In this document: in pieces, positions 1-42,198 of the stretch
Position numbering within the stretch: position 1 is the stretch's first letter
How the letters are laid out: every line of letters begins with the position of its first letter
DNA from: an uncultured Gammaproteobacteria bacterium
GTDB lineage: Bacteria; Pseudomonadota; Gammaproteobacteria; Arenicellales; JAANXG01
NCBI GenBank assembly: GCA_947258495.1
Contig: CAMYIN010000085.1
Coordinates: 1 to 42,198 of the forward strand
DNA length: 42,198 bases
Reading direction: 5' to 3'
Position numbers and translations under genes: made by a program
The notes under the pieces: generated by a model
Seen by the model: only the letters and a program-made list of their open reading frames with translations
The model's database searches: none
Told to the model about the DNA's origin: nothing

Positions 1-2
1 TG

Positions 3-1505
3 AAAGACCAACGGGTAGGGGCGAAGATAGAAAAACGCGCGCTGGTGGTCGGCGCCGGCGCCGCCGGCGAGCAGGTGGTCCGCGACTTGAAGCGGAACAC
101 GGTGCGTGTCTGTGAGCCGGTGGCGTTCGTCGACGACGATCCCGCAAAGATCGGCAAAGAGATACATGGAATTCGCGTAGTCGGCGCGTGTGACATGATC
201 GAGGATCTCTGCAATCGCTGGAACGTCGACCTGATCCTGATCGCCGTACCCAGTGCGACGGACAAACAAATGCAACGTATCGTTGGGAATTGCGAAAAAT
301 CCGGCATCGAATTTCGGACTCTTCCGGCGATCAACGATATCGTCACCGGGCACGTGAGCCTCAGCGATATGCGGGAGGTCCGGATCGACGATCTGCTCGG
401 GCGGGACCCGGTGCAACTGGATTGGAGACTGATCAAGGAAGGATTGAAGGACAAGCACGTTCTGGTGACAGGCGCCGGCGGGTCCATCGGCAGCGAGCTG
501 TGCCGCCAATTGACGACCGTTGGGCCGAAGAAGATCATTCTGTTCGAAAACAGCGAGTTCAATCTTTATCAGATCGAGCAGGAATTGAGACGCGAATTTC
601 CCGACATAAGATTCGCGGCGGTGCTCGGAGACGTGTGCGACCGCGCCGCGGTGCGCAATCTTTTTCATAAACATGCCCCCGAGATCGTGTTTCACGCCGC
701 CGCCTACAAGCATGTCCCGCTGCTCGAGGGGCAGTTGCGGGAGGCGGTGAAGAACAACGTGCTCGGTTCCTGTGTCGTCGCCACGCAGGCGGCATCCAGC
801 GGCAGCGAGACCTTTACCTTGATATCCACCGACAAGGCGGTAAATCCGACGAGCCTGATGGGGGCTTGTAAACGCGCGGCGGAGATCTATTGTCAGTCCC
901 TGGGTACGCAATTCACCACCAAGTTCGTTACCGTTCGGTTCGGCAATGTGCTGGGATCCGCTGGAAGCGTGGTACCGTTGTTCCAGAAGCAGATAAAGCA
1001 CGGTGGTCCGGTTACCGTCACCCATCCCGAAGTGACGCGCTATTTCATGACCACGACCGAGGCGACGCAATTGATCCTGGAGTCGGCCACCGTTGTCAGT
1101 GGCGGAGGGATTTACGTGCTCGATATGGGCGAACCCATCAAGGTGCGATATCTGGCGGAGCAGATGATCAAGCTGTCCGGGAAAAACCCGGGCGACGACA
1201 TCGCCATAGTGTTCACGGGGTTGCGGCCCGGAGAAAAGCTCTACGAGGAGTTGTTTCACGCCGAGGAGCCGCTCACGGATACGGAACACGACAAGATCCT
1301 GCTCGCATCCAGCAGGGAAGTCGAGTGGCAGATCGTCGAGCCCGTCGTATCCGCCATGGAACAAGCCGTGGAGGCCTTCGACGAGGACCGGCTCATCGAC
1401 CTGCTGACCCGCCTGGTCCCCGAATTTTCCAAAGACTATAAAAATGCCGAGCCGTCCGAACAATTCGCGATCGCAGGCGGGCAGCCGATACATGGCGTGA
1501 ATTGA
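3..1505 (+). CDS. Membrane-type NDP-sugar 4,6-dehydratase, WbpM/CapD family (5' end cut by window)
   Basis: The reading frame is open to the left edge, so the N-terminus may be missing. The base before position 1 could also make a start codon, because positions 1-2 read tg. About 500 residues are visible. First comes a CoA-binding-like Rossmann part with VVGAGAAGE, then the catalytic SDR domain with NAD motif TGAGGSIGSE near nt 466-495. The active site reads STDKAVNPTSLMGACKR: as in WbpM and PglF, methionine stands where ordinary SDRs have tyrosine. The family dehydrates UDP-N-acetylglucosamine at C4/C6 at the inner membrane for O-antigen, capsule or protein-glycan sugars. Full-length members are about 600-650 aa with four N-terminal membrane helices, which would lie left of the window. 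It is followed directly by manC. Family assignment is secure; the exact product sugar is not known. Confidence 0.92.
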   Translation, partial: KDQRVGAKIEKRALVVGAGAAGEQVVRDLKRNTVRVCEPVAFVDDDPAKIGKEIHGIRVVGACDMIEDLCNRWNVDLILIAVPSATDKQMQRIVGNCEKSGIEFRTLPAINDIVTGHVSLSDMREVRIDDLLGRDPVQLDWRLIKEGLKDKHVLVTGAGGSIGSELCRQLTTVGPKKIILFENSEFNLYQIEQELRREFPDIRFAAVLGDVCDRAAVRNLFHKHAPEIVFHAAAYKHVPLLEGQLREAVKNNVLGSCVVATQAASSGSETFTLISTDKAVNPTSLMGACKRAAEIYCQSLGTQFTTKFVTVRFGNVLGSAGSVVPLFQKQIKHGGPVTVTHPEVTRYFMTTTEATQLILESATVVSGGGIYVLDMGEPIKVRYLAEQMIKLSGKNPGDDIAIVFTGLRPGEKLYEELFHAEEPLTDTEHDKILLASSREVEWQIVEPVVSAMEQAVEAFDEDRLIDLLTRLVPEFSKDYKNAEPSEQFAIAGGQPIHGVN

Positions 1506-2914
1506 TGTTGTTGCCTGTGATTCTGTCCGGCGGGTCCGGAACCCGCCTGTGGCCCGTCTCGCGAAAACTGTTCCCCAAGCAGTTTCATCAACTGGTGGGC
1601 GCTTCGACGCTGCTGCAGCAGACCGCGGCCCGTGCGGCCCGTGCCGCCAGCCATCGGAAACTGATGGTGATGTGCAACGAAGAGCATCGTTTTCTGGTGG
1701 CCGACCAGCTGCGCGGCGGGGACAACGAGATACACATCGTGCTCGAGCCCCAACCGATGAACACCGCGCCGGCGATAGCGGTCGCCGCGTTGATCGCTCA
1801 CAGGCTGTATGGCTCCGTCGGCTTACTGGTGCTTCCGTCGGACCATTTGATCGCGAGCGACCAGAAATTCGTTGACACCGTCAATCTCGCGTCGACGTTT
1901 GCGGACAAGGGGAAACTGGTGACTTTTGGAATCGTGCCCGATGCGCCGGAGACCGGATACGGGTACATCAAGAAAGGCGCGCCATTGGCGGACGGCAGCG
2001 GTTTCGAGGTCGCGGGATTTCGGGAGAAGCCGGACAGGGCCACGGCGCAAGCGTTCCTGCGCGAGAACAGTTATTTCTGGAACAGCGGGATTTTTCTGTT
2101 TCGCAACGACGTTTATCTCGACGAACTCAAGAAATTTCGCCCGCAGATCTTCGATCGGTGTGTCGAGTCAACGCAGAATATGACGCAGCACACGGACTTT
2201 ACGCGTATCGATCCGACACCGTTCTCCGAATGTCCGCGCGAATCGATCGACTACGCGGTCATGGAGAACACCGATAACGCGGTAGTCGTGCCGCTGGAAA
2301 CGGTCTGGAGCGATATAGGCAGCTGGTCGCAACTGGCGAATGCCCTGGGGCGTGATGCCAGGGGCAACGTGGCAAAAGGCGATGTGGTTACCCACAACGT
2401 GGATAACACCTATATACATTCCGAGCAGCGTTTGGTCGCAGCGGTGGGGATTCGCGACTCCGTCATCATCGAAACGGAAGACGTAGTGCTCGTGGCCGGC
2501 AACGATCATGACCAGGAAGTCAAGGCCGTGGTGGAGAACCTCAACGAACGCAAGCGCACCGAGATCCTGGCACACACCCGGGTGCATCGGCCGTGGGGTT
2601 GTTTCCAGACCTTGGACAGCGGACAGGGATTTCAAGTCAAGCGGCTGGTCATAAATCCCGGAGCGAGTATTTCGCTGCAGCTGCACCACCAGCGGTCGGA
2701 GCACTGGGTGGTCGTGCGCGGCCGGGCGAGCGTGACCCGCGGCGACGAACTGCTGGAGCTGCATCCCAATGAGTCAACTTATATCCCCGCGAATACGAAA
2801 CACAAGTTGGAGAACCGCGGAGATGGCGCCCTGGAAGTCATAGAGGTCCAAACCGGAGCGTATCTGGGGGAGGACGATATCGTGCGTTTTGACGACAAAT
2901 ATGGCCGCATCTGA
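1505..2914 (+). CDS. manC: Bifunctional mannose-1-phosphate guanylyltransferase / mannose-6-phosphate isomerase
   Basis: A 469-aa type II PMI-GMP enzyme. The N-terminal nucleotidyltransferase domain opens with the GTP-binding signature LSGGSGTRLWP and has FREKP further in. The C-terminal cupin-like isomerase domain begins near VHRPWG and carries the QLHHQRSEHW metal-binding region. It converts fructose-6-phosphate to mannose-6-phosphate and mannose-1-phosphate to GDP-mannose, the donor for mannose, fucose or rhamnose in surface glycans. The ATG at 1505 overlaps the upstream stop by one base (TGATG), implying translational coupling; a TTG at 1502 is the alternative. Length is normal for AlgA/XanB/ManC proteins. 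Confidence 0.96.
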   Translation: MLLPVILSGGSGTRLWPVSRKLFPKQFHQLVGASTLLQQTAARAARAASHRKLMVMCNEEHRFLVADQLRGGDNEIHIVLEPQPMNTAPAIAVAALIAHRLYGSVGLLVLPSDHLIASDQKFVDTVNLASTFADKGKLVTFGIVPDAPETGYGYIKKGAPLADGSGFEVAGFREKPDRATAQAFLRENSYFWNSGIFLFRNDVYLDELKKFRPQIFDRCVESTQNMTQHTDFTRIDPTPFSECPRESIDYAVMENTDNAVVVPLETVWSDIGSWSQLANALGRDARGNVAKGDVVTHNVDNTYIHSEQRLVAAVGIRDSVIIETEDVVLVAGNDHDQEVKAVVENLNERKRTEILAHTRVHRPWGCFQTLDSGQGFQVKRLVINPGASISLQLHHQRSEHWVVVRGRASVTRGDELLELHPNESTYIPANTKHKLENRGDGALEVIEVQTGAYLGEDDIVRFDDKYGRI

Positions 2915-3458
2915 AAACGAAGCGGCGGACAAGACCGGCGTACCCGTCAATGCGCAATTGATTCACGACGCAGCGAGCGTCAACCAGGCCTACGAAAGAC
3001 TTGCCGCCGGAATCAATCGCACCCTCGCCGGCGAAAACCCGTTGGTGCTGTGCGTATTGCTCGGAGGGCTCGCGGTAACGGGCAGATTGTTGTCTCGCCT
3101 GAACCTCCCCTGCGAGATCGGATACGTCCACGTGACGCGCTACCACGATAAAACGACAGGCGGCGCACTGCGGTGGATATCGGATGTTTACGGACACGTG
3201 CAGGACCGCGTGGTCCTGATCGTAGACGATATTCTCGACGAAGGCACGACGCTGCTGGAAATCGAGAACCGATTACGGGCGCTGGGGGCGGCACGAGTCG
3301 TGAAGGCCGTGCTGGTGAAAAAGCTCCGCACCGGTGTTGTGACTTCGGTGGACTTCTTTGGTCTGGAAGTGCCCGATAAATATGTCTTCGGTTGCGGCAT
3401 GGACTACCACGGCAAGTGCCGGAATCTGCCCGAGATCTATGCGTTAGCCGAAGAATAA
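2901..3458 (+). CDS. hpt: Hypoxanthine-guanine phosphoribosyltransferase
   Basis: A 185-aa class I phosphoribosyltransferase. The PRPP-binding loop is VVLIVDDILDEGTT at residues 104-117, preceded by LCVLLGG, the loop that binds pyrophosphate. It makes IMP or GMP from hypoxanthine or guanine and PRPP in the cytoplasm. The ATG at 2901 lies inside the last codons of manC (14-nt overlap); a TTG at 2889 would lengthen the overlap and is less likely. The next gene, a methylthioinosine phosphorylase, releases hypoxanthine, so the pair forms a short salvage route. Xanthine phosphoribosyltransferase is the main alternative, but the motif context fits HPRT better. Confidence 0.92.
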   Translation: MAASENEAADKTGVPVNAQLIHDAASVNQAYERLAAGINRTLAGENPLVLCVLLGGLAVTGRLLSRLNLPCEIGYVHVTRYHDKTTGGALRWISDVYGHVQDRVVLIVDDILDEGTTLLEIENRLRALGAARVVKAVLVKKLRTGVVTSVDFFGLEVPDKYVFGCGMDYHGKCRNLPEIYALAEE

Positions 3459-3463
3459 TCCAT

Positions 3464-4240
3464 ATGCTGGGGGTGATCGTCGGGTCCGGATTGAGTGCGC
3501 TTGAAACAACAGAGGATGGCGTCTTGCAGCACTCCGGGACCACGCCCTACGGGGCTTTGTCGTCGAAACTGGCAAAGCGGAGATTGGCCGGCAACGAGGT
3601 CCTCTTTCTGGCGCGGCACGGCGAGACGCATTCGATAGCACCTCATGAAATTAATTATCGGGCCAACCTCTGGGCGCTCAAGGAAGCCGGTGCCAGCGTG
3701 GTCATATCCATCGCCACCGTCGGAGGCATCGGCGAGAAATTCAGACCGGGGGTGATCGCGATCCCCGATCAGATCCTGGACTATACCTACGGCCGTGCGC
3801 AGACGTTTTTCCAAGACCGTGCCCCGGTCACACACATCGACTTCACTTATCCGTATTGCGAAGAACTTCGGCAGCTGTTGCTGCGTAGCGCCGCCGACGC
3901 TCACGTGCCGGTCATCGGATCCGGCACCTACGCGGCGACGCAGGGACCGCGGCTCGAGACCGCGGCCGAGGTCGAGAAGCTTGCGCGCGACGGCGCCGAC
4001 ATCGTCGGTATGACGGGCATGCCGGAAGCGGCGCTGGCGAGGGAGCTCGAGCTCTGCTACGCGACCGTCGCCCTGGTTGTCAACCGCGCTGCGGGCCGAG
4101 GCCGGGGGGTGGTGACGGCGGCGGAAATAGAGACCGCCCACGCGGAGGGGTCGGGTCGGGTCCTGGCAATTCTCGAGACCGCCGCGGCCGGGGCGGAAGA
4201 CCTGCGATTTGATCTGCCGGCGGCAATCGTACCGGGTTGA
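3464..4240 (+). CDS. S-methyl-5'-thioinosine phosphorylase (MTAP/PNP family)
   Basis: A 258-aa purine nucleoside phosphorylase of the MTAP branch. It shows the N-terminal phosphate loop GSG (residues 7-9), the RHG box (51-53) with HEINYRANLWAL, the GTYAATQGPRLET block and the purine-site region GMTGMPEAALARE. Pseudomonas-type homologues of this subgroup cleave 5'-methylthioinosine to hypoxanthine and methylthioribose-1-phosphate, recycling the by-product of polyamine and homoserine-lactone synthesis. I infer MTIP rather than MTAP from overall similarity and from the hpt neighbour 5 nt upstream. The ATG at 3464 gives an N-terminus starting right at the family's first strand; an upstream in-frame extension to 3392 would overlap hpt and is rejected. 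Confidence 0.88.
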   Translation: MLGVIVGSGLSALETTEDGVLQHSGTTPYGALSSKLAKRRLAGNEVLFLARHGETHSIAPHEINYRANLWALKEAGASVVISIATVGGIGEKFRPGVIAIPDQILDYTYGRAQTFFQDRAPVTHIDFTYPYCEELRQLLLRSAADAHVPVIGSGTYAATQGPRLETAAEVEKLARDGADIVGMTGMPEAALARELELCYATVALVVNRAAGRGRGVVTAAEIETAHAEGSGRVLAILETAAAGAEDLRFDLPAAIVPG

Positions 4241-4249
4241 GGCGCTACG

Positions 4250-4864
4250 CTACGGCGTCCGCGACCAACGGCTTGCTTTCACCAGCGCGCCGAAATAGGG
4301 ATGGTCGAAATAGTGCACCTCGTTGATCTTCACGCGGCGCGTTTCTTTGATGCGGAAATCCGCCGTCCGATAGTAGCGGGATGAGTAGGGGACGGTGGTG
4401 CCGCGTATACTGGTCAGGGGTCGATTGAAGCGAAGATCCAATTCGACGAAAAGCAGTTGATTTTCGTAGAACCGCAGAGTTCCGGACAGTACGCCGCCGG
4501 ATTCGATGGAGACGGTGGGTGCGAGGTCCTTTTTTGAAGACGGCTGAACCCAGGCCAGCCTTTTCAACAGCTCGTAACTGCCGCTGGCCTGGATTTCGGC
4601 GGCAAGTTTATCCAGCGTTGTTCTGCCGACGAACCGAACCGCCGAGTGATCGGCGACCGAATGTTCACTCGATTCAAGCCGACCAAGCTCGATGTCGGCA
4701 TTACGTCCCCAGAGTTCGTTATTGGAGGTGTCGGCGCCGATGTTTTTGAATACGAGAATTTCGACCAGATACGAGTTCTCATTTTCCGCTTGTGGGTACG
4801 AAGGGCCCGGAAAAACGAACAACGGCAGAAGCAACGATGTTTTTAGTAGGAATCTGCTGAGCAC
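4250..4864 (-). CDS. csiV: CsiV-family periplasmic protein
   Basis: A 204-aa secreted protein. Residues 1-25 form a signal peptide ending in SYPQA. The mature start YLVEILVFKN, the central ELLKRLAWVQP and the C-terminal RRVKINEVHYFDHPYFGALV match the CsiV family, whose Vibrio member binds peptidoglycan and is needed for cell-wall stress signalling. It lies between the methylthioinosine phosphorylase and mfd, as homologues do in Pseudomonas-like genomes. The start is GTG at 4864, supported by an AGGAG 11 nt upstream. It converges on the phosphorylase with a 9-nt gap and diverges from the deformylase gene. Its molecular function in this organism is unknown. Confidence 0.82.
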   Translation of the reverse strand: MLSRFLLKTSLLLPLFVFPGPSYPQAENENSYLVEILVFKNIGADTSNNELWGRNADIELGRLESSEHSVADHSAVRFVGRTTLDKLAAEIQASGSYELLKRLAWVQPSSKKDLAPTVSIESGGVLSGTLRFYENQLLFVELDLRFNRPLTSIRGTTVPYSSRYYRTADFRIKETRRVKINEVHYFDHPYFGALVKASRWSRTP

Positions 4865-4875
4865 GGTTGTGGAAA

Positions 4876-4880
4876 CTCCT
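4876..4880 (-). promoter_or_regulatory. Ribosome binding site of csiV
   Basis: Reading the minus strand, AGGAG lies 11 nt before the GTG codon at 4864. It is the only good Shine-Dalgarno sequence nearby and supports the GTG start. The spacing is somewhat long. Confidence 0.5.
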
Positions 4881-4899
4881 GCAGTCTATCGTGGCGGCA

Positions 4900-4905
4900 T
4901 ATAAT
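4900..4905 (+). promoter_or_regulatory. Possible -10 element for the peptide deformylase gene
   Basis: A perfect TATAAT lies in the 67-nt divergent gap between csiV and def, 26 nt before the def ATG. No convincing -35 hexamer sits 16-19 nt upstream. On the opposite strand an overlapping TATTAT could serve csiV. This is inference from consensus only. Confidence 0.4.
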
Positions 4906-4931
4906 AGCAGTTCGTCGACGGCGAAGTGATC

Positions 4932-5453
4932 ATGGCGATTCGAGACGTACTCAAGATGGGAGAACCGCTGCTCTTGGAGCGATCGGAGCGGGTGACGGAT
5001 TTCGAGGAACTCGAGGCGCTGGTGCGCGACATGCGGGATACGATGGAGGCGCTGGACGGCGCCGGATTGGCGGCGCCGCAGATCGGAGTCCTGAAGCGAG
5101 TGGTGATTTTCGGTTTTCGGCACAATCCACGCTATCCGCAGCAGGAGCCGCTGCCGCTGACGGTGTTGGTGAATCCCGAAATCGAGCCCTTGTCAACGGA
5201 GACGGCGTCGGATTGGGAGGGATGCCTGAGCGTGCCCGGTATGCGGGGCAAAGTGGAACGCCACCAATTCATACGCTATACCGGACTGGATCAGCATGGG
5301 AACGCCATACGACGCGAGGTCGAAGGCTTTCACGCGCGGGTGGTGCAACACGAGTGTGATCACTTGGACGGTATCCTGTACCCGATGCGTATCGCCGACA
5401 TGCGGGATTTCGGCTTTGAAGACGTGCTCTTTCCGGCGCTCCCGCAGAGCTAA
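4932..5453 (+). CDS. def: Peptide deformylase
   Basis: A 173-aa iron-dependent amidase that removes the formyl group from nascent N-terminal methionine. All three family motifs are present: GAGLAAPQIG (43-52), EGCLS (96-100, metal-ligand Cys98) and HECDH (140-144, ligands His140 and His144, catalytic Glu141). The ATG at 4932 gives the usual MAIRDVLKMG start; GTG 4926 is the alternative. The gene is not next to fmt, where the main deformylase gene usually sits, so it may be a second copy. It converges on mfd, and the stop codons overlap (TAA 5451-5453, mfd TAG 5450-5452). Confidence 0.95.
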   Translation: MAIRDVLKMGEPLLLERSERVTDFEELEALVRDMRDTMEALDGAGLAAPQIGVLKRVVIFGFRHNPRYPQQEPLPLTVLVNPEIEPLSTETASDWEGCLSVPGMRGKVERHQFIRYTGLDQHGNAIRREVEGFHARVVQHECDHLDGILYPMRIADMRDFGFEDVLFPALPQS

Positions 5454-8400
5454 TTCAATTCATCGATGAGGTCCTGCAGAGTCTCGAAACGCGTTTCGGG
5501 ATCGGACAGGTCGTCGCGGATCTTCAGCGTATTCGAGTCGGCTATTCGATATTTGTCGGGCCGGGATTGCACCAGTTCAATCAAACGGGTTACGTCGATT
5601 TGCGGTGAAGGACCGAATACGATGCGGCCCCCTTGTGGTCCGAGATCTACGCGCACTATGTCGACAGCGGCGAGGCGAAAACGGAGCTCGGTAAGTCGGA
5701 ACAGCGTTTTCGTCGCTTCTGGAAGCAGACCGAAGCGGTCGATTACTTCCGCCTGCAGCTCCCTGAGCTGCTCGCGGCTGATGACGCCTGAGAGTCGTTT
5801 GTACATCGTCAGCCGCAGATGCACATCGGGCAGGTAGTCGTCCGGAAACAATGCCGGAACGTGAAGATTGATTTCAAGTTGTTGTCTGTCGGCTTCGAAG
5901 TATTCTTTGCTGGAGGTACCGTTTCTACGTATCGTCGAGATCGCCCGGTTGAGAAATTCGGTGTACATGGTGAATCCTATCTCGTCGATAGTGCCGCTTT
6001 GCGCTTCACCCAACAGCTCTCCGGCGCCGCGGATTTCCAGATCGTGTGAAGCGAGGGCGAAACCGGCACCCAGGTCCTCCAGTGATTCGATCACCTGCAG
6101 TCTTTTCACGGCATCTGCGGACAGGGACTTTACCGGCGGCGTGATCATATAAGCAAAGGCTTGATGGTGTGATCGACCGACGCGGCCGCGCAATTGATGC
6201 AGTTGCGCCAGGCCGAAGCGGTCGGCCCGGTTGATGATGATGGTATTTGCGGTCGGCACGTCAATACCGCTCTCTATGATGGTGGAGCAAAGCAGTACAC
6301 TGCACCGCTGATGGTAGAAGTCGATCATTATCTGTTCCAGTTCGCGCTCACGCAACTTGCCGTGGGCGACCTGGATGGACGTATCCGGCAGCAGCGCCTG
6401 CAGGGCGCGAAACATTTTGTCAATCGTGCGCACTTCGTTGTGCAGGACATAGACCTGGCCTCCGCGGCGCAATTCCCGCATACACGCCTCCCGTACCAAG
6501 GAGTCGTTCCATTCACGAACGAATGTTTTCACGGACAACCGTGCTTTGGGCGGGGTGGCGATTATTGAAATATCGCGCAATCCGGATAAGGCGATGTTCA
6601 GCGTGCGTGGAATGGGAGTTGCCGTCAAAGTCAAGATGTCGGTCTGGGCGCGGAGTTTTTTCAGCTTTTCTTTCTGCCGAACCCCGAAGCGATGTTCCTC
6701 GTCTATGACGATCAAGCCAAGCCGGTTGAATCGGACGTCGCGCTGCAGAACTCGGTGGGTACCGACGACAATATCGATGTCTGCGTCCATCAGGCGTTTG
6801 AGCGTCTCGTTTTGCTGTTTCTGGGTCCGGAATCGAGACAACAGTTCCACGGTCACCGGTAATTTCGCGAAACGATCGACAAAATTGTTGTAGTGTTGCT
6901 GTGCCAGCAATGTCGTCGGCACCAGGACGGCGACCTGTTTGCCTCCCTGCACCGCCAAAAAGGCGGCCCGCAGGGCCACCTCGGTTTTTCCGAATCCTAC
7001 GTCGCCGCAAACGAGGCGGTCCATGGGTCTGTCGCCACACATGTCCGCGACGACGTCGTCGATCACCTGTAGTTGGTCCGGGGTCTCCTCAAAAGGAAAC
7101 TCCGCGCTGAACGCCGCGTAGGCGTCGTCCGGTGAAGGGAATGCATGCCCCTTTCGCGATGCGCGCACGGCCTCGATTTCCAGCAATTCGACGGCGATAT
7201 CGTAAGCGCGCTGTTTGGCCCGGCGTTTCGCACGTAACCAGGCGTCACTGCCCAGCCGGTGTAACGGCGCGGTCTCGTCGCTCGCGCCGACAAAACGGCT
7301 CACGGTGTTCAACGACAAAACGGGAATATAAAGTTTGTCGCCGCCGTAATATTCAAGCATGAGAAATTCGGTCTGATTGCCGTCGATGGTCAAGTTCTTG
7401 AGGCCCTTGTAACGGCCCACACCGTGATCTTCGTGGACGACGGGGTCATCGAGTTCGAGCTCCTCCAGGGAACGTATGATCGACTCGGGATCCTGGCTCG
7501 CCGTACTTCGGCGGCGTCTCTGGAGGACGCGTTCCCCGTACAATTCGCTTTCCGTCAATATCGCGAGTTCGGGCGAAGTAGTGAGAAAACCTTGCGCAAG
7601 TGTGCCGACGGTGACGCCAAGTCGCTCACTGGAGCGTAGAAAAGACCGCCAGTCTCTGCAGCTGTCGACGAACAGGGAGTGCTCCGAAAGGATGCCTGCG
7701 AGGTTTTCCCGACGCCCCGCGGTCTCGGCGATCAACAACACCCGACCGGAGAATTCCTGCAGAAAAGCGAGCAGCTTGGAGTAAGGCGCCGGCGCCCTGG
7801 GGTTGATGAACACGTCCGGACCCGGCCTGGTGTCGTAACTGCGGTGATGCCGGACCGGCGTATCCGCGAAAGTCTGAATTTGGATGCGGAGGGACCGCTC
7901 GATGCGCGCGGTCACCTCCTCCACCCCGAGGAAGAGTTGATCGGGATGCAGCACCGCTCTGTCGCTGTCGAGCGATGCGTTTTCATAACGGTCGAGGGCT
8001 TCGGCAGAAACGTTGCCCAATGCCGTATCGACGTCCTCGACCAGCACCAGGCAATACCGTTCCGGTAGATAGTCGAGAAATGTCGCCGTGCGGTCGAAGA
8101 ACAGCGGCAGATAGAATTCGGTACCGGGAGGGACGTGGCCCCTGCTGAGCTCTCGATAGACGCCGTAACGTTGAGGATCGCCGGCGAACGTGCGCCGAAA
8201 AGCGGTCCGAAAACCGCGTATCGCGGCTTCATCCGTGGGAAACTCGCGCGCCGGCAGCAGCTCGATGGATTCGATTTTGTCTCCGGATCGCTGCGAATCC
8301 GGATCGAAATAGCGCACGGAGTCAATTTGCTCGTCCAACAGATCCAGGCGGAAGGGGGTATCGCTTCCGGAAGGAAATATGTCTATAAGGCTGCCCCGCA

Positions 8401-8926
8401 CGCTGAACTCACCCGGCGACATGGTCTGGTTCACGGCGTGGTACCCTGCGGAGTGCAACCGGGACCGCAGCGCATCGATGTCGATGCGGTCGCCGACCTG
8501 CATGGAAAAAGCCCGTGCATCTACATATTCGGTCGGCGCAAGCCTTTGCATGAGATTGGGGGCGGAGACAACAACGATACCTTGTCGGAGTCTCGGCAGT
8601 TGATACAGCGTACGCAGTCTTTGGGAAACGATGTCGGGGTGTGGAGAAAAGTTATCGTAGGGCAGGCATTCCCAATCGGGAAATCCATGGACCGGCAGCG
8701 TCGACTCCGGCGTCAGAAAGAATCGAATTTGATCTTCCAGTTGTTGCGCGCTGCGGGTATCGGTAGTGACGACCACCAGCGGTCCGAACGTCGTCGCGGT
8801 TTCGGCAAGGCACAATCCAAGCGCGCTTCCGTACAGGCGTTGCCAATGGATAAGGGGTTGTTCGGGGGTCGGCAGCTGTGGACTGAAAGGGGAAATCAGC
8901 TCCTCAGGCGTCGTCGCGGGATTCAA
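5450..8926 (-). CDS. mfd: Transcription-repair coupling factor Mfd
   Basis: A DNA translocase that removes stalled RNA polymerase and recruits UvrA. With the longest start (ATG 9028) it is 1192 aa. In that numbering the UvrB-like module covers about 55-370, the RNA-polymerase-interacting domain about 525-590 (DPVVHEDHGVGRYKGL), Walker A GDVGFGKT is at 675-682, the DEEH box at 776-779, and the TRCF domain is C-terminal. I prefer TTG 8926 (1158 aa): it has GGAGG upstream, matches the usual length near 1150, and avoids overlap with divergent ispD. The extra 34 residues of the longer form have no obvious family counterpart. Confidence 0.96.
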   Translation of the reverse strand: MNPATTPEELISPFSPQLPTPEQPLIHWQRLYGSALGLCLAETATTFGPLVVVTTDTRSAQQLEDQIRFFLTPESTLPVHGFPDWECLPYDNFSPHPDIVSQRLRTLYQLPRLRQGIVVVSAPNLMQRLAPTEYVDARAFSMQVGDRIDIDALRSRLHSAGYHAVNQTMSPGEFSVRGSLIDIFPSGSDTPFRLDLLDEQIDSVRYFDPDSQRSGDKIESIELLPAREFPTDEAAIRGFRTAFRRTFAGDPQRYGVYRELSRGHVPPGTEFYLPLFFDRTATFLDYLPERYCLVLVEDVDTALGNVSAEALDRYENASLDSDRAVLHPDQLFLGVEEVTARIERSLRIQIQTFADTPVRHHRSYDTRPGPDVFINPRAPAPYSKLLAFLQEFSGRVLLIAETAGRRENLAGILSEHSLFVDSCRDWRSFLRSSERLGVTVGTLAQGFLTTSPELAILTESELYGERVLQRRRRSTASQDPESIIRSLEELELDDPVVHEDHGVGRYKGLKNLTIDGNQTEFLMLEYYGGDKLYIPVLSLNTVSRFVGASDETAPLHRLGSDAWLRAKRRAKQRAYDIAVELLEIEAVRASRKGHAFPSPDDAYAAFSAEFPFEETPDQLQVIDDVVADMCGDRPMDRLVCGDVGFGKTEVALRAAFLAVQGGKQVAVLVPTTLLAQQHYNNFVDRFAKLPVTVELLSRFRTQKQQNETLKRLMDADIDIVVGTHRVLQRDVRFNRLGLIVIDEEHRFGVRQKEKLKKLRAQTDILTLTATPIPRTLNIALSGLRDISIIATPPKARLSVKTFVREWNDSLVREACMRELRRGGQVYVLHNEVRTIDKMFRALQALLPDTSIQVAHGKLRERELEQIMIDFYHQRCSVLLCSTIIESGIDVPTANTIIINRADRFGLAQLHQLRGRVGRSHHQAFAYMITPPVKSLSADAVKRLQVIESLEDLGAGFALASHDLEIRGAGELLGEAQSGTIDEIGFTMYTEFLNRAISTIRRNGTSSKEYFEADRQQLEINLHVPALFPDDYLPDVHLRLTMYKRLSGVISREQLRELQAEVIDRFGLLPEATKTLFRLTELRFRLAAVDIVRVDLGPQGGRIVFGPSPQIDVTRLIELVQSRPDKYRIADSNTLKIRDDLSDPETRFETLQDLIDELN

Positions 8927-8938
8927 AATCTGGCCATG

Positions 8939-8943
8939 CCTCC
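8939..8943 (-). promoter_or_regulatory. Ribosome binding site deciding the mfd start
   Basis: The minus strand reads GGAGG 12 nt before TTG 8926. No similar sequence precedes the in-frame ATG at 9028, which lies inside ispD. This favours the internal TTG start. Confidence 0.45.
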
Positions 8944-8978
8944 GATAAAAAGCCCCGCATTGTAACCATCGCACCGTG

Positions 8979-9710
8979 ATGCCGCCAGCCGCTTCGAAAA
9001 CTCCGTCCGGGGACAGCTTCTGGGCCATCGTGCCCGCCGCGGGAAGCGGGGTGCGGATGAAATCCGATGTCCCGAAGCAATATCTCCCCGTTCTGGGAAA
9101 ATCGGTACTGGAACACGCCTTGTCGCGGTTGTGCGAGATATCGGCGATCCGCGGCGTATTGGTGTGTATTGCTGCCGACGACAGCTATTGGCCGCGCCTG
9201 GGCATGGAGCATGCGAAGCTACTGGCGCCGGCGATGGGCGGTGCGACGCGCGCGGATTCGGTCATGAACGGACTTCGGACGCTGACGCAGCACGCGGAGC
9301 CGGAAGATTGGGTCCTGGTGCACGACGCGGTCCGTCCCTGTGTCCGCGCCGATAGCATCCGGAATCTTATGGACCGGGCTTGTGAGAACGTCGGCGGCCT
9401 GCTGGCGGTACCCGTATTGGACAGCGTCAAGCGGAGCGACGAGCATGGGTACGTTGCCGACAGCGTGGACCGCAGCGGCCTTTGGCTCGCGCAGACTCCA
9501 CAGGTGTTCAGACTCGGTATGCTGCAGCGGGCGTTGGAGCGGGCAACCGCCGAACAGATTACCGTAACCGACGAAGCCGGCGCCATTGAAAAGCTGGGCT
9601 ACCGGCCTAAACTGGTGCTCGGGCGCCGGGACAACATCAAGATTACCGAACCGGAAGATCTGGAACTCGCGGCGCGGGTTCTGCGGATGCAGGGGGCGAC
9701 CGGCGCATAG
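8979..9710 (+). CDS. ispD: 2-C-methyl-D-erythritol 4-phosphate cytidylyltransferase
   Basis: A 243-aa MEP-pathway enzyme that joins CTP and methylerythritol phosphate to give CDP-ME in the cytoplasm. Signature regions are WAIVPAAGSGVRM with KQYLPVLGK (nucleotide binding), VLVHDAVRPCV, LAQTPQVF and TDEAGAIEKLG. The ATG at 8979 is preferred over GTG 8976. No clear Shine-Dalgarno sequence is present. It is followed after 2 nt by ispF, the usual ispDF pair. Upstream it faces mfd divergently. The cell-division gene ftsB, often placed before ispD in gammaproteobacteria, is not here. Confidence 0.96.
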   Translation: MPPAASKTPSGDSFWAIVPAAGSGVRMKSDVPKQYLPVLGKSVLEHALSRLCEISAIRGVLVCIAADDSYWPRLGMEHAKLLAPAMGGATRADSVMNGLRTLTQHAEPEDWVLVHDAVRPCVRADSIRNLMDRACENVGGLLAVPVLDSVKRSDEHGYVADSVDRSGLWLAQTPQVFRLGMLQRALERATAEQITVTDEAGAIEKLGYRPKLVLGRRDNIKITEPEDLELAARVLRMQGATGA

Positions 9711-9712
9711 CG

Positions 9713-10192
9713 ATGAGGATTGGCCACGGGTTCGATGTTCACGCGCTGGTGCCGGGCAGACGTTTGGTGCTCGGGGGGGTAGAGATTGCGCACGACAAGG
9801 GGCTTCTCGGTCATTCGGACGCGGACGTTCTGCTGCACGCGATATGCGATGCGTGTCTCGGCGCGTTGGGGGAAGGCGATATTGGGAAACACTTTCCGAA
9901 TGACGAGGAGCAATACCGCGACATCGACAGCCGGGAGCTGTTGCGCCGTGTTCGCGACATGGTCCTCGATCGCGGAGGAAAAATAGAAAACGTAGACTCG
10001 ACCGTACTGGCGCAGCGCCCCAAACTGTCCTCTTATATTCCCACGATGCGCTCACGCATCGCCGAGGATCTCAATATCGAGCCGGGCCAGGTCAACATCA
10101 AAGCCAGCACAACCGAGGAACTCGGCTACATCGGCAGGGAAGAAGGCATCGCGGCGCACGCGGTCGTCCTCTTGAAATGGGTGCGGCGATGA
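9713..10192 (+). CDS. ispF: 2-C-methyl-D-erythritol 2,4-cyclodiphosphate synthase
   Basis: A 159-aa enzyme that cyclises CDP-ME 2-phosphate, two steps after IspD in the MEP isoprenoid pathway. The zinc site is GHGFDVHAL near the N-terminus. HSDADVLLHA, CLGALGEGDIGKHFP and the C-terminal KASTTEELGYIGREEGIAA are family hallmarks. The enzyme is a homotrimer in known cases. It is translationally close to ispD (2-nt gap) and converges on the Smr-domain gene with only 3 nt between stop codons, so no separate terminator is visible. Confidence 0.97.
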   Translation: MRIGHGFDVHALVPGRRLVLGGVEIAHDKGLLGHSDADVLLHAICDACLGALGEGDIGKHFPNDEEQYRDIDSRELLRRVRDMVLDRGGKIENVDSTVLAQRPKLSSYIPTMRSRIAEDLNIEPGQVNIKASTTEELGYIGREEGIAAHAVVLLKWVRR

Positions 10193-10195
10193 CGC

Positions 10196-10728
10196 TCAAC
10201 CGCGTTTCAACAGGACGTAAATAGCACCGGCTCCGCCGTCGAAATGTCGAGCGGAACAGAACGCCAACACTTCGTTTCTTTTTCTCAGCCAATACGGAAG
10301 TTTTTCCTTCAGAACGGGTTTTTTCTCCGGAGACCGCAGCCCCTTGCCGTGAACGATGCGTACGCATCGAAAACCGTTGTGTCTGGCATCGCGCAGGAAC
10401 AGGCCGAGCGCGTCCCGGGCCTGCACCACCCTTTTACCGTGCAAATCCAGCTCGGCCTCGGTTACGTACTCTCCGCGACGCAATTTTCGAACCACTCTGC
10501 GCTGTACACCGCTGCGAAAAAACAACAGCTCATCGCCGTTTTCGTGTGTAGCCGGATCCATCTCCGAGTTCAGCAGCGATTCCAGAATTTCCTTTTCGTC
10601 CCGTCGCGTCTGTGCCGGGTAAGGTTGCGGTTTCTTGCGATGCGGGCGAACGGTGTCCTGCTTGATCACGGCGGACCCTTTCGCGAAGCTCCGGAACAAA
10701 CGGCGGTCTGAATTCGGTACCATGGCCA

Positions 10729-10729
<1 letters not shown>
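10196..10729 (-). CDS. Smr-domain protein (possible endonuclease)
   Basis: A 177-aa protein with a basic, proline-containing N-terminal half and a C-terminal Smr domain: LDLHG at 94-98, VRIVHGKGLRS at 123-133 and GGAGAIYVLL at 165-174. Stand-alone Smr proteins of proteobacteria (SmrA/SmrB type) act on DNA or RNA; SmrB cleaves mRNA at collided ribosomes in E. coli. Which activity applies here cannot be decided. The ATG at 10729 overlaps the trxB stop by one base (TGATG), so the two genes are likely cotranscribed; TTG 10732 is an alternative. Confidence 0.85.
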
Positions 10730-11915
<1,186 letters not shown>

Positions 11916-14222
11916 ATGGCACAAGCACGTCGTACCCGGGCATCTTCGACGCCGATGCTGTCACCCAAAATCGTACATATGCTGCGCGAAAGCGGCGTCT
12001 TCGTGCTGGCGGCGGTGGCCCTGTATCTGTTTATCTCTCTCGCCAGTTACTCGCCCCGGGACCCGGGCTGGTCGAACACCGGCACGGGCGCCGATATTCA
12101 GAACCTGGGCGGCGCATTCGGCGCCTGGATCGCCGACCTGCTGCATCACGGTTTCGGGCGCGTGGCGCACCTGTTTCCGGCAATAACTCTGTTTCTGGGA
12201 TGGAAATTCTACCGTTCCCGGCAGAAGGGCGTACCCGGATCGTACACAAAGCGGATTTTCATCGGCGCAGGTTTCGTCTTGACCATGATAGGAGCGAGCG
12301 GGCTGGAGTATCAGCACTTTCAGCACGCGGCACGGGACGTTCCCTACGTCGCCGGCGGCGTGCTGGGCTCGATGGCGACAAGCGCATTGGATCCGATTTT
12401 CGGAGAGGTTGGCGCAACCGTGTTTCTGCTGACGATGTTTCTTACGGGGGTGACCTTTTTCACCGGTTTGTCGTGGTTCTGGTTGATGGACCGGACCGGC
12501 GAATACGCGTTCAGGTTTTTCGAGATCGCGCGAGAAAAAGTGAGCGGTTTCGTGGATAGAGCGGTAGGCAAGCGCGCCAGTATTGCTCGTCAATCATCCG
12601 TGACGAAAATACGGGAGCGGCTCGAGAAAAGCAGATCTCCGAGAATCGAGCCGAAGATTCAGACGCCGCCGCAGAGCGGTAGATTGGAACGCGAAAAGCA
12701 ATCCAATCTGTTCGACGCCAAGCCCACGACGTCTTCGGTAATACCGCCGCTCACGCTGTTGGACCAGCCGGAGATGCAGGGAAACAGCTACTCCAAGCAG
12801 ACGCTGGAAGCGATGTCGCGACTGTTGGAGAAGAAACTGTCGGATTTCAATGTCGAGGTCGAGGTCGTCGCCGTACACCCCGGGCCGGTCATTACGCGTT
12901 TCGAAATCGAACCGGCGCGAGGCGTAAAATCGAGTCAGATATCCGCGCTCGCAAAAGATCTCGCGCGCGCTCTCTCCGTGCCCAGCGTTCGCGTGGTGGA
13001 CAACATACCTGGAAAGACCGTTATCGGTGTCGAGGTCCCCAATGAGAACCGCGAAACCGTGCGTTTGATCGAAGGTTTGTCGGCACGTTCGTACGAAGAC
13101 GCGAATACCCCGTTGGCCCTCATGCTCGGTAAAGACATAGGCGGAACTCCGGTGATCGCGGATCTCTGCAAGATGCCCCATTTGCTCATAGCGGGCACCA
13201 CGGGATCGGGCAAATCGGTGTGCATCAACGCATTGATACTGAGCGTGCTGTACAAGTCTTCGCCTCAGGACGTGCGCCTGATCATGGTCGATCCGAAGAT
13301 GCTCGAACTGTCGGTCTACGACGGCATACCGCATTTGTTGGCTCCCGTGGTAACCGACATGAAGGAGGCGGCAAACGCGTTACGCTGGTGCATAGTCGAG
13401 ATGGAACGCCGATATCGACTCATGGCGGCCTTGGGGGTGCGGAATATTTCGGGATTCAATCGCAAGGTGAAACACGCGGAAGCCGAAGGCGCTCCGATTC
13501 CGGATCCCTTGGCCGATCCCGCGCTGCAGGACCCGGAGCCGCAGTCGGCCCTGCCTTATATCGTCGTCGTTATCGATGAATTGGCCGATATGATGCTGGT
13601 CGTCGGCAAGAAGGTAGAGGAACTGATTACACGGCTGGCGCAAAAAGGCCGGGCGTCCGGCATTCACCTGGTCCTGGCCACGCAGAGACCGTCGGTGGAC
13701 GTAATCACCGGCCTCATCAAGGCGAACATACCTTCACGGATCGCATTTCAGGTGTCTGCACGAGTGGATTCGCGAACGGTTCTCGACCAGATCGGCGCCG
13801 ACCAACTCCTGGGTTACGGAGACATGTTGTATCTGCCGCCCGGCACGAGCACACCCATACGCGTGCACGGCAGCTACGTGTCGGATCAGGAAGTCCATCG
13901 TATCGTGGACTATCTCAAGCAGGCCGGCGAGCCCCGCTACCAGGAAGAGGTTCTGCTCGGGCCCTCTGATTTCCAGGATCCGGCCCTGCCCGGAGCGGCC
14001 GCGGACGCGGACAATGCAGAGGAAGATCCGCTCTACGATCAGGCGCTGCGTATCGTCACGGAGACACGCCGGGCCTCGATCTCCGCAGTGCAGCGGCAAC
14101 TGCGCGTAGGATACAATCGAGCCGCACGCATGATCGAAGCGATGGAGCAAGCCGGAGTCGTAGGACCCCTGCAGACGAACGGCAAACGGGAGGTGTTGGC
14201 GCCTCCGCCACCGAAGCATTGA
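11916..14222 (+). CDS. ftsK: DNA translocase FtsK
   Basis: A 768-aa septal DNA pump that segregates chromosome termini and activates XerCD at dif. The N-terminal part has about four membrane helices (first near residues 22-43). A linker rich in Ser, Arg and Pro covers roughly 210-285. The motor domain has Walker A GTTGSGKS near residue 427 and Walker B-like VVVIDELADMM. The C-terminal winged-helix gamma domain (about 700-765) includes RRASISAVQRQLRVGYNRAARMIE in sequence and reads KOPS in known homologues. The linker is short compared with E. coli FtsK, as in Pseudomonas-type proteins. lolA follows 4 nt later. Confidence 0.96.
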   Translation: MAQARRTRASSTPMLSPKIVHMLRESGVFVLAAVALYLFISLASYSPRDPGWSNTGTGADIQNLGGAFGAWIADLLHHGFGRVAHLFPAITLFLGWKFYRSRQKGVPGSYTKRIFIGAGFVLTMIGASGLEYQHFQHAARDVPYVAGGVLGSMATSALDPIFGEVGATVFLLTMFLTGVTFFTGLSWFWLMDRTGEYAFRFFEIAREKVSGFVDRAVGKRASIARQSSVTKIRERLEKSRSPRIEPKIQTPPQSGRLEREKQSNLFDAKPTTSSVIPPLTLLDQPEMQGNSYSKQTLEAMSRLLEKKLSDFNVEVEVVAVHPGPVITRFEIEPARGVKSSQISALAKDLARALSVPSVRVVDNIPGKTVIGVEVPNENRETVRLIEGLSARSYEDANTPLALMLGKDIGGTPVIADLCKMPHLLIAGTTGSGKSVCINALILSVLYKSSPQDVRLIMVDPKMLELSVYDGIPHLLAPVVTDMKEAANALRWCIVEMERRYRLMAALGVRNISGFNRKVKHAEAEGAPIPDPLADPALQDPEPQSALPYIVVVIDELADMMLVVGKKVEELITRLAQKGRASGIHLVLATQRPSVDVITGLIKANIPSRIAFQVSARVDSRTVLDQIGADQLLGYGDMLYLPPGTSTPIRVHGSYVSDQEVHRIVDYLKQAGEPRYQEEVLLGPSDFQDPALPGAAADADNAEEDPLYDQALRIVTETRRASISAVQRQLRVGYNRAARMIEAMEQAGVVGPLQTNGKREVLAPPPPKH

Positions 14223-14226
14223 ATTG

Positions 14227-14859
14227 ATGAAACGATCGTTGACAATACTGATGTTCGGTTTGACGGCATTGCTCGCGAACGCCGCGACCGCGGGCGACGG
14301 CACGGACAGCCTCAAGCGATTCTTCTACAAGGTCGATACGTTTTCTGCAAATTTCGACCAGGTAGTGCTCGACGAAGGATTGAATCGGATCGAAGAGAGC
14401 AGCGGACGCATGCTGATCAAGCGTCCCGGGCGATTTCGCTGGGACTACGATCCGCCTTTGGAACAGATAATCGTCAGCGACGGCAACAAGGTATGGATCC
14501 ACGACGTGGAGCTGGAACAAGTCACCGCTCGTCCACTGGCCGATACCCTGGGAGGAACCCCCGCCAGCGTTCTCGCGGGCAAGGGAAACCTGTCCGAACA
14601 TTATTCGGTGCGTGAACTGGGCGACTTCGGGAGGCTGTCGTGGGTCGCCATGGTTCCGAAAAACGAAAATAGCGGGTTTTCCGAATTGCGCATCGGTTTC
14701 GAACATGGACGGCTTCGTGTAATGGAACTGGTCGACGGGCTTGGCCAGACGACGCGCATCACGTTCCGCGATACCGAGGAGAACCCGCCGATAACAGATG
14801 CAAAATTCGCATTTGTGCCGCCGATGGGCGTCGATGTGATCGATCAGACCCACAACTAG
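14227..14859 (+). CDS. lolA: Outer-membrane lipoprotein carrier LolA
   Basis: A 210-aa periplasmic chaperone that takes lipoproteins from LolCDE to LolB. Residues 1-22 are a signal peptide ending ATA. The mature protein shows the LolA pattern: VDTFSANFDQ, the SSGRMLIKRPGRFRWDY strand, QIIVSDGNKVWIHD and the LADTLGGTPASVLAG helix. The ATG at 14227 is chosen over TTG 14224. It lies directly after ftsK, the conserved order. In many relatives rarA follows; here crcB follows after 45 nt. Confidence 0.95.
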   Translation: MKRSLTILMFGLTALLANAATAGDGTDSLKRFFYKVDTFSANFDQVVLDEGLNRIEESSGRMLIKRPGRFRWDYDPPLEQIIVSDGNKVWIHDVELEQVTARPLADTLGGTPASVLAGKGNLSEHYSVRELGDFGRLSWVAMVPKNENSGFSELRIGFEHGRLRVMELVDGLGQTTRITFRDTEENPPITDAKFAFVPPMGVDVIDQTHN

Positions 14860-14904
14860 GCTCCAGGTGCGGCGAGCCGTGCGCATACGAATGCAAGACC
14901 ATCA

Positions 14905-15282
14905 ATGAGCCAGGTGCTAGCGATCGCCGTTGCCGGCGCTTTCGGAGCCGTACTGCGCTACTTGGTCTCGTCGGGTGTTCACAGGCTGGTGGGCCGGGAA
15001 TTTCCCTACGGCACGCTGGCCGTGAATGTCCTCGGTTCGTTCTTGATCGGGTACCTGTTTGTCGTTTTTCTGGAACGATCGGCGATGACGGGAATCTGGC
15101 GTTTGGCGGTACTTGTGGGGCTGCTCGGAGGTTTCACGACATTTTCAACCTTTTCCCTGGAAACCTACAATCTGATGGACAACGGCCACTACCTGCGAGC
15201 GACGGCCAATATCGTCGCAAGTGTCTCACTCTGTCTGGCGGGCACCTGGTTCGGAATCAGTCTGGCGCGACAGTTACCGTAG
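14905..15282 (+). CDS. crcB: Fluoride channel CrcB/Fluc
   Basis: A 125-aa inner-membrane protein with four hydrophobic helices that exports fluoride as an antiparallel homodimer in known cases. Conserved features are GAFGAVLRY near the N-terminus, the break region TLAVNVLGSFLIG, and GGFTTFSTFSLE with the phenylalanine and threonine residues of the pore. A single gene implies a homodimer. The 45-nt leader is too short for a fluoride riboswitch and shows none of its features. A DUF190 gene follows 3 nt later, a common partner. Confidence 0.95.
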   Translation: MSQVLAIAVAGAFGAVLRYLVSSGVHRLVGREFPYGTLAVNVLGSFLIGYLFVVFLERSAMTGIWRLAVLVGLLGGFTTFSTFSLETYNLMDNGHYLRATANIVASVSLCLAGTWFGISLARQLP

Positions 15283-15285
15283 ACG

Positions 15286-15591
15286 ATGAAAACACTACCG
15301 GTGACCATGGTCAGGATCTACTTGACGGAGCGGGAGACTCAGCTCGACCGGTTATTGAAGACATTGCACGACGTCGAAAAGGTTCGCGGCGTGACGGTGT
15401 TCCGCGGAGTAGCCGGTTTCGGGAAATCGGGAAAATATCATTCTTCTCATCTTCTTGATCTGTCAGGCGACCTTCCCCTGGTCGTCGAATTTTTCGACGA
15501 ACCGGAGAAGGTAAAATCCATTCTCTCGCACCTCAGTAACGGAATAGAAGCCGGACACATAGTGTCGTGGTCGGCCGTAGTGAACGCTTAG
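15286..15591 (+). CDS. DUF190-family protein
   Basis: A 101-aa cytoplasmic protein of the DUF190 family, small PII-like ferredoxin-fold proteins of uncertain role that often sit next to crcB. The visible pattern is a first strand TMVRIYLTE, a helix LLKTLHDVEKVRGVTVFRGVAGFG, a variable loop with SSHLLDL and a final LPLVVEFFDEPEKV. The ATG is 3 nt after the crcB stop, so the two are almost certainly cotranscribed. A link to fluoride or anion homeostasis is suggested by context only. Confidence 0.85.
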   Translation: MKTLPVTMVRIYLTERETQLDRLLKTLHDVEKVRGVTVFRGVAGFGKSGKYHSSHLLDLSGDLPLVVEFFDEPEKVKSILSHLSNGIEAGHIVSWSAVVNA

Positions 15592-15609
15592 ATAACAACG
15601 ACGCTACAG

Positions 15610-16887
15610 ATGTTGGATCCACATGTCCTGAGAAACAACACGGAAACCGTTGCCGCGGCGCTGCGACGCCGCGGGTACGAGCTCGATATCGAGGGTTTCG
15701 CGGAATTGGAAGCGCAGCGGCGAGCGATGCAAACCGAGGTGGAGCGTCTGAGGAATGAACGTAACGTACGTTCGAAGAAAATCGGGCAGGCCAAGGCGCG
15801 CGGAGAGGATATAGATTCTCTGGTCAGCGCCGTCGGCGCTTTGGGGGATCAGCTTAAGGGAGCGGAAAGCGCATTGGAGAATGTACAAAGCGGCCTGCAG
15901 GAACTTTATTATGAGATCCCGAATCTGCCGCACGATTCGGTTCCCGACGGAAACGACGAGTCCGACAATGTAGAAATCAGAAGCTGGGGGAACATACCGG
16001 AACCGGAGTTTGAGCCTTTGGACCACGTCGATCTGGGCGATCGCCTGCAGGGCGTCAACTTCGATCTCGCGGCGAAAATCGCGAAGTCTCGATTCGTAGT
16101 GATATGCGGCCAGTTGGCACGACTGCATCGCGCGTTGATCCACTTCATGCTGGATCTCCATACCGGCGAACACGGCTACAAAGAGTACTACGTGCCTTGC
16201 CTCGCCAATCGTGCAAGTCTGTTCGGCACCGGGCAGCTGCCGAAGTTCTCCGAGGACCAGTTTGCGACTTCAACGGACGAGCTCTTCCTGATACCGACCG
16301 CCGAAGTGCCCCTGACGAATCTGGTGCGCGATACCATCGTGGGGTCTGCGGATCTGCCCATGAAATTGGTGGCGCATACGCCCTGTTTTCGCCGCGAAGC
16401 GGGAAGCTACGGCAAAGACACACGCGGTATGATCCGCCAGCACCAATTTGAAAAGGTAGAGCTCGTGCAGGTGGTCAAGGAAGCGGACTCGTACGCCGTC
16501 CTCGAAGAGCTCACCGGCCACGCCGAGACGGTATTGCGGCGTCTCGAACTGCCGTATCGCGTCGTGGCGCTGTGCACCGGAGACCTCGGGTTCTCGGCGG
16601 CCAAGACCTACGACCTGGAGGTCTGGTTACCCGGGCAGAATAAGTATCGCGAAATATCTTCCTGCAGCAATTTCGAGTCGTTCCAGGCCCGCCGTCTGAA
16701 CGCGCGCTGGAAAGACAAAAAAACGGGCGCGCGGGAGTGGGTGCATACCCTTAATGGGTCCGGTTTGGCCGTAGGCAGAACCCTGGTGGCGATCATGGAA
16801 AATTACCAGCAGGCCGACGGCAGCATTCGCGTGCCGGATGCCCTGGTGAAATACATGAACGGTGTCGAATCCATCGGGGCGGCATGA
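15610..16887 (+). CDS. serS: Seryl-tRNA synthetase
   Basis: A 425-aa class II aminoacyl-tRNA synthetase. The N-terminal coiled-coil arm (about residues 25-105), which holds the tRNA-Ser long variable arm, is charged and leucine-rich. Motif 2 is [21 protein letters not shown] in order, and motif 3 is [17 protein letters not shown] near the C-terminus. Length is normal. It lies 18 nt after the DUF190 gene and ends the housekeeping block; downstream is a 219-nt gap and a probable promoter for the exopolysaccharide genes. Confidence 0.97.
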
Positions 16888-16978
16888 AGTTTTTGAACAT
16901 TTTACCGTTTTGAACCTGCGCAACCCGATGTGGGCCCGGCATCGAACGACCGCGGGCCGGTGGATCGAAGACGGTTTT

Positions 16979-17008
16979 TTGATCGCGCCGCAAGATTGAC
17001 GCTACAAT
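16979..17008 (+). promoter_or_regulatory. Putative sigma-70 promoter of the export gene block
   Basis: TTGATC at 16979-16984 and TACAAT at 17003-17008 are 18 nt apart, a good match to a sigma-70 promoter. Transcription would start near 17015, leaving a leader of about 90 nt. The leader ends with CCCT-TCT-AGGG (17089-17099), a small hairpin overlapping the Shine-Dalgarno GGGAG at 17097-17101, which could limit translation of the next gene. The gap 16888-17106 otherwise shows a GGCCCG/CGGGCC inverted repeat at 16933-16958. Confidence 0.45.
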
Positions 17009-17106
17009 GAGGTTTCGAAGTAAAGGCCGATCCGGGATCCGAAAGAGACCAATAAACGCTAGCGGGTCCATCCCACAGCAGCAGGAAACCCTTCTAGGGA
17101 GTAATC

Positions 17107-18354
17107 ATGCGTAAAACAATAATCGTGGGTATTTTGACCCTCCTCTCGGGAACCTCGATTTCCACGTTGGCGGAAGTGGGGAACGACGTGCATATTCAGT
17201 CCAGCAACGATGCGATTCGATTAGAAATTGACCGCAGGACGTTCAACGAAATTCAAACGTTCCTCAAGTTGGGGTATCCACCGGTCTCGGTGATGTTGCA
17301 CGGCGTGACTCTCGGCGTGACGATCAACGACATGGTATTTCTCGCGGTGAAGTCCGACGTTCGACGGGCCCAGGAGTTTTACGACACCGCGGTTGCTCTG
17401 CTGCCGTCCCTGCCGGGATGGGCGATTCAGGACGAATCGGAGGGCGCGGACAGATATATCGTGGTTTACGAGGCGGGCGAACTTGGGTCCCGGCCTACGG
17501 TCGCCGAGGTGGCGCGGCGGTTTTTCGAAGAAAACAAGCGTTTGGGGCCGCTCCCGGAATGGTTTACGGGCGGGTTCCACGTAAGGGTTTCCATCGACGA
17601 ATTGGCGAACCTTGCGAAAGACGCCTGGTGGTATCAAAGCGGAAATCTACAGCCCGAATCGCTCAGCCATGCATCGAACAGGCCGATTTTCGTTTCTCTG
17701 TATCAAGACAACAACGAGATAATCCTCGACAGCGGTATGCAGCGCATTCAGGACGCGCAACGGCGTGGACTGCAGGATCTACCGGTCGTGTTCATCTTCA
17801 ATGACCGGCGATATCGACCTATCAGCCGCTATGGCGAGGACGTGTCCGTGAAAGAGATCGTCGACGACTTTTTCAATGTCGGACGCAGGCTGACGCCGGT
17901 TCCCGAATGGAAAGTTGGTGATCATCATATGCTGGCGTCGGTGGAGGAACTGAGCCGGATCGTTGAAGCGCTCGATCGAGACGACGTCGATCCAGAGAGG
18001 TGGGCGGCGATTACCGAGGAAATCCGCAGCGCCGGTTTCGATCGACCTTTGCTGCTTTCATTGTTCAATTCCGGCGACGGCAGGGTATGGGCGAACGAAG
18101 CCGATCGTCTCGCGGCGGCGATCGAGATGGGTCTGGACGAAATCCCGGTGGTGTTCTTTTACCACGACATCGGGCGCCTGCCCTGCGGCGATCCCATCCG
18201 CTCCACGGCTTTGATATGTAGCGCCGCGATCGCCGCAGGCGGCGATCCGGCAATCTGCGAACCGCCGCGGCCAAGGGTCGAGGGTTTCGTTTCGCCCGGA
18301 GGAGGGGGAGGTTTCACGCCGACGCCCACGCCGCCGGAACCGCCGAGTCGTTAG
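17107..18354 (+). CDS. Secreted protein of unknown function with a tandem ParB/sulfiredoxin-like repeat
   Basis: A 415-aa protein, not recognised as a named family. Residues 1-22 look like a signal peptide. An N-terminal part (about 35-110) contains LKLGYPPVSVMLHGVTLGV. Then two similar units follow, 130-240 and 246-358. Both have an FF..x..RL.P.PEW segment (139-152; 255-268), a second-strand S..EL segment, and a closing unit: NRPIFVSL...SGMQRIQDAQRRGLQDLPVVFIF and DRPLLLSL...NEADRLAAAIEMGLDEIPVVFFY. The closing units resemble the R..AA...G...PV core of ParB N-domain/sulfiredoxin-like folds; this is inference. The tail is Gly/Pro rich (SPGGGGGFTPTPTPPEPP). Start ATG 17107 has GGGAG upstream. 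It heads the exopolysaccharide block, suggesting an accessory periplasmic or surface role. Confidence 0.75.
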   Translation: MRKTIIVGILTLLSGTSISTLAEVGNDVHIQSSNDAIRLEIDRRTFNEIQTFLKLGYPPVSVMLHGVTLGVTINDMVFLAVKSDVRRAQEFYDTAVALLPSLPGWAIQDESEGADRYIVVYEAGELGSRPTVAEVARRFFEENKRLGPLPEWFTGGFHVRVSIDELANLAKDAWWYQSGNLQPESLSHASNRPIFVSLYQDNNEIILDSGMQRIQDAQRRGLQDLPVVFIFNDRRYRPISRYGEDVSVKEIVDDFFNVGRRLTPVPEWKVGDHHMLASVEELSRIVEALDRDDVDPERWAAITEEIRSAGFDRPLLLSLFNSGDGRVWANEADRLAAAIEMGLDEIPVVFFYHDIGRLPCGDPIRSTALICSAAIAAGGDPAICEPPRPRVEGFVSPGGGGGFTPTPTPPEPPSR

Positions 18355-18383
18355 ACAGACGGCGTCTGATCGGCTTTTAGCGG

Positions 18384-19742
18384 ATGAACTCGAATAGGTA
18401 TAGCCGCAGGGACGGCGTCGCCGCGTCAAAGGCCGGCTTTGTCGTCTCGATCCTGGCTCCGTGCGCCGCGCTATACGCGGTTTCATCGACCGCCCAGGAA
18501 AACGTCGACACCGAGGACCTGCCTGCGCAGGAACTGACCTTCGGCGTGCCGCCCGCGGCCCACACCCAGGGAATGCTCACGCCCCTGCCGGACGCCCTGC
18601 GAGACGAATTGCGCGGTTTTTTTCCATCGCTTACGCTGGGCCTTCAATATCACACGAATGTTCGGCGGACTCCGGGCTTCGAAGAAAGCGATCTGGCGTT
18701 CGTCATCGCACCGGAGCTCGCCTACCGAACCCGCTTCAATGGAAGGCACGGAGGAGAAATTCGATACTCGGCGAATTTTCTGCGATATCGTGATCTGGAT
18801 GACGAAGACGTCACCAACCATAGTCTGGATGGGGCGTTGCGTTTCGACCTGTCGCCGAAGCTCGATGTTCGTCTGTTCGGGCAGTACAGCGATGCGCAGG
18901 AAGAACGGGGGGCATCCGGAACTCGAACGTTTACCGACGAGCAACCCGACGAAGTGGAAGTGCTCAGGTACGGCGGCGAAATCATATTGGGGCGACCGAC
19001 CCAGGCGCTGCAGTTCGCCGTGGGATTAACGCGATCCGATTGGGACTACCAGAACAACGATCAGCAGTTCCGCAATCGGCGGAACGACCGTATCCACGGA
19101 ATACTGTTTTATAACCTCAGTCCCAAAACCTCATTGTTTCTCGAAGCCAATCACACCGACATCGATTATGACGACGATGCCGCGGGACTGGACAGCGAAG
19201 AAGACGTCTATTACCTCGGCGCTCGCTGGCGCGCATCGGCAACGCTGGACGCACTGTTCAAAATCGGCGACCTGGAAAAGGAGATGAGCGATCCGGCCTT
19301 CAATGATTTTGACGGCACTTCCTATCTCGGAAAACTGGTATGGCAGATGCGGCCGTTCAGCCGCATTCAAATATTAGCTTCTCGAACCACCGAGGAGAGC
19401 GCACAGCAATCGCGCGGAGATCCCGAGGCCGCGGCGGGCGAACTGACCGATCCATACTACGTAAGTCGCCTCATCGGCCTGCACTGGGCCCACGACCTCA
19501 GTACGCGTTGGCGATTGTACGCATTTTTCAATCATACCGAGGACGACTACCCGAACGATCGGGACGATACGATAAAGGACCTCGGGATCGGGCTCAGCTA
19601 CCGATTCAGCAGGTGGTTGACCGTGACCGCGCAGTACGGCGACACGGAGCGGGATTCCAACGATCCTGCGGTGGAATACGAGGACCAATCCTTCACGCTT
19701 CTGCTGCGAAGCGATTTTTCGCTGGGTGGGAAAACGCGTTAG
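18384..19742 (+). CDS. Outer-membrane beta-barrel protein of an exopolysaccharide locus (BBP2/VpsM-like)
   Basis: A 452-aa protein with an N-terminal signal peptide (about residues 1-37, ending STAQ) and then many alternating polar/hydrophobic strands joined by acidic turns, for example LTLGLQYHTNVRRTPGF, LAYRTRFNGRHGGEIRYS and LGIGLSYRFSRWLTVTAQYG. The last strand is QSFTLLLRSDFSLGG. This is the pattern of the beta-barrel porin 2 family often encoded beside Wza-like genes (EpsL, VpsM). It probably provides the outer-membrane passage for the polymer. It precedes the Wza-like gene by 46 nt to that gene's preferred ATG. The number of strands was not computed. Confidence 0.78.
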   Translation: MNSNRYSRRDGVAASKAGFVVSILAPCAALYAVSSTAQENVDTEDLPAQELTFGVPPAAHTQGMLTPLPDALRDELRGFFPSLTLGLQYHTNVRRTPGFEESDLAFVIAPELAYRTRFNGRHGGEIRYSANFLRYRDLDDEDVTNHSLDGALRFDLSPKLDVRLFGQYSDAQEERGASGTRTFTDEQPDEVEVLRYGGEIILGRPTQALQFAVGLTRSDWDYQNNDQQFRNRRNDRIHGILFYNLSPKTSLFLEANHTDIDYDDDAAGLDSEEDVYYLGARWRASATLDALFKIGDLEKEMSDPAFNDFDGTSYLGKLVWQMRPFSRIQILASRTTEESAQQSRGDPEAAAGELTDPYYVSRLIGLHWAHDLSTRWRLYAFFNHTEDDYPNDRDDTIKDLGIGLSYRFSRWLTVTAQYGDTERDSNDPAVEYEDQSFTLLLRSDFSLGGKTR

Positions 19743-19788
19743 AATCTATACTTAGTGGTTGACACGCGACTTTGATCACCCCGAGTCT

Positions 19789-20673
19789 ATGGGTAAATGG
19801 CTAGTATTGGTTTCAGCGCTGCTGTGGCAAGCACCGGCCGTTTCCGGCTCAGTGACCGGCATCGCACTCGCACCGATCGACTTGGATTACCGTTTTCAGC
19901 ACCGGACCGGGACGCAGGGAACGGGATCGGGGCAAGTGCGCGCAACGCCCGCTGCCGGTACCTCCTACGTAACGGGCGAATATCGGATATCCCCGGGTGA
20001 CGTGATCAGCGTTCGCGTCTTCGGGGAGCCTGATCTGAGCCTGGAGCGAGTGCGTGTCCCCGCGGACGGATTGATCTCTTATCCTCTTCTCGGACAGATC
20101 CTGGTCGACGGTCATACCGTGCGTTCCCTCGAGCGGCGATTTACCGCGATGTTGCGAAACGGGTACTTGCGAAAGCCCACCGTATCGGTGAGCATCGTCG
20201 AATATCGTCCGGTTTTCGTCAAAGGCGGCGTCAACAATGCCGGAGCACACGAATATGCGGAGGGATTGAACGTGGAAAAGGCGATCGCGCTCGCCGGGGG
20301 TCTGTCGAAATCAGGCAGAAAGGAAGGCACCACGGTGCTGCGGGAAAACGACTCCGTAGCGAGCGTGGGTCTGCATCATCCCGTGTTCCCCGGCGATGTG
20401 ATCACGATTCCCGAGGTGGCGGAAATCGAATCAAAGGAATTCATCTATCTCTACGGAGAGGTCAAGCAGCCGGGAAGCTACGAATTCAGAAAGGGATTGA
20501 CGGTGGAAAAGGCTCTGGCGCTGGCGGGTGGGTTCAGCGATCGCGCCTCGAAGCGTAAGATAGAAATATCGCGTGAAGACCGGAACGGCGACCAGGTCAG
20601 ACTCAAGAAGGTCTCCTTGAATCTACCCATAGAGGCCGGCGACGTGATCACCGTCGGGGCGAGTCTTTTTTGA
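19789..20673 (+). CDS. Wza-like polysaccharide export protein with SLBB domains, not a lipoprotein
   Basis: A 294-aa periplasmic protein. Residues 1-20 or so are a signal peptide (WLVLVSALLWQAPAVSG). The polysaccharide export domain begins YRISPGDVISVRVFGEPDLS and is followed by two SLBB-like units, FVKGGVNNAGAHEYAEGLNVEKAIALAGG and IYLYGEVKQPGSYEFRKGLTVEKALALAGG in order. There is no lipobox and no cysteine anywhere, and no C-terminal membrane helix as in E. coli Wza. It therefore cannot form the Wza outer-membrane pore and may rely on the neighbouring beta-barrel. The ATG at 19789 places the signal peptide at the N-terminus; TTG 19759 would add ten polar residues before it. Confidence 0.88.
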   Translation: MGKWLVLVSALLWQAPAVSGSVTGIALAPIDLDYRFQHRTGTQGTGSGQVRATPAAGTSYVTGEYRISPGDVISVRVFGEPDLSLERVRVPADGLISYPLLGQILVDGHTVRSLERRFTAMLRNGYLRKPTVSVSIVEYRPVFVKGGVNNAGAHEYAEGLNVEKAIALAGGLSKSGRKEGTTVLRENDSVASVGLHHPVFPGDVITIPEVAEIESKEFIYLYGEVKQPGSYEFRKGLTVEKALALAGGFSDRASKRKIEISREDRNGDQVRLKKVSLNLPIEAGDVITVGASLF

Positions 20674-22751
20674 AAAAATCCAATATTAAACTTCAATCGG
20701 TGCCGCAATCTGGCAGTATCGGCAACGCTTCGTTTCCGATGATTTCGCCGCACGACTCCGACGCCAAGATCCACATTGGCGAGTACCTTGACGTCATCAA
20801 GCGATACAAATGGAGCATCCTGGTGCTCGCGCTGCTGGGCGCGGTGGTCGGTGGCCTGAAAGCGGTTTCCGAGGTTCCGGTGTACCGCGCGACTACCACT
20901 ATGGTCGTAGAACCGGATTTCTCCTCGTTGGCTTCGGCGAAAAAAGGCGCGGTCGTCTACGCAACCGCATGGCGCTTCTACGAGACGCAGTACGATTTGC
21001 TCCGCAGCCGCGCCGTGGCGGCGCGGGTCGTGGACAAGCTCGGTCTGGTGGAGAGAGGAACGCCGAAACCTCGCCCCGCTATATCCTTCGTATCCGAACT
21101 CAAAAAGATGTTCGGGATGGAATCGACATCCGATTCGAAGAGCGCGCACGCCACAACGACGCTGGGCCCCGAACAGCTGAAACGGGTACGCAGCGGCATT
21201 GCGGCGATGATACAGGGCAGTGTGAATGTGCGCGGCGGGGAAAAAAGCCAGTTGGTGTATGTTTCGTTTGATTCAACGGACGCCAAGTTCGCCGCAGACG
21301 TTGCGAACGCACTGGTGGACGCTTACATAGACCTGGAACTCGAGTCCCGTCTGGACCGTGCCAAGCTGGCGAGCAGTTGGTTGACGGAGAGGTTGACGGA
21401 GTTGCGGGAAAAACTGACGCAGTCGGAGCAGCAATTGCAGACGTTTCAGTCCAGAGAGGGGATGGTCGATCTAAAAAGCATCGAAGAGCTCACCAGCAAA
21501 GAATTGGGACTGCTGAATCAGGAACTGGTCGCCGCCGAGGCGAAGTATTCGGAACTCGCGAAGCGTTACGGTCCCAAGCACCCGAGAATGATAGCGGCGC
21601 TTGCGGAATTGAACGCCACCAAGCGCCGTCTCGAGGACGCGTCAAAACGTGTTGTCAACGCTCGCGGAAAAGAATTTCAGTTGGATAAACTTGAACGCGA
21701 CGTAGGCGCTAGTAGAGAGTTGTATGGCGTGTTCCTGAGTAAGTTTCGGGAGGCCGATTTATCGGTGGATAAGCAGTTGAGCAGTGCCCGTACTGTTGAC
21801 AAAGCGCTGCCGCCGAGGGCGCCATTCAAACCGGACAAGACCAAGATTCTGACGATGTGGGCGCTGATAGGCTTGAGTTTCGGCGTGTTCCTGGCCTTCT
21901 TGCGGGAACATCTGGACAATACGTTTTCTTCCACCGAAAAAGTGGAGCAGAAGTTGAATCTTCCCGTGCTCGGTGTCATGCCGCTGCTGAATATCAAGGA
22001 TTTGAGAACAAAAAAGGAAACGGCTGCGTCGTCCGTATCCGAAACAATGGCGCCCGAGCGGTATTTTATACATGAAAAAAAGTCGTCCTTTTCAGAAGCC
22101 GTAAATCATATTCGCACCGGAATCATGTATTCCAATGTGGACAATCCGCCGAAAAGCATATTGATAACTTCGTCTCTGCAAGCGGAAGGTAAAACCACCT
22201 TGGCGACAAATCTCGCGATGTCCATGGCACAGCTAGGGAAAACCCTGCTCATTGACGCGGACTTCCGAAAACCCAAATTTGCGGCAGGCCTCTCGAATTC
22301 GAGTGGGAACGGGCTGGTGGATTACGTCGCCGGAACCGGTTCCCTGAATGATTGTATCGTGGCGGACGATGAATGCCCGGATTTGTATGTTCTCGAGAGC
22401 GGCGTGGTGCCCCCCAATCCTTTGGAACTGCTTTCGTCCAAGCGTCTGGCCCGTACACTCGGCGAACTGAATGATAATTTTGCGCACGTCGTAATCGACA
22501 CGGCGCCGATATTACCGGTAAGCGACGCTATTGTTCTGGGTCATCTGGTCGACGCGGTGCTGATGGTGATTCAATCCGGGCGCACGACCCAGCACATCGT
22601 ACGAGACGCCATGCGCCGTTTGGACGGAGCCAATATCACCCCCCTGGGCATCGTTCTGACCCAGGTATCGTTCCAGAAGAACTCGTATTATTACGGCGGT
22701 AAGTATCACTACTACTACGGGTCCACGACCGCCGCACGCAAAGCCTCGTAG
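20670..22751 (+). CDS. Polysaccharide copolymerase fused to BY-type tyrosine autokinase (Wzc/VpsO-like)
   Basis: A 693-aa inner-membrane protein. Wzz domain: first helix about 49-67, a periplasmic coiled-coil section about 225-345, a PPRAPFKPDK motif at 381-390 and a second helix 393-411. Cytoplasmic kinase: Walker A SSLQAEGKTT (501-510), Walker A' LLIDADFRKP (526-535), Walker B VVIDTAP (607-613). The tail has a tyrosine cluster YYYGGKYHYYYG (673-684), the usual autophosphorylation site. It controls polymer length and export. The TTG start at 20670 overlaps the upstream stop (TTGA); ATG at codon 24 is an alternative. No partner tyrosine phosphatase (Wzb) is in the window. Confidence 0.93.
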   Translation: MKKSNIKLQSVPQSGSIGNASFPMISPHDSDAKIHIGEYLDVIKRYKWSILVLALLGAVVGGLKAVSEVPVYRATTTMVVEPDFSSLASAKKGAVVYATAWRFYETQYDLLRSRAVAARVVDKLGLVERGTPKPRPAISFVSELKKMFGMESTSDSKSAHATTTLGPEQLKRVRSGIAAMIQGSVNVRGGEKSQLVYVSFDSTDAKFAADVANALVDAYIDLELESRLDRAKLASSWLTERLTELREKLTQSEQQLQTFQSREGMVDLKSIEELTSKELGLLNQELVAAEAKYSELAKRYGPKHPRMIAALAELNATKRRLEDASKRVVNARGKEFQLDKLERDVGASRELYGVFLSKFREADLSVDKQLSSARTVDKALPPRAPFKPDKTKILTMWALIGLSFGVFLAFLREHLDNTFSSTEKVEQKLNLPVLGVMPLLNIKDLRTKKETAASSVSETMAPERYFIHEKKSSFSEAVNHIRTGIMYSNVDNPPKSILITSSLQAEGKTTLATNLAMSMAQLGKTLLIDADFRKPKFAAGLSNSSGNGLVDYVAGTGSLNDCIVADDECPDLYVLESGVVPPNPLELLSSKRLARTLGELNDNFAHVVIDTAPILPVSDAIVLGHLVDAVLMVIQSGRTTQHIVRDAMRRLDGANITPLGIVLTQVSFQKNSYYYGGKYHYYYGSTTAARKAS

Positions 22752-22775
22752 TCCATACTCCACCTATCCTGCATA

Positions 22776-23459
22776 TTGGTCCGCACTGTATATTTAGCGG
22801 TAATCGTCGTCGCTACCGCCCTGATCGTCTGGTCCGGGATATCCATATGGACCTGGAACGCCATTCGCGAATCGGAGCAGTATCTTGCCGACTTGGCAGA
22901 GCGCGGGTCAACGGAAGACCCCGGGGAATGGGAGCGACAGCTTGTACGGCTGCAACGGGCGGCACGATGGAATCCGGGGGACGCATGGGTTTCCATGCGC
23001 CTGGCCCGACTCTACCAGTGGCGTGCCTACGAGCAGAGGCTGTGGTCCGAACTTGCCACACGATCGCGGCAACAGGTGATAGATCATATCAGACGTGCGA
23101 CGCGCCAGAGACCTTCCTGGGGTTTGACCTGGGCGGCCCTCTCGGCCGCGAAGGTCGATGCCGGCGAGATCGACGACGAAATGCTGGCGGCGTTGAGCAG
23201 GGCCGTGGATCTGGGCCCGTGGGAACGGCAGGTGCAGCACCAGGTGATCTCGGCGGGCATCCGCGCATGGGGCGGCTTGCCGGATCCCATGCGGCAATCA
23301 ATACTGAACATGGTACGGCGCGGTCTGAAAGACCCAACGCTCATTGCGCACATTATGGATATCGCTATTCAAAACAACTGGCAGGGTCAGCTTGAGCGGT
23401 TCATCACAGACGACGATCAACTCGAGATCCAGTTTAAGGCGGCGCTAGCCAGAAATTAG
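22776..23459 (+). CDS. VpsP-like polysaccharide biosynthesis membrane protein
   Basis: A 227-aa protein with one N-terminal membrane helix (about residues 5-27, rich in V, I, A, W) and a helical, tryptophan-rich C-terminal part that looks TPR-like: WERQLVRLQRAARWNPGDAWVSMRLARLY. The layout and place, after a Wzc-like kinase and before an O-antigen ligase, match the VpsP family of Vibrio exopolysaccharide loci. Function is unknown. The only suitable start is TTG 22776, without a clear ribosome binding site; it lies 24 nt after the kinase gene. The ligase gene follows 2 nt later. Confidence 0.7.
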   Translation: MVRTVYLAVIVVATALIVWSGISIWTWNAIRESEQYLADLAERGSTEDPGEWERQLVRLQRAARWNPGDAWVSMRLARLYQWRAYEQRLWSELATRSRQQVIDHIRRATRQRPSWGLTWAALSAAKVDAGEIDDEMLAALSRAVDLGPWERQVQHQVISAGIRAWGGLPDPMRQSILNMVRRGLKDPTLIAHIMDIAIQNNWQGQLERFITDDDQLEIQFKAALARN

Positions 23460-23461
23460 GC

Positions 23462-24880
23462 ATGATCGACAGAGCGCTGGAATATTCTGCAAGGGTCATA
23501 GACTTTGGTTGTTACGCGGCGATATTACTTCTGGCCGTCTGGCTTCCGATCCCGTACGGCAGTAAACCGACGTGGTCGATACATCTGTTGCAGGTGGTGG
23601 TGTTCGGCACTTTGTTGCTATGGGCGTTCGGCAAGTTGTTGAAGCCGTCGATGCCCACGGTCAGCTGGAGACCTCTCGGCCCCATCCTCGCGCTGATGTT
23701 GATTTGGCTGTTGTATCAACTGTTCCAGGCGACTCCGCTTCCGTTCAGTCTGGTGAAAGTGCTCAGCCCGGGGGCCTACGACTTGTATCAGGCGGCTTCG
23801 GGCGAACGGCAGATCGCAACACATGCCATCAGCCTTGATCGATACAACACCCTGCAGGAGGCAACCAAATACAGTACTTATGTAGCGCTCTTCGTGCTCG
23901 TCTTCGCCCTGGTCCATACACGCATGCGCCTGTTGACGCTCGCCTATACCTTGTTCCTGGTCGGATTTTTCCAGTCCGTTTTCGGCTTATATGCCCTGTT
24001 CACGGATACGATCCCGGTAGATCGGGAGGTGCTGGAGGGGCACCGATGGGTGTCCGGCACATTTTTGAACCGCAATCATTTCGCCGGCCACCTACTGCTC
24101 ACGACGGGTGTCGGTCTCGGCTTGTTACTGAGCAGCCATGATCCGGTGAGACCGTGGCGCGGGATGCGAAACATCGTTTTCAATCTTGCGGACCTGCTGC
24201 TTCGACCGAACGGTTGGATTTTCATATGCCTGGTTGTTTTGCTGTCTGCCCTGTTCCTCAGCGAATCCCGCGGCGGCGTGTTATCGTTGATTGCGTCGTT
24301 GCTGATAGTGTGGTTTTTGGTACGGTCGAGGGACCAAAAGACCCATCGCGCGTCGCGGCTTGCCGTGACTGCCGGCGCCGCTATGTTGCTGGCCGGTATC
24401 TGGTTCGGTGTGGGAACGTTGATGTCGCGGTTCCATGAGATGGGGAACGATGAACGAATAGAGCAGTGGAAATTGACGGCCGAGATGACGGCGGATTATC
24501 CGGTTGTCGGAATCGGCGGCGGAAACTACCAATGGGTGTTCCCGCGATATCGCAACGGCAACCTCAGGCTGCGCACCTACGATCATGCCCATTCGGATTA
24601 CCTGGAAACGCTGGTAGAACAAGGAATTGTGGGAACGGCGATCCTGGGACTGGCAATCGGCGTCGTATTTTTTAAACTGGTAAAAGTGTATCAGCCCGAA
24701 ACGTCTTCATTCACCAAGAACGCCGCCACCGGCGTGCTGGTTTCAATAACTGGACTACTCGTACACGCTGCAATGGATTTCAACTTCAGAATACCGGCCA
24801 ATGCCGCCTACTTTTACATCATAGCTGCTTTGGGCATGTCGGCGATGGCGATGGATCGTAAACTAAAACATCCGGCATGA
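23462..24880 (+). CDS. O-antigen ligase/polymerase-like membrane protein (Wzy_C family)
   Basis: A 472-aa polytopic inner-membrane protein with roughly ten to twelve hydrophobic helices. The conserved region is near the middle: [21 protein letters not shown] and [17 protein letters not shown]. The large periplasmic loop contains [15 protein letters not shown] and [16 protein letters not shown], a typical WaaL/Wzy_C pattern (His and Tyr near the substrate site). It transfers or polymerises lipid-linked glycan at the periplasmic face; polymerase and ligase cannot be told apart from sequence alone. It overlaps the next gene by 4 nt (ATGA). Confidence 0.85.
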
Positions 24881-25842
24881 AATCGAGAGACAGGAAGCGC
24901 GTGTTGATCACCGGAGGGGCGGGGTTTCTGGGCTCCCACTTGTGCGAAGCGCTGCTCGGGCATGGCAGCGAAGTGCTTTGTCTGGATAATTACTTCACCG
25001 GAAACAAAGCAAATATCGCACACCTGATGGACGACCCGTATTTTGAAACTATTCGCCACGACGTTACCTTCCCGCTGTACGTCGAGGTCGATGAGATCTA
25101 TAACCTGGCGTGCCCTGCGTCGCCCATTCATTATCAGCACGACCCCGTTCAGACCACGAAAACGAGCGTTCACGGCGCCATCAATATGTTGGGACTCAGC
25201 AAACGGATCGGAGCACCGATCCTGCAGGCGTCGACCAGCGAAGTCTACGGCGATCCGAGCGTGCATCCGCAGCAGGAAACCTACTGGGGAAATGTGAATC
25301 CCGTGGGATTGCGCGCCTGTTACGACGAGGGAAAGCGCTGTGCGGAAACCTTGTTTTTTGACTACCATCGCCAGCACGGACTGCCGATAAAAGTGCTGCG
25401 GATCTTCAACACCTATGGTCCCAGGATGCATCCCAACGACGGTAGGGTAGTGTCTAATTTCATCGTGCAGGCGCTCAAGAACGAGCCAATTACAGTCTTC
25501 GGCGACGGCTCACAATCGCGATCGTTCTGTTTCGTATCCGACATGATCAACGTCATGGTGCAGTTCATGGAGAGCGCGCCCGAGTTTATTGGACCGATGA
25601 ACGCGGGGAATCCGACGGAATTCACCATCTCCGAGCTTGCGAACACGATCATCGATCTCACCGGTTCGACTTCCCGTATCGAGCGGCAACCACTGCCGAG
25701 CGATGACCCGAAGCAGCGTTGTCCGGATATCTCGCTGGCCAGAGAACATCTGTCGTGGGAGCCGAAAGTGCCGCTGCGTGAAGGCTTGCAACATACCGTA
25801 GACTATTTCGATGCGCTATTGAGCCACGGGACTAAGATCTAG
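24877..25842 (+). CDS. UDP-glucuronate decarboxylase (UDP-xylose synthase family)
   Basis: A 321-aa extended SDR. NAD motif [11 protein letters not shown] is at 11-21, STSEVYGDP at 119-127, the catalytic pair Tyr149 and Lys153 (YDEGK), and ARMH-like [17 protein letters not shown] downstream. These fit UDP-xylose synthase, which converts UDP-glucuronate to UDP-xylose in the cytoplasm; other sugar 4,6-dehydratases lack the YDEGKR signature. Xylose may therefore be part of the polymer. It overlaps the upstream gene by 4 nt. A UDP-glucose dehydrogenase, needed to supply UDP-glucuronate, is not in the window. Confidence 0.9.
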
Positions 25843-25936
25843 CGTGCGCCATCGGGGGATTCCAACCAAGACGGCATGCCGTGATTGATCGCCGTGAAGA
25901 CCGTTTCGTCCGGCTGACCGAGCAGTAGCATCATCA
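25843..25936. other. Short intergenic gap with a 12-bp palindrome
   Basis: This 94-nt gap between the decarboxylase gene and asnB contains the perfect palindrome ACGGCATGCCGT at 25871-25882. No promoter with both hexamers was recognised. It may mark a boundary between transcription units, but the purpose is unknown. Confidence 0.3.
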
Positions 25937-27831
25937 ATGTGTGGATTGGCGGCGATCGCCCGCTACAACGATTCGTCGGGCGTTTCCCGGAGGGAAATCG
26001 TCGCCATACGCGATCGCATGCAGAACCGGGGTCCGGACGGGCGCGGGCTGTGGATTCGGGATCGCGTGGCGCTGGCGCACACCCGACTGTCAGTCATTGA
26101 CCTCAGCGCGGCCGCGGCGCAACCCATGATCGATAAAACTAACAAGAACGTTATTGTTTTCAACGGTGAAATCTACAACTACCTGGAGCTGAAGCATCGG
26201 TTGAAGAAGAAAGGGTACCGCTTCTTTTCCCATAGCGATACAGAGGTGCTGTTGTATCTATATCGCGAGAAAGGTTCGCGAATGCTGGACGATCTGCGTG
26301 GAATGTTTGCGTTCGTGATCTGGGATGCCGAACAGGAATCCGTTTTCTGTGCGCGCGATCCGTACGGCATCAAGCCGCTGTATTTTTGCGACGACGGCAA
26401 GTCGCTGCGCATCGCCTCGCAGGTCAAGGCACTGCGCGCGGGCGGAGCGGTGTCCGGCGAACTCGATCCGGCGGGGTTGTGCGGATTTTATCTGTTCGGT
26501 CATATACCGGAACCTTTTACGTCTTACCGCGCTATCCGCGCACTCCCCGCCGGCAGCCTGCTGCACTGCCGGCTGGGCGCCAAACCCGTGATCCACACCT
26601 ATTTTTCAATCGCGGAAACATATCGCCGCGCGTCCCTGGAAGAAAAATCTTCGTGGGATCCGGGCCGGGCGGCGGATGCGATACGCAGTTCGGTTGCGCG
26701 GCATCTGACGGCGGATGTCCCCGTCGGCGTCTTCCTCTCGGCGGGACTGGATTCCGGGGCGGTGCTGGGACTGATGCGGGACGCTCACAGCGAGTCGATA
26801 ACGGCGCTGACACTCGCCTTCGACGAATACAGAGGCACGAGAGACGACGAGGAACCGTTGGCGGCACAGGTTGCGCGCCGCTACGGCGCCCGGCATGTTG
26901 CGCGCTCCTATTCCTGCGCCGATATCCAGGAGTTGATTCCGGAATTCTTTGCCGCGATGGACCAGCCTTCCATAGACGGTCTCAATACCTGGCTGTTGAG
27001 CAGGGTCGCAGGTAAACAGGGATTGAAAGTTGTGCTTTCCGGTCGAGCCCTTCGACCCGCGCCGCTTCCCGCAGGCACGCGGCATGGCGCTCCTCGTCCT
27101 CATGCTCGTTCTGGCGGCGGCTCTCGTGATCGTCATCCTTCGCCGACGCACCGCGCGGCGCCGGCATGCTGGCCGCGGTAAACCGATCGTCGAAGCTGCA
27201 AGCCGTATCGCGGTCCTGCATTCGTATGCTTCGGCGCTGCGGCGTACCGCTGCACCCGAAGACGGAGGGCGTGATGCTGTTCGCCGGCACGCACGCGGGT
27301 GTGTATCTGCTGCGACGGGGATTGTTCATGCCGTGGGAGTTGCCGCAGCTGCTGGGTTCGGAAATCGCCGCGGAGGGCCTGGCCGTCCTGGCTCCCCTGG
27401 AGCATCTGAATCGGGGTATGGATCCCGATCCGGGTACGCAGTTCGGTCGCGCCGCCGCCTTGGAGTCGAGTTTTTATCTGCGCAACCAGTTGCTTCGCGA
27501 CGCGGACTGGGCGGGAATGGCGCATTCGGTGGAAATCAGAACGCCGCTGGTCGACGCTACGCTCCTCAAGACTTTGGCGCCGGATCTGGTTTCGGGGGAC
27601 GCCCTCAAGCGCAAAGAACTGCTCGCGGACGCACCGACGCGGCCACTGCCGTCGCCCGTAAGGAATAGAAAGAAGACCGGTTTTAACGTGCCCGTCGCAA
27701 GATGTCTGACTTCCGATGGCGCGCTGAACGGCTGGAGCCGCGTGCCCGTGCTCGCTGATCGGCGATGTCCGTGGGCCCGAAGATGGGCGCATACGGTGTT
27801 TTCCAACGTGGTTCACCCGGCGATATCGTAG
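25937..27831 (+). pseudogene. asnB: Asparagine-synthase-type glutamine amidotransferase, disrupted in the synthetase domain
   Basis: The first part (25937 to about 27043) encodes MCGLAAIA with catalytic Cys2, NRGPDG, FNGEIYNY and the pyrophosphate loop SAGLDS near residue 267, ending at GLKVVLSG. The expected GGDELFGGY motif then fails: the frame runs on with unrelated residues to a stop at 27179-27181. The C-terminal part resumes in a different frame from about 27130 (SSFADAPRG), and includes AGVYLLRRGLFMPWELP-like and ESSFYLRNQLLRD, AHSVEIRTPLVD. Roughly 90 nt stand where about 30 nt are expected, with a stop (27127-27129) in the second frame. It looks inactive, or the sequence is wrong here. 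The family aminates or amidates sugars or makes asparagine. Confidence 0.85.
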
Positions 27832-27855
27832 CGAACCGGCTGGCAGAAGGTGTCT

Positions 27856-29055
27856 ATGGAAACCGAGGGCGCGGCCGTTGCCGAGATGGATCGCGGCGCG
27901 AGAGCTGAAAACGATGTCGCGCGCAGCAGGATATTGTTTGTCTCCCAGGGGCTCACGTGCGAAGGCGGCATTGCAAGTGTGGCGCGATCGGTCGCGTACG
28001 CGCTGGACGAAACCGCACTCTGCGGACGCATGCGGGCGGTCGACAGGGTGCTGGTCAATGATCGCGCTGCCGATCCTCCGACACAACCCACCAAAGGCAT
28101 ACAGATACTTGCCGGGGCGAACAAGCTTCGTGCGGTCTGGTCCGTGTGGCGTTTGTCGCAATCGGTTGGATACGATCTGATATTGTTCGATCATATCGGA
28201 CCCGCGCGCATTATGACGCTGCCGCTTCCCGGCATCTCTTCTCGGCGTTACGCGGTGTTCATATACGGGATAGAACTGGATAATCTAAAACCGGGAACAC
28301 GCGCATACCGTGCCTTGCTCGGCGCCGACAAGGTTCTCACCATCTCGCTGTACACCGCCTCGCGTATACGTCGGGTTGCGAGCGAGACTGCATCACGCAT
28401 AGTGCCCATACCTTTATGTGTCGAACCCGCGCGCGCGGCTCGCTGGCGACGCAATGTTGACGAACCCGGATTTGTGCGTACGGACCCGGTCGCTCTAATT
28501 GTGGCTCGCATGGACGCCAGAGAGCGCGGCAAGGGTCACGATCATCTGATCGAGGCGTGGTCCCGCGTACATGCAGAGATGCCGGAGGCGCGCCTGTGGA
28601 TCGTCGGTGACGGCGACGATCGCCCCCGCTACGAGGACAAAGTTCGCCGGCTTGGCTTGGAAGAAGCCGTCGAATTTTTGGGGCGTGTCGACGATGACAC
28701 CCTTGGCGATCTGTATCGGCGCGCGTCGATCTTCGTCATGCCCAGTCGTCAGGAAGGGTTCGGCATCGTCTACGCGGAGGCTATGTGGCACGGACTCCCG
28801 TGCATTGCGTCCCGGGACGACGCCGCCCGTGAGATCATCGACGAGGGACGGAACGGAGTGACGGTCGGTTACGGTGACGTCAGCGGGCTCTACGAGAAAT
28901 TGATGGGGTGTTTGCGCGACCCGGAACTCGTCGCACGTCTTGGAAAGGTCGCGCGCGCACAAGCGCTCGAACGATTCAGCTATGACCGATTCAAGCACGA
29001 TCTGATCGAAGCGCTTGCGCTGCAGCCCGGGAATTCGCCGAAACCTGAAAATTGA
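27856..29055 (+). CDS. Glycosyltransferase, GT4 type
   Basis: A 399-aa GT-B fold enzyme. The N-terminal domain starts SRILFVSQGLTCEGGIASVARSV, an acceptor-side glycine-rich loop. The C-terminal domain has LIVARMDARERGKGHDHLIEAW, RLWIVGDGDDRPRYE and the EX7E motif EGFGIVYAE in SRQEGFGIVYAEAM. It likely transfers a sugar from a nucleotide donor to the lipid-linked glycan on the cytoplasmic face; the sugar is unknown. Start ATG 27856 has AGAAGG five nt upstream; GTG 27850 is the alternative. The stop overlaps the Wzm start by 4 nt. Confidence 0.9.
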   Translation: METEGAAVAEMDRGARAENDVARSRILFVSQGLTCEGGIASVARSVAYALDETALCGRMRAVDRVLVNDRAADPPTQPTKGIQILAGANKLRAVWSVWRLSQSVGYDLILFDHIGPARIMTLPLPGISSRRYAVFIYGIELDNLKPGTRAYRALLGADKVLTISLYTASRIRRVASETASRIVPIPLCVEPARAARWRRNVDEPGFVRTDPVALIVARMDARERGKGHDHLIEAWSRVHAEMPEARLWIVGDGDDRPRYEDKVRRLGLEEAVEFLGRVDDDTLGDLYRRASIFVMPSRQEGFGIVYAEAMWHGLPCIASRDDAAREIIDEGRNGVTVGYGDVSGLYEKLMGCLRDPELVARLGKVARAQALERFSYDRFKHDLIEALALQPGNSPKPEN

Positions 29056-29909
29056 GTAACGGTAACGAAAATAACCGCGGCTACTTCAGCGCCGATCGCG
29101 TTACCGTGATAGAGCCGACTGCGGGCTGGCGCCTGCCCGACGTCGGCGAACTTTGGGCGTATCGGGAACTGCTCTGGGTCCTTGGCCTGCGCGATATAAA
29201 AATACGCTACAAGCAGACGGTCCTCGGCATCGGCTGGGCTCTGATACAGCCGATCATGACCATGATCATATTTTCGATCATATTCGGACGGTTGGCGCAA
29301 ATCCCTTCGGAAGGTTTTCCCTATCCGATTTTCGTCTATGCAGGCTTGCTCCCCTGGATGTTCTTTGCGAATTCCGTCAACGCATCATCGGTGTCCATAG
29401 TCGGGTCGTCACAGCTCGTGAGCAAAGTCTATTTTCCGCGTCTGATCATTCCGATGTCCTCGATAGGCGCCGGACTGGTGGATTTCGCCGTCGCAAGCAC
29501 CGTATTGCTGATGATGATGTGGTACTACGGCATTTCGTGGTCGGTGAATCTGATGTTCGCGCCCGTATTGACCCTCGGCGTCATGTTTGCTGCCGTTGGC
29601 GTGGGAACGTGGTTGTCGGCGGTTACGGTCGCGTACAGGGATTTCCGTTATGTCATTCCGTTTCTGGTGCAGATATGGATGTTCGTCTCTCCCGTGATCT
29701 ATCCGCCAAGCATCGTTTCGGACAACTGGCGTTGGGTTCTGTTTCTGAATCCGCTCACCGGATTGATCGACGGTTTTCGGGCCGCCTTTCTGGGAAAACC
29801 CATTGACTTCGTGTCCATGGCGACGGCGCTGGCCGTGTCGTTGATCATCTTCTTGTTCGGCTTGATCTATTTCGGAAAAGTGGAGAGGCGATTCGCCGAT
29901 ATCATATGA
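29052..29909 (+). CDS. wzm: ABC polysaccharide/O-antigen exporter, permease
   Basis: A 285-aa ABC-2 permease of the TagG/Wzm/KpsM type. A cytoplasmic N-terminus with WAYRELLWVLGLRDIKIRYKQT leads into about six membrane helices, among them LIQPIMTMIIFSIIFG, VDFAVASTVLLMMMWYY and FLVQIWMFVSPVIYP. It moves undecaprenyl-linked glycan across the inner membrane with the ATPase encoded next. The start is TTG 29052, overlapping the preceding stop (TTGA). No alternative start lies before the first conserved region except further in. Confidence 0.93.
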   Translation: MSNGNENNRGYFSADRVTVIEPTAGWRLPDVGELWAYRELLWVLGLRDIKIRYKQTVLGIGWALIQPIMTMIIFSIIFGRLAQIPSEGFPYPIFVYAGLLPWMFFANSVNASSVSIVGSSQLVSKVYFPRLIIPMSSIGAGLVDFAVASTVLLMMMWYYGISWSVNLMFAPVLTLGVMFAAVGVGTWLSAVTVAYRDFRYVIPFLVQIWMFVSPVIYPPSIVSDNWRWVLFLNPLTGLIDGFRAAFLGKPIDFVSMATALAVSLIIFLFGLIYFGKVERRFADII

Positions 29910-29951
29910 ACGGACGTTGGCGGTTGAGCGCGGAATCTTCGCTCATGAGCG

Positions 29952-31202
29952 ATGATTAAAGTCGAGAGTCTGGGGAAGCAGTACGTGGTGGGTGGCGAAG
30001 CCCGTCGCACGACTTCGTTCCGCGAACTCCTGAGCGGTTTGCTTCTGTCGCCGCTGCGAAGATGGAGACAATTGCGGGGTATCGATCGGACGCAGGAACG
30101 TTTCTGGGCGCTGCAAGACGTTACGTTTTCCGTCGAAGAAAAGGAAGTTGTCGGCATCATTGGTCGGAACGGCGCAGGCAAGAGCACACTGTTGAAGGTC
30201 CTGAGTCGGATTACCAGTCCTACGACGGGCAGAGTGACGCTGCGTGGTCGGGTTTCAAGCCTGCTCGAGGTAGGCACCGGTTTTCATCCGGAACTGTCGG
30301 GCAGGGAGAACATCTTTCTGAACGGTGCAATATTGGGAATGACGCGGAACGAGATCCAGGGCAGGTTCGACGAGATCGTCGAATTTGCCGAGGTCGAACG
30401 CTTCATCGACACTCCGATAAAGAGATACTCGAGCGGCATGTTCGTGCGCCTGGCGTTTTCGGTAGCCGCGCACTTGGAGACGGACATCCTGCTGGTCGAC
30501 GAAGTGCTGGCCGTCGGCGACGCGGTCTTTCAGCAACGCTGTCTGGGCAAGATGCAGGATGTGGCCCGCGGAGGTAGGACGGTGCTGTACGTCAGCCACA
30601 ATATGGGATCGGTTGCCACGCTTTGCGATCGAGCGATATTGTTGCACGCCGGGCGAGTCACCTACGACGGCGTTGCCGAAGAAGCGATTCGCAGATACAT
30701 GGCCGAATCGCACGCAAAAAACGGAGAGTTGAAGCAACATTCGTTCCGCGGCCAGCTCGCTCGCGCCATCCGATTCCATAATATACAGGTTAATGGAAAA
30801 TCATTGTCGGACGATCTGGTGTTTCATCCCCGGGACAATATCGTGATCAGGTTCGAAGGATCCGCCCTGCAGCGGTTTCAACATATCAATCTTTCCGTGG
30901 CCATTTTTCAATCTGGTGTCCGTATATTGACCCTGCAAGATGCAGAAGAGGGAACCGCCCTGCAGCCCGGCAGTTTTCGGTCGGAAGTCTCGATCCCGCC
31001 GCTGTTGCTGCGTCCGGGCGTCTATTCCATATGGTTGGGCGCGCACAGGAAGGGAGACGGACAGTGGGTGTGGGGCGAAGATCTCGTCCAGTTCATAGTC
31101 CTGGAAGAGTGGGGCGACAACTACGAAGAAAGAAACAAAGGCCTCGTCAATATTGCCGGCGTGGGCAGCAGGCACGGCGCTGAGGACGATTACCGCGCGT
31201 GA
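29952..31202 (+). CDS. wzt: ABC polysaccharide/O-antigen exporter, ATPase with C-terminal carbohydrate-binding domain
   Basis: A 416-aa protein. ATPase domain: Walker A GRNGAGKST (71-79), signature YSSGM (159-163), Walker B ILLVDEVLAVGD (179-190). The linker ends near residue 255, and a beta-rich C-terminal domain (about 265-400; VFHPRDNIVIRFEG, LLLRPGVYSIWLGAH) matches Wzt_C, which in Wzt of E. coli O9a binds the capped glycan end. This suggests export of a chain with a recognised terminal modification. The methyltransferase gene that overlaps downstream by 4 nt (GTGA) could make such a cap, by inference. Confidence 0.94.
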   Translation: MIKVESLGKQYVVGGEARRTTSFRELLSGLLLSPLRRWRQLRGIDRTQERFWALQDVTFSVEEKEVVGIIGRNGAGKSTLLKVLSRITSPTTGRVTLRGRVSSLLEVGTGFHPELSGRENIFLNGAILGMTRNEIQGRFDEIVEFAEVERFIDTPIKRYSSGMFVRLAFSVAAHLETDILLVDEVLAVGDAVFQQRCLGKMQDVARGGRTVLYVSHNMGSVATLCDRAILLHAGRVTYDGVAEEAIRRYMAESHAKNGELKQHSFRGQLARAIRFHNIQVNGKSLSDDLVFHPRDNIVIRFEGSALQRFQHINLSVAIFQSGVRILTLQDAEEGTALQPGSFRSEVSIPPLLLRPGVYSIWLGAHRKGDGQWVWGEDLVQFIVLEEWGDNYEERNKGLVNIAGVGSRHGAEDDYRA

Positions 31203-32098
31203 GCGACGGCCATCGCTGTCCCGTCTGTTTCTCCGATGCGGCCACGAAAATCGGGCAGCATGCGAGCAGCGAGAACGGCATCAATTATTCTTTGTATGAA
31301 TGCGAGAATTGCCGCCTCGGGTACTGCGATCCGCCGGTGCCGGCGGAATCTTCCTACTATCGGGACATGGAATGGTACGGCGAGCGTTGGGAGTTTCAAA
31401 GGGTGTTCGCCGTCACGCAGTTGAGCAATGGTTCGATTCTTGAAATCGGTTGCGGCGAGGGGCACTTCATCAGGCACGCGAACGAGCGGCGTAATCATGT
31501 CGTCGGAGTGGACTTTAACGATGAGGTCGTAGACAGGTGCAGGCGGCGTGGACTGGACGCAGACGTGGTGTGCCTGGATTACGATCGCATGAAAGACTTT
31601 TCCTGTTTCCAGAAGCCGTTTGACATGGTTGTGTTTTTCCACCTTATCGAACACATCGAGAATATTCATGAGTTCCTCGGGTGCTGCAGAAAAGCACTGG
31701 CCGAAAACGGGTTTCTCGTGTTTTCGACTCCCGATCGGTCCCGGGCCAATGTCTATTTCCGCAGGAGAGAAACCTGGGATTACCCCCCGCACCACTTGAC
31801 GTGGTGGGGCGAAACCGCAGCGCGGGAAGTATTGCAGCGTTCAGGATTCGAACTCTGCCACCTGGAAAACGAGCCTTTATACTTTCGAGACATACACAGA
31901 AACGTGGTATCCAGCACATTGGAACTGCTGCCGAAAACGATCCAAGGCAATGCCTGGTGCTTTCGGGCCGCTTACTATCTCATGTTTTCCCGGAGCGCGT
32001 TGCTGTATTTGAGTAATATCGTATCGAGAACGATATCGGGGAACACGCTGCTCGTGATCGCGAGACTCGGTCCCGAATCTGTGGGACCCAAGGCGTGA
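31199..32098 (+). CDS. SAM-dependent methyltransferase with N-terminal zinc-ribbon-like segment
   Basis: A 299-aa class I methyltransferase. Four cysteines in CPVC (7-10) and CENC (35-38) form a likely metal-binding ribbon. The SAM-binding motif I is LEIGCGEGHF (80-89), and motif II-like VVFFHLIEHIENI follows. A C-terminal helical section with YYLMFSRSALLYLSNIV may associate with the membrane. Family members act on sugars or lipid-linked glycans; the substrate is unknown. The place right after wzt suggests a role in capping the exported chain. Start GTG 31199, overlapping the upstream stop; the next gene overlaps by 4 nt. Confidence 0.85.
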   Translation: MSDGHRCPVCFSDAATKIGQHASSENGINYSLYECENCRLGYCDPPVPAESSYYRDMEWYGERWEFQRVFAVTQLSNGSILEIGCGEGHFIRHANERRNHVVGVDFNDEVVDRCRRRGLDADVVCLDYDRMKDFSCFQKPFDMVVFFHLIEHIENIHEFLGCCRKALAENGFLVFSTPDRSRANVYFRRRETWDYPPHHLTWWGETAAREVLQRSGFELCHLENEPLYFRDIHRNVVSSTLELLPKTIQGNAWCFRAAYYLMFSRSALLYLSNIVSRTISGNTLLVIARLGPESVGPKA

Positions 32099-33030
32099 AC
32101 GCGCATGGTCCGCCGCCGTCGATCACGCTGGTCGTCGCCACCTACAACCGCGCGGATCTGCTCGCGGGATTGTTGGATAGCGTCGCGGAACAGCGGGTTC
32201 CGCATGGGCTGCAATGGGAATTACTCGTTGTCGATAATAATTCCCGCGACGCGACCGGATCGGTGGTACAACGCTACGACGATGTAATTCCCATCAACTA
32301 TGTCTTCGAGCAAAGGCAAGGCAAGACTTTCGCCCTCAACAGGGCCCTGGAAGAGGCAGAGGGCAGCGTGTTCCTGTTTACCGACGACGACGTCGTCCTG
32401 GAGGCAGGCTGGTTGAGCGCTTACGCGGCCGCCATCGCGCGACACACGGAAGCGGCGTGGTTCGGCGGCGCCGTCCTGCCGTTGTGGCCCGCCGGGCGGA
32501 GGCCGGACTGGTTCCAGGGGAACGCGGTACCGCTGCTAGGCGGGTATTTCGGGCATTTCAGGCCGGCGGGGGACGGCTCGAGATATTTTGACGATTCGGA
32601 CGAACTGTTGCCCATCGGCGCTTCCATGGCGGTGAGAAGATCCACCTTTGAGAAGGTCGGAAATTACCGTGTCGATCTCGGACCGAGGGGAAGCCAAAGA
32701 GGTGTGGGGGACGACACGGAACTGCTGCAACGGGCGATGCAAAGGGGAGAGAAAGGATATTACGTCGCCGAGGCCAAATGCTGGCATCGGGTTCACGAGT
32801 CCAGAATGAAACTCAGAGCATTCGTCGATTACGGGATGCGCAAAGCGGAAGACCAGTGTCGCTATATCGAGCGCCTGAAAAACGGGGGCTCTTTTTTGAG
32901 AATCGTCGATCAGTTGGGGCGGGGGGCGTATCAGGGTTTGAGCGGCCGTGCAGGCAATTTGCGCATATGCCTGTTCAACGTGGGATACGAGATCGGCCGG
33001 ATGCGGATGCACGCCTTGCGTCGGGCGTGA
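32095..33030 (+). CDS. Glycosyltransferase family 2
   Basis: A 311-aa GT-A enzyme. The nucleotide-binding start is ITLVVATYNRADLLAGLLDS, the DXD-type motif is LFTDDDVV (metal-donor site) and GASMAVRRSTFEKVGNY lies further on. The second half has VGDDTELLQRAM, an E/D acid-base region seen in GT2 enzymes. Donor and acceptor sugars cannot be predicted. Start GTG 32095 overlaps the methyltransferase stop (GTGA), and its own stop overlaps the next gene (GTG 33027), indicating coupled translation. Confidence 0.88.
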   Translation: MNAHGPPPSITLVVATYNRADLLAGLLDSVAEQRVPHGLQWELLVVDNNSRDATGSVVQRYDDVIPINYVFEQRQGKTFALNRALEEAEGSVFLFTDDDVVLEAGWLSAYAAAIARHTEAAWFGGAVLPLWPAGRRPDWFQGNAVPLLGGYFGHFRPAGDGSRYFDDSDELLPIGASMAVRRSTFEKVGNYRVDLGPRGSQRGVGDDTELLQRAMQRGEKGYYVAEAKCWHRVHESRMKLRAFVDYGMRKAEDQCRYIERLKNGGSFLRIVDQLGRGAYQGLSGRAGNLRICLFNVGYEIGRMRMHALRRA

Positions 33031-34028
33031 CTCTGAGAAACGGAACATTGCCCATCGAGACATTGATCAGCAATCTGGTATCGACGATCATCCCGGTCCA
33101 CAACAGGCCGTCCTTGCTGCAGGAGGCGGTCGCCAGCGTACTCGCACAGACGCACAGACCCATAGAGATCATCATTTCGGACGACGGTTCCACCGACGAC
33201 ACCCCGGATGTCATCCGCCGCTTGCAGGCATCGCACCCCGACGAGATCGTGGCTTTCGAAAACCCGAGGCGGGGTCAGGGCCCGGCTCGGGAAGCCGGTC
33301 GCACACGGGCGAGGGGAGAGTACATCCAGTATCTCGACAGCGACGATCTGCTGCTTCCGGAAAAATTCGCGCGACAGATCATCGAATTCAAGAGGCGTCC
33401 CGGTGCAGGAATCGTTTACGGAATAACGTCCGCGCAGGACCTCGAGGGGACAGTCCTCGCGGATACCTGGAAATCGACGGGCACGCCGCTGCGGTCCTTG
33501 TTTCCAAGCCTGTTGGCCGATCGATGGTGGAGCACGGAGACACCGCTCTACAGGCGCGACGTCGTCGAACGAATCGGAAGCTGGTGCGACTGGCCCTGTG
33601 TGGAAGATTGGGAATACGAGGCCCGTGCCGGGGCACTGGGCGTAGAATTGGCGTACGTGGACGAGCACGTGAGCGTACGCAGAGCACACGACGGACCGCG
33701 CGCGCACAAGAACGCGCTGTCACCGCAACTGCGTTTGCAGTTCTTCCGTACGATGATTGAATGCGCGCATCGCGCGGGAGTCACCGAGGCGGCCCCGGAA
33801 TACGATATCTTCAGACGATGGGTATTTTTGAACGCACGCCAATTTGGATCAACGGGGGATACCCACGCCTCGAGGGAATGTTACCGGCTGGCCGGCGAGC
33901 TGGGTCTGGACTCCACCCGCTACCGGCTCTACGGGCTGGCCTGTTATTTTCTCGGCCACGTATTTATGGGAAAGATGACCTGCGGCCTGGACAAACTCCG
34001 GGCTGCGGCCGTAAGACCGAATGCCTGA
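33027..34028 (+). CDS. Glycosyltransferase family 2
   Basis: A 333-aa GT-A enzyme. It has VSTIIPVHNRPSLLQEAVAS, DDGSTDDTPDVI and the DXD-like YLDSDDLLLPEKFARQI, followed by WEYEARAGALG and a cysteine-poor C-terminal helical part. The GTG at 33027 overlaps the upstream stop by 4 nt and puts the conserved first strand 18 residues from the N-terminus. A longer upstream extension to 32778 lies within the previous gene and shows no homology, so it is rejected. The sugar specificity is unknown. Confidence 0.86.
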   Translation: MTLRNGTLPIETLISNLVSTIIPVHNRPSLLQEAVASVLAQTHRPIEIIISDDGSTDDTPDVIRRLQASHPDEIVAFENPRRGQGPAREAGRTRARGEYIQYLDSDDLLLPEKFARQIIEFKRRPGAGIVYGITSAQDLEGTVLADTWKSTGTPLRSLFPSLLADRWWSTETPLYRRDVVERIGSWCDWPCVEDWEYEARAGALGVELAYVDEHVSVRRAHDGPRAHKNALSPQLRLQFFRTMIECAHRAGVTEAAPEYDIFRRWVFLNARQFGSTGDTHASRECYRLAGELGLDSTRYRLYGLACYFLGHVFMGKMTCGLDKLRAAAVRPNA

Positions 34029-34163
34029 CATCCGGCGCGACGTAAACACGCGCCGTCCCGAGGCGGCACACAAACACGATGATTGCCCGGGGCGTGGCTT
34101 CGTCGTAAGCGGATTCGACTTACGGTTGACCCAGCACATCGAGACGATCGATCGCCGCGGCAT
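34029..34163. other. Intergenic gap with an inverted repeat
   Basis: This 135-nt gap holds CGTAAG-N9-CTTACG (34104-34124), followed by TTGACC (34126-34131), a fair -35 hexamer. No -10 element sits at the right distance. It may be a weak promoter region for the SGNH gene or a transcript pause site; neither is certain. Confidence 0.3.
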
Positions 34164-35399
34164 ATGAGCGTCGCCACGCAACGGACATCCGGCCGTAAGG
34201 TCGGTTACAGTATCTTGGTAGCAGCGGCAGCTCTTGTCGTTGTTTTCGTCGTCGCGGAAGGGATCGCCCGGTGGGTGGCCCCCGAGATCGAGAAAACCGG
34301 GTCCTACAGAAACGTAAGCCACGCTGTCTTGGGTTGGACGCCGAAGCCGAATTCGTCCGGCACCGAACGTTCGTCCGAATTCCTTGCCCGATACGCCATC
34401 AACTCCATCGGTCTTAACGACGATCCGATGGATCCGTTTGCGAACGCGGAAACAAGGATCGCGGCTTTGGGAGATTCGCACACGTTTGCTCTTGGCGTAG
34501 ACACGCATCAAGCCTGGCCGAACGTATTGGAGAGAATGTTGTTCGCCGAAGACCGCGATCGCGGTACGGTTTTCAATCTCGGCGTTATCGGCTACAGCCT
34601 GGGACAGTACGTCCAGAGACTGAAGCTGCTAAAGGATACGCTGAGGATCGACACCGTCATCGTGGGATTTTCCATGGCAACGGACCTCTACGATCTGATA
34701 CCGCCGAGAAAGGGCGGTTTCGTCTACGAACCCGGTGTGCACCGAATATATTACGACCTGAGTCAAGACGGAACGCTGCAGGAGCGTGACAGCGCAAAGG
34801 ACGTCGCAGTCGACAACACACGCAAATTGAACAAGAGCGACTACAGTCTGAAGATACGCGGTGTTCTGCAACATCTGGCGTTGTATCGGGCCCTCAGGCG
34901 ATCCAGCCTGGCAACCTGGATCGCGGTCGATTTTCGTCCCGGAGGCAGTTCCCTGTGGCCGGGGCTGGAAACCGCTTTGAGAAGCGACTTGAGTGCGGAA
35001 CAGGCATATCGTTGGCGGCTCGCGGAGGCAATATTGGCGGATCTGGCTTCCTACGCGGACGACCACGAGCTACGGCTCGTGGTCGTCAATATTCCTTACC
35101 TGGCGCAGGTCTACGACGAAATATGGGAATCTTCCTTTGGTCGTAGGCCGGAGTCTTACGATCGTTGGATAGGCGGAGAACGGTTGGCGAGAATTTGCCA
35201 AAAGCTGGGGATTGACTATATCGATACCACGCAGGAACTCGTACGCGAGAGCAGAAAGAATCAAATCTGGCTGCACTATAGACAGGACGGACATCCGACT
35301 CCGCGGGGCCACGAATCGATCGCACGTTCGATTTACCGGGGGCTCGCGCAGAGCGGACTTTCCGTGCGGGACCCGGGGGACGGTGTTGCCAACCGCTGA
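34164..35399 (+). CDS. Membrane-anchored SGNH/GDSL-hydrolase-like protein
   Basis: A 411-aa protein with one N-terminal membrane helix (about 14-34) and a periplasmic SGNH-type domain. Block I is ALGDSHTFALG at 101-111 (catalytic Ser105), a glycine block is NLGVIGYSLGQ, and the C-terminal Asp/His pair lies in DGHPTPRGH (Asp375, His377 or His383). Such proteins in glycan clusters (AlgX/AlgJ-like, OatA-type C-domains) add or remove acetyl groups. Direction of the reaction cannot be told. ATG 34164 is chosen because it directly precedes the membrane helix; an upstream extension to 34083 is Arg-rich and non-conserved. It is not overlapped by its neighbours. Confidence 0.75.
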   Translation: MSVATQRTSGRKVGYSILVAAAALVVVFVVAEGIARWVAPEIEKTGSYRNVSHAVLGWTPKPNSSGTERSSEFLARYAINSIGLNDDPMDPFANAETRIAALGDSHTFALGVDTHQAWPNVLERMLFAEDRDRGTVFNLGVIGYSLGQYVQRLKLLKDTLRIDTVIVGFSMATDLYDLIPPRKGGFVYEPGVHRIYYDLSQDGTLQERDSAKDVAVDNTRKLNKSDYSLKIRGVLQHLALYRALRRSSLATWIAVDFRPGGSSLWPGLETALRSDLSAEQAYRWRLAEAILADLASYADDHELRLVVVNIPYLAQVYDEIWESSFGRRPESYDRWIGGERLARICQKLGIDYIDTTQELVRESRKNQIWLHYRQDGHPTPRGHESIARSIYRGLAQSGLSVRDPGDGVANR

Positions 35400-35474
35400 C
35401 GGCAGCACCGTGTGGAGCGCATACGGCAAACCGCCGTGGTTGCCGTCAACGTCTTTGGCGCCCATGTTGAGAGC

Positions 35475-36437
35475 ATGACGCAGGGAGGGCCGCAGATTTC
35501 CGTCGTCATGAGCGTCAAAGACGACGAAGCAGAGGTTTGGAATTCGGTAGAGAGCGTTCTGCAACAGAACGATGTGGACCACGAATTTATCATCATCAAC
35601 GACGGTTCGCAGGACGGTACCGCGAGAGTGCTTCGCCAGTTCGAGAAAAGCGACAGCCGCATTACGGTAATCGACCAGGATCACAGGGGTTTGACGAACG
35701 CCTTGATACGTGGTTGTGCCCGGGCGAAGGGCAGGTATATCGCCCGCCAGGACGGCGGCGGCGACATTTCCCTGCCCGGGCGATTGCGTGCCCAGTATCA
35801 GCAGTTGGAGCGAGAGGACAGCGCGGTTCTGGTCTTTTCCGGGGCCCGCTTCGTGGGTCCCGACGGAGAGCACCTCTACGACTCCGTGATCTCTCAACAG
35901 GAATTCGAGCGCGGGATGAACAGCCTGCGTTCAGACGAGATCAAAGGCCCGCCGCATCACGGTAATACCATGTTTCGGCGTTCGGCCTATTATGCGATAG
36001 GAGGCTATCGCGCCGCTTTTCGCGTTGCTCAGGACTTGGATTTATGGCTGAGAATGCACGAGGCCGGTGCGATTGTTGTCAATGAAACTATCCAATACGT
36101 GGCCAAGATACGTCCAGGCGACATCTGTTTTACTCAACGTTTGCAACAAACAGCGACCACTAGGCTCGTCCTCGAAGCCGCGCAGCTGCGAAGATCGGGA
36201 CAAAGCGAAAGCACTCTTTTGGAGGAAGCGAATAGGCTATGGCGCGATGCGCTAGACGAAGGCACGATTAACAACTCCTTATGTAATAGACGCGATGCCG
36301 AAGGTTTTTATCATATTGCTGCCTGTCTTGATGCTCGTGATAAACAGCGCGCGAGGCACTATTACCGTTTAGCGCTAAGTAAACGACCGCTGTATTTACG
36401 GGCGTTACTTCGCTGGGTCACGAGTTATTTGTCCTGA
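35475..36437 (+). CDS. Glycosyltransferase family 2 with unusual DXD region
   Basis: A 320-aa GT-A enzyme: ISVVMSVKDDEAEVWNSVES, IIINDGSQDGTARVL, then YIARQDGGGDISLPGRL where relatives carry RQDADD, so the usual DXD is changed to DGGGD. Downstream motifs such as GNTMFRRSAYYAIGGYR and AQDLDLWLRM are normal. The C-terminal third (from about nt 36060) uses TTA, CTT and similar codons and is AT-richer than its neighbours. ATG 35475 fits the conserved start; GTG 35412 is the alternative. Because the metal site is altered, activity is uncertain. Confidence 0.82.
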   Translation: MTQGGPQISVVMSVKDDEAEVWNSVESVLQQNDVDHEFIIINDGSQDGTARVLRQFEKSDSRITVIDQDHRGLTNALIRGCARAKGRYIARQDGGGDISLPGRLRAQYQQLEREDSAVLVFSGARFVGPDGEHLYDSVISQQEFERGMNSLRSDEIKGPPHHGNTMFRRSAYYAIGGYRAAFRVAQDLDLWLRMHEAGAIVVNETIQYVAKIRPGDICFTQRLQQTATTRLVLEAAQLRRSGQSESTLLEEANRLWRDALDEGTINNSLCNRRDAEGFYHIAACLDARDKQRARHYYRLALSKRPLYLRALLRWVTSYLS

Positions 36438-36515
36438 GCGCAGAAATCGATATAGCTATCAAACTCCCGCTCCCATACCGTTACGAATGCTGATAACTAC
36501 GAGTTTTCGAAGACA

Positions 36516-37409
36516 ATGAACTACGCGACTACGGTAACGGTTGCTATACCGACCTATAACCGGGGCGTTGTGCTCGTCGAAACCGTAAAACAACTTTTGT
36601 CTTTGAACAGTCAAGCGCGGGAAATACTGGTCGTGGATCAGACCGCCATACACGAGGAAGACGTACACCGGCAACTCGAGACGCTGCACAATTGCGGCGA
36701 TATTATCTGGCATAGACTAAGTACGCCGTCAATTCCACGAGCAATGAACAAGGCGCTAAGCGCAGCCCTGGGTGATGTTGTCCTGTTTCTCGATGACGAC
36801 GTCGTAGTAACTAGCGATTTGATTGCGGAGCACGCACGGGCTCATGAAACGAGCGCTGCGAATATTGTCATGGGGATGATTCGACAACCGTGGCACAAAG
36901 CAGATGCCGATGGTGCCGATTCTAAGCATGATTCGGGCTTGCCCGCGCGCGTTCCCGGATATATAGACTACGCGATTGCCTGCAACATGTCGGTATCGCG
37001 GAAGCGGGCTCTGGAGCAAGGAGGATTTGACGAGAACTTCGTGGGTGCCGCGTATCGTTTTGAAGACGAATTCGCCCGCAGGGTCAACGGGTCCCGGAAT
37101 CGGGTCTATTATCATCCCAAAGCCAGTGTCGATCACTTGAAGCTGGACCAAGGCGGCACCAGGACGCGAGGAGACCACCTGACGACGTTCAGTCCCACGC
37201 ACACCGTCGGCGCGTATTACTTTTTTCTGCGCGGGCGAGGCGTTCGGCACCGCGTACGGTCGATCGTGAAGCGGCCTTTCCGTTCGGTGATGACGAGGCA
37301 TCATCTGAGAAAGCCGTGGTGGATCCCGGTGACGTTCGTGAGCGAGGTCGCGGGAATATTCTGGGCTTTTGTCTTGTTTGCCAGGGGACCACGACATCTG
37401 AAGTCGTAG
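36516..37409 (+). CDS. Glycosyltransferase family 2
   Basis: A 297-aa GT-A enzyme. The start is VTVAIPTYNRGVVLVETVKQLL, followed by VVDQT and the donor-site motif LFLDDDVVVTSDLIAEH. The middle has ACNMSVSRKRALEQGGFDENFVGAAYRFEDEFA, typical of the acceptor/catalytic side (E/D). The C-terminus has a basic stretch and a hydrophobic tail (TFVSEVAGIFWAFVLFARG) that may bind the membrane. The gap before it (36438-36515) is AT-rich and lacks a clear ribosome binding site. Sugar unknown. Confidence 0.87.
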   Translation: MNYATTVTVAIPTYNRGVVLVETVKQLLSLNSQAREILVVDQTAIHEEDVHRQLETLHNCGDIIWHRLSTPSIPRAMNKALSAALGDVVLFLDDDVVVTSDLIAEHARAHETSAANIVMGMIRQPWHKADADGADSKHDSGLPARVPGYIDYAIACNMSVSRKRALEQGGFDENFVGAAYRFEDEFARRVNGSRNRVYYHPKASVDHLKLDQGGTRTRGDHLTTFSPTHTVGAYYFFLRGRGVRHRVRSIVKRPFRSVMTRHHLRKPWWIPVTFVSEVAGIFWAFVLFARGPRHLKS

Positions 37410-37417
37410 GCCACGAC

Positions 37418-38845
37418 ATGCTCTGGTTTTCATTGCTGCTCGGTCTCGTTGTGATGCTGGTTTGTTTCAACAGCATACGGGCCACGGTGTTCGTGGTCGT
37501 GACGACGGGTATTCTTCAGGACCCGATACGAAAGCTCGTTCCCGACGAACCCGTTTTTTTCGTCGTACTGGTGGGTATTTTTTTGGGTGCCGGACTAGCA
37601 GGCGCATTATTACGCAAAGGGTCCGCTTATTTTGCGCCGCTGCACGGTGTGGGCGGATCGTTGTTCTATCCTCTGACGACCTTCGTAATCGTGCTCTCGA
37701 TACAGTTTTTTGCCACGGTTTTTCGCTATGACGAGGTACTTGTTGCCGGCGTCGGCACGCTCGGGTACATCACACCCCTGCTGGCGATGCCGTTGGCGTA
37801 CTACTACGCCAACGATCTACGGGATCTTCGCCAGCTCGGCAAAGTGTATATCGCGCTTTGTGTGCTGGTCGCTGTCGGCGTATACCTTTCGTTTCTGGGC
37901 TTTGATTGGAAAGTGTTAAAGCAGATCGGGACGGGATTCGTAATCTACGATCTGGGCGCGGTGTTGACCGCGCATCCCGGTTTGCTGCGTAGTCCCGATA
38001 TCGCCGCCTGGCACATGACGACGGCGATATGCCTATTGGGGGTGGCCGCGGTCATATCAAAAACGCCATTGGAAAGGATATTGGCGGCGTTGCTGACGAC
38101 GCTTTTGATTGGCGCGGTGCTGCTTACGGGTCGCCGCAAGATGATCATGGAACTGGTGCTGTTCACGATGTTCTACGTGTCCTTATTGTGGTTCATTCGT
38201 ACAACACAAAATAGATTTCTGTTCGGCTCCTTTATTGTCGTCGCCGGACTCATAATTTGGTTTAGTTTCGAACATCTGTTTCCCGATGTATATCAGGATC
38301 AGTTCGACCTCTACCTGCAAAGAGGAGCGACGGTTTTTGAGGACGCACCGGAGCGCTTGTCGAGCCTCGGACTGGGAAGTGCCCAGAGCGCGATACACCG
38401 TGTTGGTTGGCTCGGTGCAGGAATCGGTTTGGCCAGCCAGGGCGCGCGGTTCTTTTCCGATCTGCCTATCGCATCGATCGTAGGGGGTTCGTCCGAGGGC
38501 GGGCTGGGAAAGGTTCTGGTGGAACTCGGCGTGCCCGGTCTCATCGTCATGGTCTGGCTGATAGCGGCCATCGGCAGGAATCTTTATCTGATCCTCGAAT
38601 TCTGTGCGCCGGCCGACTCCAGGATCGCGCATATCCTAGTGGGCATCACGGCCTTCCTCATGGCGAATATCCCGACCTTCATCGTCGCTTCGCAGGTATA
38701 CGGTGATCTTTACGTGGTGACGCTGATGGGCCTGTTTTTGGGAACGTTCTTTGCCGCACCGAAGATCGTATATTTGCGTTCGCAATACCAGGAACATGAA
38801 TCGGGCGCGCCCACAGGTTCTTCGCTCGTTCGTCCTGGATCCTAG
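37418..38845 (+). CDS. O-antigen polymerase-like integral membrane protein (Wzy-type)
   Basis: A 475-aa polytopic protein with about eleven hydrophobic helices, starting WFSLLLGLVVMLVCFNSIRATVFVVVTTG. A periplasmic loop region includes RVGWLGAGIGLASQGARFF and GGSSEGGLGKVLVELGVPG, similar to Wzy/WaaL proteins, which are weakly conserved. It may polymerise the repeat unit made by this cluster; a ligase role cannot be excluded. ATG 37418 lies 8 nt after the previous stop; the longer frame upstream overlaps the previous gene and is rejected. The stop lies 50 nt inside the next gene. Confidence 0.75.
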   Translation: MLWFSLLLGLVVMLVCFNSIRATVFVVVTTGILQDPIRKLVPDEPVFFVVLVGIFLGAGLAGALLRKGSAYFAPLHGVGGSLFYPLTTFVIVLSIQFFATVFRYDEVLVAGVGTLGYITPLLAMPLAYYYANDLRDLRQLGKVYIALCVLVAVGVYLSFLGFDWKVLKQIGTGFVIYDLGAVLTAHPGLLRSPDIAAWHMTTAICLLGVAAVISKTPLERILAALLTTLLIGAVLLTGRRKMIMELVLFTMFYVSLLWFIRTTQNRFLFGSFIVVAGLIIWFSFEHLFPDVYQDQFDLYLQRGATVFEDAPERLSSLGLGSAQSAIHRVGWLGAGIGLASQGARFFSDLPIASIVGGSSEGGLGKVLVELGVPGLIVMVWLIAAIGRNLYLILEFCAPADSRIAHILVGITAFLMANIPTFIVASQVYGDLYVVTLMGLFLGTFFAAPKIVYLRSQYQEHESGAPTGSSLVRPGS

Positions 38846-40019
38846 CGGCCCGTTGGAGAATCTCGCCCTCGTTGTGACGCACCCTGTTCAGTACCAGGTC
38901 CCCTGGTATCAAGCTTTGTCGGCAAGGGAGGATCTGCGTTTTCTCGTATATTTCATGTTCCTGCCTGACGCCCAACAACAAGGGGAAGGTTTCGATCAGA
39001 GTTTTTCCTGGGATGTACCCATCCTGGAAGGTTACTCCTGGTCACTGCTGAGAACCCGCTCGGCAAACCGGAACACCGCGCAATTTTCCGGTTTGCGCGT
39101 CAACGGCGTCGCGGAGAGTCTGGCCCGCGACAACATCGGTAGTTGCATCATCCACGGATGGGGTTCCTACGGCCTCTTGCAGGCGCTCTTTGCCTGCAAG
39201 AAGCTCGGCATCAAGACCCTCGTACGCGGCGAGGCGAACTCATTCCGTAGCAGGCCGTTCTGGAAGAAACTGGGCCATCGATTTCTGCTCCGGCAGTACG
39301 ACGCCTACCTGGGGATCGGCCGTGCCAATGTCGATTTTTACGCCGATCACGGTATAGACGCGGAACGAATATTCTGGTGCCCGTATGGTGTAGACAACGA
39401 CAGTTTTCATAGAAACACACGGGCACTGAAGGAGCAGAGAGCGAGTATCAGACAACGCTGGGAAATAGGCGATGACGAAACGTGTTTTTTGTTTGTCGGA
39501 AAATTTCAAGAAAAAAAACGACTTCCGGATCTGATACAAGCACTGCACCTGGTGCGCAAACACAACCACAAGCTGCGATTGCTGGCGGTAGGCGCCGGTA
39601 AAGAGGAGTCGTCCATTCGCGAATTGTCGAACCAACTGTCGGTGCCGATCACGTTTACCGGATTTCTCAACCAGTCTCGTATTGCCGAAGCCTATGTCGC
39701 GGCAGATTGCCTGGTACTTCCCTCTGACCACGACGAAACCTGGGGTCTCGTCGTCAACGAGGCGATGGCGTGCGGCATTCCGGCGATCGTCAGCGACCGC
39801 GTCGGCTGCGGCCCCGACCTCATCGTTTCCAACGACACCGGAGTCGTCTTTCGATTCGGCGATATCGCGGACCTGTCGAAAGCAATTCTGATGATGGCTG
39901 CGGACGAAAGCGGACGACTGTCCATGGGCGAGCGTGCGCACGCGCATGTTCAATCATATGGTGTCCACCAGGCCACGGACGGCGTTGTCCGTGCCCTGCG
40001 CTATCTGCGCAGCGTATGA
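38796..40019 (+). CDS. Glycosyltransferase, GT4 type
   Basis: A 407-aa GT-B enzyme. The N-terminal part has LALVVTHPVQYQVPWYQALS. The C-terminal part has FLFVGKFQEKKRLPDLIQAL, LLAVGAGKEE, ITFTGFLNQSRIAEAYVAADCLVLPS and the EX7E motif ETWGLVVNE. ATG 38796 follows a CAGGA ribosome-binding-like sequence and overlaps the polymerase gene by 50 nt. An A8 run at 39511-39518 lies in the linker coding for FQEKKR. Sugar unknown. Confidence 0.9.
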   Translation: MNRARPQVLRSFVLDPSGPLENLALVVTHPVQYQVPWYQALSAREDLRFLVYFMFLPDAQQQGEGFDQSFSWDVPILEGYSWSLLRTRSANRNTAQFSGLRVNGVAESLARDNIGSCIIHGWGSYGLLQALFACKKLGIKTLVRGEANSFRSRPFWKKLGHRFLLRQYDAYLGIGRANVDFYADHGIDAERIFWCPYGVDNDSFHRNTRALKEQRASIRQRWEIGDDETCFLFVGKFQEKKRLPDLIQALHLVRKHNHKLRLLAVGAGKEESSIRELSNQLSVPITFTGFLNQSRIAEAYVAADCLVLPSDHDETWGLVVNEAMACGIPAIVSDRVGCGPDLIVSNDTGVVFRFGDIADLSKAILMMAADESGRLSMGERAHAHVQSYGVHQATDGVVRALRYLRSV

Positions 40020-40077
40020 AACCGGACACGCGTATCCTCCCTCGCGGCGCGATACGCCGCATCGCCGCTCGGGGTCT

Positions 40078-41256
40078 GTGAAAATCCTGCATGTGACGCC
40101 GAGTTATCTTCCCGCCACGCGCTACGGCGGACCGATTGTTGCGGTCCACGGGCTGTGTAAGGCCCTGGTGCGTAAAGGCAATGACGTATCCGTGTTGACC
40201 ACCAACGTGAACGGCCAAGGCGTTTCCGGCGTCGAAGTCGATGTTCCCGTGGATGTGGACGGCGTGAAGGTCACCTATTTCTCCTCGCCGTACTTCAGAA
40301 GGTTGTTTTACGCACCCAATCTGGAAACAACGTTGGTCGAGAAGATCCGCAGATACGATCTGGTGCACGGTCATTCGATTTACCTTTGGCCCACAATGGC
40401 GGCGGCGAAGGCGTGCCACAGACACAAGACGCCATACGTGATCTCGCCCCGCGGCATGCTGGTGGAAGACCTGGTAAAAAAGAAGAATCGCTTGCTAAAG
40501 ACGGCATGGTTAAGATTCGTAGAAAAGAAGAATTTTGAAAAAGCGGATCTGGTTCATTTTACCTCCCGCATCGAGGAGGAAGAGGCACGCAGGTTCGATC
40601 TGCGCATGACCCGGACTTGCGTGCTTCCCAACGGTATCGATATCGACGAGATGGAAAGCTGTGGGAGTCCAGACTGTGCGAAAGAGCGCAAGGATTATGA
40701 GCCGCAAATTCTTTACTTAGGACGCGTACATTGGAAAAAGGGCCTTAAGCCCCTCATACGAGCCATGGCCTTGCTGCCGAGAGGCGCACTCGTGATCGCC
40801 GGCAACGACGAGGACGGCTACAGGAAACAACTGGAAAAGCTGGCCGCCCGCTCCGGTCTGGGCGACAGGGTGCGGTTTGTCGGCCCGAAGTACGGTATGG
40901 ACAAGTATCGGGCTCTGGCCGATGCGCACGTCGCGGTATTGACTTCCACCTCCGAAAATTTCGGCAACACCGTTCTCGAGTCCATGGCCATGGGGCGCCC
41001 CGTAGTGGTGTCCCGGGCAGTCGGACTTGCGGAGACCATCCGGGAATCCGGCGCAGGGCTGGTCGTGGACGGGGACCCGCACGAAATTGCCAATGCAATC
41101 AATGCCTTAATCGAGGATCCCCGGACGGCGAACAGCATGGGGGAGCGCGGCAGAGAAACCGCAAGAGAGCGTTACTCGTGGGACGTCGTGGTCCCGAAAT
41201 ACGTACAACAATACCGGCAACTGTTGCAAGCGTCTCGCAATGACACACAGCGGTAA
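40078..41256 (+). CDS. Glycosyltransferase, GT4 type
   Basis: A 392-aa GT-B enzyme. The N-terminus reads KILHVTPSYLPATRYGGPIVAVHGLCKAL, with the glycine-rich loop of GT4 enzymes; GTG 40078 puts it at the very start. The donor side has ILYLGRVHWKKGLKPLIRAM, LVIAGNDEDGY, VAVLTSTSENFGNTVLESMAMG (EX7E) and GLAETIRESGAGLVV. It overlaps the last gene by 17 nt. A longer in-frame extension to 39934 is inside the previous gene and unlikely. Sugar unknown. Confidence 0.91.
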   Translation: MKILHVTPSYLPATRYGGPIVAVHGLCKALVRKGNDVSVLTTNVNGQGVSGVEVDVPVDVDGVKVTYFSSPYFRRLFYAPNLETTLVEKIRRYDLVHGHSIYLWPTMAAAKACHRHKTPYVISPRGMLVEDLVKKKNRLLKTAWLRFVEKKNFEKADLVHFTSRIEEEEARRFDLRMTRTCVLPNGIDIDEMESCGSPDCAKERKDYEPQILYLGRVHWKKGLKPLIRAMALLPRGALVIAGNDEDGYRKQLEKLAARSGLGDRVRFVGPKYGMDKYRALADAHVAVLTSTSENFGNTVLESMAMGRPVVVSRAVGLAETIRESGAGLVVDGDPHEIANAINALIEDPRTANSMGERGRETARERYSWDVVVPKYVQQYRQLLQASRNDTQR

Positions 41257-42085
41257 TCGCGTATCGGTCCTGATATTCACCTTGAACGAAGAACGGAATC
41301 TGCCTTCATGTCTGGATAGCGTGCAATGGGCCGATGACGTCGTAGTAATCGATTCGTACAGTTCCGACCGCACGCTCGACATCTGCCGCGAGCGGGGCAT
41401 TCGTACCCAACAGCACGCGTTCGAGGGATTCGGTTCACAACGAAACTGGGCCTTGGAGCACGCCGGCATTGAGAACCCGTGGGTCCTGATACTCGATGCC
41501 GACGAGCGCGTGACGCCGGAACTGGCACAAGAGATAGAGGAGAAAACGGCGAACGACGACCAAGGAGTGGCGGCTTATGTCGTCAAACGGCGCTTCCATC
41601 TGTGGGGAAAATGGTTGAAATACAGCAGTCTCTACCCGACCTGGGTGGTTCGCCTGGTGCGTCGGGGCAAGGTGCGCTATGTCGACCGCGGCCATGCGGA
41701 AAGCCAGGAGATAATCGGCGCAACGGGCGTGCTCGACAACGATCTTGTTGACGAAAATTGCAAGGGTTTGGACGCCTGGTTTGAACGCCAAAATCGATAC
41801 TCTACGAAGGAGGCCGAATTCGAAATCGCCCGAAGTACAGGTCTTTCCCAAAGCCCCGGTGCAACAACCATTGATCTGGACCGTCGTCGACAATACCTGA
41901 AGCGCATTGCCTATAAACTTCCGGGCCGGGCGTTGTGGTATTTCGTCTACAGTTACTTGTGGCGGAGAGGTTTTCTCGATGGCAGGGAAGGTTTCATGTA
42001 TTGCATGATGCGGTCTATCTATCAGGGGATGATCGAGATAAAGAAATACGACCGTGCCAAGAGCGGAAATTCGCAACTCCCGTAA
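41240..42085 (+). CDS. Glycosyltransferase family 2, WaaE/KdtX-like
   Basis: A 281-aa GT-A enzyme. VSVLIFTLNEERNLPSCLDSVQWADDVVVIDSYSSDRT, FEGFGSQRNWAL and the metal motif ILDADERVTPEL match LPS-core beta-glycosyltransferases such as WaaE/KdtX and Hyp GT2 relatives. The middle has RRFHLWGKWLKYSSLYPTWVVRLVRRGKVRYVDRGHAE and the C-terminus is helical and basic (PGRALWYFVYSYLWRRGF). Such enzymes add the first glucose or similar sugar to a heptose. Start ATG 41240 overlaps the previous stop. It may belong to LPS core rather than the exopolysaccharide. Confidence 0.85.
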   Translation: MTHSGNRVSVLIFTLNEERNLPSCLDSVQWADDVVVIDSYSSDRTLDICRERGIRTQQHAFEGFGSQRNWALEHAGIENPWVLILDADERVTPELAQEIEEKTANDDQGVAAYVVKRRFHLWGKWLKYSSLYPTWVVRLVRRGKVRYVDRGHAESQEIIGATGVLDNDLVDENCKGLDAWFERQNRYSTKEAEFEIARSTGLSQSPGATTIDLDRRRQYLKRIAYKLPGRALWYFVYSYLWRRGFLDGREGFMYCMMRSIYQGMIEIKKYDRAKSGNSQLP

Positions 42086-42096
42086 CGTCGACCACC

Positions 42097-42198
42097 GTGC
42101 CCACCACGTATAACGAATATTCGTATTCGAGCCAGGTAAGCGAGTCTCCGAGTGGAAAAGACGGACAACGTCTCGCCGATCGCATTGTCTCAGAACTC
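42097..42198 (+). CDS. Possible partial CDS running off the window end
   Basis: A frame from GTG 42097 stays open to the last base (34 codons, TTYNEYSYSSQVSESPSGKD and on). The short gap after the glycosyltransferase gene and the same strand fit a further operon member. No family can be assigned; a methyltransferase is one guess from the polar start. A chance frame is possible. Confidence 0.35.
   Translation, partial: MPTTYNEYSYSSQVSESPSGKDGQRLADRIVSEL

What the first reader, a model, noticed from the sequence alone, without database searches (positions are those of the whole stretch)
17107..18354. Secreted protein with tandem ParB/sulfiredoxin-like repeat at the head of an exopolysaccharide block
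Residues 130-240 and 246-358 repeat the same pattern: FF....RL.P.PEW, S..EL, then RP....SL, an R..AA...GL segment and PVVF.F. The R..A...G..PV core resembles the ParB N-domain/sulfiredoxin-like fold, normally cytoplasmic and nucleotide-handling, yet this protein has a signal peptide and leads a polymer-export gene set. I know of no named family with this arrangement. A role in export, such as an NTP-independent ligand sensor or a structural scaffold, is inference.
Basis: partly seen in the sequence, partly recalled or inferred. Interest (0 to 1): 0.7.

Follow-up and report, generated by a model that had tools for sequence, protein, structure and literature searches.

The report
Exported ParB-fold partner of polysaccharide exporter
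A protein with an export signal is built from two eroded copies of a domain best known from DNA-segregation and redox-repair proteins inside the cell, and its gene sits beside the outer-membrane channel genes that export a sticky sugar polymer, which suggests an undescribed part of that export machine.

Summary
The 415-aa ORF (17107-18354, +) has a Sec-like signal peptide, a helical domain and two tandem repeats; their profiles match at Prob 99.6, E 3.9e-24. The ParB/sulfiredoxin fold is supported three ways: a family profile retrieves true ParB proteins in other genomes through repeat 2; both repeats align to a ParB profile well above column shuffles; and fold comparison of the predicted structures returns mainly Srx, ParB, Noc and SerK, at moderate scores. 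The phosphate-binding GxxR motif is eroded, so an NTPase is unlikely.

The gene opens the operon of a composite OPX/beta-barrel polysaccharide exporter. In its order, all 31 of 109 genomes with a match to the barrel carry it, and in 30 of 31 it lies just upstream on the same strand. In 4 of 5 paralogue loci read, a second lineage follows CHASE2-nucleotide cyclase and FecR genes.

I read it as a periplasmic, non-catalytic accessory of the exporter. Fold and linkage are computed; contact with the barrel is inferred. The paper searches made found no description of it. It is a new secreted variant of a known fold, with an untested mechanism.

The parts
17107..17172 (+). Sec-like signal peptide, residues 1-22 (STLA|EVG)
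   Evidence: hydropathy maximum of the protein at residues 5-15; similar starts found by a crude, permissive rule in 31 of 35 other family rows; 3 of the 4 misses are rows with no N-terminus
17212..17442 (+). N-terminal all-helical domain, residues 36-112
   Evidence: structure model; in 109 order genomes profile A5 matched at E <= 0.001 only places that are members or fragments of this family; no similarity to the repeats or ParB
17452..17838 (+). repeat 1, ParB/sulfiredoxin-like fold, residues 116-244; P-motif position reads GMQR
17839..18186 (+). repeat 2, ParB/sulfiredoxin-like fold, residues 245-360; P-motif position reads EADR
18187..18354 (+). C-terminal tail with Cys371 and Cys384 (the third Cys is 360), Gly-rich stretch and Pro-rich end
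18384..19742 (+). outer-membrane beta-barrel (BBP2_2, EpsL-like), next gene, 29 bp downstream
   Evidence: PF10082 E 4.7e-38; EpsL TIGR03014 E 8.2e-16, below its cut-off
19759..20673 (+). OPX (Wza-like) export protein: Poly_export plus two SLBB stretches, ending within 5 residues of the last
   Evidence: EpsE TIGR03028 E 5.4e-40, below cut-off
20670..22751 (+). Wzc-like polysaccharide co-polymerase / tyrosine autokinase
22776..23459 (+). VpsP-like polysaccharide biosynthesis protein
   Evidence: NF038257 E 1.8e-19, below cut-off
23462..24880 (+). Wzy-type polymerase / O-antigen ligase family protein
   Evidence: PF04932 E 9.9e-22
15610..16887 (+). upstream flank: seryl-tRNA synthetase gene (name recognised by me from the sequence, not from a call)
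   Evidence: homologue upstream of the gene in 16 of 19 EPS-type loci, 2-3 kb away in two of them (L079, L050); the other 3 loci have 1.5 kb or less held upstream

Best explanation
This is a periplasmic (or periplasm-facing) accessory subunit of a composite OPX/beta-barrel polysaccharide exporter. It is exported by Sec and folds into a helical N-terminal domain followed by two sulfiredoxin/ParB-type domains. The nucleotide phosphate-binding motif in these is eroded, so the domains probably act as non-catalytic binding modules. Its Pro-rich tail extends from this body. The most likely job is to assemble or gate the BBP2_2 barrel and the pore-less OPX ring as the polymer passes. Shown by computation: export signal (crude rule), fold, repeat, motif erosion, operon position and co-occurrence with the barrel. 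Inferred: compartment beyond the signal, physical contact with barrel or OPX, and the non-catalytic role.
For: Co-occurrence: 31 of 109 order genomes match the window's barrel at E <= 1e-10 and all 31 hold this protein; of the 78 without a match, 4 do (Fisher p 3e-23, relatedness ignored). Two of those 4 (G014, G032) are short or broken, and two (G035, G037) are of the paralogue type. In 30 of 31 the two genes lie on the same contig and strand, barrel downstream, matches 32-766 bp apart; in G067 they lie on different contigs. Gene - barrel - OPX - Wzc order recurs across families. Two genomes of a family outside the order (G218, G432) also have it beside the barrel. The five genomes with an OPX hit at E <= 1e-20 but no barrel hit (G006, G033, G050, G062, G069) lack the protein. 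Repeat 2 lacks GxxR in 35 of 36 rows; repeat 1 keeps it in register in 13 of 36 (my reading, whose looser pattern counted 15). The OPX protein ends right after its SLBB domain, as in the composite translocon of PMC9601211.
Against: No direct evidence of contact. A second lineage lies in other neighbourhoods, mostly beside signalling genes, without barrel or OPX homologues, so the family does not serve the exporter only. Repeat 1 keeps E165 and W175 in 36 of 36 rows and H158 and Y176 in 35 of 36, which could be a binding or catalytic site. Composite OPX/barrel pairs are reported from 10 phyla (PMC9601211), yet in a sample of 397 other genomes across the phylum only one weak match to this family appeared (E 8e-4, not examined), so such exporters can evidently work without it.
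Confidence: 0.5

Rival explanations
1. A periplasmic ligand sensor: the tandem domains bind a small molecule or the polymer itself and report polymer load to the exporter; the paralogue does the same for a CHASE2-nucleotide cyclase through FecR.
For: The paralogue lineage (five rows on one side of a branch, support 99/96, in all 200 bootstrap trees) lies just 3' of CHASE2-cyclase and FecR genes in 4 of 5 loci read. CHASE2 cyclase plus FecR-domain protein clusters are reported as a likely signalling pathway in Campylobacterota (PMC9239204, passages read). ParB/Srx domains are ligand-binding modules (general knowledge).
Against: No cyclase or FecR family was matched among the window genes searched. 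In G037 the paralogue, which is split by a stop, has PurL-type and DUF6524 genes upstream instead.
Confidence: 0.25
2. An enzyme that trims or modifies the polymer in the periplasm, with the conserved P-x-P-x-W-x2-G-x2-H...E-L and W-Y residues as site.
For: E165 and W175 are invariant and H158 and Y176 present in 35 of 36 rows; the gene sits in a polysaccharide operon.
Against: No glycan-active family reached its cut-off for the window protein; among 36 rows one matched GH26 at E 0.15. A similar motif without W-Y recurs in repeat 2, which fits a structural motif.
Confidence: 0.15
3. A secreted ParB-type nuclease or toxin, as proposed for ParB-fold domains in polymorphic toxin systems.
For: Secreted ParB-fold toxin domains are described (PMC3482391, passages read).
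Against: Their DGHHR-like motif is mostly lost here; no toxin delivery family was matched in the protein; the gene is tied to an exporter operon across families.
Confidence: 0.02
4. The similarity to ParB is a chance or composition effect and the fold is something else.
Against: Sequence profiles, shuffle controls and fold comparison point to the same family.
Confidence: 0.04

Closest known systems
ParB N-terminal domain / ParB-CTPase fold (PF02195)
   Same: Same fold; repeat 2 aligns over 61 columns, Prob 95.5, including the ...GxxxPVVV end
   Different: Signal peptide, tandem copies, no HTH or dimerisation domain matched, GERR motif eroded, below the Pfam gathering score
Sulfiredoxin (Srx)
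   Different: No GCHR cysteine in either repeat; the only Cys are 360, 371 and 384, outside the motif
SbnI / SerK free serine kinases
   Same: Repeat-2 profile matches SbnI at E 2.1e-4; SerK and SbnI structures in the fold lists
   Different: Secreted, tandem, phosphate motif altered
Composite OPX/beta-barrel translocon (EpsY/EpsX, VpsN/VpsM; PMC9601211)
   Same: A short OPX without room for a C-terminal helix beside an OM barrel, in a Wzy/Wzc-type cluster
   Different: An additional exported ParB/Srx-fold protein encoded immediately upstream of the barrel; the OPX is 304 aa, above that paper's 280-aa cut-off, with two SLBB stretches that may correspond to its D1D2D2 type
Tox-ParB and Tox-ParBL1 domains of polymorphic toxins (PMC3482391)
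   Same: ParB-type fold in exported proteins
   Different: Those are toxin modules; this is a conserved operon member

Membership tests
ParB/sulfiredoxin fold superfamily | common alpha+beta core with the strand-strand-helix-strand end | tested here: met
   models and fold lists (moderate scores); profile tests with shuffles
Pfam ParB_N (PF02195) | score above gathering cut-off | tested here: not met
   12.9 bits against 26.3; 2 of 36 rows match at E up to 1, best 0.084
ParB partition protein | GERRxR phosphate motif (Box II) | tested here: not met
   GMQR and EADR in the window protein; GxxR in register in 13 of 36 rows (repeat 1) and 1 of 36 (repeat 2)
ParB partition protein | CTP binding | not testable with these tools
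   needs biochemistry
ParB partition protein | cytoplasmic protein with HTH DNA-binding domain | tested here: not met
   signal peptide-like start; no HTH match in Pfam at E up to 1
Sulfiredoxin | active-site Cys in the GCHR motif | tested here: not met
   no Cys at the aligned positions
Composite OPX/beta-barrel translocon operon | OPX protein lacking the C-terminal helix, coupled to an OM barrel gene | tested here: met
   SLBB_2 match runs to residue 299 of 304; BBP2_2 barrel is the adjacent gene; the helix was judged by this length only
Composite OPX/beta-barrel translocon operon | physical complex of barrel and OPX | not testable with these tools
   needs pulldown or cryo-EM

The most novel reading that the evidence does not exclude
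A third, previously undescribed component of composite OPX/beta-barrel exporters: a ParB/sulfiredoxin domain moved to the periplasm, doubled, stripped of nucleotide use and turned into a gate or sensor of polymer export. In clades whose first repeat keeps GxxR, its old phosphate pocket might now hold a diphosphate such as a lipid-linked glycan carrier. A sister lineage has been wired to CHASE2-FecR cyclic-nucleotide signalling.
Probability: 0.25. Interest if true: 0.75.

Novelty: new variant of a known kind. Interest (0 to 1): 0.52.

Why it matters
The ParB/Srx fold is studied mainly as a cytoplasmic nucleotide switch. The 2025 survey of the fold (PMC12704722: abstract and two results sections read) does not contain words beginning periplasm, signal peptide, secret or exopolysaccharide in its main text. 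A conserved exported family tied to an exporter would extend the fold to a new compartment outside toxins. It would also point to an extra subunit of a recently recognised polysaccharide export route. The paralogue near CHASE2-cyclase and FecR gives a second, testable place to learn what these domains bind.

Tried and rejected
Chance or low-complexity repeat: rejected by column shuffles. Mobile or phage gene: five pattern matches in viral contigs but no relative by tblastn (close relatives only), and no match in plasmids. Chromosome-partition role: the profile's ParB matches are separate genes elsewhere in those genomes. N-terminal domain as a third repeat: no profile similarity. Its PDB profile matches at 2e-6 to 1e-4 are to designed helical proteins, over short parts, with no stretch passing on its own. 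Single-sequence PDB search: nothing; repeat-1 profile against PDB: only one match, PNP oxidase at E 0.31.

Papers: searches gave no description of such a protein in the titles and abstracts listed; most subscription papers are not held.

Rows left out: A2 used 36 of the 40 frames listed (near-duplicate L008, L011 with undetermined bases, and two N-terminal pieces of split genes left out; the window row is residues 22-390). A3 used 35 of 36 rows (L057 out), A4 22 of 36 (rows with a long insertion in repeat 2 and L083 out), A5 25 of the 34 rows listed, the tree 26 of 36.

Full report
Observation. ORF 17107-18354 (+) encodes 415 aa. Residues 1-22 look like a Sec signal peptide. Residues 36-112 are all-helical in the model. 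Residues 116-244 and 245-360 are the two repeats. The end holds three cysteines (360, 371, 384), a Gly-rich stretch and a Pro-rich tail. The repeats are homologous: Prob 99.6, E 3.9e-24, score 133.8, with 30 column shuffles no higher than 23.7; repeated with other alignments, Prob 99.65.

Active-site motifs. In ParB the GERR box (P motif, Box II) binds the nucleotide phosphates (known biology; the boxes are described in PMC12704722, section read). Here the aligned residues are GMQR in repeat 1 and EADR in repeat 2. Among 36 rows GxxR is kept in register in 13 for repeat 1 (the five same-genus rows and eight of the 13 rows L031-L043) and in 1 for repeat 2 (my reading; the script's looser pattern counted 15 and 1). 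No cysteine lies at the sulfiredoxin position. What is conserved instead is a P-x-P-x-W-x2-G-x2-H...E motif ahead of each ParB-like core, with W175-Y176 in repeat 1.

Neighbourhood and distribution. The gene stands 29 bp before a BBP2_2/EpsL-like barrel, followed by an OPX protein, a Wzc-like kinase, a VpsP-like protein and a Wzy/ligase-family protein. Homologues were found in 9 of 13 family genomes, the own one included, and with the profile in 37 of 109 order genomes. Two of these (G006, G009) match only through ParB, leaving 35. In 369 class genomes 18 matched: the own genome and three other order members, two true relatives of another family (G218, G432), and 12 with ParB matches. In 398 phylum-wide genomes one other weak match appeared. 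The window's barrel has matches at E <= 1e-10 in 31 of 109 order genomes, in eight families, and all 31 hold the protein; in 30 it lies upstream of the barrel on the same contig and strand, matches 32-766 bp apart. The 4 with the protein and no barrel match are G014 and G032 (short or broken) and G035 and G037 (paralogue type). More divergent barrels would be missed by this search. Of 19 EPS-type loci read, 18 show the barrel gene next to it and the nineteenth ends at the contig edge; two of these loci (L047, L056) gave the same matches and seem to be one sequence, and others repeat order genomes under another name.

Paralogue lineage. Five loci (L051, L054, L055, L077, L078) hold family members without barrel or OPX homologues nearby. 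In four, a CHASE2-nucleotide cyclase and a FecR protein lie just upstream (in L051 the FecR gene is split over two frames). In L078 the upstream neighbours are a PurL-type enzyme and DUF6524. The tree (26 rows) puts the five paralogue rows included, from G007, G012, G035, G036 and G037, on one side of a branch (99/96), so EPS-linked and paralogue forms are separate lineages. CHASE2 cyclases clustered with FecR-domain proteins are reported for Campylobacterota (PMC9239204, passages read).

Interpretation. PMC9601211 (abstract and one section read) describes a composite translocon in which a short OPX protein without its own pore works with an OM barrel. The window's OPX and barrel fit that type. 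The close link of this exported protein to the barrel makes an accessory role in that translocon the best reading, at 0.5. A ligand sensor (0.25) and a polymer-active enzyme (0.15) remain open. Its nucleotide chemistry is probably lost, because the motif is eroded and because the periplasm holds little NTP (general knowledge).

Novelty. It is a new, secreted, tandem variant of a known fold, in a known kind of operon. Searches that found no prior description: (listings only), and a term search inside the 2025 survey of the fold.

Noticed in passing
window 25937-27831: An asparagine-synthase-like gene appears split over two frames here (25937-27181 matches the first part of the family; the overlapping frame 27166-27831 a later part), while L050:18277-20190 has one 638-aa frame.
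   Followed up: partly
window 29052-31202: ABC-2 permease and ABC ATPase genes lie inside a cluster that also has Wzy, Wzc and OPX genes, so two kinds of export may be mixed.
   Followed up: no
L051, L054, L055, L077: A paralogue of the finding's protein follows a CHASE2-nucleotide cyclase and a FecR gene; this module may be a signalling unit of its own.
   Followed up: partly
L031-L043 (genus g6 of the same order): In these 13 rows repeat 2 carries an insertion of roughly 40-60 residues between its two central strands, and the proteins end with a CASPPC motif near the C-terminus.
   Followed up: no
L025 / L078 (G037) and G014: Family members split over two frames by a stop codon in two genomes without a barrel match, which may mean decay of the gene where the exporter is absent.
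   Followed up: no
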